Below are positions 1 to 64,000 of a stretch of 64,000 nt of DNA, in pieces. Under the pieces are notes generated by a model. The model was not told where the DNA came from, did no database searches, and worked only from the letters and a program-made list of their open reading frames with translations. The DNA is from Candidatus Ferrigenium bremense (lineage in GTDB: Bacteria > Pseudomonadota > Gammaproteobacteria > Burkholderiales > Gallionellaceae), in NCBI GenBank assembly GCA_019449635.1, contig JAGRPI010000007.1, positions 1 to 64,000 of the forward strand, read 5' to 3'. How positions within the stretch are numbered: position 1 is the stretch's first letter; each line of letters starts with the position of its first letter. Both the position numbers and the translations under genes were made by a program.

Positions 1-1449
<1,449 letters not shown>

Positions 1450-1471
1450 CAAAACTTAAGGAAGCATTGGT

Positions 1472-1948
1472 ATGAGCAAAATCCCATTGACTATCGTCGG
1501 CGCGGAATTGCTGCGTCAGGAACTGCATAACCTCAAAACAGTGCAACGTCCGGCGGTGATCAACGCGATCTCCGAGGCGCGCGCGCAAGGCGACCTGTCG
1601 GAAAATGCCGAATACGATGCCGCCAAGGAACGCCAATCGTTTGTCGAAGGGCGCATTGTCGAGTTGGAAGGCAAACTGGGCAGCGCGCAGATCATCGACC
1701 CCAAAACCATCAGCGCCGACGGACGTTGCGTGTTCGGCTCAACGGTGGTGCTGGAAGACACCCATAATGGCGATGTCGTCACCTACCAGATCGTCGGCGA
1801 TGACGAGGCCAACATCAGGGAGCGCAAGATTTCCATCAGTTCGCCGATTGCGCGCGCGCTGATCGGCAAATACAGCGGCGATATCGCCGAAGTGCAGGCG
1901 CCGGGCGGGGTGCGGGAATACGAAGTGGTGGACGTGCAGTACATCTAG
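1472..1948 (+). CDS. greA: Transcription elongation factor GreA
   Basis: A 158-residue protein, the normal GreA length. GreA enters the RNA polymerase secondary channel and stimulates cleavage of backtracked transcripts. The N-terminal coiled coil includes the typical [19 protein letters not shown] stretch, whose acidic tip (D and E residues) acts in cleavage. The C-terminal FKBP-like domain ends in the conserved [10 protein letters not shown] segment. A purine-rich AAGGAAG precedes the ATG. It lies 22 bp behind carB, a common betaproteobacterial arrangement. Confidence 0.96.
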
Positions 1949-1950
1949 AG

Positions 1951-2045
1951 GCAGTCGATAGACGCTAGTCGTTAGTTTTTAGTTGGTTTTGTCCGCTACG
2001 CGGGGTGGTTTGACTAGCGACTAACGTCTAATGGCTAACGACTGC
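1951..2045. repeat. Palindromic repeat, family A (TAGTCGTTAG type)
   Basis: Imperfect inverted repeat with outer ends GCAGTCG and CGACTGC and inner arms around CTAGTCGTTAG and CTAGCGACTAACG. It fills the gap between convergent greA and yhbY and overlaps the last codons and stop of yhbY. Other copies are at 5181, 32776 and 33831. It could act as a bidirectional transcription barrier. Confidence 0.8.
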
Positions 2046-2382
2046 CTAATTGCTTCTTGGTCAGTGGTTTCCCCTTGTGGCGCGGCATTTTCTTGATCTC
2101 GATCTGGTGCGCCTCCGGGCTGGGTTGATAGACCACCAGAATCTTGCCGATATGCTGCACCGGCGCAGCGTTCAGTTTGGTGCAGATCTCCGCCAGAATG
2201 GCTTCGCGTTGGGGCCGTTCCGCCATGACCCGGATCTTGATGAGTTCGTGGATTTTCAGGCTGGCCGCGATTTCCTTCAATACCGCTTCAGTCAGGCCTG
2301 CATTGCCTATCATCACCGTTGGACTCAGGGCGTGGGCGCGGCCTTTCAGGGCAAGGCATTCGGATACGGTAAGGGATAACAT
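2035..2382 (-). CDS. yhbY: Ribosome assembly RNA-binding protein YhbY (CRM domain)
   Basis: A 115-residue CRM-domain protein that associates with pre-50S ribosomal particles. Domain marks are LSPTVMIGNAGLTEAVLKEI at the N-terminus and the basic, RNA-binding stretch after HELIKIRVMAERPQRE. The ATG at 2382 is chosen over upstream ATGs because GGAAGG precedes it at good spacing and the protein then starts at the family's usual point. The stop lies inside a palindromic repeat, so the last residues (GSR) are repeat-encoded. It is divergent from rlmE. Confidence 0.9.
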   Translation of the reverse strand: MLSLTVSECLALKGRAHALSPTVMIGNAGLTEAVLKEIAASLKIHELIKIRVMAERPQREAILAEICTKLNAAPVQHIGKILVVYQPSPEAHQIEIKKMPRHKGKPLTKKQLGSR

Positions 2383-2431
2383 AAGAGCCTTCCAAATATG
2401 AGAAACGAATTTTAACCCAGAAACAACAATA

Positions 2432-2568
2432 ACCACGAAGAACTGATGAAACTACTAGCCATTCCACTAAGCGACCAAAAGACGGTCGCCAAGTGGCTGG
2501 TTAACGAAGGGCACGAAGTTTTTGATAGGTTGGAGGTTTTCTTCGTGTTTTTCGTGTGCTTCGTGGTG
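2432..2568. repeat. Inverted repeat, family C (CCACGAAG type)
   Basis: Begins with CCACGAAGAAC and ends with a run of CTTCGTG units (CTTCGTGTTTTTCGTGTGCT then TCGTGGTG), so the arms are imperfect complements around a unique centre. It lies between the yhbY start and the rlmE start and may contain or displace their promoters. A second copy is at 36435. Confidence 0.75.
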
Positions 2569-2589
2569 AAATGCTTATAAGGTTTATTG

Positions 2590-3210
2590 ATGAAACCCTC
2601 CAAAACCAGCAAACAGTGGATGCGTGAGCATGTCAATGACCCTTTCGTGCAACTCGCGCAAAAGGAAGGTTACCGTTCGCGCGCTGCCTACAAGCTGCTG
2701 GAAATCGACGCCAAGGACCGCCTGCTCAGGCCCGGTACGGTGGTGGTGGATCTGGGCGCGACTCCGGGCGGCTGGTCGCAGGTGGCCGCCGGCAAGGTCG
2801 GCCGCACCGGAAAAGTGATCGCACTGGATCTATTGCCGCTCGATCCGCTGGCCGGGGTGGAGTTCATCCAGGGCGATTTCCGTGACGATGCCGCGTTGCG
2901 GCAGCTGGAAGCCTTGCTGCAAGGCAAGCCGGTCGACCTTGTAATTTCCGACATGGCCCCCAATATCTGCGGCGTAGCGTCGGCCGATCAGGCGCGCGCC
3001 ATGCATCTTGCGGAACTGGCGATGGAATTCGCGCTCGAACACCTGAAACCCGATGGCAGTTTTCTCGTCAAGGTATTCCAGGGTGCGGGCTTCGAGGATT
3101 TTTACAAGCTGATGCGCAGCCGTTTCGCCAAAGTGACCACGCGCAAGCCCAAAGCATCGCGCGACCGGAGCAGCGAGTTATATTTATTGGCCACCGGAAA
3201 ACTTGAGTAA
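2590..3210 (+). CDS. rlmE: 23S rRNA (uridine-2'-O) methyltransferase RlmE (FtsJ/RrmJ)
   Basis: A 206-residue protein, close to the E. coli 209. It methylates the 2'-O of the A-loop uridine of 23S rRNA (U2552 in E. coli) in late 50S assembly. The SAM motif [14 protein letters not shown] is at residues 52-65. The K-D-K-E catalytic tetrad is intact as K35 (AAYKLLEID), D121 (ISDMAPN), K161 (FLVKVFQG) and E196 (RSSELYLL). The ATG at 2590 is preferred to a TTG one codon earlier. ftsH follows after 63 bp, the conserved rlmE-ftsH pairing. Confidence 0.96.
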
Positions 3211-3273
3211 TCGGGCAATCCATAGTTTAATGGCCTTGCATGGCAACTGCAGTGTGCCGCTTAAGGAGCTATC

Positions 3274-5178
3274 TTGAATAACATGTTTAAAAGTATCGCA
3301 ATCTGGTTGGTCGTCGCCCTGGTGCTGATGACCGTTTTCAACCAATTCAACAGCCGCCCGCAGCAGACCACGCCGTCGCAGCTCGACTATTCGCAATTCC
3401 TCGAGGAAGTGAAGCAGGGGCACATCACCAAGGTGACCATCGAGGGGCGCACGCTGAAAGCGACGACCACCGAAGGCAATCACATCACCAGTTATGCGCC
3501 GAGCGACTTGTGGATGGTCTCCGACCTGCTCAAGAACGGTGTGAAGATCGAAGCCAAACCGGAAGAAGAACCTTCCTTCCTGATGAATATTTTCGTCTCA
3601 TGGTTCCCGATGATCCTGCTGATCGGCGTGTGGATATTCTTCATGCGCCAGATGCAGGGCGGCGGCAAGGGCGGCGCATTCTCGTTCGGCAAGTCGCGCG
3701 CGCGCATGCTGGACGAGAACAAGGAGCGTTTCACGTTTGCCGATGTGGCGGGTTGCGATGAGGCCAAGGAAGAAGTGTCGGAACTGGTGGACTTCCTGCG
3801 CGACCCGTCCAAGTTCCAGAACCTCGGCGGGCGCATCCCGCGCGGCGTGCTGCTGGTGGGCAGCCCGGGTACGGGCAAGACGCTGCTGGCAAAGGCGATC
3901 GCCGGCGAAGCCAAGGTGCCGTTCTTCTCGATCTCCGGCTCCGACTTCGTGGAAATGTTCGTCGGCGTCGGCGCGGCGCGCGTGCGCGACATGTTCGAAC
4001 AGGCCAAGAAGCACTCGCCATGCATCGTGTTCATCGATGAAATCGATGCGGTAGGCCGTCAGCGCGGCGCGGGCCTCGGCGGCGGCAACGACGAACGCGA
4101 GCAGACCCTGAATGCGTTGCTGGTGGAAATGGATGGCTTCGAGGGCGCCAGCGGCGTGATCGTGATCGCCGCAACCAACCGCCCCGATGTGCTCGACCCG
4201 GCGCTGTTGCGCCCGGGGCGTTTCGACCGCCAGGTCGTTGTGCCGCTGCCGGATATCCGTGGCCGCGAACAGATCCTGATGGTGCATATGCGCAAGGTGC
4301 CGATTGCCCCGGATGTGAAGGCCGATATTCTGGCGCGCGGCACACCGGGCATGTCCGGCGCCGACCTCGCGAACCTGGTGAATGAGGCAGCGCTGTTCGG
4401 GGCGCGGCGCAACAAGCGCTTCGTCGACATGGAGGATTTCGAGGCGGCCAAGGACAAGATCATGATGGGCGCGGAACGCCGTTCGATGGTGATGCCAGAG
4501 GAAGAGCGGCGCAACACCGCGTATCACGAATCCGGCCATGCGGTGGTCGCCAGGCTGATGCCCAAGACCGATCCGGTGCACAAGGTCACCATCATCCCGC
4601 GCGGCCGCGCGCTGGGTCTGACCATGCAATTGCCTGCCGAAGACCGCTACAGCATGGACAAGGAACGCATCCTGTCCACCATCGCGGTATTGTTCGGCGG
4701 CCGCATCGCCGAAGAAATCTTCATGCACCAGATGACCACCGGCGCATCCAACGACTTCGAGCGCGCCACCGATATGGCGCGCAAGATGGTCACCCAATGG
4801 GGCATGTCGGAGGCACTGGGAACGATGGTGTATGCCGAAAACGAGGGCGAGGTGTTCCTGGGGCGCTCGGTGACCACCCACAAGAACATCTCCGAAACGA
4901 CCATGCAGCAGGTGGACGCCGAGATCCGCCGCATCATCGATCAGCAGTACGCGCTGGCGCGCCGCCTGATCGAGGAAAACCGCGACAAGCTCGAGGCCAT
5001 GGCCAAGGCGCTGCTGGAATGGGAGACCATCGATGCCGACCAGATCGACGACATCATGGCCGGCAATCCGCCGCGCCCGCCCAAACCAAGCCAAAGCACC
5101 CAGGCACCGCAGCCACCACAGGATGCCGCGCCGACCGCGCCTGCTACCACGCCTACGCAACCTGCGCAGGAAACCTGA
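3274..5178 (+). CDS. ftsH: ATP-dependent zinc metalloprotease FtsH
   Basis: A 634-residue inner-membrane AAA+ protease that degrades misfolded membrane proteins and regulators such as LpxC. Two membrane segments (about 7-23 and 103-124) flank a small periplasmic domain. The AAA domain has Walker A GSPGTGKT (196-203), Walker B IVFIDEID (251-258) and the second region of homology ending RPGRFDRQ (313-320). The zinc motif HESGH is at 418-422, with the third ligand expected in [12 protein letters not shown]. The tail is rich in Pro, Gln and Thr. The start is an unusual TTG: AAGGAG (3263-3268) sits 5 bp before it but 14 bp before the next ATG at 3283. Confidence 0.96.
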
Positions 5179-5180
5179 AA

Positions 5181-5270
5181 GCAGTCGTTAGACGTTAGTC
5201 GTTAGTTATTAGTTAAACCCGCGAAGCGGACAACGCCAACTAGCGACTAACGACTAGCGGCTAATGACTG
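5181..5270. repeat. Palindromic repeat, family A
   Basis: Arms start GCAGTCGTTAGACGTTAGTC and end in the near-complement CTAGCGGCTAATGACTG, around a GCGAAGCGG core. It sits between ftsH and folP and occupies the place where the folP ribosome-binding site would be expected. Confidence 0.8.
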
Positions 5271-5275
5271 TTGTT

Positions 5276-6097
5276 ATGCTCCTCCACTGCGGCCAGTTCA
5301 GACTCGACCTCTCCCGCCCTCTGGTGATGGGCATCGTCAATGTCACGCCTGATTCGTTCTCCGACGGCGGCCAGCATCTGCGGCACGAGGCCGCGATCGC
5401 CCACGCGCATCAACTGGTAAAAGACGGTGCAGCCATCATCGACATCGGCGGCGAATCCACCCGCCCCGGTGCGCAGCCAGTCGGCTTGCAGGAAGAGCTG
5501 GATCGTGTGCTGCCGGTCATCGACGGCCTGCGCGGCATCCCGGTGCCAATTTCCATAGACACCTGCAAGCCCGAGGTGATGCGCGCGGCGCTCGCCGCCG
5601 GGGCGAGCATGGTCAACGACATCAACGCGCTGCAGGATGCAGATGCAATGCAGGTGGTTGCCGCGAGCGACGCCGCAGTCTGCCTGATGCACAAGCAGGG
5701 TGATCCGCAGACCATGCAGCAGCAGCCACGCTACGAGGATGCCGTCGCCGAGGTAAGCGAGTTCCTGCGTGGACGCATCGCCGCCGCCGAGGCCGCCGGG
5801 ATCGCGCGCGAGCGCATCGCGATCGACCCGGGCTTTGGCTTCGGCAAGACGCTGGCGCATAATCTCGACCTGTTGCGCCACCTGGACAGGCTGTACGAAC
5901 TGGGCGTGCCGGTGCTGGCCGGCCTGTCGCGCAAGGCTATGCTCGGCGCAATCACCGGGCAGGACGTGGATCACCGCGTAGCAGCGAGCGTCGCGGCGGC
6001 GCTGATCACGGTGCAGCGCGGCGCCTCCATCGTGCGCGTGCACGATGTGCGCGAGACGGTGGATGCGCTGAAGGTTTGGAATACAATAAACTATTAG
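5276..6097 (+). CDS. folP: Dihydropteroate synthase
   Basis: Condenses p-aminobenzoate with dihydropterin pyrophosphate in folate synthesis. The protein is about 273 residues and has the signature MGIVNVTPDSFSDGGQ near the N-terminus, the phosphate-binding GGESTRPGA and the late SRKAMLG and HDVRETVDAL motifs of this TIM barrel. An in-frame ATG at 5264 is formed by the end of the upstream repeat; the ATG at 5276 gives the family's usual N-terminus and is preferred. No clear Shine-Dalgarno is visible. The stop TAG overlaps the first bases of the next repeat. glmM follows, as in many proteobacteria. Confidence 0.95.
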   Translation: MLLHCGQFRLDLSRPLVMGIVNVTPDSFSDGGQHLRHEAAIAHAHQLVKDGAAIIDIGGESTRPGAQPVGLQEELDRVLPVIDGLRGIPVPISIDTCKPEVMRAALAAGASMVNDINALQDADAMQVVAASDAAVCLMHKQGDPQTMQQQPRYEDAVAEVSEFLRGRIAAAEAAGIARERIAIDPGFGFGKTLAHNLDLLRHLDRLYELGVPVLAGLSRKAMLGAITGQDVDHRVAASVAAALITVQRGASIVRVHDVRETVDALKVWNTINY

Positions 6098-6184
6098 CCA
6101 CGGATTGACACGGATGTCCACGGATAAACCCACTAGTGGCTTGAGCCGGATTCAATCCGTGCTTATCCGTGTTAATCCGTGGCT
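6096..6184. repeat. Inverted repeat, family B (AGCCACGGATTGACACGGAT type)
   Basis: Left arm AGCCACGGATTGACACGGAT and right arm ATCCGTGTTAATCCGTGGCT with internal ATCCGTG units. It lies between folP and glmM. Seven further copies or derivatives occur in this window. Confidence 0.85.
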
Positions 6185-6210
6185 AGTTCTCAAGACAAAA
6201 GGGAAGAGAA

Positions 6211-7566
6211 GTGAGCAGAAAATATTTCGGAACCGACGGGGTGCGCGGGAGGGTGGGCGAACACCCCATCACGCCGCAATTCGTGATGCATCTCGGCTAT
6301 GCGGCGGGCAAGGTGCTGGCAGGCGCCAGCGACATGCGCGACGAACGCCCCGGCGTGCTGATCGGCAAGGACACGCGTATCTCCGGCTACATGCTGGAGT
6401 CAGCGCTGGAAGCCGGGCTGATCGCGGCGGGCATCGACGTCTACCTGGCCGGGCCGGTGCCGACCCCGGCGGTGGCTTACCTGACCCGAGCGCTGCGCCT
6501 GCAGGCCGGCATCGTGATTTCGGCTTCACACAACCCCTACGAGGACAACGGCATCAAGTTCTTTTCCGGCGGCGGCGCGAAGCTGCCCGACGAGACCGAG
6601 CACGCCATCGAGATTGAGCTGGACAACCCGATGCAGACCAACGCCTCGGAAAACCTCGGCAAGGCCAAGCGCATCGACGACGCGGCCGGGCGCTATATCG
6701 AGTTCTGCAAGAGCACTTTCCCCTGCGAGATGAACCTGCGCGGCCTGAAGATCGTCGTGGACAGCGCGCACGGCGCGGCCTACCACATCGCGCGCCATGT
6801 GTTCCACGAACTCGGCGCGGAAGTCGTCGCCATCGGCGCCGAGCCGGACGGCAAGAACATCAACGACGGCTACGGCGCGACCAAGCCCGCCAACCTGCAG
6901 AAGGCTGTCGTCGAACATCGTGCGGATATCGGCATCGCGCTGGACGGCGACGGTGACCGCCTCATCATGACCGACGGTACGGGAAAGCTCTACGACGGCG
7001 ACCAGCTACTGTACGTCATCGCCCGGCACCGCCAGGCACAGGGCAGAATGCAGGGTGGCGTGGTCGGCACGCTGATGACCAACCTCGCCTTCGAACACGC
7101 CATGCAGAAGCTAGGCATCCCCTTCCTGCGCGCCAAGGTCGGCGACCGCTACGTGATGGAACTGCTGCTCGAAAAGGGCTGGCAGCTCGGCGGCGAGAAC
7201 TCCGGCCACATCATCTGCCTCGACAAGCACAGCACCGGCGACGGCATCGTCTCCGCCCTGCAGGTGCTGCACGCGCTGCGCGCCAACCGGCAGACCCTCG
7301 CCGAAGCCGCGGCCGACCTGCACATGTATCCGCAGGTGCTGATCAATGTGAAGGTCTCCGGCAAGGCAGCCAGCCTGCTGAAACTAGAGCCGGTCAAGAA
7401 CGCGGTGGCGGAGGCCGAACACGCACTGGACGGCAAGGGCCGCGTGCTGCTGCGCCCGTCGGGCACCGAGCCGCTGTTGCGCGTGATGGTGGAGGGGGAA
7501 GATGGGGAGTTGGTGAAGCGGTGTGCGGAGGGGATTGCGGGGGTAGTGAGGACGGTGGTCTGTTAG
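6211..7566 (+). CDS. glmM: Phosphoglucosamine mutase
   Basis: A 451-residue enzyme converting glucosamine-6-phosphate to glucosamine-1-phosphate for UDP-GlcNAc, peptidoglycan and LPS synthesis. The phosphoserine loop is [12 protein letters not shown] (catalytic Ser ~106), the Mg site is DGDGDR, and the phosphate-binding loop [12 protein letters not shown] is near the C-terminus. The start is GTG, preceded by GGGAAGAGAA. Its stop overlaps the stop of the convergent gene at 7563 by a few bases. Confidence 0.96.
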
Positions 7567-8048
7567 CTGCTTCTTGCCATTAACCTCAGCTTAATTTCTA
7601 ACAACTCTTTATGCAGTTGGTCTAAACCATAGCTTTCGCCATGGAATTTGAATGTATGTGAATCAAGTGCGCGCAAGAATGCTTTTTCAGGGAACCCTCT
7701 TGTGCCAGTTACAAGGTTCATATCAAAGAATGGATAGCCGTCATACCCAGATACCCATTTATCAAGTCTTTCGTCGAAATGTTCCAGATGATTGCGTAAT
7801 CTACGAAACGGTTTTAAGTCTATACCTGTTAGATCGATATAACCCATTAACATTTTGCCCCGCACGCTTTCTTTATTTGAATCGAGTATTTTGTCCACCA
7901 TCGCAGCATGGCTTAAAAAATGTTGTAGGTGAAAAAATATTTCTATGACTACCCTGCGTTTCTCAGCATCAATAAATGCTGCCCATGCTCGCTCTGCAAA
8001 CTCAATTTGAGTATATGCTTCGCGTGTATAAATTTGCCATTTATCCAT
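7563..8048 (-). CDS. Unknown protein with a HEPN-like RN-x3-H motif
   Basis: About 161 residues when started at [12 protein letters not shown]; an upstream ATG would add a repeat-derived stretch. No named family is recognised. The protein is largely helical and the centre contains [16 protein letters not shown], where R-N-H-L-E-H fits the R-x4-H active-site motif of HEPN RNases and nucleotide-binding domains. Base composition is clearly more AT-rich than in glmM or gluQ, suggesting transfer. It has no cotranscribed partner: glmM converges on it and a repeat block lies upstream. It could be an orphan toxin-like or abortive-infection protein, but the motif is short and may be coincidental. Confidence 0.6.
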
Positions 8049-8084
8049 TTTGTTATGGCTAAGTGAGTAGATGGCGAGCATCCT

Positions 8085-8330
8085 AGCATGGCACTTGCAG
8101 GTGCGGAAAGTTTGCCGGGGGCAGCCCGGCGGCTGGTTACCTTTCTTGTCTTGCCAAGAAAGGTAACCCAAAGAAGTCGCCCCCGGTTTGCCGCCGCTTC
8201 GCGGTGCCCTGCGTTGCTCGGCCAGTCAGGCGGCTGCGGAACTCGCGCTGCGCGCTCAGACAGTCCTCGCCGACTTCCCCTGACCGCCTGCGCTACTCGG
8301 CGGCGCACAGGGGATGAAAAAGCGGAGTAG
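8085..8330. repeat. Repeat block with a 14-bp hairpin, between 7563 gene and gluQ
   Basis: A GC-rich non-coding block. It contains a perfect hairpin, GGTTACCTTTCTTG (8135-8148) with CAAGAAAGGTAACC (8155-8168), and a surrounding CCGGGGGC / GCCCCCGG pair. The rest is GC-rich with no convincing ORF. It looks like a dispersed intergenic element. Confidence 0.65.
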
Positions 8331-8332
8331 CC

Positions 8333-8408
8333 GTAGGTCGGGTTAGCGTAGCGTAACCCGACACCCTTTCCGCATCTTGTCGGGTTATGCTACGCTAACC
8401 CGACCTAC
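8333..8408. repeat. Palindrome, family J (GTAGGTCGGGTTAGCGTAGC)
   Basis: Nearly perfect long inverted repeat: GTAGGTCGGGTTAGCGTAGC at one end and its complement at the other, around a short centre. It lies just beyond the 3' end of gluQ and could terminate transcription. Related elements are at 9378 and 53102. Confidence 0.8.
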
Positions 8409-8415
8409 AACTGAA

Positions 8416-9369
8416 TTATGTCGTGCGCACAGCGCACGCTACGCCGCTTGGCGCCGGAATCTGCCTGCATCCCTTCAACCTCTCCGGTTTCCAATTCCCC
8501 ACCGCCCACTCCAACACCTCCTCCACTCTCCCCTGCCGCAATTCGGCGGGTGGTTGCTGGCGCAGGAATTCCAGCACCGCGATCAGCGTCGCAACCACGT
8601 CATCGGTCGCAACGGCGGACGCGAGGGTCTGCTTGCTGAGTTTTTCGCCCTGCGCGTTCACCGCGATGGGCAGGTGCATGTAGGCCGGGGTGGCGAAGCC
8701 GAGCAGGCGTTGCAGCCAGATTTGGCGCGGCGTGGAATGCAGCAGGTCGGCGCCGCGCACCACGTGGGTGATGCCCTGGAACGCATCGTCCACCACCACC
8801 GCAAGCTGGTAGGCGAACAGGCCGTCGGCGCGCTTCACGACGAAGTCGCCGATCTCGCTTTCGAGGTGCTGAATGAGGCGGCCTTGCAGGGCGTCGTCGA
8901 ACTCGACAACTCCCTCTCCCCCAAGGGGCGAGGGGAAAAGGTCGGTGCGCACCCGCCATGCCCTGCCCTCTCGCCCGGCGGTAACACCGTTGCGGCAGGT
9001 TCCGGGATAGACCGGGCCGTCTATGCCGTGCAGCGCCGAGTCGGCGATCTCGCGGCGGGTGCAGCAGCAGGGATAGGCCGCACCGCTGCCTTTCAATCGT
9101 TGCAGGGCTTCTTCGTAGGCGGCGCTGCGCCGGCTCTGGTGGATGATTTCCCCGTCCCAGTGCAGGCAGAAGGCCTCGAGCGTGCGCAGGATATCTTCCG
9201 CCGCACCGGGTACGCAGCGTGGCGTGTCGAGGTCTTCCATGCGCACCAGCCAGGTGCCGTTGTGATGTCTTGCGTCGAGGTGGCTGCCGACCGCGGCAGC
9301 GAGGGAGCCGAAATGCAGGGGACCGGTCGGTGAGGGGGCGAAGCGCCCGCGATAAGTGGGTGGCGACAT
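8416..9369 (-). CDS. gluQ: Glutamyl-Q tRNA(Asp) synthetase
   Basis: A truncated GluRS paralogue that attaches glutamate to queuosine in tRNA(Asp). 317 residues. [17 protein letters not shown] holds the HIGH-type motif and EKLSKQT (~242-248) the KMSKS equivalent. Cysteines of the zinc site are in YPCCCTRRE and YPGTC. Residues ~143-153 ([10 protein letters not shown]) are encoded by a CTCTCCCC/GGGG palindrome inserted in frame and are not part of the family core. The extended C-terminus (after ~300) is also atypical. Confidence 0.93.
8911..8943. repeat. CTCTCCCC-type palindrome inserted in frame in gluQ
   Basis: The plus strand reads CTCCCTCTCCCCCAAGGGGC then GAGGGGA, the same kind of element found at 39709, 41762 and 57000. 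It adds about 11 residues to GluQ without shifting the frame. Confidence 0.65.
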
Positions 9370-9377
9370 TGGTTTTC

Positions 9378-9453
9378 GTAGGGCGGGTTAGCGTAGCGTA
9401 ACCCGCCGGATGTCTTTCATACGGCGCAATGCCCGTTGGTTATTGCGCCCTAC
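9378..9453. repeat. Palindrome, family J (GTAGGGCGGGTTAGCG)
   Basis: Starts GTAGGGCGGGTTAGCGTAGC and ends GGTTATTGCGCCCTAC. It sits upstream of the gluQ start, downstream of the small membrane gene at 9464. The right half recurs at 53141-53179. Confidence 0.75.
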
Positions 9454-9463
9454 ACGAACTGAT

Positions 9464-9751
9464 CTACTTTCCAAAAGTATAGAAAGCAAGATTCATCCCG
9501 AAAATTAGAGAAATAGAGGTAAATAGTGCAGAGCATGCGATCCACAAACCTTCACGATACAGGGTGGAGGCAAGCCACCCTGTATTCATGAAAGTCCAGA
9601 AGTATGCCGCGAATGCTACTGCTGAAATACCCCAGAAGCTTGAGCCGGAAAATAGACCTAATCCGTAAGACGCAAAGAGCAAACTAACATGAAGCGTAGC
9701 AACTGCCAAAAACCGAAACAGCCAATGCCGTACGATTTTTGTTTGCCTCAT
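9464..9751 (-). CDS. Small membrane protein of unknown function downstream of clpA
   Basis: 95 residues from the ATG at 9751. Three hydrophobic segments are visible (around FRFLAVATLHVSLLFASYGL, ISAVAFAAYFWTFM and IACSALFTSISLIFGMNLAF), with a basic N-terminus. It starts 4 bp after the clpA stop on the same strand and may be translated from the clpA message. Composition is more AT-rich than its neighbours. No family is recognised. Confidence 0.6.
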   Translation of the reverse strand: MRQTKIVRHWLFRFLAVATLHVSLLFASYGLGLFSGSSFWGISAVAFAAYFWTFMNTGWLASTLYREGLWIACSALFTSISLIFGMNLAFYTFGK

Positions 9752-9755
9752 CAGA

Positions 9756-12008
<2,253 letters not shown>

Positions 12009-12009
12009 T

Positions 12010-12318
12010 TTACATTCCCTCCATCCCGCATCGCAGTGGATGCCCATGCTGCTTTGCAAATGCCGACACTTGAGTAACTTTGGTTTCGGCAACATCCAGC
12101 GAATACACCCCGCATACCGCCGAACCTTCACTATGCACTTTGAGCATGGTTTGCAGCGCGCGTTCACGGTTCATCGCAAAAAAACGCTGCAGCACCTCAA
12201 TCACAAAGTCCATCGTCGTGTAATCGTCATTGAACAAAATCACCTTATACATGCGTGGCGGCTTTGTTTTGGCGCGTTCCGGCGCAAGTACCGTACTGCT
12301 TTGCTGTTTAATTGCCAT
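12010..12318 (-). CDS. clpS: ClpS adaptor protein
   Basis: 102 residues. ClpS binds N-end-rule substrates and docks them on the ClpA N-domain. The core YKVILFNDDYTTMDFV and VHSEGSAVCGVYSLDVAETK are diagnostic; the NDDYTTM helix and the later His form the N-degron pocket. The ATG at 12318 gives the normal short disordered N-terminus. It is directly upstream of clpA and divergent from the cold-shock gene at 12559. Confidence 0.95.
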   Translation of the reverse strand: MAIKQQSSTVLAPERAKTKPPRMYKVILFNDDYTTMDFVIEVLQRFFAMNRERALQTMLKVHSEGSAVCGVYSLDVAETKVTQVSAFAKQHGHPLRCGMEGM

Positions 12319-12520
12319 AGTCCTTAACGGGTATTCTGACACTCTGTCTCGGCAATATACTTGATGATTAACGGTGCTTTTTCAAGCCTAATCGAAAAAT
12401 ATTTTATAAACCCCCTTGACGATATCAACTAAACAAGAGTAAAAAGCGCGCTGGTGTTTGATTCAAAGTATCTGCAGTACTGGTTTTGCCGTGTGCGATC
12501 TTATGACTCAAACAGTTTCG

Positions 12521-12541
12521 CGGGGGGCTTCCCCGTTTTTT
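12521..12541 (+). terminator. Hairpin plus U-run in the cold-shock gene leader
   Basis: CGGGG-ggctt-CCCCG followed by six T, an intrinsic-terminator shape, ending only 17 bp before the cold-shock ATG and just before its AAGGAAG ribosome-binding site. It may end a short leader RNA or act as a temperature-sensitive attenuator. The stem is only 5 bp, so this is tentative. Confidence 0.45.
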
Positions 12542-12558
12542 AGTAAGGAAGTAAACAC

Positions 12559-12762
12559 ATGGCAACTGGTACAGTTAAATGGTTCAACGACGCAAAGGGT
12601 TTTGGTTTTATCACTCCCGATGATGGCAGCGAAGATTTGTTCGCACACTTTTCCGCAATCAACATGAGCGGCTTCAAATCACTCAAAGAAGGCCAGAAGG
12701 TCAGCTTTGAAGTGGTGCAAGGCCCAAAAGGCAAGCAAGCCTCCAACATCCAAGCCGCCTAA
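12559..12762 (+). CDS. Cold-shock domain protein (CspA family)
   Basis: 67-residue single OB-fold nucleic-acid-binding protein. RNP1 is [10 protein letters not shown] and RNP2 is DLFAHFSAI; the [14 protein letters not shown] start is typical. AAGGAAG lies 8 bp before the ATG. The 240-bp gap to divergent clpS would allow the long 5' leader usual for cold-shock genes. A strong terminator follows. The paralogue letter (cspA, C, D or E) cannot be assigned. Confidence 0.95.
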
Positions 12763-12784
12763 TCAGCGGTTTTGCTGTTGTAAT

Positions 12785-12820
12785 AAAAAGCCCGGCGCAC
12801 AAAAGCGCCGGGCTTTTTTT
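12785..12820. terminator. Strong rho-independent terminator after the cold-shock gene
   Basis: AAAAAGCCCGGCGC and GCGCCGGGCTTTTTTT form a long GC-rich stem with an ACAAAA loop, A-run on the left and T-run on the right, so it can work on both strands. It also shields the convergent HD-domain gene. Confidence 0.92.
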
Positions 12821-12932
12821 GTTTCGCGGCCCGGGATCGCCTGATGCCCCACAAATGCTCAGGCGAACCGGATGCGACCTGCCCCGTCACATCAGCAGTC
12901 TTCCGGTACCTGCGGGGAATCAGGCCTTTCCC

Positions 12933-13868
12933 TCACGCAATGCCTCCTGACGTAACCAAGGCTTCCGTCTTCTCCACAATTCCGCCGCGCTTCAGCATGG
13001 AAAGATACTTTGCCTCATTGAGCGGCGTCACTTTGTCCAGGTAGGCGATATTCTTCTCAATGGATTCGAGGTAATAATTTCTCTCAACGCCGAACCAGTC
13101 TTTGAAATGGTATGTCAGTTTGGTATAGATGCCGCCAAGCTCGCCGTCCAGCTTTTGCCGGGTAACTTCGTAGAATTCTCTGGTTTTGCGCAGCAGGTCG
13201 TGAATGTTCTGAAAACCTCCAAAATGCGCTTCCTCGAATTCCAAATACAGAAATAGCAGCTTCTCGAGGTAGGTACGATCTGCCATCTGCCCCGTCAGAT
13301 CGGCGGTACCGACAATTTGACCTAGCAGGCGGATACGCTCGTCGGGAAAATGAATTCTGGATACCGCCAGTGCCGGGTCGGTGCTAAGAATTATGGACTT
13401 CAAGCACGTCGCCGCCCCGGGCGGCAAATGCCGGTCTGCGGCATAGCGCTGCATGAATTCGATGCCCCGGCTGACATGGGTTTTCAGGTACTGTGCACCG
13501 CTGCCGGTTTCTTCACCTTCCAGTTGCGCGTAGCCAATATCATGCATCAGGGCAGCCATCATGATCATGGTTATTTCGTCGTCGGTCAGCCGTATGCCTG
13601 AAAGATGCACACCATGCATCAGCCTCACAGCGCACAGGAAGACATCCAGAGTGTGGCGCAAATCATGGTACAGCGTTCTGACGGGACAATAGCCGGGATA
13701 TCCGCCGCGGAACAAACGCACTATGTCATCGAAGGCGGTCCGGGCAATGCGAAAATCGTATGCGGGGTTGATGCGCCCGATGATTTCGACCGCTTTTGGC
13801 CAAACCTCATCCGGATCGCCATTGGCGAAGAGACTGTTGATTTCAGCGGGGGTTGAAATATTTTTCAT
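12933..13868 (-). CDS. HD-domain phosphohydrolase-like protein
   Basis: 311 residues with a metal-dependent HD fold. YHDLRHTLDV (about 67-76) and ALMHDIGYAQ (about 106-115) give the expected H...HD pattern, with another His in THVSRGIEF. The YH-x4-H-x2-DV spacing resembles cyclic-nucleotide phosphodiesterase catalytic domains more than the short HD-GYP type; no GYP motif is seen. No sensor, signal or membrane domain is visible, so it is probably cytoplasmic. The substrate is unknown. Confidence 0.75.
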   Translation of the reverse strand: MKNISTPAEINSLFANGDPDEVWPKAVEIIGRINPAYDFRIARTAFDDIVRLFRGGYPGYCPVRTLYHDLRHTLDVFLCAVRLMHGVHLSGIRLTDDEITMIMMAALMHDIGYAQLEGEETGSGAQYLKTHVSRGIEFMQRYAADRHLPPGAATCLKSIILSTDPALAVSRIHFPDERIRLLGQIVGTADLTGQMADRTYLEKLLFLYLEFEEAHFGGFQNIHDLLRKTREFYEVTRQKLDGELGGIYTKLTYHFKDWFGVERNYYLESIEKNIAYLDKVTPLNEAKYLSMLKRGGIVEKTEALVTSGGIA

Positions 13869-14035
13869 GGGTTTTATTACAACGGAAGGTGGTCACAGTC
13901 ATTTCCCCCTGCAATTGAGCCTTGCGTAAATCCCAGCATTAGAGCAAACCAGCCTGTTCCCGACAAGTTCATGACATTGGGACGATTCTGCAAAGGTCAA
14001 CAGGCTGTCCTTTTTTGCGGCGATGGCCTGCCGGC

Positions 14036-14734
14036 TTACGCCCCTTCCAGTTGCAGCCACAGGCAGCTGCCTTTGCTCGCCTTGTCGATGTCGGCAAGTT
14101 GTTGTGCATGATCGGCCAACTCTTCTGCGCTGGCTTGCAGCACACGTAATTTCGGGCGTGATGCATCGTCGCTCAATACCGCGGGCTGGCGCGTCTTGGG
14201 CGCGTCATCCTCGCCGAGCAGGCTCTTTTGTCCGCGCGTCATGGCGAAATAGACTTCGGCGAGCAGTTCGGTATCCAGCAGCGCGCCGTGCAGGGTGCGA
14301 TGCGCGTTGTCGATCTCATAGCGGCTGCACAGTGCGTCCAGGCTGTTCTTTTTGCCCGGATGCATTTCGCGCGCAACCTTCAGCGTATCCGTTACCGCAT
14401 TCTGCAAAGGCGGCAGACTGAGCAATTCCAGCTCGTGGTTCAGGAAACCGATATCGAACGGTGCATTGTGGATGATCAATTCCGCGCCTTCGATGAACTC
14501 CAGAAAGCTGGAGACGATGTCGGCGAACCTTGCTTCGTTTTGCAGGCGCTCATAGGTCAGGCCATGTACTGCCGCCGCGCCCGCATCGATCTCGCGCTCG
14601 GGGTTGAGATAGCGATGAAAGCGGCGCAACGACACCTTGCGCCCGTCCAGCTCGATCGCCGCCAGTTCGATGACGCGATGCCCCTGCTTGGGGTCGAGCC
14701 CGGTGGTTTCAGTGTCCAGTACGATGCGTCTCAT
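14036..14734 (-). CDS. dnaQ: DNA polymerase III epsilon subunit (3'-5' proofreading exonuclease)
   Basis: 232 residues. Exo I RRIVLDTETTGLDP (D7, E9), Exo II HNAPFDIGFLNHEL and Exo III LHGALLDTELLAEVY carry the catalytic acids and His of the DEDDh family. The C-terminal tail is the polymerase-alpha binding region. rnhA lies upstream on the same strand, the common rnhA-dnaQ pair, here separated by a family B repeat. Confidence 0.94.
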   Translation of the reverse strand: MRRIVLDTETTGLDPKQGHRVIELAAIELDGRKVSLRRFHRYLNPEREIDAGAAAVHGLTYERLQNEARFADIVSSFLEFIEGAELIIHNAPFDIGFLNHELELLSLPPLQNAVTDTLKVAREMHPGKKNSLDALCSRYEIDNAHRTLHGALLDTELLAEVYFAMTRGQKSLLGEDDAPKTRQPAVLSDDASRPKLRVLQASAEELADHAQQLADIDKASKGSCLWLQLEGA

Positions 14735-14762
14735 GTTTGGCTATCCATTTATTGAAAACATT

Positions 14763-14855
14763 AGCCACAGATGAACACGGATTGGCAAGGATAAACCTCT
14801 CCAATCAATATGATTCCCTGTTTTTATCCGTGGACATCAGTGTCAATCCGTGGCT
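14763..14855. repeat. Inverted repeat, family B
   Basis: Arms AGCCACAGATGAACACGGAT and GTGTCAATCCGTGGCT. It lies between rnhA and dnaQ; its last base is the first of the rnhA stop codon (TGA on the minus strand). Confidence 0.82.
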
Positions 14856-15310
14856 CAGCTGCCGTTGCCATTCAGCACCAACTCCACACCGCGGTTCGCC
14901 AGTTCATCGGCGCGTTCGTTGCCGTCGTGCCCGGCATGCCCCTTGACCCAGACCCATTCGATGTCGTGTTGCGCCGCCAGCGCGTCCAGCCTGCGCCACA
15001 AGTCCTCGTTCTTCACCGGCTTCTTGTCCGCCGTCTTCCAGCCGCGCTGCTTCCAGCCGTGTATCCAGGCGCTGATACCCTGCTGCACATACTTGGAATC
15101 GGTATGCAGGCGTATATGGCAATGCCGCTTCAACGCTTCCAGTGCGGAGATCGCAGCGAGCAGTTCCATGCGGTTATTGGTGGTATGCGCCTCGCCGCCG
15201 AACAGCTCGCGCTCCTTGCCCTTGCTGCACAGCAATGCGCCCCAGCCGCCCACGCCGGGATTGCCCTTGCATGCGCCGTCGGTAAATATCTCCACTACCT
15301 CTTTGTTCAT
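14855..15310 (-). CDS. rnhA: Ribonuclease HI
   Basis: 151 residues. Degrades the RNA of RNA-DNA hybrids. The four catalytic acids are D11 ([12 protein letters not shown]), E49 ([10 protein letters not shown]), D71 (LHTDSKYV) and D135 (NERADELA), with the GHAGHDGNE His loop present. It is upstream of dnaQ on the same strand. Confidence 0.96.
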
Positions 15311-15334
15311 CTTAAAAACCTCAATTCAAGCCAC

Positions 15335-15390
15335 ATAACCAGCGACTTGGCTGGCGCCTTTTGGCAGCCTGGTCGAATGGCTAGTTGTTA
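15335..15390. repeat. Repeat, family E (ATAACCAGCGACTTGG ... GGCTAGT)
   Basis: Begins ATAACCAGCGACTTGG, has a short central hairpin and ends TCGAATGGCTAGT. Further copies are at 17092 and, inside def, at 56690. It lies upstream of rnhA beside a family D element. Confidence 0.75.
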
Positions 15391-15391
15391 C

Positions 15392-15470
15392 ATCAGAGAT
15401 CACAGAGGACACAGAAAGGTTCGCCGCCCTGAATCGGTTTTCTCTGTGATCTCTGTGTGCTCTGTGGCTA
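15392..15470. repeat. Inverted repeat, family D (CAGAGATCACAGAG type)
   Basis: Left arm CAGAGATCACAGAGGACACA, right arm CTCTGTGATCTCTGTGTGCT followed by CTGTGGC. It lies between the methyltransferase gene and rnhA. A second copy is at 20506. Confidence 0.8.
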
Positions 15471-15486
15471 GTTGTTTTATTCAGGT

Positions 15487-16239
15487 TCATTGCGGATCGG
15501 TCCCGTTACGCTGCGTAATCTTGTTGTTCAATTTGGGCGCGACCGGCAGCAGCTTGCTCACCAGCCTCTCGTTCCACTGCGGCTTGATCAGGCGCATCCC
15601 GGGGACGCGCTTCACCGCGTGCAGAAAGTAAACCCCGCCGCGCACCGCCCACCAGCGGTCGCCCGCCGCCTCCATGAAGGCATAGCGTTCCAGCCATTTG
15701 GCTTTACGAAACGGCGGTGCGTATGCGGCAAAGCGCCCGCCCGCCACCTCAAAGCCAAGCAATGCCAGCCAGTCCTTGATGCGCGGCAATGCAATGAAAT
15801 GTCCATTCCACGGATAACCCTGCTTGCAACCCAGCGCGCGACGCAACCCCCAGAGGCTGCGCGGATTGAAGCCGCTGATGATCAGGCTGCCTTCCGGCAT
15901 CAGCACCCGCTCCACCTCGCGCAGGATCTGGTGCGGCTGCTCGGCGAATTCGAGGACATGCGGCAGCAGCGCCAGATCCAGGCTGGCGCTGGCAAACGGC
16001 AGCTCCGAGCAGCACAGGCGCACATTGTTTCCCTGCTGGTTGCCCGCGCTGAAGCGCAGCGGCATCCGGCTGCTGCGCAGGAAATCATGTTCCGGCAAGC
16101 CCAATTGCACCGCGTTGTAACCGAAGATACCGCTCACCGTACGGTCGAAAAACGCCTGCTCGCGCGTCAGCACATAGCCGCCCTGCGGCGTGGCGAACCA
16201 CTCGCTCAAACTTTGCGCAGTTAATTTACAATTCGGCAT
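15487..16239 (-). CDS. SAM-dependent methyltransferase (Methyltransf_11-like)
   Basis: About 250 residues from the ATG at 16239. The centre reads LCCSELPFASASLDLALLPH and then LREVERVLMPEGSLIISGFNP, the motif II/III pattern of class I methyltransferases of the UbiE/BioC group. The usual N-terminal GxGxG is degenerate. It is divergent from gloB with starts 23 bp apart, the arrangement seen in many betaproteobacteria. The substrate is not known from sequence. Confidence 0.82.
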   Translation of the reverse strand: MPNCKLTAQSLSEWFATPQGGYVLTREQAFFDRTVSGIFGYNAVQLGLPEHDFLRSSRMPLRFSAGNQQGNNVRLCCSELPFASASLDLALLPHVLEFAEQPHQILREVERVLMPEGSLIISGFNPRSLWGLRRALGCKQGYPWNGHFIALPRIKDWLALLGFEVAGGRFAAYAPPFRKAKWLERYAFMEAAGDRWWAVRGGVYFLHAVKRVPGMRLIKPQWNERLVSKLLPVAPKLNNKITQRNGTDPQ

Positions 16240-16261
16240 CGTCCACTTTCCAATTTGCCCC

Positions 16262-17047
16262 GTGTTCGACATCACCGCCATACCCGCCCTGCGGGACAAC
16301 TACATCTGGGCGATCCACGACGGCCGGCATGCCGCCGTCGTCGATCCCGGAGAGGCTGCGCCGGTGCTGGCGTTCCTCGATGCGCACAGCCTGCGGCTGA
16401 ACGCCATCCTGTGCACCCATCGCCACGCCGACCACATCGGCGGCATCACCAGATTGTGTGAAGTATACAACGTGCCGGTATACGGGCGGCGACATCCCGG
16501 CAATCCGCTTGTCAGCCACGACCTGCGCGAAGGCGACCGGCTCGAACTCGACGCGCTTGATATCGGAGCAGGCATCGCATTCGACATCCTCGAGATTCCC
16601 GGCCACCTCGACGACCACCTCGCCTATCTCGCGGTCAGCATCGCGCCTGGCATCCTGTTCTGCGGCGATGTGCTGTTCGGCGCAGGCTGCGGCAGGAACT
16701 TCGAGGGCACGCCCGCGCAACTGTTCCACTCCCTGCAACGCCTCGCGCAACTGCCCGGCGACACCCGCGTGTATTGCGCGCACGAATACACCGCCGCCAA
16801 CCTGCGCTTCGCGCTGGCCTGCGAACCGCACAACCCGGACATACAGCGGCGCATCGAACAGGTCGCGCAACTGCGCGCCGCCAGCCAGCCCACCGTGCCC
16901 TCCAGCATCGCACTGGAAAAAGCCACCAACCCCTTCCTGCGCTGCACCCAACCGGAACTCATCCGCACCCTGCAACGGCGCGGCCTGTCGGACAACGGCG
17001 AACTCGGCGTGTTTACTGCCTTACGCGAATGGCGCAACCACTTTTAG
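16262..17047 (+). CDS. gloB: Hydroxyacylglutathione hydrolase (glyoxalase II)
   Basis: 261 residues from a GTG start, giving the family N-terminus (M)FDITAIPALRDNYIW. Hydrolyses S-lactoylglutathione in methylglyoxal detoxification. The metallo-beta-lactamase fold motif is THRHADHIGG, with further ligands in PGHLDDHLAYL, FCGDVLFGAGCGRNFEGT and CAHEYTAANL. The C-terminal substrate-binding domain is complete. An upstream in-frame extension would overlap the divergent methyltransferase start. Confidence 0.93.
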   Translation: MFDITAIPALRDNYIWAIHDGRHAAVVDPGEAAPVLAFLDAHSLRLNAILCTHRHADHIGGITRLCEVYNVPVYGRRHPGNPLVSHDLREGDRLELDALDIGAGIAFDILEIPGHLDDHLAYLAVSIAPGILFCGDVLFGAGCGRNFEGTPAQLFHSLQRLAQLPGDTRVYCAHEYTAANLRFALACEPHNPDIQRRIEQVAQLRAASQPTVPSSIALEKATNPFLRCTQPELIRTLQRRGLSDNGELGVFTALREWRNHF

Positions 17048-17091
17048 ATTGCGGCAAAACCCGTTCTGGTTTATCCTGCGCGCCCTTCCGG

Positions 17092-17140
17092 ATAACCAGC
17101 GACTTGGCGGCTTTGCCGCCTATTCGAATGGCTAGTGGTT
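17092..17140. repeat. Repeat, family E
   Basis: ATAACCAGCGACTTGGCGGC with a TTTGCC hairpin and TCGAATGGCTAGTGG at the end. It directly precedes the 5' fragment of tRNA-Ser. Confidence 0.75.
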
Positions 17141-17145
17141 CCACC

Positions 17146-17180
17146 AGAGGTGGATGAGTGGTTTAAGTCGCACGCCTGGA
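17146..17180 (+). pseudogene. 5' fragment of tRNA-Ser
   Basis: 35 bp identical to bases 3-37 of the intact tRNA-Ser (17320-17354), running from the acceptor arm through the D-arm and stopping at the anticodon GGA. The 3' half is absent. Same orientation as the intact gene 172 bp downstream. Confidence 0.85.
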
Positions 17181-17220
17181 CAATGCGTCTGGCGGAGTGG
17201 CGAAGCCGCAACGCCGGACT

Positions 17221-17280
17221 CATTGCGGCATAGGCTAACATGAGCGCAGCGAATGTTAAGCGCGAAGCGCGGCCGGAACC
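17221..17280. repeat. Repeat module K, copy 1
   Basis: TTGCGGCATAGGCTAACATG ... GTTAAGCGCGAAGCGCGGCC. The same framework with a different central hairpin recurs at 17507-17567. One copy follows the tRNA-Ser fragment and the other follows the intact tRNA-Ser, suggesting duplicated tRNA-plus-module units. Confidence 0.65.
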
Positions 17281-17317
17281 AAAGCGTGTTTCGCAAAGTT
17301 ACAGCAGTACCCCATCT

Positions 17318-17408
17318 GGAGAGGTGGATGAGTGGTTTAAGTCGCACGCCTGGAAAGCGTGTTTAGGGTAATACCCTAACGGGGGTTCGAATCCCCCCCT
17401 CTCCGCCA
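17318..17408 (+). tRNA. tRNA-Ser (anticodon GGA)
   Basis: 91 nt. Acceptor GGAGAGG (17318-17324) pairs CCTCTCC (17398-17404), with discriminator G and encoded CCA (17406-17408). The anticodon stem CACGC/GCGTG encloses the loop CTGGAAA with GGA at 17352-17354. A long variable arm (TTAGGGTAATACCCTAA) marks a class II serine tRNA, and the T-loop GGTTCGAATCC is intact. Confidence 0.95.
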
Positions 17409-17413
17409 AATAC

Positions 17414-17443
17414 AAAACCGCCCCTCGTGGGTGGTTTTTTATT
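17414..17443 (+). terminator. Terminator of tRNA-Ser
   Basis: AAAACCGCCC (17414-17423) pairs with GGGTGGTTTT (17429-17438), 10 bp with one G-U, then a T-run. It is directly behind the tRNA. Confidence 0.85.
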
Positions 17444-17506
17444 TGGTTGAGTGGGTGGGGTACTTCGAGAACCCCCTGGGTTCGACAACACGCCGCATAG
17501 CGGCTT

Positions 17507-17567
17507 GTTGCGGCGTAGGCTAACTTGGCATCGCCAAGTTAAGCCGCGAAGCTGCGGCCGAAACCAC
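17507..17567. repeat. Repeat module K, copy 2
   Basis: TTGCGGCGTAGGCTAACTTG ... GTTAAGCCGCGAAGCTGCGG. It carries a CTTGGCATCGCCAAG hairpin. The rest of 17444-17654 holds no credible gene. Confidence 0.6.
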
Positions 17568-17654
17568 CAGCCGCTCGCGCAGGATGCCCGCAGGGCAGTC
17601 CCGAATGAAATGAGGGATGAGGTTTTCGCGGAGACAACGCGAAAACCGAACAAT

Positions 17655-17705
17655 CCCCCCTCTCCGCCAAATAAAACAAGGGTATCCGCATGGACGCCCT
17701 TTTTA
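17655..17705 (+). pseudogene. 3'-end copy of tRNA-Ser with its own terminator
   Basis: CCCCCCTCTCCGCCAAATA (17655-17673) is identical to 17394-17412, the T-arm edge, acceptor and CCA of tRNA-Ser. It is followed by a separate terminator-like hairpin (AAGGGTATCC at 17678-17687 with GGACGCCCTT at 17692-17701, then Ts). It looks like the 3' end of a second, lost tRNA-Ser copy, or a 19-bp att-type direct repeat. Confidence 0.7.
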
Positions 17706-17783
17706 TTTCATTGCTCCGCTTAACGATTCAAAAATAATTGCGAAGCTGACCCTTCCAGTTCTGGCAAGGATGACCGCATCCGG

Positions 17784-18053
17784 TTGCTGCAAAATGAAAT
17801 CATCGTCAGCACGACCGAGAGCGGCGGCAGCATGGCGTCCAACCTGTTTCTCGAAAAAAAGATTGGCGCGACCCTGACTGCCACGAAAGGCGTGTCCTCG
17901 GTGAATATGCGCTGGAAAGCCGTGGGGGGCCGGATAATACTGATGGGCGTTGCCAGTACCCGTGCGGAAGCCGATCTGGCCGTCTCCAGAATCAAGGCGC
18001 TCGACGGCGTGAAAAGCGTGAAATCATGCCTGCGAGTGACAGGCAAGAAGTAG
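17784..18053 (+). pseudogene. BON-domain protein remnant, 5'-truncated
   Basis: The open frame runs from 17724 but has no good start (TTG 17784, ATG 17832) and no ribosome-binding site or signal peptide. The C-terminal half, GGRIILMGVASTRAEADLAV followed by SRIKALDGVKSVKSCLRV, is a BON (OsmY/YraP-type) repeat, which in intact proteins is periplasmic. The preceding DDRIRLLQNEIIVSTTESGG looks like the inside of a longer protein. The missing 5' end abuts the tRNA-Ser 3' copy, so deletion during a recombination event is plausible. Confidence 0.6.
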
Positions 18054-18069
18054 AGAGGACTCGCAATAC

Positions 18070-18209
18070 CCAGGGAAACGCTGATTAAGTCCAAAACTGT
18101 GGTTCGATACATTTCCCGTTCGCCCCGAGTGCCGCGCGCAGCGCGGTGTATCGAGGGGGTACGAACGGAAAATACTCACCACGAACGGACTTAATCAGCG
18201 TTTCCCTGG
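18070..18209. mobile_element. MITE-like element with perfect 23-bp terminal inverted repeats
   Basis: 140 bp. The two ends (18070-18092 and 18187-18209) are exact reverse complements, beginning CCAGGGAAACGC. The interior carries TTCGATA and CGAACGG units of repeat family G and no ORF. No clear target duplication is seen (flanks CAATAC and AACATG). The right end encodes the last residues and stop of the gene at 18191. Confidence 0.75.
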
Positions 18210-18559
18210 AACATGTAGATCGCATAAGCCCGCCGGACGAACATGAGCGAGGCGAGCGCGAGCGGGAGGAACAGCCAGCCCAGCGCCACGGCGACGAGCA
18301 GCGCCCAGCCCAGTTGCCTCAGCGCCCCTTCCTTGCAGGTCTTGCCGTCCACCCGCACACCGTAGATGTGCGCGCTGCAGATGAGCAGTTCCATTTCCTT
18401 TCCCGTCTCCATGCAGTCCAGCAGGCATCTGGCGACGCGCACGCCCTGAATGCTTTGCCCGCCAATCTCGATGGCCGACGCCTTGAACGTGTCGCCCGAC
18501 CAGCTTCCCTCGCCGATCCTGGTCAGCTCGCCCTTTACAATCGCCTGACTCCACATCAT
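18191..18559 (-). CDS. Unknown protein with C-terminal membrane segments
   Basis: 122 residues. The N-terminal ~75 residues are soluble with several Cys (ARCLLDCME, LICSAH, KTCKEG). A hydrophobic region (LGWALLVAVALGWLFLPLAL then ASLMFV) follows and probably forms one or two membrane helices. The final GNAD and stop are encoded by the terminal repeat of the neighbouring MITE-like element, so the original C-terminus may be lost. No family recognised. Confidence 0.6.
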   Translation of the reverse strand: MMWSQAIVKGELTRIGEGSWSGDTFKASAIEIGGQSIQGVRVARCLLDCMETGKEMELLICSAHIYGVRVDGKTCKEGALRQLGWALLVAVALGWLFLPLALASLMFVRRAYAIYMFQGNAD

Positions 18560-18642
18560 CTTGCTTCAACTCCAAGCAGGTTTCAAATAGGCCTCGTATT
18601 TTGCAATACTGTTTCCCGTACCCCCAAATAACCTATTAGCCC

Positions 18643-18767
18643 GTCATTCCCGCGCAGGCGGGAATCCAGCAAGGACAAACATCCCGCGAAGCGGACAAAA
18701 CTGCGATGTTGTCCCGCTTTGCGGGAGATTTTTTAATCATCTGGATTCCCGCCTGCGCGGGAATGAC
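18643..18767. repeat. Inverted repeat, family F (GTCATTCCCGC / GCGGGAATGAC)
   Basis: Outer arms GTCATTCCCGCGCAGGCGGG and its complement ending CGGGAATGAC, with an inner pair around CCCGCGAAGCGG. It lies upstream of the MazG-like gene; a second member is at 21718. Confidence 0.82.
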
Positions 18768-18903
18768 ACAGTTTTGTACTAACGAACTATTCAGGTCCAT
18801 TGTAGCAATGCACTATCACTCCAGAGCAATCAGCGACGCAACAACCTCTCCCGCCGCGTATTACAATAGTCCGCAATCATTCCCCACTCACCGGAGCTAC
18901 GCC

Positions 18904-19260
18904 ATGCCCAACCCATCCGACCTGCTGATGTTGCGCGACAAGTTGCGCGCATTCGCCGCGGAGCGCGACTGGGACCAGTTCCATTCGCCGAAGAATCTGA
19001 GCATGGCGCTGATGGTCGAAGCCGCCGAGCTGATGGAGCATTTCCAGTGGCTGACCGAGGCGCAGTCGGCCGAACTGCCCCCTGATGACAAGCAGGCGGT
19101 TGGCGAGGAGCTGGCCGACATCCTGCTGTATCTGGTGCGCCTGTCGGACAGGCTGGGCATCGACCTGCGCGAAGCCGCGCTGCTCAAGCTGGAAAAGAAC
19201 GCAGTGAAATATCCGGCGGAACAGGTGCGCGGCAGCGCGAAGAAGTACTCGGACTACTGA
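18904..19260 (+). CDS. MazG-like nucleotide pyrophosphohydrolase
   Basis: 118 residues from the ATG at 18904. SMALMVEAAELMEHFQWLTE and GEELADILLYLVRLSDRLGID give the E-x2-E ... E-x3-D metal-binding pattern of single-domain MazG/dCTPase-like enzymes that hydrolyse NTPs or dNTPs to monophosphates and cleanse nucleotide pools. The longer in-frame extension runs into a repeat and is rejected. The nucleotide preference cannot be read from sequence. Confidence 0.85.
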   Translation: MPNPSDLLMLRDKLRAFAAERDWDQFHSPKNLSMALMVEAAELMEHFQWLTEAQSAELPPDDKQAVGEELADILLYLVRLSDRLGIDLREAALLKLEKNAVKYPAEQVRGSAKKYSDY

Positions 19261-19283
19261 AGTCCCATTAGCTATTTGGTAAC

Positions 19284-19430
19284 TCCGTTGTGGTTCGATA
19301 CCTCACCACGAACGGGGTTACATGAATATCCGTTCGCCCTGATGCTTCGACAAACTCAGCACAGGATACATCCGTTCGTGGTGAGGTATCGAACCATGAA
19401 TGGATGTATCGAAGGGTGAACGGATATTTT
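19284..19430. repeat. Compound repeat, family G (TTCGATACCTCACCACGAACGG)
   Basis: Several GTTCGATACCTCACCACGAA and CCGTTCG...TTCGA units in both orientations fill the gap between the MazG-like gene and convergent selD. Related units are at 23990, 24443, 31260, 60297 and 61538 and inside the MITE at 18070. Confidence 0.75.
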
Positions 19431-19432
19431 CA

Positions 19433-20473
19433 TCAACTCACCGCCACGCGCGGCACACCCTGCCGCATCTCGCCGATCACCGCCGCCTGTTCGAATCCGG
19501 CATTCCTGAAACAGTCCAGCACCTCGTCCGCCGCCTCCGGCAAAACAGCCGCCAGCAACCCGCCGCTGGTCTGCGCATCGGCCAGCAGGCGGCGCTGCCA
19601 GGTTTCCAGTTGCGGCGCGCAATCCACTTCATAGCCGTAGCTCGCGAGGTTGCGGTCGATCGCGCCGGGGCCGTAACCCTGCTGCACGAGCGGCAGGGCT
19701 TCTGACAGGATGGGCACCTGCCCGAACTTCACTTCCGCGCCCAGCCCCGCGCCGCGGCACATCTCCAGCAGGTGGCCGAGCAGGCCGAAGCCGGTCACGT
19801 CGGTCAGCGCGTGCACGCCATTCAAGGCAGACAGCGCGCTGCCCACCGTATTGAGCTTCGTGGTGGTGGCGATCAGTTGCGCATAGCCGTCGGCGGACAG
19901 CGCGCCCTTCTTCAATGCTGCCGCCAGCACGCCGACGCCAAGGCCCTTGCCGAGGATCAGCCTGTCGCCCGCCCGCGCGCCGCTGTTTTTCTTGAGCCGG
20001 TCGGGATGCACGATGCCGATGGCCACCAGGCCGTAGATCGGTTCGGTCGAATCGATGGAATGCCCACCCGCGAGCGGGATGCCGGCGGCCTCGCAGACCG
20101 ACTCGCCGCCCTGCAGGATCGCGCGGATCCCCTCGACCGGCAGCTTGTTGATCGGCATGCCAACGATGGCCAGCGCCATGATCGGCGTGCCGCCCATCGC
20201 ATACACATCGGACAGCGCGTTGGTGGCGGCGATGCGCCCGAAGTCGAACGGATCGTCGACGATCGGCATGAAGAAATCGGTGGTTGCGATGACCGCCTGA
20301 CTGTCGTTGAGGCGGTACACCGCCGCGTCGTCGCTGGTTTCCGTGCCGACCAGCAGGTTGGCGAACGGCAGTTTTTCCTTTGCCTCGCCCAGGATCTGTT
20401 GCAGCAGCGCCGGGGCGATTTTGCAGCCGCAGCCGCCACCGTGCGACAATTGGGTCAACTTCACTTCAGACAT
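19433..20473 (-). CDS. selD: Selenophosphate synthetase (selenide, water dikinase)
   Basis: 346 residues. Makes selenophosphate from selenide and ATP. The N-terminal GGGCGCK carries the catalytic Cys (C17, aligned with the Cys/Sec of SelD), followed by the usual Lys. Other family marks are TSDDAAVYRL, TTDFFMPIVDDP, NALSDVYAMGG and AGGHSIDSTEP. It is divergent from mnmH with a family D repeat between them. The natural use of Cys rather than Sec needs no recoding. Confidence 0.95.
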   Translation of the reverse strand: MSEVKLTQLSHGGGCGCKIAPALLQQILGEAKEKLPFANLLVGTETSDDAAVYRLNDSQAVIATTDFFMPIVDDPFDFGRIAATNALSDVYAMGGTPIMALAIVGMPINKLPVEGIRAILQGGESVCEAAGIPLAGGHSIDSTEPIYGLVAIGIVHPDRLKKNSGARAGDRLILGKGLGVGVLAAALKKGALSADGYAQLIATTTKLNTVGSALSALNGVHALTDVTGFGLLGHLLEMCRGAGLGAEVKFGQVPILSEALPLVQQGYGPGAIDRNLASYGYEVDCAPQLETWQRRLLADAQTSGGLLAAVLPEAADEVLDCFRNAGFEQAAVIGEMRQGVPRVAVS

Positions 20474-20505
20474 TACTCCTCCATTTACCTTTAAAACCAG
20501 AATAT

Positions 20506-20654
20506 AGCCACAGAGATCACAGAGAACACAGAGAAAGACGGAGCGCCATTGCCTATTACAGGTTTACCAATAAATTCGGCTTGATGTATCAACCGCAAAC
20601 ATTTTGTCACTGTCCGATTTTGCCTTTCTCTGTGAACTCTGTGTCCTCTGCGGC
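20506..20654. repeat. Inverted repeat, family D
   Basis: AGCCACAGAGATCACAGAGA at the left and TCTCTGTGAACTCTGTGTCC at the right, around an AT-rich centre. It occupies the whole selD-mnmH intergenic region, so promoters of both genes must lie in or next to it. Confidence 0.8.
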
Positions 20655-20675
20655 AAATAGCTTTTGGGATTACTA

Positions 20676-21710
20676 ATGCTTTTCAGAACCGCGAACCTAT
20701 CACAGCTCGGCGAATTTGACGAAATTATCGACGTGCGCACCCCGGCAGAATTTGCCGAGGACCATATCCCCGGCGCGGTCAACTGCCCGGTGCTGTCCGA
20801 CGAGGAGCGCATCGCCGTCGGCACGCTGTACAAGCAGGTGTCGCCGTTCGAGGCGCGCAAGCTCGGCGCGGCGCTGGTCGCGAAGAATATCGCACAGCAT
20901 CTGCAAACCCGCTTTCACGACCATCCCAAATCGTGGCGCCCGCTGATCTATTGCTGGCGCGGCGGGCAGCGCAGCGGCGCGATGTGCATCATCCTCGCGC
21001 AGATCGGCTGGGCGGCGCACAAACTGGAAGGCGGCTACAAGACTTATCGTCGCGACGTGCTGGACAGGCTGGCGACCCTGCCGCAGGCATTTTCGCTGCG
21101 CGTGATCTGCGGCCCGACCGGCTCGGGCAAGAGCCGCCTGCTCTCCGCCCTTGCAGACAACGGGCAGCAAATCCTCGATCTGGAAAAGCTGGCACAACAC
21201 CGCGGCTCGGTGCTCGGCAGGCTGCCAGAGCTGGCGCAGCCCTCGCAGAGATGGTTCGACAGCGCGCTGCTGCAAACCCTGCAGAAGCTCGACCCGGCGA
21301 GCCCCGTTTATGTCGAAGCGGAGAGCAACAAGATCGGCACCATCACCCTGCCCGATGCACTGGTTGACGCGATGCACGCCGGCGCATGCCTGCTGCTGGA
21401 AACACCGCTCAAAGTGCGCGTCGCCGGTCTGCTGGAAGACTACCACCATTACCTCACCGACCCGGAATCGCTGATTGAACATTTGCAGGCGCTGCACCGT
21501 TTCCACGGCGGCAAACGACTGGAGCATTGGACGGCGCTGATCCGTGCCGGCGACTTCGCCGCGCTGGTCGCGGAGCTGCTCACGCTGCACTACGACCCGA
21601 GCTACTTCCGTGCGACCTCCAGACACTATGCGAATCTCGATCAGGCACGGCGCATCCCGCTAACCAGTTTATCGGCGGATGCGCTGAAGGGAATCGCAGC
21701 CCTACTCTGA
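20676..21710 (+). CDS. mnmH: tRNA 2-selenouridine synthase
   Basis: 344 residues (also called SelU/YbbB). Replaces sulfur by selenium in 2-thiouridine at the tRNA wobble position, using selenophosphate from SelD. The N-terminal rhodanese domain has its Cys at 93 (LIYCWRGGQRSG). The C-terminal part has a P-loop GPTGSGKS (146-153). The ATG at 20676 is used in preference to a TTG four codons earlier. Pairing with selD defines the substrate supply. Confidence 0.93.
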   Translation: MLFRTANLSQLGEFDEIIDVRTPAEFAEDHIPGAVNCPVLSDEERIAVGTLYKQVSPFEARKLGAALVAKNIAQHLQTRFHDHPKSWRPLIYCWRGGQRSGAMCIILAQIGWAAHKLEGGYKTYRRDVLDRLATLPQAFSLRVICGPTGSGKSRLLSALADNGQQILDLEKLAQHRGSVLGRLPELAQPSQRWFDSALLQTLQKLDPASPVYVEAESNKIGTITLPDALVDAMHAGACLLLETPLKVRVAGLLEDYHHYLTDPESLIEHLQALHRFHGGKRLEHWTALIRAGDFAALVAELLTLHYDPSYFRATSRHYANLDQARRIPLTSLSADALKGIAALL

Positions 21711-21717
21711 AAACACT

Positions 21718-21830
21718 GTCATTCCGGCGCAGGCCGGAATCCAGCGTTTTTATCAAAGATGCCTTGCGTATTGTCGCCGCGTTGCGGCGAATCTTTTAAT
21801 TGACTGGATTCCGGCCAGCGCCGGAATGAC
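21718..21830. repeat. Inverted repeat, family F
   Basis: GTCATTCCGGCGCAGGCCGG at the left and CCGGCCAGCGCCGGAATGAC at the right; it follows the mnmH stop by 7 bp. Confidence 0.82.
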
Positions 21831-21875
21831 GGTGGACTAAAATGCTGCTCACTATCGAACGACAATGAGGCGACC

Positions 21876-22925
21876 ATGGAATACCGGCAACTGGGTGCAA
21901 GCGATCTGAAAGTGTCGGCACTGGCGCTCGGCACGATGACCTTCGGCGAACAGAACAGCGAGGCGGAGGCGCACGCGCAGCTCGACCTCGCGGTGGCGCG
22001 CGGCGTGAATTTCATCGACACCGCCGAGATGTACCCGGTTCCGCCGCGCGCCGCAACGGCGGGGCGCACCGAGAGCTACATCGGCACCTGGCTCAAGCGC
22101 CAGCGGCGCGACCAGCTGATCGTCGCCAGCAAGATCGCCGGGCCGGCGCGCGGCTACACCTGGATACGTGGAGGTCCGCGCATCGACCGCGCGCAGATCA
22201 ACGCCGCGTTGGACGGCAGCCTGCACCGCCTGCAGACCGACTATCTCGACCTCTACCAGATCCACTGGCCGGATCGCTACGTGCCGATGTTCGGCGCGAC
22301 CGGCTACGACGCGGCGCAGGAGCGCGACACTGTGCCGATCGCCGAGCAACTGCAGGCGCTGGGCGACCTGGTCAAGGCCGGCAAGGTGCGCCATATCGGC
22401 CTGTCCAACGAGACGCCGTGGGGCGTGATGGAGTTCCTGCGCTGCGCCGAAACGCTCGGCCTGCCGAAGATCATCTCGATCCAGAACGCCTGCCACCTGA
22501 TGAACCGCACCTTCGAGGCCGGTCTTGCGGAAGTCTGCCGCCACGCGAATGTCGGCCTGCTCGCCTACAGCCCGCTGGCGTTCGGCCACCTCACCGGCAA
22601 ATACCTTGCCAACCCGCAGGCGCCTGGAATCACTGCAAAGGGACGTGTCACCCTGTTTCCCGGATTCGGCCAGCGCTACCACAAACCCAACGTGCCCGCC
22701 GCAAGCAAGGAATATGTGCGCATCGCACATGAAGCCGGACTCAGCCCGGCGCAGATGGCCCTGGCCTTCGCGCGGACGCGCTGGTTCACCAGCAGCGTCC
22801 TGCTCGGCGCGACCAGCGTACGGCAGTTGCAGGAGAACCTGGACAGCGCGGAGATCACGCTAACGGCGGAAGTGCTGGAAAAGATCGAGGCGGTGCATAG
22901 GGTTTATCCGAATCCGGCACCGTGA
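21876..22925 (+). CDS. Aldo/keto reductase (Tas-like)
   Basis: 349 residues, a complete NADP(H)-dependent (alpha/beta)8 barrel. Landmarks are MEYRQLGASDLKVSALALGT, the catalytic D-Y pair in FIDTAEMYPVP, LYQIHWPDRY with the His, and the C-terminal NADP site SVLLGATSVRQLQENL. Length and the Tyr-containing region resemble E. coli Tas. The physiological substrate is unknown. Confidence 0.9.
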   Translation: MEYRQLGASDLKVSALALGTMTFGEQNSEAEAHAQLDLAVARGVNFIDTAEMYPVPPRAATAGRTESYIGTWLKRQRRDQLIVASKIAGPARGYTWIRGGPRIDRAQINAALDGSLHRLQTDYLDLYQIHWPDRYVPMFGATGYDAAQERDTVPIAEQLQALGDLVKAGKVRHIGLSNETPWGVMEFLRCAETLGLPKIISIQNACHLMNRTFEAGLAEVCRHANVGLLAYSPLAFGHLTGKYLANPQAPGITAKGRVTLFPGFGQRYHKPNVPAASKEYVRIAHEAGLSPAQMALAFARTRWFTSSVLLGATSVRQLQENLDSAEITLTAEVLEKIEAVHRVYPNPAP

Positions 22926-23028
22926 GCAATTCTTCACAATGCTGCAATTCAAAACGCACAGGCCGATTTGCCAAATTTTGATTCTGTATAATCAGCCGAT
23001 CAGAGTAAAAATGATTGGGTGAACAAAT

Positions 23029-23934
23029 ATGGCAATCCCAAATTTTCAAACACTGATGCTTCCGGTTCTAAGAGCTTCTGCCAATGGAGAGGTAAAAATT
23101 TCAGACGTAGTTACCCAGCTTGGCACAACGTTGGGGCTGACAGATCAAGAGTTGTCGGATTTACTTCCTTCTGGCAAGCAGGCGACTTTCGCCAATCGGG
23201 TGAATTGGGCAAAAAGTTACCTTGGGAAAGCCGGGTTGGTGACACTGACAAAACGAGGGCACTTTGAGATCAGCGATCGGGGCAGGTCTGTTTTAGCGTC
23301 GCCACCACCAATCATTAACATCAAGTTTCTGGAATCCTTTCCAGAGTTCAAAGCATTTCGAGAAGACAACGGACAAAATTCGGCCTCACAGCCACAAGGG
23401 GAAGCTAATCTCAAAGATTTAACGCCCGATGAAGTCATTCGTTCAGCGCACGCCGAGCTAGTTGATACACTCAGCTCAGAATTGCTTGGCAAAATTCTAA
23501 CATCACCCCCAGATTTTTTTGAGCGCCTAGTTGTTCAACTTCTCATCGCGATGGGTTATGGCGGTTCAGCAATTGAAGCAGGAAGGGCTTTGGGTAAAAG
23601 CGGGGATGGTGGGGTTGATGGTGTCATCGACCAAGATGCGCTTGGGCTTGATCGAATCTACGTGCAAGCCAAGCGCTATACAGAAAGCAAGGTTTCATCA
23701 GGAGAAATTCGGGACTTTTTCGGGTCGTTGGATCGCTTTAAAGCTAGCAAGGACATTTTTGTAACCACATCTTCTTTTTCACCCTCTGCTAAAGAAACTG
23801 CTGAAATGCTGAGCAAACGGATTGTGCTAATTGATGGGCATCAACTCACCAAGCTAATGATCAGATTTGATATTGGCTGTCGGATCGAGGAGACCATTCA
23901 CATCAAAAAAATGGATGAGGAATTCTTCGACTAA
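23029..23934 (+). CDS. Mrr-family restriction endonuclease (type IV-like)
   Basis: 301 residues. An N-terminal winged-helix Mrr_N domain (1-~95; IPNFQTLMLPVLRASANGEV) is followed by an Mrr_cat domain with FFERLVVQLLIAMGYGG, GDGGVDGVIDQDALGLDRIY and VQAKRY; the D and Q-x-K form the PD-(D/E)xK-type site. Such enzymes cut methylated DNA. Composition is more AT-rich than flanking genes and no methyltransferase is nearby, both fitting a mobile defence gene. ATG 23029 gives a natural start. Confidence 0.88.
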   Translation: MAIPNFQTLMLPVLRASANGEVKISDVVTQLGTTLGLTDQELSDLLPSGKQATFANRVNWAKSYLGKAGLVTLTKRGHFEISDRGRSVLASPPPIINIKFLESFPEFKAFREDNGQNSASQPQGEANLKDLTPDEVIRSAHAELVDTLSSELLGKILTSPPDFFERLVVQLLIAMGYGGSAIEAGRALGKSGDGGVDGVIDQDALGLDRIYVQAKRYTESKVSSGEIRDFFGSLDRFKASKDIFVTTSSFSPSAKETAEMLSKRIVLIDGHQLTKLMIRFDIGCRIEETIHIKKMDEEFFD

Positions 23935-23989
23935 CACCCATACCGCAAAAAACATAAGATTTCGCTACCCCCTGCCTCACTACACCATA

Positions 23990-24092
23990 CTCCGTTCGTG
24001 CTGAGGTATCGAAGCATGAATGGAGTGCGCACACCAAAGAGTTGACCATTCACCACTTCAACACTGTGGTTCGATACCTCACCGCGAACGGG
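23990..24092. repeat. Repeat, family G
   Basis: CCGTTCGTGCTGAGGTATCG at the left and GGTTCGATACCTCACCGCGA at the right; between the convergent Mrr and GIY-YIG genes. Confidence 0.75.
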
Positions 24093-24096
24093 TGGT

Positions 24097-24402
24097 TTAC
24101 TTCAATCTGTCCGGTAACGGGTTATTCGTCCCCCATGCGATTTGCTGCACGGTTTTCCAATCGCTGCGCATCATGGCTTCCTTCTTCTTACGGCTCCAGC
24201 CTTTGATCTGCTGCTCCGCAGATAAGGCTTCTTCGCGTGTGGCGCATTCCTGCGACCATAATAACTCTATCGGCAAGCGGGTTGAAGTATAGCCACCGCA
24301 CTCGCCGCCATGATGCTCGGCCATGCGTTTTTCGAGGTTGTCGGTGTGTCCGGTGTAATAGCTGTTGTCGGAGCAGCGGAGGATGTAAACGTAGAAGGCC
24401 AT
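24097..24402 (-). CDS. GIY-YIG nuclease domain protein (UPF0213/YhbQ-like)
   Basis: 101 residues. VYILRCSDNSYYTGHTDNLE holds the GIY-YIG core (here VYI...YTG), followed by the conserved Arg/His region EKRMAEHHGG and the catalytic-type Glu in EEALSAEQQIKGWSR. Stand-alone proteins of this type have poorly defined DNA repair or processing roles. Confidence 0.85.
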   Translation of the reverse strand: MAFYVYILRCSDNSYYTGHTDNLEKRMAEHHGGECGGYTSTRLPIELLWSQECATREEALSAEQQIKGWSRKKKEAMMRSDWKTVQQIAWGTNNPLPDRLK

Positions 24403-24442
24403 CACCTCACTCGCTTATAAAAAGTAACACTGTTTGGCGCAT

Positions 24443-24476
24443 CCCGTTCATGCTTCGATACCTCAGCACGAACGGG
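24443..24476. repeat. Repeat, family G (short copy)
   Basis: CCCGTTCATGCTTCGATACC then TCAGCACGAACGGG, a single hairpin unit between purT and the GIY-YIG gene; it can serve as a transcription stop for purT. Confidence 0.65.
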
Positions 24477-24514
24477 GGTAAAGATAGGAGGTTGCCACAA
24501 AAAATAAACCTATC

Positions 24515-25735
24515 CTATTTTCCTGCAATAGGCCGCACCTTCCCCGCCGCCAGCTTCGCGCGCGCCCTCGCCTCTTCGACATCCTTGCCGTTCGCCAGCG
24601 CCACGCCCATGCGGCGGTGGGCGAAGGACTCCGGTTTGCCGAACAGGCGCACGTCGCTTTGCGGCACGCGCAGCGCTTCTTCCACGCCGGCGAAGGCGAT
24701 GCCCTTTTCCTCCAGTTGGCCGTAGATCACAGCGGAGGCGCCCGGCGCCTTCAGGCTCACGTCCACCGGCAGGCCGAGGATGGCGCGCGCGTGCAACTCG
24801 AATTCGGTCTGTACCTGCGAACACATGGTCACCATGCCGGTATCGTGCGGGCGCGGGCTGACTTCGCTGAACCATACTTCGTCGCCCTTCACGAACAGTT
24901 CGACGCCGAAGATGCCGAGGCCGCCGAGGTCGTCGGTGACCTTCTTCGCGATGTCGCGCGCTCGCTGCAGCGCGCGCGGCGGCATGGCCTGCGGCTGCCA
25001 GCTCTCCACGTAGTCGCCGTGCACCTGCACATGCCCGATGGGTTCGCAGAAATGCGTCTCGACACGGCCGTCCGCACCCATTGCGCGCACGGTAAGCTGG
25101 GTGATCTCGTAATCGAAGGCGATCATGCCTTCGACGATGACGCGATCCTGGGTGACGCGCGAACCGGTGGCGGCGTAGTCCCATGCTGCCTCGGCCTCCT
25201 CCGCGCTGTCCACCTTCGACTGCCCCTTGCCGGAAGACGACATCAGCGGCTTGACGAAGCAGGGGTAGCCGATCTCCGTGATGGCGGCGCGCAGCTCCTC
25301 CAGGCTGTTGGCGAAGCGGTACGGCGAGACCGGCAGCCCGAGCGTCTCGGCGACCAGGCGGCGGATGCCCTCGCGGTTCATGGTGAGCCGCGCGGCGCGC
25401 GCGGTCGGGATGACGCGCACCAGCCCTTCGCGCTCGATCTCGACCAGCGTGTCGGTAGCGATCGCCTCGATCTCCGGCACGACAAGGTGCGGCTTCTCCT
25501 GCTCGATCAGCGCGCGCAGTTGCGCCCCGTCCATCATGTTGATGACGCGCGCATGGTGCGCCACCTGCTGTCCGGGGGAGTCGGCATAGCGGTCCACGGC
25601 GATGGTCTCCACGCCGAGGCGCTGCAGCGCGATGATGACTTCCTTGCCGAGTTCGCCGCTGCCGAGCAGCATCACGCGGATCGCGGAAGGGGTGAGCGGG
25701 GTGCCGATGACGAGTGGTTTGGTTGGGGTAGTCAT
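24515..25735 (-). CDS. purT: Formate-dependent phosphoribosylglycinamide formyltransferase
   Basis: 406 residues. ATP-grasp enzyme using formate and ATP to make formyl-GAR in purine synthesis (third step, folate-independent). Marks are [53 protein letters not shown] and [13 protein letters not shown]. Divergent from the aldolase gene. Confidence 0.95.
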
Positions 25736-25823
25736 GCTGTCCGGGTAGGTTTATCTGAGATGCGCAAAATTATACACATGGGAGTAATATAGCTTGGCCA
25801 ATCCAACCACAGGGAGCGAGATC

Positions 25824-26873
25824 ATGACGAACATCGTGCAATTGTTGGGTGATGAAGCAGAGCAGTTGCTGGGCTACTGCTGCACCGGCATCACTAAGGA
25901 ATCGCTGCACCTGCCGGGGCCGGATTATGTGGATCGCGTGGTGGCGATGAAGGACCGCAAGCCCGGCGTGCTGCGCAGCCTGCAGGCCCTGTATGGAACT
26001 GGGCGGCTGGCGAACACCGGCTACCTGTCGCTGCTGCCGGTGGATCAGGGCGTGGAGCATTCCGGCGGCGCATCGTTCGCGCCGAACCCGATCTATTTCG
26101 ACCCCGAGAACATCGTCAGGCTCGCCATCGAAGGCGGCTGCAACGGCGTGGCCTCGACGCTCGGCGTGCTGTCCTCGGTCGCGCGCCGCTACGCGCACAA
26201 GATCCCGTTCATCGTGAAGATCAACCACAACGAGCTGCTCACCTACCCCAACGAATTCGACCAGACGCTGTTCGCCAGCGTGGAGCAGGCGTTCGACATG
26301 GGCGCAGTGGCGGTTGGCGCGACGATATTTTACGGCTCGCCGGAATCGCGCCGCCAGATCCAGGAGATCTCCGAGGCCTTCGAGCGCGCGCACGAGCTCG
26401 GCATGGCGACCATCCTGTGGGCCTATTTGCGCAACCCGGCGTTCAAGACCGCCGACAAGGACTACCATGTCGCCGCCGACCTCACCGGACAGGCCAACCA
26501 TCTCGGCGTGACCATCAACGCCGACATCATCAAGCAGAAGATGGCCGAGAACAACGGCGGCTACAACGCGATCAAGTTCGGCAAGACCAGCCCCAAGGTG
26601 TACAGCGAACTCACCACCGACCACCCCATCGATCTCGTGCGCTACCAGGTGGCGAACTGCTACATGGGGCGCGCGGGCCTAATCAACTCCGGCGGCGAGT
26701 CGGGCAAGAACGATTTGCAACAGGCGGTGCGCACCGCGGTGATCAACAAGCGCGCCGGCGGCATGGGGCTTATCTCCGGGCGCAAGGCGTTCCAGAAGCC
26801 GATGCCGGACGGCATCGCGCTGCTCAATGCGATTCAGGATGTTTATGCATCGAAAGAAGTGACGATGGCTTGA
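25824..26873 (+). CDS. fbaB: Class I fructose-bisphosphate aldolase (DhnA/FbaB family)
   Basis: 349 residues from the ATG at 25824, which follows AGGGAGCGAG; an upstream TTG extension is rejected. This archaeal-type class I aldolase uses a Schiff-base Lys (in the [10 protein letters not shown] region) and cleaves fructose-1,6-bisphosphate. Diagnostic stretches are [43 protein letters not shown] and [10 protein letters not shown]. No class II fba is visible in the window. Confidence 0.9.
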
Positions 26874-26918
26874 GGGCATCCCCCAGTTTTGCGGAAGTAA
26901 CCCTGAGAAATGTAATTG

Positions 26919-27036
26919 AGCCACGGATTGACACGGACAAAAACGGTGATTGCATGGCTGGCAATCGTCGCGGTGCCACAGGAAAACCGAAGCAACCCCA
27001 TAGTCCATCCGTGACTATCCGTGTCAATCCGTGGCT
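26919..27036. repeat. Inverted repeat, family B
   Basis: AGCCACGGATTGACACGGAC and GTGTCAATCCGTGGCT arms around a ~75-bp unique centre, between the aldolase and DUF3014 genes. Confidence 0.82.
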
Positions 27037-27080
27037 AACTGAAGTCTTGGTATGACTCAACTTATTGCGGAGGCCTGTCC

Positions 27081-27887
27081 ATGAAAAAGAACGTCTCGAT
27101 TGCAGTCGTGGTTGCGGTAGTCGCCATCCTTGCCGGTCTCGCCGCTTATTTCCTCTGGCAGCCCGCCCCGCCTCCACCCGCGCCGGTGCAGGTGCAGGCC
27201 CCGCCACCCCCGCCTCCACCGCCCAAGCCTGAGGTGCACCAAGTGGTCGAGGCTCCGCCGGCACCACCCCCGCTGCCGGCGCTGGCCGACAGCGACAGCT
27301 TCATGCTCGACGCGCTGGCCGGGCTGGTCGGCAACAAGTCGCTGATGAAGTTCTTCCGCACCGATCGGGTCATCCGCAACATCGTCGCCACCATCGACAA
27401 CCTGCCGCGCCGGCGCGCGCCGATGAGCGTGATGCCGGTCGAACGTGCTCCGGGCCAATTCATTACGGCAGGCACGGAAAATGACCCGACCATCAGCCCG
27501 AAGAACGCATCGCGCTACACGCCTTACGTGAAGATCGCCCAGGCGATCGATGCCAGGAAACTGGTCGGGCTGTATGTCCGCCTCTACCCGCTGTTCCAGC
27601 AGGCCTACGAGGAACTGGGCTACCCGAAGAAATACTTCAATGACCGCCTCATCGTGGCCATCGACGACCTGCTGGCCGCGCCGGACATCAGGGAGTCGGT
27701 CAAGTTGGCTCGGCCCAATGTGTTTTACCTGTATGCCGACCCTGCACTTGAAGGGCGTTCCATCGGGCAGCGCATCCTGATGCGCATCGGCAGCAGGAAC
27801 GAGGCGATCATCAAGGGCAAGCTGCGCGAGATCAGGGAGGAGCTGAAACTCCATATGCGCGAGAAAAAGGTGGAGAGCGCCAAGTAG
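27081..27887 (+). CDS. DUF3014 family membrane-anchored protein
   Basis: 268 residues. An N-terminal membrane anchor (about 5-27, VSIAVVVAVVAILAGLAAYF) is followed by a proline-rich linker (29-66) and a conserved globular domain (~70-255) with FMLDALAGLVGNKSLMKFF, RRRAPMSVMPVERAPGQF and RYTPYVKIAQAIDARKLVGL. The match to DUF3014 is from memory of these motifs. It is probably anchored in the inner membrane facing the periplasm; the role is unknown. Confidence 0.82.
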   Translation: MKKNVSIAVVVAVVAILAGLAAYFLWQPAPPPPAPVQVQAPPPPPPPPKPEVHQVVEAPPAPPPLPALADSDSFMLDALAGLVGNKSLMKFFRTDRVIRNIVATIDNLPRRRAPMSVMPVERAPGQFITAGTENDPTISPKNASRYTPYVKIAQAIDARKLVGLYVRLYPLFQQAYEELGYPKKYFNDRLIVAIDDLLAAPDIRESVKLARPNVFYLYADPALEGRSIGQRILMRIGSRNEAIIKGKLREIREELKLHMREKKVESAK

Positions 27888-27900
27888 AGTAGCAATAGGA

Positions 27901-27993
27901 GGACAGACTACTGTTTCTAGGGAGCCAAGCAGAAACCGTGGTCTGTCCCCGATCCTTTTCTGGGGCATCAGACAGAAATCGTGGTCCGTCCCC
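27901..27993. repeat. Inverted/tandem repeat (GGACAGAC ... GTGGTCTGTCCCC)
   Basis: GGACAGACTACTGTTTCT pairs, with two mismatches, with AGAAACCGTGGTCTGTCC. A second near copy AGAAATCGTGGTCCGTCCCC follows in tandem. It marks the left edge of the AT-rich cassette-like island and has probably replaced the 5' end of the ORF at 27938. Confidence 0.7.
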
Positions 27994-28192
27994 TATTATT
28001 TGCGGCCTTGTTTTTGTGTGCGCCATCTTTATCTTGTTGGTGGTTGCAACAATATTTGGAAAGCCGCTTGGCGCAGAATTCCCCGCATGGAATTTGTTGT
28101 TGTTTGTACCTTTGTTTATTGTTGGCGTACTGATGATCAAGGCCAAGCCTTATTATCCAGCGGAGTACAAGGAGTGGTATGAAAGCAAGTGA
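27938..28192 (+). CDS. Small two-helix membrane protein, probably 5'-truncated (cassette ORF 1)
   Basis: The frame opens at a GTG within the repeat, so the first ~17 residues (MVCPRSFSGASDRNRGP) are repeat-encoded and the true start is uncertain. Two membrane helices are clear: IICGLVFVCAIFILLVVATI and WNLLLFVPLFIVGVLMIK, followed by a charged tail AKPYYPAEYKEWYESK. It is AT-rich and ends 6 bp before an attC-like GCCTAAC. Unknown function. Confidence 0.5.
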   Translation: MVCPRSFSGASDRNRGPSPIICGLVFVCAIFILLVVATIFGKPLGAEFPAWNLLLFVPLFIVGVLMIKAKPYYPAEYKEWYESK

Positions 28193-28198
28193 AGCAAT

Positions 28199-28412
28199 GC
28201 CTAACCCTGCCTCAAGTTCGCTCCCTTCGGTCTACAAGGGCTTCCCCAAATTCGCAAGCGCTTCTGAAGTTTCTATCTCATTCGGTGATAATGTTCATGG
28301 ACTTCCCCTTTCGTGGTGTTGATGAAATGGCCAGATTCCATCATGGCACTTGTTGCCGTCTGCGGCTTCCGCCGCAACCTCGGGACGGGGAAGTCCCTTT
28401 CATTCGTTAGGT
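28199..28412 (+). other. attC-like recombination site 1 (long, degenerate)
   Basis: Bounded by GCCTAAC (28199-28205) and GTTAGGT (28406-28412), inverse core sites of the RYYYAAC/GTTRRRY kind. The right half contains a 10-bp arm pair, GGACTTCCCC (28299-28308) with GGGGAAGTCC (28387-28396), just inside the right core. At 214 bp it is longer than usual, partly because of a 51-bp repeat near its left side. Confidence 0.45.
28232..28282. repeat. 51-bp direct repeat, copy 1
   Basis: CTACAAGGGCTTCCCCAAAT ... CTATCTCATT. Matches 29429-29479 at 50 of 51 positions. The two copies lie 1197 bp apart in the same orientation and bracket cassette ORFs 2 and 3. Confidence 0.9.
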
Positions 28413-28429
28413 CTCATTCAAAGATAACT

Positions 28430-28933
28430 ATGGCCGTTCAGCGAAAAACCAGTCCACGAATTCTATTGTTCTTTGCAATCGTTAGCATTGTAATGGCGTT
28501 TTTTTTTGGAACGCAGATTGATACCACGACTGGAATTCCAACCCGTGAAACTCTGCTCAGCACCGAAGGGAACGTAAATTGGATTCAGAAACAAAAGTAT
28601 GGCATTTACTTTGAACTATCTGGCTCATCAAGGCGATACGACTATCCATCAAAAGCGAGCGCAGTCGAAAAAGTTGAGAATGCACTTAGAAATGCACGAA
28701 GCTCTACGGTCAAGGTACTCTTTGTGTCCGAGACGCACGGACCCATCGGGACGGACGATAAATATCATGGCGTTTGGCAAATTCTGGTTGACGGCCAGCC
28801 AATCAGAACCTACGACGAAGTATCACATGACTGGCAAGCGAACAACAACATCGCCCCGTGGCTAGGTATTTTTTTCCTCGTCTGTAGTTGTGCTCTCCTA
28901 TGGGAATGGTGGAAACAGCACCGCCGTCTATGA
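28430..28933 (+). CDS. Unknown membrane protein with two terminal helices (cassette ORF 2)
   Basis: 167 residues from the ATG at 28430. An N-terminal helix (RILLFFAIVSIVMAFFFGTQ) and a C-terminal helix (PWLGIFFLVCSCALLWEWW) enclose a ~115-residue presumably extracytoplasmic domain with no recognised family. It is AT-rich and directly followed by a canonical attC-like site, as expected of an integron gene cassette. Confidence 0.65.
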   Translation: MAVQRKTSPRILLFFAIVSIVMAFFFGTQIDTTTGIPTRETLLSTEGNVNWIQKQKYGIYFELSGSSRRYDYPSKASAVEKVENALRNARSSTVKVLFVSETHGPIGTDDKYHGVWQILVDGQPIRTYDEVSHDWQANNNIAPWLGIFFLVCSCALLWEWWKQHRRL

Positions 28934-28939
28934 GACCTA

Positions 28940-29006
28940 ACCTAACGCTCCAGAGGGACGCTACGCCGGCAAGCCGGCTTCGCGCCCCTGAGCTTGCACG
29001 TTGGGC
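28940..29006 (+). other. attC-like recombination site 2 (canonical)
   Basis: 67 bp between ACCTAAC (28940-28946) and GTTGGGC (29000-29006). The inner arms GCTCCAGAGGGACGC and GCGCCCCTGAGC pair with single unpaired bases, closing on a GCCGGCAAGCCGGC hairpin. This is the folded bottom-strand architecture of integron attC sites. Confidence 0.7.
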
Positions 29007-29010
29007 AAAT

Positions 29011-29367
29011 ATGAAAACACTCTTCTTGTCGATATTTATCTTTTTTAACATTGTTGTTAGTGATGCAAAAGCCGGGGGTAGCTGTGCGACTGAGCAGTGT
29101 GAAAAAGCGGCGAAGATTCATGAACTGCCGGATGAAGTCGATGCATTTGTACAACTTCGAGATGGATGCGACCATTTTCGAGGTGAGCCGTGGCCCGAAG
29201 GAAATGACCCCGGCTCAAAGAGTCGGCGGGAATTTATTCTCCAAAATCTTAAAGAAACCTGTACTGGTACAGATCGGCAATTGAGGAAGTTGCGTAGTAA
29301 GTATCGCAACAATCAATTAATAAATGAATTTTTAAAAGGTTATGAAGATCGTATCGAGCAAAGGTAA
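29011..29367 (+). CDS. Small secreted or periplasmic protein (cassette ORF 3)
   Basis: 118 residues starting 4 bp after attC-like site 2. A signal peptide is evident (MKTLFLSIFIFFNIVVSDAK, cleavage probably after AKA). The mature part has four Cys (SCATEQC, DGCDHF, ETCTG), suggesting disulfides, and a charged helical C-terminus. No family recognised. Confidence 0.65.
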   Translation: MKTLFLSIFIFFNIVVSDAKAGGSCATEQCEKAAKIHELPDEVDAFVQLRDGCDHFRGEPWPEGNDPGSKSRREFILQNLKETCTGTDRQLRKLRSKYRNNQLINEFLKGYEDRIEQR

Positions 29368-29373
29368 TCAAAC

Positions 29374-29425
29374 GCCCAACCCGGCGTTCGAGCGGGACGC
29401 CGCAAAAGCGCGGCGCCCCTCAACT
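29374..29425 (+). other. attC-like recombination site 3, right core interrupted
   Basis: Starts GCCCAAC (29374-29380). GTTCGAGCGGGACGCCGC pairs with GCGGCGCCCCTCAAC with the extrahelical bases typical of attC. The expected GTTRRRY core is not adjacent; instead copy 2 of the 51-bp repeat follows. A GTTGGGC that exactly complements the left core occurs at 29559-29565, as if the site had been split by an insertion. Confidence 0.6.
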
Positions 29426-29428
29426 ATA

Positions 29429-29479
29429 CTACAAGGGCTTCCCCAAATTCGCAAGCGCTTCTGAATTTTCTATCTCATT
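29429..29479. repeat. 51-bp direct repeat, copy 2
   Basis: Matches 28232-28282 at 50 of 51 positions. It sits immediately right of the attC-like stem at 29374. The following 29480-29779 holds no supported gene, only the GTTGGGC at 29559 and the approach to the transposase remnant. Confidence 0.9.
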
Positions 29480-29779
29480 GCCATTCTCCGTTCCGTTTCA
29501 AACCTCACTGCGTGCATCGTGCGAGAAGGTGAAGGACTGCTAAACTACAAACGGTCATGTTGGGCATCTCGCCCGGACCCTGATGAAAGACGCGCGCCGG
29601 GGCCTCATTCGTTAGTCGGGTTCTACTGCTCCCCAGTAAATTGATCAGGCTCTCCCGGCGCTGGTCCAACCCGCTTCACATCAACGCTGGCAGTGCATCG
29701 GTGATTCTTTGTCGCCGCTCGGCGGCGCGTATATTCCTTTCGAGTTTCTTCTCTCTGGCAGACGGTTTTGGGGGGTTGT

Positions 29780-30240
29780 TCAGATCGTGTCCGGCTCCGG
29801 TTTGAAATCTTCACCGTACTTCAACACCGCCCAGGCCAGCCGCGCATTCTTCGCCGCGATGGCGATCACGGCGCGCCAGTAGCCGCGTCGCTCCTGCAAT
29901 GATCTGGCCCAGCGGCTGAAACGATCCTGTTTGTCGCCGATGCTGTTGAGCACGGCACGCGCGCCCATGACCAGCAGGCTGCGCAGGTAGCTGTCGCCGG
30001 CTTTGGTGATCCGTCCCAGCCGCGCCTTGCCGCCGCTGCTGTATTGCCCCGGCACAAGCCCGATCCACGCCGCCACCTGGCGCCCGTTATCAAAATCATG
30101 GCCGTTGCCTATGCTTGCCACAAACGCGCTGGCGGTGACCGGGCCGATGCCGGGGCGTTGCATCAGGCGTTTGCTGCGCGCGTCTTCGCGTGCAGCCTTG
30201 GCGATAAAGGCAAAAGGGGCCAGGCTCGCGCAAGGCAGCC
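29780..30240 (-). pseudogene. IS110-family (IS1111-type) transposase, C-terminal fragment
   Basis: About 153 residues of the C-terminal Transposase_20 domain: RLMQRPGIGPVTASAFVASI, GRQVAAWIGLVPGQYSSGGK and KAGDSYLRSLLVMGARAVLN are diagnostic. The N-terminal DEDD catalytic domain is missing; upstream the frame runs into the eamA gene read in another frame. It is therefore a dead remnant. It stands beside the attC-like sites, which are known targets of the IS1111-attC subgroup. Confidence 0.85.
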
Positions 30241-30245
30241 CCTTT
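30212..30245 (-). terminator. Probable terminator of the EamA transporter gene
   Basis: Read on the minus strand, AAAGGGGC (30245-30238) pairs with GCCCCTTT (30220-30213), and Ts follow. It lies 16 bp after the transporter stop codon and at the junction with the transposase fragment. Confidence 0.55.
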
Positions 30246-30260
30246 AACAGCCATCGAGCT

Positions 30261-31160
30261 TCACTTGCCCGTATCGGCATACAGCCTGCCCGACAGCAGG
30301 CTGGCGGAGACGATGAGCGCCGCGCCGATCCAGTCGCGCAGCCGCATCGCCTCGCCCGCCAGGAAGTAGGCGGCAGCAGCGGCGACCACCAGTTCGGAGA
30401 GGAACAGGACGACCGCGCGATTGGCCGGCATATGGGTGATGCCATACTGCACGTTGAAGCTGACGGCGCACAGCGCGACGCCGATCAGTGCGAGCAGCAG
30501 CCAGGTCTGCGCATCAATCGTCAGCAGTTGGCCCGGCAAACCGCCCTGCCACCACAAGAGCGGCGCGGTCAGCAACGCCGTGCCGAACCACACGCTGCAG
30601 GACTTCGCCTCGACGCTCAGATGCGCGGCACGGCGCGACACGACGTTGGACAGCGCGAAGGCCATGCCCGCCGACAGGCCGAGCCATTCGGCAGGATTGG
30701 CCGGCAGCGGCAGGCCGAGTTGCGGCTCCCAGAGCATGACGAACGCACCGCAGAGGGACAGCGCGACGATGAGGTAGCCGTAGCGGTTGAGCCGCTCATC
30801 GAGCAGCCAGTAGGAAAGCAATACCGTCCAGAGCGGCGCGAGGTAGAACAGCAGCAGCACGCGCATCACCTCGCCGTGCAGCACCGCCAGCACGTAGCCG
30901 AGATTCGTCCAGCCGACGCTCAGCAGCAGCGCCACCGCCCACCAGCCGACCCCGTCTTTGATATGCTGGCGCAGCTCGCGCCAGACACGTGGCAGCATGA
31001 ACGCGCCGCACAGCATCGCCAGCAGGTAGGTGAGCAGCGTCGCCAGCGCGCCGGACACGCCGGCACCCTCCAGCACGCGGTAGGGATACCAGACCAGCCC
31101 CCACACCAGCGCACCGCTCAATACGCCGGCAGTCGGCATCAGATTTTGTTTTGATGGCAC
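30261..31160 (-). CDS. EamA/DMT-superfamily transporter
   Basis: 299 residues with about ten hydrophobic helices in two five-helix EamA repeats (GVLSGALVWGLVWYPYRVL ... WLLDERL; then WLGLSAGMAFALSNVVSRRA ... FLAGEAM). Drug/metabolite transporters of this type export amino acids, nucleosides or other small metabolites. The substrate cannot be assigned. The gene diverges from dapC across a compound repeat. Confidence 0.88.
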   Translation of the reverse strand: MPSKQNLMPTAGVLSGALVWGLVWYPYRVLEGAGVSGALATLLTYLLAMLCGAFMLPRVWRELRQHIKDGVGWWAVALLLSVGWTNLGYVLAVLHGEVMRVLLLFYLAPLWTVLLSYWLLDERLNRYGYLIVALSLCGAFVMLWEPQLGLPLPANPAEWLGLSAGMAFALSNVVSRRAAHLSVEAKSCSVWFGTALLTAPLLWWQGGLPGQLLTIDAQTWLLLALIGVALCAVSFNVQYGITHMPANRAVVLFLSELVVAAAAAYFLAGEAMRLRDWIGAALIVSASLLSGRLYADTGK

Positions 31161-31202
31161 TCGTTACGCCCTTATAATCCGTGGAATTTGGAAAACCCCA
31201 TC

Positions 31203-31459
31203 AGCCACGGATGAACACGGATATCCACGGATAAACCTGGAAACCGCAGTTGCCACCCCGCTCATGCTTCGATACGCCTTGCTGCGCAAGGCACTCAGCA
31301 CGAACGGTGTGGTTACCAATTCGTTGAGGGTCCGTTCGCCCTGAGTAGCCCGCACAGCGGGCGTATCGAAGGGTTTGCATCGTTCAACTGCGGTTTTTAG
31401 GATAAAACAACAACAGGATGGAAGCAGTTATCCGTGTCTATCCGTGTAAATCTGTGGCT
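31203..31459. repeat. Family B repeat split by a family G element
   Basis: AGCCACGGATGAACACGGAT at the left and ATCCGTGTAAATCTGTGGCT at the right are family B ends, but the interior (about 31260-31376) is a family G compound hairpin (CATGCTTCGATACG ... GCACGAACGG ... GTATCGAAGG). This looks like one repeat inserted into another. The dapC start lies 8 bp beyond. Confidence 0.75.
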
Positions 31460-31466
31460 AAAAAAT

Positions 31467-32801
31467 ATGAACCCCGACCTGAACCGACTCCAGCCCTATC
31501 CGTTCCAGAAACTCGCCGCGCTGTTCCGCGAGGTCACGCCGAACCCGGACTACCGCGCTATCAGCCTGTCCATCGGCGAACCGAAGCACGCCACGCCGCA
31601 GTTCATCAAGGATGCGCTGACCGCCAACCTCGACGGGCTGGCGAATTATCCCACAACCGCCGGCAGCGACGCGCTGCGCAATGCCATCGCGAACTGGCTG
31701 GCAGCGCGCTACGACATCCCAGCGCCCGACGCAAAGACCCAGGTGTTGCCGGTGAACGGCAGCCGCGAGGCGCTGTTCGCCTTCGCCCAGACGGTGATCG
31801 ACCGCGGCAGAAATGATCCGGTGGTGGTCTGCCCCAACCCGTTCTACCAGATCTACGAAGGTGCGGCATTGCTGGCGGGGGCCACGCCGCATTTTCTCAA
31901 CACGCTGCCGCAGGGCAACTACGCGCTGAACTTCGCGCAACTGCCAGAAGCCGTCTGGCAACGCACACAACTGATCTACGTGTGCTCGCCGGGCAACCCG
32001 ACCGGGCGCGTGATGCCGCTCGCCGAATGGCAGGCGCTGTTCGAGATGTCGGATCGCTACGGCTTCGTGATCGCCTCGGACGAGTGCTATTCGGAGATTT
32101 ACTTCGGTGAAGCGCCATCGGAGGGCGGAGCAGGTGCCCCGCACAGCGGGGATGTGACCCCGAAGATGGATGCAGCGACCGCTACACCTAAATCTGGAGA
32201 CCTGCTGCTCTCTCGCGGGCGCAAGCCCTTGGGCGCATTGCAGGCCGCGCAGCGACTCGGGCGCGGCGACTACCGCAACCTCGTGGTGTTCTCCAGCCTG
32301 TCGAAGCGCTCCAACGTGCCGGGGATGCGCTCCGGCTTCGTCGCGGGCGATGCGGCGGTGATCGCGAAGTTCACGCTGTACCGCACCTACCACGGCTCGG
32401 CGATGAACCCGGCGATCCAGGCCGCCAGTGTCGCCGCGTGGAACGACGAGACGCATGTCGCGGAGAACCGCCGCCTGTACGCGGAGAAATTCGCCAGGGC
32501 GCTGGAGATACTCAGACCGGCGCTGCCGGTCGCACTGCCCGATGCCGGCTTCTATCTTTGGGTAAATCTGTCGGAAACAGAGGGGCGCACGCCCCTTACC
32601 GACACCGCCTTCGCGCAAGCCTTGTATCGCGACTATAATGTGACCGTGTTGCCGGGCAGCTATCTGGCGCGCACCGCCCAAGGGGTGAATCCGGGCGAGA
32701 ATTTCGTGCGCCTGGCGCTGGTCGCCAGTACGGAAGAGACCGTGGAAGCGGCGCAAAGAATAGCTGAATTCAGCCGTAAGTTATTAGACGTAAGTCGTTA
32801 G
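31467..32801 (+). CDS. dapC: Succinyldiaminopimelate transaminase
   Basis: 444 residues; PLP-dependent class I aminotransferase of the succinylase branch of lysine/diaminopimelate synthesis. Marks are LSIGEPKHATPQFI, YPTTAGSDALRNAI, YVCSPGNPTGRVM, ASDECYSEIYF and the Schiff-base Lys in SSLSKRSNVPGMRSG (~280). Residues ~216-252, between DECYSEIYF and PLGALQAAQRLGRG, are extra relative to the family and look like an in-frame insertion. The last residues (LLDVSR) and stop come from a family A repeat. dapD follows, and dapE lies beyond pilU. Confidence 0.92.
   Translation: MNPDLNRLQPYPFQKLAALFREVTPNPDYRAISLSIGEPKHATPQFIKDALTANLDGLANYPTTAGSDALRNAIANWLAARYDIPAPDAKTQVLPVNGSREALFAFAQTVIDRGRNDPVVVCPNPFYQIYEGAALLAGATPHFLNTLPQGNYALNFAQLPEAVWQRTQLIYVCSPGNPTGRVMPLAEWQALFEMSDRYGFVIASDECYSEIYFGEAPSEGGAGAPHSGDVTPKMDAATATPKSGDLLLSRGRKPLGALQAAQRLGRGDYRNLVVFSSLSKRSNVPGMRSGFVAGDAAVIAKFTLYRTYHGSAMNPAIQAASVAAWNDETHVAENRRLYAEKFARALEILRPALPVALPDAGFYLWVNLSETEGRTPLTDTAFAQALYRDYNVTVLPGSYLARTAQGVNPGENFVRLALVASTEETVEAAQRIAEFSRKLLDVSR
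32112..32222. repeat. Probable in-frame insertion within dapC
   Basis: About 111 bp encoding a low-complexity, Gly/Ala/Thr-rich peptide absent from the family core. It holds short inverted repeats (GAGCAGGT with ACCTGCTGCTC; CCCCGC with GCGGGG). No other copy of the same sequence was noticed in the window, so calling it a mobile repeat is inference. Confidence 0.5.
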
Positions 32802-32859
32802 TTGGCGTTGTCCGCTGCGCGGGCTTTGCTTTAACTCACGTCTTACGTCTACCGACTAC
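32776..32859. repeat. Palindromic repeat, family A
   Basis: GTAAGTTATTAGACGTAAGT and the near-complement ACGTCTTACGTCTACCGACT around TCCGCTGCGCGGG. It supplies the final codons and TAG stop of dapC and ends about 25 bp before dapD. Confidence 0.8.
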
Positions 32860-32883
32860 CAACTTTAGTTTTAGGGAACCATC

Positions 32884-33705
32884 ATGGAGCAACTGCAGAA
32901 AATCATCGAACAAGGTTTCGAACGCCGCACCGGCATCACCCCGCACAATGCCGACGCGCAACTCAAGGAAGCGGTCGATGCCGTCATCACCCGGCTCGAC
33001 CAGGGCAAGCTGCGCGTCGCCGAAAAGATCGACGGCCAGTGGGTGACGCACCAATGGCTGAAGAAGGCCGTGCTGCTGTCGTTCCGCATGGAGGATAATT
33101 CCTTCGTCAAGGGCGGTTTCACCAACTACTACGACAAGGTGCCATCCAAGTTCGCCGACTACAACAGTCGCGATTTCCGCGAGGGCGGTTTCCGCGTGGT
33201 ACCGCCGGCCGCGGCGCGCAAGGGCGCGTTCATCGCGAAGAACGTGGTGCTGATGCCCTCCTACGTGAACATCGGCGCCTATGTCGACGAAGGCACGATG
33301 GTGGACACCTGGGCGACGGTCGGCTCGTGCGCGCAGATCGGCAAGAACGTGCATTTGAGCGGCGGCGTCGGCATCGGCGGCGTGCTGGAGCCGGTGCAGG
33401 CCAATCCGACCATCATCGGCGACAACTGTTTCATCGGCGCGCGCTCGGAGATCGTGGAAGGCGTGATCGTCGAAGACAACAGCGTCATCTCGATGGGCGT
33501 GTTCATCGGCCAGAGCACGAAGATCTACGACCGCGAAACCGGCGAGGTGAGCTACGGCCGCGTGCCGGCCGGCTCGGTGGTGGTCAGCGGCAGCCTGCCT
33601 TCCAAGGACGGCAGCTACAGCCTGTACTGCGCGGTGATCGTGAAGAAAGTGGATGAAAAGACACGAAGCAAAGTTGGCATTAACGAGCTATTAAGAGGTA
33701 TCTAG
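32884..33705 (+). CDS. dapD: Tetrahydrodipicolinate N-succinyltransferase
   Basis: 273 residues. Left-handed beta-helix acyltransferase making N-succinyl-2-amino-6-oxopimelate from tetrahydrodipicolinate and succinyl-CoA. Marks are [40 protein letters not shown] and [15 protein letters not shown] (hexapeptide repeats). The last 16 codons (33658-33705) are unusually AT-rich at third positions compared with the rest of the gene, and a second GC-rich version of the same C-terminus is displaced downstream. The in-use 3' end appears foreign. Confidence 0.95.
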
Positions 33706-33780
33706 AGTGCAAACCAGCGATACCCCGCTGAGCGTCTTTCGGCGGAGGCTAATGCGCAAAGCGCGTTATGCCGTAGCCAA

Positions 33781-33828
33781 AAAACGCGCGGCAAGGTCGG
33801 CATCAATGAATTGTTGAAAGGCATCTGA
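33781..33828 (+). pseudogene. Displaced original 3' end of dapD
   Basis: In phase this encodes [15 protein letters not shown]-stop, nearly the same as the dapD C-terminus [15 protein letters not shown]-stop, but at only about two-thirds nucleotide identity, with almost all differences at synonymous third positions. Its codons (CGC, GGC, AAG, GTC, ATC) match the host gene. The 75 bp between the dapD stop and this remnant encode nothing recognisable and contain a GGCTAATGCGC / GCGCGTTATGCC hairpin. Confidence 0.85.
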
Positions 33829-33830
33829 AT

Positions 33831-33917
33831 GCAGACGTAAGGCGTAAGTCGTTAGTTAAAGCAAAAACATGCAGCGACAACATCAACTAATAACTTACAT
33901 CTAACGACTAGCGACTG
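33831..33917. repeat. Palindromic repeat, family A
   Basis: GCAGACGTAAGGCGTAAGTC and the partner ACATCTAACGACTAGCGACT with a short AT-rich centre; it ends 17 bp before pilU. Confidence 0.78.
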
Positions 33918-33934
33918 TTTCCGAGGAGAACAAA

Positions 33935-35101
33935 ATGATCGTCACACCATTGCTGCAACTGGCCGCCGACAAACAGGCTTCCGACTTGTTCTTCTCGGTC
34001 GGCGCACCGGTCAATATCAAGATCGACGGCATCGCCATGCCGGTCAACGCGCAAGTTCTGGATGCCGAGATCATCAAGCGCATCGCCTACGAGATGATGT
34101 CGCCGAAACAGATCGCCGAGTTCGAAGCCAGGATGGAGATGAACTTCTCGTTCCGCGCCAACGGCACCGGCAACTTCCGCGTCAACATTTTCCGCCAGCG
34201 CGGCGATATCGGCATCGTGATCCGCCATGTCAAAGGCAAGATCGACAATGTGGAAAACCTGCACCTGCCCGCCGTGTTGAAAGAGCTGATCATGGAAAAG
34301 CGCGGCCTGGTGCTGGTGGTCGGCGCGACCGGTTCCGGAAAGTCCACCACGCTCGCCGCAATGATCGAGCACCGCAACAGCACCAGGAGTGGCCATATTT
34401 TGACCATCGAAGATCCGGTCGAATATATCTTCGGGCACGAAAAATCCATCGTGAACCAGCGTGAGATCGGCACCGACACGCTCACCTACGAGAATGCGCT
34501 GTCCAGCGGGATGCGCGAAGCCCCGGACGTGCTGATGATCGGCGAGGTGCGCGACCGCGAGACGCTCAAGCACGCGCTGATCTTCGCGCAGACCGGCCAC
34601 CTGTGCCTGACCACGCTGCATGCCAACAACAGCTACCACGCGCTGAATCGCATCGTGAATTTCTTCCCCTACGACTCGCGGCAAAGCGTATTGTCCGACC
34701 TGTCGATGTGCCTGCGCGCGGTGATCTCGCAGCGCCTGGTGCGCAACGTGCAAGGCAAGCAGGTACCCGCCGTGGAAGTGCTGCTGAACACCTCGCTGAT
34801 CGCCGACCTGATCAAGAACGATGAGATCGACAAGATCCGCGATGCCATCGAAAAGAGCGTTTCCACCGGTTCGCAGACCTTCGAGCAGGCGCTCTACAAA
34901 CTGTTCAAGACCGGCCAGATCACCAAGGAAGAAGCGCTGCGCAACGCCGATTCCGCGAGCAATCTGTCCACCCTGATCGATTTCTCGGAACGCACCAACA
35001 CCATGAAGGTGCCGGTATTCAACCCCGACCAGGAAGCGCCGAAGCCTAAACCACCATCCGATTTCAGCGGCATCAAGCTCAACCTGGACGAGACAAAATA
35101 A
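33935..35101 (+). CDS. pilU: Type IV pilus retraction ATPase, PilU type
   Basis: 388 residues. Hexameric secretion ATPase that assists PilT in pilus retraction. Walker A is GATGSGKSTT, the Asp box is ILTIEDPVEYIF, Walker B is VLMIGEVRDRET and the His box is GHLCLTTLHANN. Opening ASDLFFSVGAPVNIKIDG and the extended C-terminus after ~345 favour PilU over PilT. No pilT or other pilus genes are in the window; it sits between dapD and dapE. Confidence 0.88.
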   Translation: MIVTPLLQLAADKQASDLFFSVGAPVNIKIDGIAMPVNAQVLDAEIIKRIAYEMMSPKQIAEFEARMEMNFSFRANGTGNFRVNIFRQRGDIGIVIRHVKGKIDNVENLHLPAVLKELIMEKRGLVLVVGATGSGKSTTLAAMIEHRNSTRSGHILTIEDPVEYIFGHEKSIVNQREIGTDTLTYENALSSGMREAPDVLMIGEVRDRETLKHALIFAQTGHLCLTTLHANNSYHALNRIVNFFPYDSRQSVLSDLSMCLRAVISQRLVRNVQGKQVPAVEVLLNTSLIADLIKNDEIDKIRDAIEKSVSTGSQTFEQALYKLFKTGQITKEEALRNADSASNLSTLIDFSERTNTMKVPVFNPDQEAPKPKPPSDFSGIKLNLDETK

Positions 35102-35120
35102 ACTTGAGAAAAAGCAGTCT

Positions 35121-35251
35121 AGCCACGGATGGACACAGGTAGACACGGATTATCATGGTTCGTCCAGCCTGTATCGAATACCATTCGGCTAAGCCAGGTA
35201 AGCATCATGGATTCTGGTTTTATCGGTGGCAATCCGTACACATCCGTGGCT
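35121..35251. repeat. Inverted repeat, family B
   Basis: AGCCACGGATGGACACAGGT and ACATCCGTGGCT arms around a ~100-bp unique centre, between pilU and dapE. Confidence 0.8.
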
Positions 35252-35274
35252 AATTACAGTTTTTGAAAATATAA

Positions 35275-36423
<1,149 letters not shown>

Positions 36424-36434
36424 TAAAACGCTAT

Positions 36435-36573
36435 TCACCACGAAGAACACAAAGAACGCGAAGACTCTTCGAGATTTCCTTTGTTGCGGATCACCCGGAA
36501 GGTAGAGCTCGCTCGATGGATAACTCGTTGTTTCTCTTCATGTGCTTCGTGTACTTCGTGTACTTCGTGGTGC
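36435..36573. repeat. Inverted repeat, family C
   Basis: CACCACGAAGAACACAAAGA at the left; repeated CTTCGTGTACTTCGTG and TTCGTGGTG at the right. It fills the dapE to 36590 gap. Confidence 0.78.
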
Positions 36574-36589
36574 AAATGAGGTTTTCAGA

Positions 36590-36808
36590 ATGAAATATAT
36601 TTTCCTGATCCTGCTCGTCGTCGCGCTGCTGTGGATCGTTTCCATCGCGTGGGCGAACCGGCGCAAGTCGCCCTACGATAACCGCGACAGCGGTGGAGGC
36701 GGAGGCGATTCCGGCGGCGATTCGGGAGGAGGTTTCTTTTCCTCAGGCTGCGACAGCAGCGATGGCGGTTGCGGCGGCGGGGATGGCGGCGGGGGCGGAG
36801 GCGACTGA
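36590..36808 (+). CDS. Small membrane-anchored glycine-rich protein
   Basis: 72 residues. An N-terminal helix (KYIFLILLVVALLWIVSIAW) is followed by a short basic stretch (NRRKSPYDN) and a Gly/Ser/Asp/Cys-rich tail with isolated Cys (SSGCDSSDGGCGGG). The final TGA overlaps the prmB ATG (ATGA), implying translational coupling. No family recognised; the tail resembles the Gly-Cys endings of some small membrane proteins. Confidence 0.65.
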   Translation: MKYIFLILLVVALLWIVSIAWANRRKSPYDNRDSGGGGGDSGGDSGGGFFSSGCDSSDGGCGGGDGGGGGGD

Positions 36809-37710
36809 TGAGCGACTATTTTTCCGGCGCGACGCACAATCTTCACAGCGTGCGCGATTGGCTGCGCTTCGCGGTGAGCCGCTTCAATGAAGCCGGATTG
36901 TTTTTCGGGCACGGCAGCAGCAACGCCTACGACGAAGCCGCCTACCTGATCCTGCATACGCTGCACCTGCCGCCGGACCTGCTCGAGCCGTTTCTCGATG
37001 CGCGCCTGACCGACATGGAACGCGCCGAAGTGTCGAACATCATCCAGCAGCGCGTCGAGCAGCGCGTGCCGGCGGCCTACCTGACGCACGAGGCCTTCCT
37101 CGGCGATTTCAGTTTTTATGTGGACGAGCGCGTCATCGTGCCGCGCTCGTTCATCGCCGAATTGCTGCACGAACGGCTTGCGCCGTGGATTGCCAGGCCG
37201 GAGGAAATCGGCAGGGTGCTGGACTTGTGCACCGGCAGCGGCTGCCTTGCCATCCTCGCCGCGCATGCTTTCCCTTATGCCGAAGTGGAGGCGGTGGACT
37301 TGTCGCCGGCCGCGCTGGCCGTCGCGGAACGCAACGTCGCCGACTACGATCTGCAGGACCGCGTGCACCTGGTCGAATCCGATCTGTTCGCCAGGCTGGA
37401 CGGCAGGCAGTACGACCTGATCATCAGCAACCCACCCTATGTGGACGCCGCGTCGGTCGCCGCATTGCCGCAGGAATACCTGCACGAGCCCAAGCTGGCG
37501 CTCGGCAGCGGCCATGACGGACTGGACGCGACGCGCATCATCCTCGAACACGCTGCGCAACACCTCAGCGAAAACGGCATCCTGGTCGTCGAGATCGGCC
37601 ATAACCGCGAGGCGCTGGAAGCCGCCTATCCGAACCTGCCGTTCACCTGGCTGGATGTCAGCGCGGGCGACCAGTTTGTGTTCATGCTGCACAAGAATGA
37701 TCTTCTGTAA
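36808..37710 (+). CDS. prmB: Ribosomal protein L3 N5-glutamine methyltransferase
   Basis: 300 residues. HemK-family class I methyltransferase. The SAM motif is VLDLCTGSGCLAILAAH and the catalytic NPPY is in IISNPPYVDAA. The N-terminal helical domain (HSVRDWLRFAVSRFNEAGLF) with FGHGSSNAYDEAAYLILH favours PrmB over PrmC. It overlaps the upstream small gene at ATGA and the downstream hpnC at TAATG. Confidence 0.93.
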   Translation: MSDYFSGATHNLHSVRDWLRFAVSRFNEAGLFFGHGSSNAYDEAAYLILHTLHLPPDLLEPFLDARLTDMERAEVSNIIQQRVEQRVPAAYLTHEAFLGDFSFYVDERVIVPRSFIAELLHERLAPWIARPEEIGRVLDLCTGSGCLAILAAHAFPYAEVEAVDLSPAALAVAERNVADYDLQDRVHLVESDLFARLDGRQYDLIISNPPYVDAASVAALPQEYLHEPKLALGSGHDGLDATRIILEHAAQHLSENGILVVEIGHNREALEAAYPNLPFTWLDVSAGDQFVFMLHKNDLL

Positions 37711-38519
37711 TGCCGGTTGACCACTACGAGAACTTCCCGGTCGCCTCGATCCTGATGCCCAGGCGGCTGCGCAAGCCGGTGGCGGCGATCTATCATTTCG
37801 CGCGCGCGGCGGACGACATCGCCGACGAAGGCGAACTGCCCGATGAAGAACGGCTCCGGCAGCTCGACGAATTCCGCGCCGAGCTGGCGCGCATCGCTGC
37901 AAACGAGACGCCGCTCACGCCGCTGTTCCGCAACCTCGCCGCAGAGATGCGACAGCACGCGCTGCCGCTGCAGCCCTTCCATGACCTGCTCGATGCCTTC
38001 TCGCAGGACGTGGTGAAAAAGCGCTATGCAAACTTCGCTGAGCTGCTCGACTACTGCCGCCGCTCCGCCAACCCGGTCGGCACGCTGCTGCTGCATCTCT
38101 ACGGGGAGGCCACGCCGGTCAACCTCGCCTACTCGGACGCCATCTGCACCAGCCTGCAACTGATCAATTTCTGGCAGGATGTCGCGAAGGACTACACCAT
38201 CGGGCGCGTCTACCTGCCGCTGGACGAGCTGGCGCAATACGGCGTGGGCGAGGATCAGATCGCGCGGGGTATCGTGGATGATGCATGGCGCAGGCTGATG
38301 CAGTTCCAGGCAGGCCGCGCCCGCGCCATGATGCTCTCGGGCGCGCCGCTCGGCAGCATCCTCACCGGGCGCATCGGCCTGGAGATGCGCATGATCATCG
38401 CGGGCGGCTTGCGCATCCTCGACAAGCTCGAAGCCGTGCAGTTCGACATGTTCCGCCACCGCCCGGTATTGCGCCCGCTCGACTGGGTTATCATGCTGGC
38501 CAAAAGCACCCCTTTTTAA
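37710..38519 (+). CDS. hpnC: Squalene synthase HpnC (hydroxysqualene synthase)
   Basis: 269 residues. In the HpnCDE route HpnC converts presqualene diphosphate to hydroxysqualene. Trans-isoprenyl synthase Asp-rich motifs are present: FARAADDIADEGE and LINFWQDVAKDYTIGRVYLP. The start overlaps the prmB stop. Together with hpnD and hpnE it forms a squalene operon. Confidence 0.93.
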   Translation: MPVDHYENFPVASILMPRRLRKPVAAIYHFARAADDIADEGELPDEERLRQLDEFRAELARIAANETPLTPLFRNLAAEMRQHALPLQPFHDLLDAFSQDVVKKRYANFAELLDYCRRSANPVGTLLLHLYGEATPVNLAYSDAICTSLQLINFWQDVAKDYTIGRVYLPLDELAQYGVGEDQIARGIVDDAWRRLMQFQAGRARAMMLSGAPLGSILTGRIGLEMRMIIAGGLRILDKLEAVQFDMFRHRPVLRPLDWVIMLAKSTPF

Positions 38520-38524
38520 ACCTA

Positions 38525-38600
38525 ACCCCTCCCGGCCTCCCCTTATCAGGTGAGGGGCTCACGTAGCCTCCCCTGACAAGGGGAGGTTTGGAGGGATTTA
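38525..38600. repeat. Repeat, family H (CTCCCCTTATCAGG / CCTGACAAGGGGAG)
   Basis: CCCCTCCCGGCCTCCCCTTA at the left and CCCCTGACAAGGGGAGGTTT at the right form an interrupted palindrome between hpnC and hpnD. Confidence 0.8.
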
Positions 38601-38627
38601 AGCACTTCGATTTATTTGAAAATAGCA

Positions 38628-39461
38628 ATGACACCCGACCAATATTGCCATGACAAGGCCGCAGCCAGCGGTTCCAGTTTCTACTACAGCTTCCTGTTCC
38701 TGCCGCCGGACAAGCGCCGCGCCATCACCGCGCTGTATGCCTTCTGCCGCGAGGTGGATGACGCGGTGGACGAGTGTTCGGACGCCAACGTGGCGCGCAC
38801 CACGCTCGACTGGTGGCGCGGGGAGGTGGCGGAAATCTACGCCGGCAAGCCGCAGCATCCGGTCGCGCAGGCGCTGGTCCCGGTGGTGCGCCAGTTCAAC
38901 CTCGCGCAGGAGCACCTGCTGGAGATCATCGACGGCATGGAGATGGATATCGACCAGCCGCGCTACCCGGATTTCAAGTCGCTGCAACTGTATTGCTACC
39001 GCGTCGCATCGGTGGTCGGGCTGCTGTCCGCCGAGATCTTCGGCTACAGCGACCGACAAACATTGAAGTACGCGCACGACCTCGGCATCGCCTTCCAGCT
39101 CACCAACATCATCCGCGATGTCGGCGAGGACGCACGGCGCAACCGCATCTACCTGCCGATGGACGAACTGCAGCAGTTCGGCGTGGCGGCGGCGGACATC
39201 CTCAACGCGCGCGAAACGGAAGACTTCCAGAAACTGATGGCGTTCCAGGTCAAGCGCGCGCAACGCTACTACCGGCAGGCGCTCGAACACCTCCCCGCAG
39301 CGGATCGCAAGGCGCAGCGCACCGGCCTGATCATGGCGGCGATCTACCGCGCCACGCTGGACGAGATCGTCGCGAGCGGCAGCCATGTCTTGCACGAGCG
39401 AATTTCACTCGGCACTGGTTACAAACTGTGGCTGGCTTGCAAGACTTGGATCAAAAACTAA
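38628..39461 (+). CDS. hpnD: Presqualene diphosphate synthase HpnD
   Basis: 277 residues from the ATG at 38628 (a TTG four codons earlier is rejected). Joins two farnesyl diphosphates into presqualene diphosphate. First Asp-rich motif ALYAFCREVDDAVDE; second IIRDVGEDARRNRIYLPMDE; YCYRVASVVGLL is the conserved central helix. Confidence 0.94.
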   Translation: MTPDQYCHDKAAASGSSFYYSFLFLPPDKRRAITALYAFCREVDDAVDECSDANVARTTLDWWRGEVAEIYAGKPQHPVAQALVPVVRQFNLAQEHLLEIIDGMEMDIDQPRYPDFKSLQLYCYRVASVVGLLSAEIFGYSDRQTLKYAHDLGIAFQLTNIIRDVGEDARRNRIYLPMDELQQFGVAAADILNARETEDFQKLMAFQVKRAQRYYRQALEHLPAADRKAQRTGLIMAAIYRATLDEIVASGSHVLHERISLGTGYKLWLACKTWIKN

Positions 39462-39465
39462 CCCC

Positions 39466-39566
39466 CAACCCCTCCCAACCTCCCCTTGTCAGGGGAGGAG
39501 CCACACCTCTTCCTGGTAAAGATGGGCACTGTTCACCTCCCCTGACAAGGGGAGGCCGGGAGGGGT
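39466..39566. repeat. Repeat, family H, at the hpnD-hpnE junction
   Basis: CCTCCCAACCTCCCCTTGTC and ACCTCCCCTGACAAGGGGAG with an inner CAGGGGAGG pair. It ends where the recognisable HpnE sequence begins and appears to have replaced the original start codon region. Confidence 0.8.
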
Positions 39567-39571
39567 TAAGC

Positions 39572-40942
39572 ACTGCCATCATCGGTGGCGGCTACGCCGG
39601 CATGGCAGCCGCGGTGGCGCTGGCAGAACGCGGCATTCCCGTCACCGTGTTCGAGAGCGCCAGGCAGCTCGGCGGGCGGGCGCGCGGCGTGCTGCACAAC
39701 GACATGCAGGCTCCCTCTCTCCAACTCTCCCCCAAAGGGGGAGAGAGCAACCGTCCCCTGCGGGGAAATCATTTAATTCTGGACAACGGCCAGCATCTGC
39801 TACTCGGCTGCTACCGCGAGACCCTGCGCCTGATCGAACAGGTTGGCGGCAATATCGAGCAGGACTTCCTGCGCCTGCCGCTGCAGCTCGATCTGCACGG
39901 CGAGTTTGCTTTCAGGGCGCCGCGCCTGCCCGCACCGCTGCACCTTTTGATGGCCCTGCTCAACGCGCAAGGCCTGCCGTTCGGCGCGCGCCTGGATGCC
40001 GCGCGCTTCATGCTCGCATTGCGCCGCGCAAATTTCCGGCTGGCACACGACATGACGGTCTGCGAGCTGCTCGCGCAGCACAGCCAGAGTGACGGGCTTG
40101 TACGGAAACTCTGGGAGCCGCTGTGCATCGCCGCGCTGAATACGCCTATCCACAAGGCCTCCGCGCAGGTGCTGCTCAACGTGCTGCGCGATGCGCTGAA
40201 CCGGTCGCGCGCCGACAGCGACATGCTGCTGCCGCGCCTCAACTTCAGTGCGCTGTTCCCGCAGCGCGCCGCGGGCTATATCGAACGGCGCGGCGGCAAG
40301 ATGCTCACTTCATGCGCCATTAAAGCGATCATCCCCAAGGATGGCGGCATCGAACTCGTCACAGCGCAAGCCTGCCCAGAGCCGGGTCAAAGGGGCCGCA
40401 CGGCATTCAGCCATGTCATCTGCGCCGCGCCGCCGACAGTTGCGGCAAATTTGCTGCGCCCCATCTCATCGCTAGAAAACACCGTCGCACAGATCGACAG
40501 CCTGGAACACCAGCCGATCTACACCGTGTACCTGCGCTATCCGGCGCACGTCACCCTGCCGCACCCGATGATCGGCCTGCACCGGCGCTTCAGCCAGTGG
40601 CTGTTCGACAGGGGCCGGATCGCCGGGCAGCACGGCCTGCTCGCCGCCGTCATCAGCGCGGAGGGCATCCACCAGGAGTTGGCCCAGGAACAACTGGCGC
40701 AAAAAGTCATTGCGGAATTGCGCGAAGAATTCGGCATCGCCGAGCCGCCGGGATGGTTCAGGGTCATCGCCGAAAAGCGCGCCACCTTCTGTTGCGCGCC
40801 CGACCTGCTCCGCCCACCGCAACAGACCGCCCTGCCCGGACTGCTGTTGGCGGGCGACTACACCGCCGGCGACTACCCCGCGACGCTGGAAGGCGCGGTA
40901 CTGAGCGGGCTGCGCTGTGCCAGCCTGGTTCTGGAATCATGA
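39572..40942 (+). CDS. hpnE: Hydroxysqualene dehydroxylase HpnE; 5' end disrupted by repeats
   Basis: About 456 residues. FAD-dependent amine-oxidase-fold enzyme reducing hydroxysqualene to squalene. The FAD motif STAIIGGGYAGMAAAVALAE begins at the listed start, and LLLAGDYTAGDYPATLEGAV is the C-terminal FAD site. The frame is open far upstream through a repeat with no ATG or GTG near; the ATG at 39600 would cut the FAD motif, and CTG 39542 is a possible start. The listed 5' end is thus approximate. A second palindrome (39709-39768) is inserted in frame after ARGVLHNDM. Confidence 0.85.
   Translation, partial: TAIIGGGYAGMAAAVALAERGIPVTVFESARQLGGRARGVLHNDMQAPSLQLSPKGGESNRPLRGNHLILDNGQHLLLGCYRETLRLIEQVGGNIEQDFLRLPLQLDLHGEFAFRAPRLPAPLHLLMALLNAQGLPFGARLDAARFMLALRRANFRLAHDMTVCELLAQHSQSDGLVRKLWEPLCIAALNTPIHKASAQVLLNVLRDALNRSRADSDMLLPRLNFSALFPQRAAGYIERRGGKMLTSCAIKAIIPKDGGIELVTAQACPEPGQRGRTAFSHVICAAPPTVAANLLRPISSLENTVAQIDSLEHQPIYTVYLRYPAHVTLPHPMIGLHRRFSQWLFDRGRIAGQHGLLAAVISAEGIHQELAQEQLAQKVIAELREEFGIAEPPGWFRVIAEKRATFCCAPDLLRPPQQTALPGLLLAGDYTAGDYPATLEGAVLSGLRCASLVLES
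39709..39768. repeat. CTCTCC-type palindrome inserted in frame in hpnE
   Basis: CTCTCTCCAACTCTCCCCCA pairs with the GGGGGAGAGAG that follows, plus a GTCCCCTGCGGGGAAAT tail. It adds about 20 residues between the FAD-binding core and LILDNGQHLLLGCY. Confidence 0.75.
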
Positions 40943-40956
40943 CCCCGTGTCGACGG

Positions 40957-40982
40957 CGCCTATTTTATTGTTATAATAGGCG
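40957..40982 (+). promoter_or_regulatory. Palindromic operator overlapping a TATAAT box before the hemerythrin gene
   Basis: CGCCTATT (40957-40964) and AATAGGCG (40975-40982) are exact inverted repeats with a 10-bp AT-rich spacer. A perfect TATAAT is at 40972-40977, inside the right half. The first gene downstream starts at 41070. This is a good candidate repressor site controlling the hemerythrin/NnrS-like cluster; alternatively it is the hpnE terminator hairpin, although no T-run follows. Confidence 0.5.
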
Positions 40983-41069
40983 ACAGTAATACTCAACTTT
41001 TAAAATCAGAAACCGATTGAAATGCGGATATACCAACCGCGCCATTCAGCCATTTACAAGGAAACTGAC

Positions 41070-41501
41070 ATGACAACCATTGCGGAATTCATGACCGCCA
41101 ACCACAAGACCTGCGACAACGAATTCGCCGATGCCGAAACAGCCGCGCTCACCGACGACTGGGCCGATGCTGAAACCGCCTTCAATGCCTTTAACGATGA
41201 CATGGCGCACCATTTCCGCATGGAAGAAGAAGTGCTCTTCCCCGCCCTGGCGTCTGCCGGCGGCCCTTCCGGGCCTGTACAAGTCATGCTCATGGAACAC
41301 ACTCAGATAAGAGAACTCCTCGGGCAAATGGCTGCTGCGGTAAAACAAAAAGATGCGCAGGAATACAGCGGTCTTTCGGAAACCCTGCTGATGGTGATGC
41401 AGCAGCATAACCACAAGGAAGAGAACATTCTCTATCCCATCATGGACCAGATCCTGGCAAGGGAACGGGAAGCTCTCCTCGGACGCTTTCAGGCCGTTTG
41501 A
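41070..41501 (+). CDS. Hemerythrin HHE cation-binding domain protein
   Basis: 143 residues. A four-helix di-iron protein that binds O2 or NO. Likely iron ligands are H12 (TANHKTCD), H48 (MAHHFRMEEEVLF) with E52, the His of LMEHTQIREL, and the QQHNHKEENILYPIM cluster. AAGGAAAC precedes the ATG at 41070. The next gene starts 6 bp after its stop. Confidence 0.9.
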   Translation: MTTIAEFMTANHKTCDNEFADAETAALTDDWADAETAFNAFNDDMAHHFRMEEEVLFPALASAGGPSGPVQVMLMEHTQIRELLGQMAAAVKQKDAQEYSGLSETLLMVMQQHNHKEENILYPIMDQILAREREALLGRFQAV

Positions 41502-41506
41502 CAGCC

Positions 41507-41755
41507 ATGCCGGTACTCGACGTACGCGGGCTGCCGCCGCCCGAGCCTTTCGAGAACATCATCCGTGCACTGCAAACGCTTTCCGGCCAGGAAACACTGC
41601 AAGTGTTTATCCACCGTGAACCCCACCCGCTCTACGAAATGCTGCGCGATGCCGGTTATGCCTGGCAAACCACAGCGCTTGCAGATGGCGATTTTGAAAT
41701 CCTGATTACAATCATGGCGCAGGCCGCAAACAATGATGAACCGTCTACACCATGA
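41507..41755 (+). CDS. DUF2249 family protein
   Basis: 82 residues. MPVLDVRGLPPPEPFENIIR followed by HREPHPLYEMLRDAGYAWQT is the DUF2249 pattern, a TusA-like small fold often found beside hemerythrins and denitrification genes. It directly follows the hemerythrin, so cotranscription is very likely. The biochemical role is unknown. Confidence 0.85.
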   Translation: MPVLDVRGLPPPEPFENIIRALQTLSGQETLQVFIHREPHPLYEMLRDAGYAWQTTALADGDFEILITIMAQAANNDEPSTP

Positions 41756-41761
41756 TTGTTC

Positions 41762-41843
41762 CCTCACCCCCGTTCCCCCTCTCCCGCAAGCGGGAGAGGG
41801 GTACGGTCGGTTCGCTGCGCGAGAATCACTCCCCGAGCGCGCC
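41762..41843. repeat. CTCTCCCGC-type palindrome with GCTGCGCGAG tail
   Basis: CCCCCTCTCCCGCAAGCGGG and then AGAGGGG, followed by GGTTCGCTGCGCGAGAATCA. The same pair of units, in the same order, occurs at 57000-57060. It ends just before the next gene start. Confidence 0.75.
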
Positions 41844-41845
41844 GC

Positions 41846-43135
41846 ATGAAAATAGCCTCCCTCAGCGCCGAACAGGCCCCGCCGATCAGCTTGCCGCTAC
41901 GCTTCTTCACCATGGCGCCGGTCTTTCTGGCGCTGGCCGCACTGCTGCTGGCATTGGCCGGCGGCAACCCGTTCGCGGAGCTGCGCTCCCCCGCACAGAT
42001 CGCCGCGACGCATCACATCACCCTGGGATTCATGGCGATGATCATGATGGGTGCCATCCAGCAATTGCTGCCGGTCGTGATCGGCAGCCCGATGCCCGCA
42101 CCGCGGCTGGTGGCATGGCTCACTTTCCTGCCGCTGATAGCGGGCGCGCTGTCGTTGTCCGCCGGCTTCATGCTGGGCAGGACGGAGCTGCTCAATCTTT
42201 CCTGGCCGCTGCTGGGATTGGCTTTCCTGGTATTCATCGTCGCAAGCCTGACCAGCCTGGCGCGCGCCAGCGCGAAAAATGCGACGAAAACCGCCCTGCT
42301 GCTGGCCATCCTCTCGCTCGCGGGCGCCGTCACGTTCGGCATGCTGCTCGCCGCGGGTTACGCCAACGGTTTGCCGCTGCCCTTTGCCAAGCTGGCGACT
42401 GCCCATATCAGCCTGGCATTGGGCGGCTGGGTACTATTGCTGGCGATCGGCGTGTCTTACCAGGTCGTGCCGATGTTCCAGCTCACCCCGAACTACCCGA
42501 AATGGATGACTGCCGCTCTGGCTCCCGCCATTTTTGCGACCCTGCTGCTGAACCTGGCGCTGCTCCTGCCGGAAGCGGCGCCGCGCTGGGCGGGATTCAT
42601 CGCGGAAGCCCTCTTCTGGTCATTGGCCTGCTGCTTCGCCGTGGTCACGCTCAGGCTGCAAACCCAGCGCCGCCGCCACATTCCGGATGCCCCGCTGAAT
42701 TTCTTCCGGGTGAGCATGTTCTCGCTGTTGCTTGCCGCAGCGTTTTCGCTGGCAGCGCTGGCTTTTCCGATGGCTGTCAATCATCTCCGGACGCTGTCCG
42801 CTCTGGCCTTCCTGCTGGGTTTCGCGCTCTCCCTGATCCAGGGCATGCTTTATAAAATCGTCCCGTTCCTGGTGTGGTTCCACCTGTTTCGCGGCGGACT
42901 CAAGACGGGCGTCCCGAACATGAAGAACATCATCCCCGAACCCTGGATTTGGCGGCACCTGTGGCTGCACAGCAGCACACTGCTTGCGGCACTGCTGGCG
43001 CCCTGGTGGAACGCGGCGGCATGGCTGGTGATGCTCGGACTGCTGCTGCAGGGAGCGCTGCTGGGCTATGGCGTCATTACCGGCATCGCGGTTTACCGGC
43101 GCACCTTCCGGAAAATCGAACAAACACAACCATGA
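41846..43135 (+). CDS. Polytopic membrane protein in the hemerythrin/NnrS cluster
   Basis: 429 residues with about twelve membrane helices. Paired His occur in ATHHITLGFMAMIMMGAIQQ, and TAHISLALGGWVLLLAIGVS leads to YQVVPMFQLTPNYP. These His-containing helices recall heme-binding NnrS-like or oxidase-subunit-I-like proteins, and proteins of this kind are commonly beside hemerythrin and DUF2249 genes. No function is claimed; heme or NO-related roles are inference from context. Confidence 0.7.
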   Translation: MKIASLSAEQAPPISLPLRFFTMAPVFLALAALLLALAGGNPFAELRSPAQIAATHHITLGFMAMIMMGAIQQLLPVVIGSPMPAPRLVAWLTFLPLIAGALSLSAGFMLGRTELLNLSWPLLGLAFLVFIVASLTSLARASAKNATKTALLLAILSLAGAVTFGMLLAAGYANGLPLPFAKLATAHISLALGGWVLLLAIGVSYQVVPMFQLTPNYPKWMTAALAPAIFATLLLNLALLLPEAAPRWAGFIAEALFWSLACCFAVVTLRLQTQRRRHIPDAPLNFFRVSMFSLLLAAAFSLAALAFPMAVNHLRTLSALAFLLGFALSLIQGMLYKIVPFLVWFHLFRGGLKTGVPNMKNIIPEPWIWRHLWLHSSTLLAALLAPWWNAAAWLVMLGLLLQGALLGYGVITGIAVYRRTFRKIEQTQP

Positions 43136-43380
43136 AAAAAACCTTCAGAAATTTGTTTTGCGGGATGGCAGGCTGGACACGGCGATGCGAAGCATTTGGG
43201 GCGGGCAAGCCTGCTGCTCCGCGTTCCCGCACCGGAGGGCTTGCGCCCCACCGTGTCGCGCGGGCACCGCAAGGAGCCGCGCAGCAAATGATGAGGCATA
43301 TCTGGTTAGATAGACGAGGAATGAGCGAGCACGCGACGCCGCGATTTGCCCGCAAAACGGATTTATGGAGGTTTTTTTGA
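43132..43380 (+). CDS. Doubtful 82-residue ORF, possibly repeat-encoded
   Basis: Starts with ATGAAAAAAACC overlapping the stop of the upstream gene and ends 6 bp before the SirB-like start, so it fits the operon geometry. The product (MKKTFRNLFCGMAGWTRRCE at the start, FARKTDLWRFF at the end) is Arg/Ala-rich with no signal, helix pattern or known family. The DNA contains inverted segments (GGGCGGGCAAGC with GCTTGCGCCCC), as if a mobile non-coding element had been read through. Either a small unknown protein or an intergenic repeat. Confidence 0.35.
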   Translation: MKKTFRNLFCGMAGWTRRCEAFGAGKPAAPRSRTGGLAPHRVARAPQGAAQQMMRHIWLDRRGMSEHATPRFARKTDLWRFF

Positions 43381-43385
43381 GTTTC

Positions 43386-43760
43386 ATGCTGATCAAACAC
43401 ATCCACATCACCTGCGCAGTCCTCAGCTACACGCTGTTCTTCCTGCGCGGCATCTGGAGTTTCAACGGCTCGCCCATCATGCGGCAACGCTGGATCAGGG
43501 TGGTGCCGCATGTCGTGGATACACTGCTGCTCGTCAGTGCGCTGACGCTGGCTTTCACCATCCGCCAGTACCCGTTCGTGGATGCGTGGCTGACCGCCAA
43601 GGTCTTCGGCCTGCTGCTGTATATCGGGCTGGGCTTTGTCGCACTGAAATACGGCAAGAGCAAAACCATCCGTATCTCCGCATGGCTGGCGGCACAGGCA
43701 GTGTTCGGTTACATCGTGCTGGTCGCAGTCAACCACAACCCCTTGCCATTCATCCATTGA
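43386..43760 (+). CDS. SirB2-family membrane protein
   Basis: 124 residues with four membrane helices. IKHIHITCAVLSYTLFFLRG, HVVDTLLLVSALTLAFTIRQ, LTAKVFGLLLYIGLGFVALK and QAVFGYIVLVAVNHNP match the SirB/'invasion gene expression up-regulator' family. The function is not established. It sits between the membrane protein at 41846 and a second hemerythrin. Confidence 0.88.
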   Translation: MLIKHIHITCAVLSYTLFFLRGIWSFNGSPIMRQRWIRVVPHVVDTLLLVSALTLAFTIRQYPFVDAWLTAKVFGLLLYIGLGFVALKYGKSKTIRISAWLAAQAVFGYIVLVAVNHNPLPFIH

Positions 43761-43770
43761 GGACCACAAC

Positions 43771-44325
43771 ATGATTTCATTTGCATCCACAGAGACCGCC
43801 CCCAGTTTCGACCACCCGCTGGAAATGCTGAGCGCCTGCCACGGCAAGATCCACCGGCAACTCGATACCCTGCAAAAACTGGCTGCCCATTTGCCCGCAC
43901 ACGGTTGCGACCAGCAGGTCCGGCAGGCCGCCCAGGGCATCCTGCGCTACTTCGACACCGCCGGACAGTTCCATCATCAGGATGAGGAAGAGCATCTGTT
44001 CCCCACCCTGCTAGCCCTGGACACCCCCGAAAAGTCAGCTGTAAAAGCCCTGATCGCAGACCTGCTCGACCAGCACGCCGTCATGTTCGCCGCCTGGAGC
44101 GATGTGCGCGCGGTATTGGTGAAACTTGCCGAAGGGGTGAATACGCCGCTGCCCGAAGCGCTGGTCAAAAAACTGGTCGGCAGCTACACCCCGCATATCG
44201 AACTTGAAGAGACCCAACTGCTGACGCTTTCTGCGCGCCTGCTCAGCCCGCAGCAGATCATGGCATTGGGGAAAAACATGGCGGAACGGCGCGGCGCGAA
44301 ATTCCCTGCGGCACCGGCCAGCTAA
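43771..44325 (+). CDS. Hemerythrin HHE domain protein, second copy
   Basis: 184 residues. Putative di-iron ligands are in LSACHGKIHRQLDTL, GQFHHQDEEEHLFPTLL, LLDQHAVMFAAWSD and YTPHIELEETQLL. It is longer and distinct from the 41070 hemerythrin and resembles cytosolic hemerythrin-like proteins implicated in oxygen or NO sensing and iron-sulfur repair. It follows the SirB-like gene by 10 bp. Confidence 0.88.
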   Translation: MISFASTETAPSFDHPLEMLSACHGKIHRQLDTLQKLAAHLPAHGCDQQVRQAAQGILRYFDTAGQFHHQDEEEHLFPTLLALDTPEKSAVKALIADLLDQHAVMFAAWSDVRAVLVKLAEGVNTPLPEALVKKLVGSYTPHIELEETQLLTLSARLLSPQQIMALGKNMAERRGAKFPAAPAS

Positions 44326-44427
44326 TCCAGCCACCTCGGCTGCAGACTGGTGGATGATGCGGCGTGTCCCTCCCTGGGGAAACGCTGCGAACCGGGAAAC
44401 AAGCGCAGCGAGTTTCGCTGAAACGGG

Positions 44428-45588
44428 TCAATGCTCCTTGCCGTCGATGCGCGGCTGCATGAGGATGGGAATATACCGCCAGGCGAGCAGCGCAAAACAG
44501 GCGAACCAGCACGCCGCCGCGAGCTGGATCCAGTGCGCGTAACCACCGGGATGGATCTGCGGTGCGACGACGCGCAGCACGAATCCCAGCATCATGATCC
44601 ACAGCGCCAGCTTGTCGAGCGCATCGAACACCACCGTCCTGCCGGTGTGCCCCTTCGATATCCTGACGATCATCGCGGGAATGATCAGCCCCATCGCGCC
44701 GAAGGTGAAGACATGCACGGATATGGATGCGGCCCCTTCCAAGTGGGTGACGTGCCTGAAGAACTCGATCAGCAACTGGGCGACGATGGCGAGGTAACCC
44801 AGGTACATGATGCCGATGTCGAGCCGCCGTACCGCCAGTTGCGGCTTCCAGAAGATGAAGCGCCCCATCAGCAGCAGCGCGAGCAGCAAGGCGATCCAGC
44901 CTGACAGCTGCGCCGGCACCAGGCTTTCGAAGACCAGCAGCAACCCGAGCAGCTTGATCGACTTGTCGAGCGCCGGCTTCTGCAGGATCGCCACATTGAA
45001 TACACCCTTCATGAACTGCGCCAGCGTCCGTTCCAGCATCACCAAAAAGGCCATCCGGAACAGCCCCAGCGCCATGCTCCAGCCGACCTGCGCGTATTCG
45101 GCGCTGAGCATCAGGTTCTTCGCCATCAGGAAAGCCGGGAGGATCAGCAGGAAGAAATAGTTGTCTGGATAGAAGTCGCCCTTGCGGTTGCGGATCAGCG
45201 TCCACAACAGCATCGCCACGATCGATCCCAGGAACAGGTTGTTGGAAAACCGGAACAGGAACGGCGGCCAGCCGCCTTCGAACCACATGCCGGCACGCTC
45301 GAAGATCCACGCGGCAGCCAGGAACATCAGCGCGTTGCCATGATAGCCGCGCACCTTCACCCAGTTCTTGGTCGAGGTCAGCAGGAAACCGCCGAGGATC
45401 GCCCAGCCGAAGCCGAAGAACATCTCATGGGCATGCCACTGCACCGCGGAAAATGAGGTCGCCGGCGCCTCGACGGCACCGGAAAAGAACAATGCCCACA
45501 GGATTGGCAGGCTCAATCCAGACAAACAGGCCAATGCGAAAAACGGGCGAAATCCCACCAGCCAGAGCGGATGCGCGGACAGTTTCAT
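44428..45588 (-). CDS. NnrS family protein
   Basis: 386 residues with about twelve membrane helices. Opening HPLWLVGFRPFFALACLSGL, WHAHEMFFGFGWAILGGFLL and the later MVRISKGHTGR are the NnrS signature; conserved His are heme ligands in this NO-response family. GGAGGAG precedes the ATG at 45588. It converges on the hemerythrin cluster, completing an NO/denitrification-like neighbourhood. Confidence 0.9.
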   Translation of the reverse strand: MKLSAHPLWLVGFRPFFALACLSGLSLPILWALFFSGAVEAPATSFSAVQWHAHEMFFGFGWAILGGFLLTSTKNWVKVRGYHGNALMFLAAAWIFERAGMWFEGGWPPFLFRFSNNLFLGSIVAMLLWTLIRNRKGDFYPDNYFFLLILPAFLMAKNLMLSAEYAQVGWSMALGLFRMAFLVMLERTLAQFMKGVFNVAILQKPALDKSIKLLGLLLVFESLVPAQLSGWIALLLALLLMGRFIFWKPQLAVRRLDIGIMYLGYLAIVAQLLIEFFRHVTHLEGAASISVHVFTFGAMGLIIPAMIVRISKGHTGRTVVFDALDKLALWIMMLGFVLRVVAPQIHPGGYAHWIQLAAACWFACFALLAWRYIPILMQPRIDGKEH

Positions 45589-45829
45589 CTTCTCCTCCGG
45601 CTGTTCATTTGTGCGAGTCCCGGAGGGGCGGCGAGCGGCATCGAGCCGCATGATAGACATACATGTTTAGAGACTGACAGAAGCATTCGATCTTTTTCCT
45701 TTTTACTGAATTTGAGACATCTTTTACCCAATATTGTCCATCAAGCTGAATATCCCCTCCCCCTTGCACAGTGTGAAGGAACTGGTATGGCTCTAACAAA
45801 TCCTTGCACCTGCACCCGCCACTTCAACG
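45589..45829. other. Intergenic region upstream of nnrS
   Basis: 241 bp, AT-richer than its surroundings, between nnrS (its upstream region) and the end of the secretin-domain gene. No gene, repeat or confident regulatory site is seen; it must hold the nnrS promoter. A TTGTCCATCAA half-palindrome is present but does not fit an FNR/DNR box. Confidence 0.4.
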
Positions 45830-46696
45830 CTATTTAATCTCTTCCACCCTGATCAGCACGCTGCGCTGCTCGCGCGTCCGGGATGCGCCGCGCGTGGAAA
45901 TGGTCGAGTCGTCATTGTTCTTCTGCTGTCCCAAGCCGCCCACTTCCAGCCATTCGCCCAGGCGGCCGGATACGGTACTGGAAGCCTGCTGGACACGCAC
46001 GGTCGGCTGGTCGCCGCTGCCCGGCACGAGCGCATCGTTCTGCACGCTGATTTCCAGCGTGACCCGTTCGCCACTGATGCGCGGCAGCACATAAAAACTG
46101 CTGTTCACTTCCTGGTATTGCGTGCTGTCGATCACCCGCGTGCCCCACCGGTCCTGTATCACCTGCCGCTGCGGAACGGGAACGGATTGCCCGCTGCGCA
46201 CCAGCGCGCGATTGCCTTCCAGCACCTGCAATTGCTGGGTGTTGCGCTCGTCCTCGAGCGAGCGAGTGGAGGTCACCCTGGCCTTCAGCCTGTCCTGACC
46301 CTGCCCGAGCTCGACATTCAGGCCGCTGTTATCGCCGCTGCCCGGCGCGGCAATCCGCGCGTTGCGGCTCAAGCCGACATTGCCGGACACTTCGGTCAGG
46401 CGCTTGACGGTTTCGCTGTCCACGTTCTGCATCACGGTGATCTTCAGGCGGCGCGGCGCGACGTCGATGCTCTCCAGCAATTTCCTGATCTGCTCAAGGT
46501 TGCGCGGCGAGGTGCGCAGGATGAGCTGGTAATTCATGCCGCTGGCGGCATCGCCCTGGTCCAGCAACGGCCGGATGATGGGCAGCACCTCCTCCGCGCT
46601 GCGATGCTTGAGCGGAATGATCTCGAGTTCGCCGGCCCATGCAAGCTTGGGCAACAGCAGCAGGGCCATCCACAGCCAGCAAAATACGCTTTTCAT
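45830..46696 (-). CDS. Secretin-domain protein (short, type II/III secretion or pilus-like)
   Basis: 288 residues. A signal peptide (KSVFCWLWMALLLLPKLAWA) is followed by a secretin N-type domain (GELEIIPLKHRSAEEVLPII ... LRTSPRNLEQIRKLLESIDV) and then a secretin-like segment with LEGNRALVRSGQSVPVPQRQ and YVLPRISGERVTLEISVQND. The full beta-barrel gate of GspD/PilQ is not present. It stands alone, with no gsp or pil genes adjacent. Confidence 0.78.
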   Translation of the reverse strand: MKSVFCWLWMALLLLPKLAWAGELEIIPLKHRSAEEVLPIIRPLLDQGDAASGMNYQLILRTSPRNLEQIRKLLESIDVAPRRLKITVMQNVDSETVKRLTEVSGNVGLSRNARIAAPGSGDNSGLNVELGQGQDRLKARVTSTRSLEDERNTQQLQVLEGNRALVRSGQSVPVPQRQVIQDRWGTRVIDSTQYQEVNSSFYVLPRISGERVTLEISVQNDALVPGSGDQPTVRVQQASSTVSGRLGEWLEVGGLGQQKNNDDSTISTRGASRTREQRSVLIRVEEIK

Positions 46697-46724
46697 GACA
46701 TCTCCTTTTGGCTCACGCCCAACA

Positions 46725-48734
<2,010 letters not shown>

Positions 48735-48784
48735 CACCGCGAGTTCTCTCGCCGACCCGTGAGGCGGTTTTTGCTGTAAAACCC

Positions 48785-48839
48785 GTAGGAGCAGGCCATG
48801 CCCGCGAACCGCTTTGTCGCGGGCATGGCCCGCTCCTAC
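48785..48839. repeat. Palindrome (GTAGGAGCAGGCCATGCCCG / CGGGCATGGCCCGCTCCTAC)
   Basis: Nearly perfect inverted repeat of about 23-bp arms downstream of trxB; a family common in proteobacterial genomes, able to act as a transcription stop. Confidence 0.85.
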
Positions 48840-48864
48840 AAATAACTCGTCCAATGAAAATGAA

Positions 48865-49434
48865 ATGACAAGGCAGAAAAATCCACTCGAGTCCGAAGAT
48901 GCCGCGCTGTTCCGCGCGGCAGTCGGCGAAGTGAGACCGCTGCCCGACCAGAACCGCATCGGGCCGCAAAAACCGCCGCGCAAACCCTTGCCGCGCACTC
49001 CCGTCCCGCCCCCCGCTATCCCCGACATGCTATCCGACGGGTGCCCGACCAAAAGTTCTTCGGGTTTCGCCGCCGAGGATACGCCGGATGAATTCCTGCG
49101 CAACGGCCTGTCGCGCATGACCCTGCGCAAACTGCGGCGCGGCCACTGGCCGGTGCAGGACAGCCTCGACCTGCACGGCAACACCAGCGACGCGGCGCGC
49201 AAGTTGTTGCAGGAATTTTTGCATGAGACGGCGCAGCGCGGGTTGCGCTGCGTGCTGGTGATCCACGGCAAGGGAATGAACAGCCCGGGCGGCGCTGCCG
49301 TGTTGCGCAGGCTCGTACGCCACTGGCTGGCGCAGCGCCCGGACGTGCTGGCCTGGTGCGACGCACCGCCCGGAGATGGCGGCAGCGGCGCGGCGCTGGT
49401 ATTGCTGAAGGTTACTGAGCCGCCCGTCGAATAG
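48865..49434 (+). CDS. Smr-domain protein (SmrA-like)
   Basis: 189 residues. A disordered, Pro-rich N-terminal half (RPLPDQNRIGPQKPPRKPLP) is followed by an Smr domain: SLDLHGNTSDAARKLLQEFL and CVLVIHGKGMNSPGG carry the LDLHG and GHG-like motifs, then VLRRLVRHWLAQ. Stand-alone Smr proteins are nucleases or ribosome-rescue related. ATG 48865 is preferred to one within the upstream repeat. Confidence 0.86.
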   Translation: MTRQKNPLESEDAALFRAAVGEVRPLPDQNRIGPQKPPRKPLPRTPVPPPAIPDMLSDGCPTKSSSGFAAEDTPDEFLRNGLSRMTLRKLRRGHWPVQDSLDLHGNTSDAARKLLQEFLHETAQRGLRCVLVIHGKGMNSPGGAAVLRRLVRHWLAQRPDVLAWCDAPPGDGGSGAALVLLKVTEPPVE

Positions 49435-49590
49435 CTGCAAGGCCGCTATGCGGACATTCGTAGCACCTACTCGAAATGTTCATTGGTGCGCGTTCCGCCC
49501 CATTGGCGACTTTTCTAGACGTCGGGCGCCAGCTTGGGATAGGAGCGACATGTCCAGGATGTCCTCCAGCGTCCCCTCCGGCCACGGCGT

Positions 49591-50193
49591 TCATTTGCCA
49601 TTCAGCTCATCGTCCTTGTAATACTTGGTGCCTTGAATCGTGGCCTGCAACGCAAGTCCGGTTTCAGTAAGCTGATACAGGTCCACGCCGGGCGCGACGG
49701 TAATTGCACCCGCTACTGCCCCTCCTTTTTCGCCGGATTTGGCGGCGGCATCCGCTTGTGCATCAGCCGCCCATCCGCTCTCGACAAATTGCTTGAAAGT
49801 CTTGGCCGTCGAGAATACGAAGACGCCCCGAAAATCCTTTACCCCCAGCCCGAAGCCAACACCGCCGGAAACCATCCTCATATAGATATCCTTGCCACTT
49901 CGGTTGTCATGGGCAACTCCTGAGCCACCCGCCGCCGAAAAAAGAATCAGGTTTATACCGATATTGCTGAACACCGCATAACCGGCTGCTTTTTGAATGT
50001 CGCTCCTGGCGAGCGGATGCACCTTGTACAGTTTCGCCAGGGTCTCGCCACGCATCTTCCGTATTTCTTTTTTCTTCTCTTCCGGGGAAACGGCGGCCGC
50101 CAAACCAGTAAAGCCGGAAAGAAAAATTCCAACAACTACAGCTGCCAAGACATGCATGCGGCAAGTGCCTGGCTTCACGATTTCATTCCTCAA
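49591..50193 (-). CDS. SYLF (YSC84-type) lipid-binding domain protein
   Basis: 200 residues. An N-terminal hydrophobic signal (HVLAAVVVGIFLSGFTGLAA) is followed by a SYLF domain: AAGYAVFSNIGINLILFSAA, GSGVAHDNRSGKDIYMRMVS, GGVGFGLGVKDFRGVFVFST. Bacterial members are secreted or outer-membrane-associated and of unclear role. The gap 49435-49590 towards smr holds nothing recognised. Confidence 0.85.
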   Translation of the reverse strand: MRNEIVKPGTCRMHVLAAVVVGIFLSGFTGLAAAVSPEEKKKEIRKMRGETLAKLYKVHPLARSDIQKAAGYAVFSNIGINLILFSAAGGSGVAHDNRSGKDIYMRMVSGGVGFGLGVKDFRGVFVFSTAKTFKQFVESGWAADAQADAAAKSGEKGGAVAGAITVAPGVDLYQLTETGLALQATIQGTKYYKDDELNGK

Positions 50194-50300
50194 TGTATGT
50201 TATTCAAGTCAAATGGGCCAGGCTCGAATTGTTTTTTGGCCTGCCGCTCGCCGAAGCTGTGGGCAGGTGCTCCAGCCCCAGCGTGTATGCCGGGGCTGTC

Positions 50301-51419
50301 TCAGGCAGGCTGCCCGCAGATCACCCGATTACGGCCGCCATGTTTGGCCTGATAGAGCGCCTTGTCTGCGGCGGCAACCATCCGGTCGGCTAGCTGACGA
50401 TCCCCCACGGCAGTCTCTTCGGCGGGCAGCATGGATAGTCCAATCGAGATGGTTAGATTGATCGAATGCCCGGAAGGCGCATATATGTTTTCTTCCGCAA
50501 TGCAGCCGCGTATCCGTTCCGCGATCTGGCAGGCATGGTACATGTCGGTCTGCGGCAGGAGTACGACAAATTCCTCGCCGCCATACCGGGCTATCGTATC
50601 GCCCACACGCAGCTGGGTCTGGATGAAGTTGGCCACGCTCATCAGCACTTCATCGCCCGTCTGATGGCCATACGTGTCGTTGACGCACTTGAACTTGTCG
50701 ATGTCGAGGAACATGCAGGCCAGCGGATGCTTGTGCCGGCGGGCCTGGCTGATTTCAATCTGGCAGCGGTGTTCGAAGTAACGGCGGTTCTGAACTCCGG
50801 TCAACGCATCAGTCAGCCCCAGCTGCTTCAAACGTTCCTGCGAGAGGGTATTTTCCAGGCAAATGGCGATGATCTCGGCCAGTCGCTCAAGGAAGTCCGT
50901 CCCGCAGCCGGTGATATATCGATCCGGGTTGGCACTGCCCAAATGAAGGCTGCCGATCAGTTTGCCATGACGCGTAAGCGGCAGGAGCGCAACCGATGCA
51001 ATTGCACCCGACGTGGCATTGAAGAGCGCCTGGTGATGCAGGGTATTGAAGGCGCCCAGATAGGGGTCGCATTTCCCGCCGTACAGCGTTTCAAGTGTGG
51101 CAGACGACTGGAGCAATGTGAGTCCGCTGCAAGCCGCGTCATTGCCATGCTCGTTTTCCAGAATCCGGGTGGCCTCATATTCCCGATCGATCAGCGCAAG
51201 GGTAACAAACTCTACCCCGAACGCCAGCTTGTACTCGGAGAACAGCAGGTGGATCAATTCCAGCAATGAACCGGCCCCGACCAGTTGACGTTGGAGTTGG
51301 TCGAACCGGCGCATCTTGTTTTCGTTTTGCCGCGCTTCGTGCAGCAACGCTTCCAGCTGCTGGCGAAGGAAATAATTCTCTGATTGGAGATCATTGTTCA
51401 TTGTTGCATTATCGGCCAT
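50301..51419 (-). CDS. Diguanylate cyclase with N-terminal DUF484/GAF-like domain
   Basis: About 372 residues. An N-terminal coiled region (NYFLRQQLEALLHEARQNEN) leads to a DUF484/GAF-like sensor domain (LLELIHLLFSEYKLAFGVEF ... LIGSLHLGSANPDRY). The C-terminal GGDEF domain has DALTGVQNRRYF, FLDIDKFKCVND and RYGGEEFVVLLP. An RVGD lies five residues before GGEEF, fitting the RxxD inhibitory site. No membrane segments, so it is cytosolic. It should make c-di-GMP. Start chosen at the second Met of the frame. Confidence 0.88.
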   Translation of the reverse strand: MADNATMNNDLQSENYFLRQQLEALLHEARQNENKMRRFDQLQRQLVGAGSLLELIHLLFSEYKLAFGVEFVTLALIDREYEATRILENEHGNDAACSGLTLLQSSATLETLYGGKCDPYLGAFNTLHHQALFNATSGAIASVALLPLTRHGKLIGSLHLGSANPDRYITGCGTDFLERLAEIIAICLENTLSQERLKQLGLTDALTGVQNRRYFEHRCQIEISQARRHKHPLACMFLDIDKFKCVNDTYGHQTGDEVLMSVANFIQTQLRVGDTIARYGGEEFVVLLPQTDMYHACQIAERIRGCIAEENIYAPSGHSINLTISIGLSMLPAEETAVGDRQLADRMVAAADKALYQAKHGGRNRVICGQPA

Positions 51420-51536
51420 CCGGTTCCATTCTTTAGAAAAAACCATCAAAATTCGCTATTAAAAACCCGGCAGTTACTTTGCAACCCTCTGGCCACCAGA
51501 AAAAACGGCAGGCAAACCAGTTCAAATACACCGTTC

Positions 51537-52931
51537 TCAGCTTGCCTTCGGGTGGGTCATTTCCGCCGCCTGCACCCACAGGTCGAATTCGGCCTCCGTG
51601 ACATAACCCGATGCCAGCGCCGACTGCTTCAGTGTGCTGCCGTCGCGGTAGGCGCGTTTGGCGATTTCGGCGGCGCGGTCGTAGCCGATATGCGGGGTCA
51701 GCGCGGTCACCAGCATCAGCGAGCGTCCCATCTGCTCCGCGATGCGCTCGCGATTGGCTTCGATGCCGCGCACGCAATACTCCTCGAAGCTCGCCATGCC
51801 GTCGGCGAGCAGGCGCACGCTCTGCAGGAAATTGTGCGCGATCAGCGGGCGGAACACGTTCAGCTCGAAATTGCCGGAAGCGCCGCCGATGTTGATCGCG
51901 ACATCGTTGCCGAACACCTGGCAGCACAGCATGGTCAGCGCCTCGCACTGCGTCGGATTCACCTTGCCCGGCATGATCGAGCTGCCCGGCTCGTTCTCCG
52001 GGATGCTGATCTCGCCCAGCCCGGAGCGCGGACCGGAGGCCAGCCAGCGCACGTCATTGGCGATCTTCATCAGCGCGGCGGCCAGCGTCTTGAGCGCCCC
52101 GTGCGCCGCGACCAGTTCGTCGTTCGCGGCCAGCGCGGCAAACTTGTTGGCGGCGCTCCCGAACGGCAGGCCGGTACTGCGCGCCAGTTCGGCGGCGACG
52201 CACCCGCCGAATTCGGCATGGGTGTTCAGCCCGGTCCCGACGGCGGTGCCGCCCACCGCCAACTGGTGCAGCGGTTCCAGCGTGGCAAGGAGCGCCGCCT
52301 CGGCGTGTTGCAGCTGCGCGACGTAACCGGAAAACTCCTGCCCCAGGGTCAGCGGCGTGGCATCCTGCAGATGGGTACGGCCGATTTTGACGATGCCGCC
52401 GAACGCGGCGGATTTTTTCTCCAGCGCCGTGCGCAACGTGCGCAGCGACGGCAGCAATTGCTGCGTGATGCCGGCAGCCGCCGCGACATGCATCGCACTG
52501 GGGAAGATGTCGTTGGACGACTGGCCGAGATTGACCTCGTCGTTCTGATGCACGAGACGGCTCGCGCCGCGCGTGCCGCCGAGCAGTTCCGAGGCGCGGT
52601 TGGCGAGCACCTCGTTCATGTTCATGTTGCTCTGCGTGCCCGAACCGGTCTGCCAGACCGACAGTGCGAACTCCCGCTCGTGCTGGCTGGCCAGCACCTC
52701 GTCCGCCGCCCGCACGATGGCGATTGCCTTCTCCTCGTCCAGCAAACCGAGGTCACGGTTGGCCAGCGCGCAGGCGCGTTTCACCGCCGCCAGCGCGAAG
52801 ATCAGCTCCCGCGGCATCCGCTCGGTCGAGATATGGAAGTATTGCAACGAGCGCTGCGTCTGCGCGCCCCACAGGCGTTCCGCCGGGACTTCGATGGGGC
52901 CGAAAGAGTCGCGTTCCGTCCTAGTAACCAT
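51537..52931 (-). CDS. fumC: Class II fumarate hydratase
   Basis: 464 residues. Interconverts fumarate and malate; no iron-sulfur cluster. The superfamily signature [14 protein letters not shown], the [16 protein letters not shown]-terminal stretch and [20 protein letters not shown] are intact. GGAGGAAA precedes the ATG at 52931. The longer frame upstream reads repeat sequence. Confidence 0.96.
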
Positions 52932-52956
52932 GGTATTTTCCTCCTGAGGGAAGAAC

Positions 52957-53047
52957 CCGCGTGGGCATAAAAGACATGCCCACCCTACACCGTTATTTTG
53001 ATACAAGCAAAACCAGGTAGGGTGGGCACATCTTAGTGCCCACGCGG
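52957..53047. repeat. Palindrome (CCCGCGTGGGC ... GCCCACGCGG)
   Basis: CGTGGGCATAAAAGACATGC with TAGTGCCCACGCGG at the far end and an inner CCCACCCTA / TAGGGTGGG pair. It lies upstream of fumC. Confidence 0.8.
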
Positions 53048-53101
53048 ACAACATCAATCATATCCCGGCACCACGCTCTCCATCGCACCAGCCCAACCCG
53101 C

Positions 53102-53179
53102 GTAGGGTGCAATAAGCGTAGCGCATTGCACCGGATGGTTATACATGCGGCGCAATGCCCGTTGGTTATTGTGCCCTAC
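53102..53179. repeat. Palindrome, family J
   Basis: GTAGGGTGCAATAAGCGTAG at the left and CGTTGGTTATTGTGCCCTAC at the right; the right half is shared almost exactly with 9378-9453. It follows the acnA stop. Confidence 0.8.
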
Positions 53180-53184
53180 CTGGC

Positions 53185-56040
<2,856 letters not shown>

Positions 56041-56115
56041 GACAGGACCTCCTCGTTGGTGGAATGCGTGACTACAAAACACCGGTAACGGACAATTACC
56101 CAAATAACGGCAATT

Positions 56116-56246
56116 AGCCACGGATACACACGGATTGCCACTGACAAAACAAGGTGTTGTTGGAAAGCCGCCATTCACCCGAAATATGCATTGGGGAAGA
56201 AAGCTAAGCCATTAATAATCCGTGTTCATCTGTGTTAATCCGTGGC
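56116..56246. repeat. Inverted repeat, family B
   Basis: AGCCACGGATACACACGGAT and TGTTAATCCGTGGCT arms around a unique centre, in the acnA-def gap. Confidence 0.82.
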
Positions 56247-56269
56247 TGAACTGTTTTTTTATAGGATTA

Positions 56270-56959
56270 CTATTCGTCCTGCAATGCCTGGCCCGGAAAC
56301 AGTTCTTCGGTAAAGCCGAATTGGGTCATGTCCCGGATGCGCATCGGATACAGGATGCCGTCGAGATGGTCGCATTCGTGCTGCACGACGCGCGCATGGA
56401 AACCGCTCACCGCCCTGTCGATCGGTACACCCTGTTCATCATAACCCTGATAGCGGATATTCCGGAAGCGCGGCACGAGCCCGCGCAAACCGGGCAGGCT
56501 CAGGCAACCTTCCCAGGCGTCCTCGGTTTCCTCGTCCTGCACGGTGATGATCGGATTGATGAGTACGGTTTCCGGCACCGCCTCCATATCGGGATAACGC
56601 GGGGATTTTTGCACCCCCAACACGGTGCGCGTAAGCGTCTGGTGCGGGAGGGGGTTGCAAGCGGCTGCTCCCGCAATCGGCTGCTGCGCATAACCAGCGA
56701 CTTGGTCATCGTCTTTTGATGGCCTAGTCGAATGGCTAGTAGTTTTTTCAGTAACGTGTCGCAGCCGCACCCCGAAGATCACCACGCGCAAGTTCACGCC
56801 GATCTGCGGCGCAGCCAGCCCCACGCCGTCCAAGGCCTGCATGGTGTCGCGCATATCCGCCAGCAAGGCGCGAAGTTCGCCGCTGCCGAAACCGCTGACC
56901 GGCTCGGCGCGCCGCAACAGCCGCGCATCGTCCATGCGCAGCACCGGCCTAACGGGCAT
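56270..56959 (-). CDS. def: Peptide deformylase with repeat-encoded internal insertion
   Basis: 229 residues from the ATG at 56959, which follows AGGAAAG. Removes the N-formyl group of nascent proteins. Motif 1 [10 protein letters not shown], motif 2 EGCLSLP (metal Cys) and motif 3 QHECDHLDG (metal His and catalytic Glu) are intact. Between VVIFGV and [20 protein letters not shown] there are about 50 extra residues, part of them encoded by a family E repeat, making the protein ~50 residues longer than usual. The insertion falls between motifs 1 and 2 and leaves the active site intact. Confidence 0.92.
56690..56746. repeat. Family E repeat inside def
   Basis: ATAACCAGCGACTTGGTCAT ... TCGAATGGCTAGT, the same element as at 15335 and 17092, here in frame in the minus-strand def gene and encoding the [19 protein letters not shown] part of the insertion. 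Confidence 0.85.
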
Positions 56960-56999
56960 GGCAAATGCTTTCCTGATGAAGAAACCCGCCATGCCCGTC

Positions 57000-57060
57000 T
57001 CCCTCTCTCCTAGCTCTCTCCCTCAAGCGGGAGAGAGGGACGCAGTCTCGCTGCGCGAGT
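57000..57060. repeat. CTCTCCC-type palindrome with GCTGCGCGAG tail
   Basis: CTCTCTCCCTCAAGCGGGAG then AGAGGGACGCAGTCTCGCTG and CGCGAG. Same two-part layout as at 41762. It fills most of the mtnP-def gap. Confidence 0.75.
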
Positions 57061-57066
57061 TTCATG

Positions 57067-57813
57067 TTAACCGCCATCGCAACTCACCGCGCATTCGAGG
57101 ATGCTGCGCACCCGCTCCATAGCCGCACTGGCGGTGGCGTTGACCTGCTCCATGTTGACGCCTTGCCGGTTGTCGCCGCGCCCCGACGCATGATTCACGA
57201 CCACGGCGATGGTGGCGTAATGCAGTTGCAGTTCCATCGCCAGCGCGGTCTCCGGCATACCGGTCATACCGACCATGTCTGCCCCGTCGCGCTCATAGCG
57301 GTTGATCTCCGCGATGCTGTCCAGGCGCGGCCCTTGCGTCGCGGCATACACGCCGCCATCCATGCAGGGCTGCTGCACGATGCCCGCACTGCGCAAAATA
57401 CGGCCGCGCAACTCCGGGCAATAGGGCAAGGTGAAATTGGCGTTGGTATAGCTCGTGTCGCGCGTATCGTAAAAGGTGGCATCGCGCCCATGCGTGTAGT
57501 CGATGATCTGGTCCGGCACAACGATGGTGCCGGGCGTCAGATCGGCGCGGATGCCGCCCACCGTCGCAATCGAAATCACATTGTTCACGCCCTGTTCGCG
57601 CAACGCCCACAGATTGGCGCGATAGTTCACTAGGTGCGGCGGGATGGTGTGCCCAAAGCCGTGGCGCGCCAGGAAGATCACCTCGTGCTGGTTCAGCGTG
57701 CCGAACAGGAATGCGCCGGAGGGCTCGCCATAAGGCGTGCGCATGACCTGCCGGTGGGTGATTTTCAGGTTCGCGAGTTCGGTGAGGCCGCGACCGCCGA
57801 TGATTGCCAACAT
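57067..57813 (-). CDS. mtnP: S-methyl-5'-thioinosine / thioadenosine phosphorylase family
   Basis: 248 residues of the MTAP/PNP family. Phosphate-site GGRGLTELANL and RHGFGHTIPPHLVNYRAN, and GADMVGMTGMPETALAMELQ, are clear. The NHASG near the base-binding loop (VVVNHASGRGDN) rather than the MTAP type suggests methylthioinosine or a related 6-oxopurine substrate; that assignment is inference. It is downstream of hpt on the same strand, fitting purine salvage. Confidence 0.8.
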   Translation of the reverse strand: MLAIIGGRGLTELANLKITHRQVMRTPYGEPSGAFLFGTLNQHEVIFLARHGFGHTIPPHLVNYRANLWALREQGVNNVISIATVGGIRADLTPGTIVVPDQIIDYTHGRDATFYDTRDTSYTNANFTLPYCPELRGRILRSAGIVQQPCMDGGVYAATQGPRLDSIAEINRYERDGADMVGMTGMPETALAMELQLHYATIAVVVNHASGRGDNRQGVNMEQVNATASAAMERVRSILECAVSCDGG

Positions 57814-57873
57814 AAAATTTCCTTTCCTTGCCGCTTATGGTGAGTAGGGAGTGGTGAGTGGGTAAGCCGCCCC

Positions 57874-57922
57874 CCACTTCCCACTTCCCACTTCCCACTT
57901 CCCACTTCCCACTTCCTACTTC
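57874..57922. repeat. Tandem heptanucleotide array (CCACTTC)
   Basis: Six perfect CCACTTC units followed by one CTACTTC. On the coding strand of hpt and mtnP it reads GAAGTGG repeats between the hpt stop and the mtnP ribosome-binding region. A related GTGAGTGGG stretch lies just below 57870. Confidence 0.93.
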
Positions 57923-58471
57923 CTAAGCCTTCACTGCATAAATGGCGGGCAGGTTGCGCCACGCCCCTTCGATATCCATGCCATAGCCGAACACGAAGCG
58001 GTCCGGCAACTCCACGCCGACAAAATCAGCATGGATCGGCTTGGCCCTGCCATGCCGCTTGTCGGCGAACACCGCGCTGTAGAATTTGCTCGCGCCCAAT
58101 TCCAGCACGCGCTGGCGCAGCGCCGCCAGAGTATGTCCTTCATCGAGAATGTCGTCCAGCACCAGCACCGTGCGGCCGCGCACATTCTCGCATGGCTCGA
58201 CTTTCCAGCGTATCTTTCCGCCGTGCCTTGCGTCGCCATAACGCGACACATGCACATAATCAAAATCCAGCGGAAAGTCGAGCAGCGGCAGCAACTGCCC
58301 GGTGAACACCACCGCACCGCCCATCACCGACAGCACCAGCGGATGCGCATCCGCCAGCGCGGCATTGACCTGCCGCGCGACCCGCTGCAGCGACGCCTGC
58401 ACCTGCTCCGCCGGATACAGCAATTCGGCCTGTTGCAGGATGTCGCGGGAGCGCTGAACCGAAGTGTCCAT
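57923..58471 (-). CDS. hpt: Hypoxanthine-guanine phosphoribosyltransferase
   Basis: 182 residues. Salvages hypoxanthine and guanine with PRPP. The PRPP loop is TVLVLDDILDEGHTLAAL; LSVMGGAVVFTGQLLPLL is the N-terminal type motif, and FVGVELPDRFVFGYGMD the base-recognition part. It starts 3 bp after the galU stop, so the two are probably cotranscribed. Confidence 0.93.
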   Translation of the reverse strand: MDTSVQRSRDILQQAELLYPAEQVQASLQRVARQVNAALADAHPLVLSVMGGAVVFTGQLLPLLDFPLDFDYVHVSRYGDARHGGKIRWKVEPCENVRGRTVLVLDDILDEGHTLAALRQRVLELGASKFYSAVFADKRHGRAKPIHADFVGVELPDRFVFGYGMDIEGAWRNLPAIYAVKA

Positions 58472-58474
58472 GCG

Positions 58475-59341
58475 TTATTTCAGGCTGTCCAGATAGGCGG
58501 CAAACTCGCCGCGCACTTCGGGATGTTTCAGCCCCAGCGCCACGGTCGCCTGCAGATAACCCAGCTTCGAACCGCAGTCATAGCGCGTGCCCTTGAAGCG
58601 ATAGGCGAGCATCTTCTCCTCGCGCATCAGCGCGGCGATGCCGTCGGTCAGCTGGATCTCCCCGCCTGCCCCGGCCTGCACCTTTTCCAGGTGATGGAAG
58701 ATGCGCGGCGTGAGGATGTAGCGCCCCACCACCGCAAGCGTCGAGGGCGCGTCTTCCGGCTTGGGTTTCTCGACGATGGAGTTCACCGCCTCGATGTCCG
58801 ACCCCAGCGGGGTGGCGCCGACGATGCCGTAACTCCGGGTCTGCTCGCGCGGCACGTCCTGCACACCCAGGATCGAGCACTGATGCTGCCGGAACACGTC
58901 CACCATCTGGCTGACGATGGGCGTATCACCGTCGATCAGGTCGTCCGCCAGGATCACCGCGAACGGCTCGTCCTGCACCACCGGCTGCGCGCGCAGCACC
59001 GCATGCCCCAGCCCCAGCGCCTCGGTCTGGCGGATGTAGATGCAATTGATGTGCGCGGGGATCACCTCGCGCACCACGCGCAGCAACTCTTCCTTGCCGC
59101 GCATCGCCAGCTCGGCTTCCAGCTCGTAGGCCTTGTCGAAATGATCCTCGATGGCGCGCTTGTTGCGCCCGGTGATGAACACCATGTCGGTGATGCCCGC
59201 CGCCACCGCCTCTTCCACCGCATACTGGATGAGCGGCTTGTCCACGATGGGCATCATCTCCTTCGGGCTGGCCTTGGTGGCCGGCAGGAAACGGCTGCCC
59301 ATGCCGGCGACGGGGAACACCGCTTTGGTAATTTTTTTCAT
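58475..59341 (-). CDS. galU: UTP-glucose-1-phosphate uridylyltransferase
   Basis: 288 residues. Makes UDP-glucose for LPS and other glycans. Nucleotide-binding loop [20 protein letters not shown], acidic metal site VILADDLID, and the catalytic Lys region [13 protein letters not shown] are present. Confidence 0.95.
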
Positions 59342-59369
59342 AAACCCCTTTCAACCAAAAAAGCGATCC

Positions 59370-59442
59370 AGCCACGGATTAACACCGATTGACACAGATG
59401 GCCGGCTTGTTTATCCGTGAATATCCGTGTTAATCCGTGGCC
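59370..59442. repeat. Inverted repeat, family B
   Basis: AGCCACGGATTAACACCGAT and GTGTTAATCCGTGGCC arms, between ligA and galU. Confidence 0.82.
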
Positions 59443-59446
59443 AATT

Positions 59447-61513
<2,067 letters not shown>

Positions 61514-61537
61514 TCAGGAAGATTTGCCGCAAAGACC

Positions 61538-61597
61538 CCGTTCATGGTGAGCCTGTCGAACCATGAATAGCCCTTCGACAGGCTCAGGGCGAACGGG
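61538..61597. repeat. Repeat, family G (GCCTGTCGAA / TTCGACAGGC)
   Basis: CCGTTCATGGTGAGCCTGTC and the complement TTCGACAGGCTCAGGGCGAA around a short AT-rich centre, in the zipA-ligA gap. Confidence 0.82.
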
Positions 61598-61633
61598 GGC
61601 AGAAGTAATGAGCTATATGGGTTCATGGGAAAT

Positions 61634-62743
61634 TTAGGTGAACAGCCTGCGCGCCTGGCCACTGCCCGGCGCGATCCCATTGTCGCGCATCTTCGCCTCG
61701 ACCTCGGCGATCTGCGCGCGGATGCGCGCCAGCCCGTTGTCGCTCAGCACCACGCGATGGTCGTCCACCAGGTTGGCCTGCAACTCCCGGCCCATCTCGT
61801 GCGCGATGCGCACCATCCGGTCGAACTGCACGGTCGGATCCTCCACGCGCGGCACATCGAGCAGCAAGGTGATGCCCGGCGTGCCAGAGGTCTCCAGTGT
61901 GTGGTGCTGGAACGGCCGGCTGTCCTGATTGATCAGGTTGAACGCGCTATGCCCCTGCGCATCCAGCGCATGGAAAGCGCCGTCCGCTTCCAGCGTCATG
62001 CCGTGCAGAGCGGCGGCCTGCGCGATCCTTGCGCCAAGCAATAAACGCTCGCCGGGCGCCACCAGGTTTATCCCGACCATCTGGTCCACCTCGGCGCAGA
62101 AGGCGTCCAGTTCGACCGCGCGGCGGTGCGTTTCATCGATATCCGGAACGGCGCTATCGGACTTGATATGTCTCGCGACACCCAGCACCAGGTCGCGGAA
62201 GTCCGCGAGCTTCGCCGCGCTGATCGCTCCGCCGCGATCCACCAGTTGCAGCGCAATGCGAAAGCGCTCGTACAGGGTCTGGCTCTCGGCGATGGCGCGC
62301 TCCCATTGCTGGCTCGATTTCTGTCCGGGCAACGTCAGCCCGCATACCTGCACCGGCTTGCCGAAATCGAACTTGCGCTGCCACAGGCCGTCCAGCACGC
62401 CGGCGGAGCTGGGCTCAATCAGATGCAGCTCGATGATGAAATCGCTGCGCACATCCAGCAAGGCGCATGTCCCGTCCAGCAGAGTGACGGCCGGCATCTC
62501 TGCGGCAGGGGTAATTCCCCCGGTTGCCGGAGTTGCCTCGCCCATTGCCTCTTCGGCCATGGGTTCCAGTTCCTGCCCTGCAGGTTTGGCGGCACTTTCC
62601 TGATACAGCGCGTCCGCATGTCTCGCCTTGAATGCCGCGCCGAACTTGCGCCGGTACTTGCGCTGCTGCCACCAGCCGAAGACATACACCACGACGATCA
62701 CACCGGAACCGATTGCCAGTAAAGCTGCCTGTAATTCACTCAT
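61634..62743 (-). CDS. zipA: Cell division protein ZipA-like (FtsZ-binding C-terminal domain)
   Basis: 369 residues. One N-terminal membrane helix (LLAIGSGVIVVVYVFGWW) and a basic cytosolic stretch (QRKYRRKFGAAFKARH) precede a short linker and a large C-terminal part with LVVDDHRVVLSDNGLARIRA and GITLLLDVPRVEDPTVQFDR, typical of ZipA C-terminal domains. It should tether FtsZ to the membrane. zipA-ligA is a conserved proteobacterial order. Confidence 0.85.
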   Translation of the reverse strand: MSELQAALLAIGSGVIVVVYVFGWWQQRKYRRKFGAAFKARHADALYQESAAKPAGQELEPMAEEAMGEATPATGGITPAAEMPAVTLLDGTCALLDVRSDFIIELHLIEPSSAGVLDGLWQRKFDFGKPVQVCGLTLPGQKSSQQWERAIAESQTLYERFRIALQLVDRGGAISAAKLADFRDLVLGVARHIKSDSAVPDIDETHRRAVELDAFCAEVDQMVGINLVAPGERLLLGARIAQAAALHGMTLEADGAFHALDAQGHSAFNLINQDSRPFQHHTLETSGTPGITLLLDVPRVEDPTVQFDRMVRIAHEMGRELQANLVDDHRVVLSDNGLARIRAQIAEVEAKMRDNGIAPGSGQARRLFT

Positions 62744-62788
62744 GCTCTGTATACCGGAAGGACATATATGAACCTTAAAACCTCAGTT

Positions 62789-62941
62789 AGCCACAGATTG
62801 ACACGGATAAACACAGATAAAACATTGCATTGTGCGAGGTTAGCATCTCACCTGAATGGCACAGGGAAAATGTGGTGCAACCCGTTGTTCATCTGTGCCA
62901 ACCCGTTGTTCATCTGTGCCAATCCGTGTTCATCCGTGACT
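62789..62941. repeat. Inverted repeat, family B (degenerate, internally duplicated)
   Basis: AGCCACAGATTGACACGGAT at the left; on the right, CCGTTGTTCATCTGTGCCAA occurs twice in tandem before ATCCGTGTTCATCCGTGACT. An internal duplication of the right arm is evident. It lies between nagZ and zipA. Confidence 0.8.
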
Positions 62942-62983
62942 CGATCGCGTTTTTCAGGATGAATTATCTCAAGCGGAATGGCA

Positions 62984-64000
62984 TCACGCCAGCGGCAGTT
63001 CCGCGTTGCTCATGCCGATGGCGGCAACCTCGTCCAGCGCCTTGAGGAAGGCATGCTGCTCGTGCAGCCTGGCCAGCGATTCGGGATGCGTCTTGCCGCG
63101 CATCTGCGCGAGGCGCGCACGGCTGGTGGCGGGCATCTCGTAATGCAACCCTTGCAGCAATTCATCCGCCGATGTCGGCTTGTTGCACACCAGCACCATG
63201 TCGCAGCCGGCGTTCAGCGCGGCCTCGGCGCGCTGCACGATGCCGCCCGCGACCGTCGCCCCTTCCATGGAGAGGTCGTCGCTGAAGATGCAGCCCTCGA
63301 AGCCCAGCTGGCCGCGCAGCACCTGCTTCAGCCACACCGGCGAGAACCCCGCCGGGCGGCTGTCCACTTTCGGGTAGATGACGTGCGCGGGCATCACTGC
63401 GGTCAGGCCGTAATCCACCATTTGCCGGAACGGAATCAGGTCGCACATCTCTATGTCGACAAACGCGCGCTCGTCCACCGGAATGTCCAGATGCGAATCG
63501 GCCTGCACGAAACCGTGGCCGGGGAAATGCTTGCCGACGGAATGCATCCCGCCCTGCCTCAGGCCCAGCAGCAGGCTGTGCGCCAGCTCGGCGATCGCCT
63601 GCGGGTCGCTGTGGAACGCGCGGTCGCCGATCACGCTGCTCTGCCCGTAGTCCACGTCCAGCACCGGCGTAAAGCTGAAGTCCACGCCGCACGCGCGCAG
63701 CTCCGCCGCTAGCACATAGCCGACCTGCTGCGCCAGATGGCGCGCGCGCTGCGGATGCGCGTCCCAGATCCTGCCGAGCTCGCGCATTGCGGGAATCTTC
63801 GTGAAGCCCTCGCGGAAGCGCTGCACCCGCCCGCCCTCGTGGTCCACCGCGATCAGTAGCGGCGGCGTGCGCAGCGCGTGGATCGCCGCGGTCAGCTCGC
63901 ACAGTTGCGACGGCGACTCGTAGTTGCGCGCGAACAGGATCACTCCGCCGACCAGCGGATGGCGCAGCCGCGCCTCGTCCTCCGCCGTCAGCGTCTTGCC
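62984..64000 (-). CDS. nagZ: Beta-N-acetylhexosaminidase NagZ, N-terminus outside the window
   Basis: 339 codons are visible; the start lies beyond 64000 (the frame is open to the edge, reading [20 protein letters not shown]). GH3 enzyme releasing GlcNAc from anhydromuropeptides in peptidoglycan recycling. Substrate-site [12 protein letters not shown], the flexible [14 protein letters not shown] loop with the catalytic His, and the nucleophile region [10 protein letters not shown] are present. Confidence 0.94.

What the first reader, a model, noticed from the sequence alone, without database searches (positions are those of the whole stretch)
33658..33828. dapD carries a foreign replacement 3' end; the native 3' end is displaced 75 bp downstream
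The last 16 codons of dapD (AAG ACA CGA AGC AAA GTT ...) are AT-rich and unlike the rest of the gene. A second, in-phase copy of the same peptide end (33781-33828) uses GC-rich codons that match the host. Peptide identity is high while DNA identity is about two-thirds, nearly all at silent positions, so the copies come from different genomes rather than from local duplication. This is the geometry left when an integrative element inserts in a gene's 3' end and brings a restoring segment. Here the element seems to have been deleted down to 75 bp. Use of an essential lysine gene's 3' end as an attachment site would be uncommon.
Basis: partly seen in the sequence, partly recalled or inferred. Interest (0 to 1): 0.82.

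Follow-up and report, generated by a model that had tools for sequence, protein, structure and literature searches.

The report
Mobile hairpin carrying spare gene end
A 123-letter piece of DNA has slipped into the end of a lysine-making gene, bringing its own replacement gene ending plus a folded hairpin, and the same kind of piece sits at the ends of many housekeeping genes in related bacteria, pointing to a little-known way for DNA to move without breaking genes.

Summary
In detail: dapD ends in a divergent 48-nt 3' end (33658-33705), and a second, native-like end lies 123 nt downstream (33781-33828). The deleted-island reading is not supported. The 123-bp unit (about 33657-33779) looks complete: replacement gene end, spacer, an arm complementary to the unit's own start, and a conserved ~40-nt hairpin H whose right edge abuts the displaced end.

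In 80 of those loci, chosen only by the hairpin pattern, 42 of 90 H have a diverged copy of the flanking sequence above the 95% null, and 32 of the 42 copies start within 2 nt of H. Targets include dapD, glmS, acs, rfbB, nuoD, ksgA, murG, ftsW, mraY, transketolase, a Dps-like gene and a tRNA-Ser. Outer pairs of H covary, one strand folds better in 166 of 184, and the unit arm tracks its own unit's start.

I infer a non-autonomous single-strand hairpin element that carries its target gene's end. No enzyme was found. It fails tests for integron cassettes, IS200/IS605 and canonical REPs.

The parts
32884..33705 (+). dapD open reading frame as it now reads (body plus replacement end)
   Evidence: TIGR00965, 498.5 bits
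33657..33779 (+). the inserted unit, 123 bp (edges uncertain by about 3 nt in runs of A)
   Evidence: identity drop in the last 48-nt window; copy B resumes at the A run 33779-33784; compare units
33658..33705 (+). copy A: replacement 3' end of dapD with stop codon
33657..33670 (+). arm X, start of the unit, inside the coding end
   Evidence: 10 of 14 nt match the reverse complement of X' (row L050)
33706..33725 (+). non-coding spacer of the unit
33726..33739 (+). arm X', degenerate reverse complement of X, touching the hairpin
33740..33779 (+). hairpin H: C-GGC-GGA-GGC-TAATGCGC-AAA-GCGCGTTA-T-GCC-GTA-GCC-A
   Evidence: CM hit 33737-33781, 71.4 bits (this copy is one of the nine training sequences of R1, so it scores by construction); covariation over 184 distinct H
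33781..33828 (+). copy B: displaced native-like 3' end of dapD, no longer part of the gene
   Evidence: 43 of 48 nt to the single dapD end of G018

Best explanation
The dapD locus holds one insertion of a dispersed, non-autonomous hairpin element, here 123 bp. SHOWN: the unit runs from an A-rich point inside the gene to the right foot of a conserved hairpin (H). It carries a complete replacement gene end, plus an arm (X') next to H that is complementary to the unit's own start (X). The same layout occurs at many gene ends, at a tRNA, and in tandem arrays. The outer pairs of H covary, and one strand (the one read X'-H) is consistently the better folder. INFERRED: the element moves as single-stranded DNA. 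H is recognised as a folded hairpin. X' and the RGY foot pair with the sequences to be cut, bringing both ends together for excision as [X ... gene end ... X' H] and guiding re-insertion before a matching X in the same gene of another cell. Selection keeps the insertions that rebuild the gene (replacement end, or in-frame insertion). Diverged ends may be favoured because near-identical tandem copies would be lost by recombination. The enzyme is unknown. Polarity and the guide-like foot suggest an HUH (IS200/IS605 or REP-type) nuclease more than an integron integrase.
For: Unit and boundary. Same anatomy elsewhere in this genome: rfbB, acs, glmS and nuoD ends. In the 80 listed loci, 42 of 90 H exceed the 95% null for a flanking direct repeat and 31 exceed the 99% null; 32 of the 42 start within 2 nt of the H edge. 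Arm X': matches its own X 9.2 of 12 vs 5.3 for shuffled partners (maximum 5.9 in 2000) and 8.4 of 12 for X''; where X and X'' differ it follows X 70, X'' 16, neither 19. Covariation (the search pattern left these positions free as R or Y): R:Y pair A-T 93, G-C 84, other 7 of 184; GRC:GYC G-C 122, A-T 54, other 8; Y:R pair T-A 91, C-G 42, T-G 40, C-A 11. Strand bias: 166 vs 17 of 184; G.T pairs 122 vs 17. Movement: gene end plus spacer of the first unit is more alike than the gene body beside it in G150/G108 (0.91 vs 0.84) and in G153/G024 of different genera (0.88 vs 0.81), with different distal ends. Sites without H: G018 and G027 dapD, G157 and G090 Dps-like gene. IS200/IS605 and REP enzymes use a hairpin with a 5' guide that pairs with the cut site (passages read in PMC6006769 and PMC8266576).
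Against: No enzyme is linked. Y1 (HUH) genes were not found in 6 of the 37 H-bearing genomes, and none of 20 Y1 loci examined has an H; in 5 of the 20 a simple scan found GTAG- or GTGG-tagged palindromes of another kind. Integron integrase presence does not track H. No donor of the dapD A end was found. Some first and third copies are nearly identical (glmS, Dps-like gene of G024), so not every replacement end is foreign. X' of the dapD unit is only partly complementary (10 of 14). Over 120 pairs of Dps-gene loci, unit identity exceeds body identity in 6 only, clearly in 2, and the H of G150 and G108 differ (0.74). G101 has a degenerate second end without any H, which the model does not predict unless H was lost.
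Confidence: 0.7

Rival explanations
1. One reading: a tyrosine-recombinase element (phage, ICE or island) inserted in the dapD 3' end with a restoring segment and was later deleted down to a scar.
For: Restoring end plus displaced native-like end, the usual geometry of such elements (recalled).
Against: Complete units of similar size, some in tandem, at unrelated genes with the same hairpin; no long version in a search of up to 6 kb upstream of 90 H, one unfollowed far repeat apart; no phage or plasmid carrier of the dapD unit.
Confidence: 0.07
2. Integron-like cassette: the unit is a small cassette whose H plus X arms act like an attC site and whose attI is the gene end, moved by an IntI-type integrase.
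For: Cassette topology is the same: the start of the cassette pairs with the arm of its own site once circular; symmetric unpaired GNA/GNA loop, extra-helical T, variable terminal stem (parallels recalled). IntI above cut-off in 27 of 61 genomes, two in G000, one 3.3 kb from the glmS units.
Against: No GTTRRRY core; on the favoured strand H lies at the 3' end, whereas integrons use the bottom strand (recalled); one G000 integrase has a classical GTTGGGC site beside it; H counts do not follow IntI (same-genus means 5.9 with IntI in 17 genomes and 5.7 without in 20, counted).
Confidence: 0.15
3. REP-type repeat with no gene-end mobility: an ordinary palindrome inserted near gene ends, the duplicated ends arising later by transformation and homologous recombination.
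For: H looks like a REP with a GNAG foot and stem bulge; REPs lie near stop codons (PMC3733652 and PMC12306157, passages). Natural transformation could bring foreign ends.
Against: Copy B starts at the H edge to within 2 nt in 32 of 42 loci and X' follows its own X; homologous recombination predicts neither.
Confidence: 0.08

Closest known systems
IS200/IS605 family right ends (IS608, ISDra2)
   Same: Hairpin near the end, guide bases 5' of the hairpin foot that pair with the cut or target site, strand-specific folding. Insertion without target duplication is recalled.
   Different: Unit too short for a transposase gene, no left-end hairpin, guide-like arm about 7-19 nt long and target-specific rather than 4 nt, cargo is a target gene's end, no linked Y1 gene.
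REP / RAYT (TnpAREP) palindromes
   Same: Hairpin of similar size with stem irregularity and a tagged 5' foot, dispersed, often at gene ends, thought to be mobilised in trans.
   Different: Foot is GNAG, not fixed GTAG; Y1 loci here carry other GTAG/GTGG palindromes or none; the passages read do not describe a duplicate of the gene end.
Integron gene cassettes (attC x attI or attG)
   Same: Small cassette ending in a hairpin site, arms that pair only after circularisation, tandem arrays (topology recalled).
   Different: No attC core motif, opposite strand preference, insertion in many housekeeping genes, cargo is a gene end.
Integrative elements that restore the 3' end of a gene or tRNA
   Same: Restoring segment and displaced native end (recalled).
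   Different: No integrase, no cargo, no fixed core, one hairpin shared by many targets.
Rickettsia palindromic elements (RPE)
   Same: Some H copies are translated in frame inside proteins (GlyQ, EngB, an acyl-CoA ligase-like protein).
   Different: Different sequence and host; recalled only, not searched for duplicated gene ends.

Membership tests
REP / RAYT repeats | Short imperfect hairpin with stem bulge | tested here: met
REP / RAYT repeats | GTAG or GTGG tetranucleotide at the 5' foot | tested here: inconclusive
   H has GNAG; N is A, G, C or T among the H printed
REP / RAYT repeats | Cognate Y1 transposase gene flanked by the repeat | tested here: not met
   0 H at E<=1 in 20 Y1 loci chosen from 8 genomes; other tagged palindromes in 5 of the 20. 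Other Y1 loci were not examined
IS200/IS605 | TnpA gene between the ends | tested here: not met
   units too short to encode TnpA
IS200/IS605 | Guide 5' of hairpin complementary to the site 3' of it | tested here: met
   RG:CY complementary in 177 of 184; a role in cleavage was not tested
IS200/IS605 | Strand-specific single-stranded intermediate | tested here: inconclusive
   one strand folds better in 166 of 184; no intermediate can be seen in genome sequence
Integron cassettes | attC site with RYYYAAC / GTTRRRY cores | tested here: not met
   H consensus lacks them; a classical site exists elsewhere in G000
Integron cassettes | intI at the head of the array | tested here: not met
   no H at E<=1 within the 12 IntI loci L142-L153; H number independent of IntI
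Integron cassettes | Cassette start pairs with the arm of its own site | tested here: met
Restoring integrative element | Integrase and cargo between the two gene ends | tested here: not met
Any of these | Observed excision, circle or new insertion | not testable with these tools
   needs experiments or strain series

The most novel reading that the evidence does not exclude
A new class of non-autonomous mobile DNA, centred on Betaproteobacteria: gene-end cassettes that move as folded single strands, use a long target-complementary DNA arm as a programmable guide, and replace the end of essential genes without loss of function. They behave like integron cassettes by topology and like IS200/IS605 by chemistry.
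Probability: 0.45. Interest if true: 0.92.

Novelty: new variant of a known kind. Interest (0 to 1): 0.8.

Why it matters
If right, many conserved genes in a large bacterial group carry swapped ends brought by a tiny element that avoids harming its host by repairing what it breaks. The long arm that follows its own target would be a natural DNA-guided insertion system. The cassette-like layout gives a testable model for the open question of how integron-type cassettes first form. Practically, gene ends at such loci should not be used as neutral markers, and the displaced ends can be misread as pseudogenes or assembly errors.

Tried and rejected
Phage attachment site: the five IMG/VR stretches with the KVGINELL pattern hold one and the same unrelated sequence, not dapD. 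Plasmid and phage records hold nothing like the whole unit (9 and 6 records with short weak matches at E<=10, two of them ordinary dapD genes). Donor of the dapD A end: 8 of 81 genomes match the query at E<=0.1; apart from G000 itself these are other dapD ends (G018, G033, G052) and matches of 20-25 nt. Rfam: no family at gathering score in nine H loci. Y1 transposase as the mover: presence/absence over 61 genomes counted is H+Y+ 31, H+Y- 6, H-Y+ 16, H-Y- 8, a weak association confounded by kinship; no co-location in 20 loci. Integron integrase as the mover: no correlation, no H near it in 12 loci; the glmS units lie 3.3 kb from a solo IntI, which may be chance. Longer, gene-carrying units: not found in a search of up to 6 kb upstream of 90 H, although one far repeat (935 bp, L212) was not followed. 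Recombinase genes beside H: the open reading frames of H loci were only listed and not scanned against a library. Transcription terminator: does not fit the 5'-end cases, because there the favoured strand is the antisense one (rfbB).

Names mended on recheck: I first read the NAWMLRSLLEE end as bacterioferritin; it is a Dps/ferritin-like protein (PF00210, best NCBIfam match Dps below its cut-off). I first read KLPLLYAGLTR as ppsA; the protein has only a VWA domain.

Dropped rows: one search used 71 of the 93 rows; the other 22 were second views of the same places, one identical tandem copy, and some of the weakest rows. In one search the 66 of 191 is not a frequency, because some loci (L275-L294) were fetched for their gene ends; the unbiased figure is. 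Three of the 66 have X to H of only 17-22 nt and may be trivial. The nulls pair flanks of different loci, some of which are homologous, which makes them conservative. One search read 90 H from 80 of the 116 stretches found; searches used every locus held.

No title or abstract opening in those listings names gene-end-carrying hairpin units. Four papers were seen in passages only (PMC3733652, PMC12306157, PMC6006769, PMC8266576); the rest only as listings. Most subscription papers are not in that library, so absence from print is not shown.

Full report
Observation. dapD (32884-33705) ends in [15 protein letters not shown] written in AT-rich codons, and 123 nt further a second end, [15 protein letters not shown], follows. 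The two 48-nt ends differ at 16 positions and at only two amino acids; random change of 16 positions never gave so few changed codons in 20,000 trials. Against four relatives the dapD body matches at 38-48 of 48 nt per window, and the last window falls to 32-37. The downstream copy matches the single end of the nearest relative G018 at 43 of 48, copy A at 37 of 48; against the other three the difference is only 1-2 nt. No other genome searched has two such ends: 1 of 52 with the motif among 81 genomes and 1 of 106 among 158 family genomes.

The clue. The stretch between the ends holds a hairpin (33740-33779). Its one other strong match in the genome (C8:35582-35628) lies between two diverged copies of the 5' end of a dTDP-glucose dehydratase gene, rfbB. 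A pattern search found nine such hairpins in 7 of 81 genomes. A covariance model built from them (R1) found hits at E<=0.01 in 37 of 61 genomes, up to 18 per genome, and 14 at E<=1 in this genome. Read by eye and checked for gene names, five of these 14 clearly sit at gene ends with extra gene-end copies: dapD, rfbB, acs (ILEQLKNAVH*, two full copies and a degenerate third), glmS (KPRNLAKSVTVE*, three copies) and nuoD. Two are weaker (proB, dksA). Three lie in frame inside proteins (glyQ, engB, an acyl-CoA ligase-like protein below family cut-offs). The remaining four are MITE-like, unclear or probably false (C26:10765).

Unbiased test. Of the 80 titles, 72 name groups that I know as Betaproteobacteria, 7 say only Proteobacteria or the like, and one says Gammaproteobacteria. 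They include the isolates Methylophilus methylotrophus DSM 46235, Novimethylophilus kurashikiensis and Polaromonas eurypsychrophila; a unit with a second transketolase end in the Methylophilus isolate (L196) shows that this is not an artefact of metagenome assembly. In the 80 loci, 42 of 90 hairpins have a direct repeat of their right flank within 400 bp above the 95% null, and 31 above the 99% null. In 32 of the 42 the repeat starts within 2 nt of the hairpin edge. Genes whose names were confirmed above NCBIfam cut-offs are transketolase, ftsW (L169, L193), ksgA (L075), murG (L085), mraY (L094), acs and nuoD (L155, L215); a Dps/ferritin-like protein (PF00210) and a VWA-domain protein are named by Pfam only. 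An earlier set of 71 hairpins gave 31 and 22 above its own 95% and 99% nulls. In G068 the 5' half of a tRNA-Ser gene is repeated in 127-bp units, each with H, in front of an intact tRNA-Ser.

Anatomy. Each unit reads X - rest of gene end - spacer - X' - H, and H is followed directly by X'', the displaced original. H reads C RGY GNA GRC T (variable stem-loop) T GYC GNA RCY A. Over 184 distinct H, the outer R:Y pair is A-T 93, G-C 84 and other 7; GRC:GYC is G-C 122, A-T 54 and other 8; the Y:R pair is T-A 91, C-G 42, T-G 40 and C-A 11. The strand as written is the more stable one in 166 of 184 and the less stable in 17, with 122 G.T pairs against 17 on the other strand. X' is the reverse complement of the unit's own X: 9.2 of 12 matches against 5.3 for shuffled partners; it also matches X'' at 8.4 of 12, as X and X'' come from the same gene, but where they differ X' follows X 70 times, X'' 16 times, neither 19 times. 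At the Dps-like gene this is visible by eye: units starting AAAAAAATGCATG end CATGCATTTTTTC, units starting AAAAGAACGCC end GGCGTTCTTTC. In dapD the pairing is 10 of 14.

Mobility. Exact motifs of the Dps-gene end occur 2-3 times at 116-126 bp spacing in 9 of 71 genomes with the motif (299 searched). G150 and G108 share the first gene end and spacer (0.91 identity) before different second ends, although their gene bodies are 0.84 identical; their H differ (0.74). G153 and G024, of different genera, show 0.88 against 0.81. Over 120 pairs unit identity exceeds body identity in 6, mostly by little, and on average units are less alike (0.71) than bodies (0.84), so this is suggestive only. Sites without H exist: G157 and G090 at the Dps-like gene, G018 and G027 at dapD; G101 has no H but a degenerate second end. 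In glmS and in G024 the first and third copies are almost identical and the middle one differs, so part of the pattern is local reshuffling.

Mechanism. Shown: a fixed right junction, a target-specific arm, a covarying foot, and strand asymmetry. Inferred: the element moves as single-stranded DNA, with the arm and foot pairing with the sequences to be cut. This is how IS200/IS605 enzymes choose sites, with a tetranucleotide guide just 5' of a hairpin (PMC6006769, passages). In one REP system, a change of the tag from GTAG to GTGG gave a cut at CC in place of CT (PMC8266576, passages), the same relation as the RG:CY covariation seen here. Integron cassettes share the topology but not the core motif or the strand. 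No enzyme could be tied to H: 20 Y1 loci examined have no H and some carry other palindromes, and integron integrases do not track it. Selection would explain why survivors rebuild the gene. I put about 0.45 on an HUH-type enzyme, 0.2 on a tyrosine recombinase, and the rest on something else.

Verdict. The finding is real. It is not a deleted island but, on this evidence, a complete small unit of a widespread family. I file it as a new variant of hairpin-bearing non-autonomous elements, because no enzyme is known and the reading library was limited; the bolder reading is a new class.

Noticed in passing
window 32771-32850 and 33840-33917: Related imperfect palindromic repeats (TAAGTCGTTAGTT... 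/ ...CTAACGACT) flank dapD on both sides; similar ones occur at other places in the genome and look alike between the same genes in some relatives.
   Followed up: no
window 29780-30445 (minus strand): A reading frame that looks by eye like the C-terminal part of an IS110-type transposase.
   Followed up: no
L154 4825-5757 (G000 C8:68812-69753): Solo integron integrase directly upstream of glmU-glmS with no perfect attC-like pair nearby; the glmU neighbour is seen by eye in three other genomes (L142, L147, L149), and others sit beside a gene that looks like nagZ (L148, L150, L151).
   Followed up: partly
L158 (G000 C22:40000-50000): A second integron integrase with a classical GTTGGGC attC-like site beside it.
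   Followed up: partly
L128-L132 (G068): A MITE-like repeat with ends GGAAACGCTGAA, about 275 bp and 96-98% alike in four copies, containing two H-like hairpins; a fifth place (L132) shares its core with other ends.
   Followed up: partly
L119, L091, L117, L116: H translated in frame inside GlyQ, EngB and an acyl-CoA ligase-like protein, adding a peptide close to GSDITPASGHESSPK.
   Followed up: partly
L298, L300, L301, L311: Y1 transposase loci with their own GTAG-tagged palindromes, e.g. GTAGGTCGGGTTAGCGCAGCGTAACCCGAC.
   Followed up: no
L212 (CAKKSJ010000504.1): An H whose right flank has a repeat 935 bp upstream (score 55, starting 40 nt from the H edge), a possible longer unit.
   Followed up: no
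L288 (G101): A degenerate second Dps-gene end follows the first without any H between them, perhaps an H loss.
   Followed up: no
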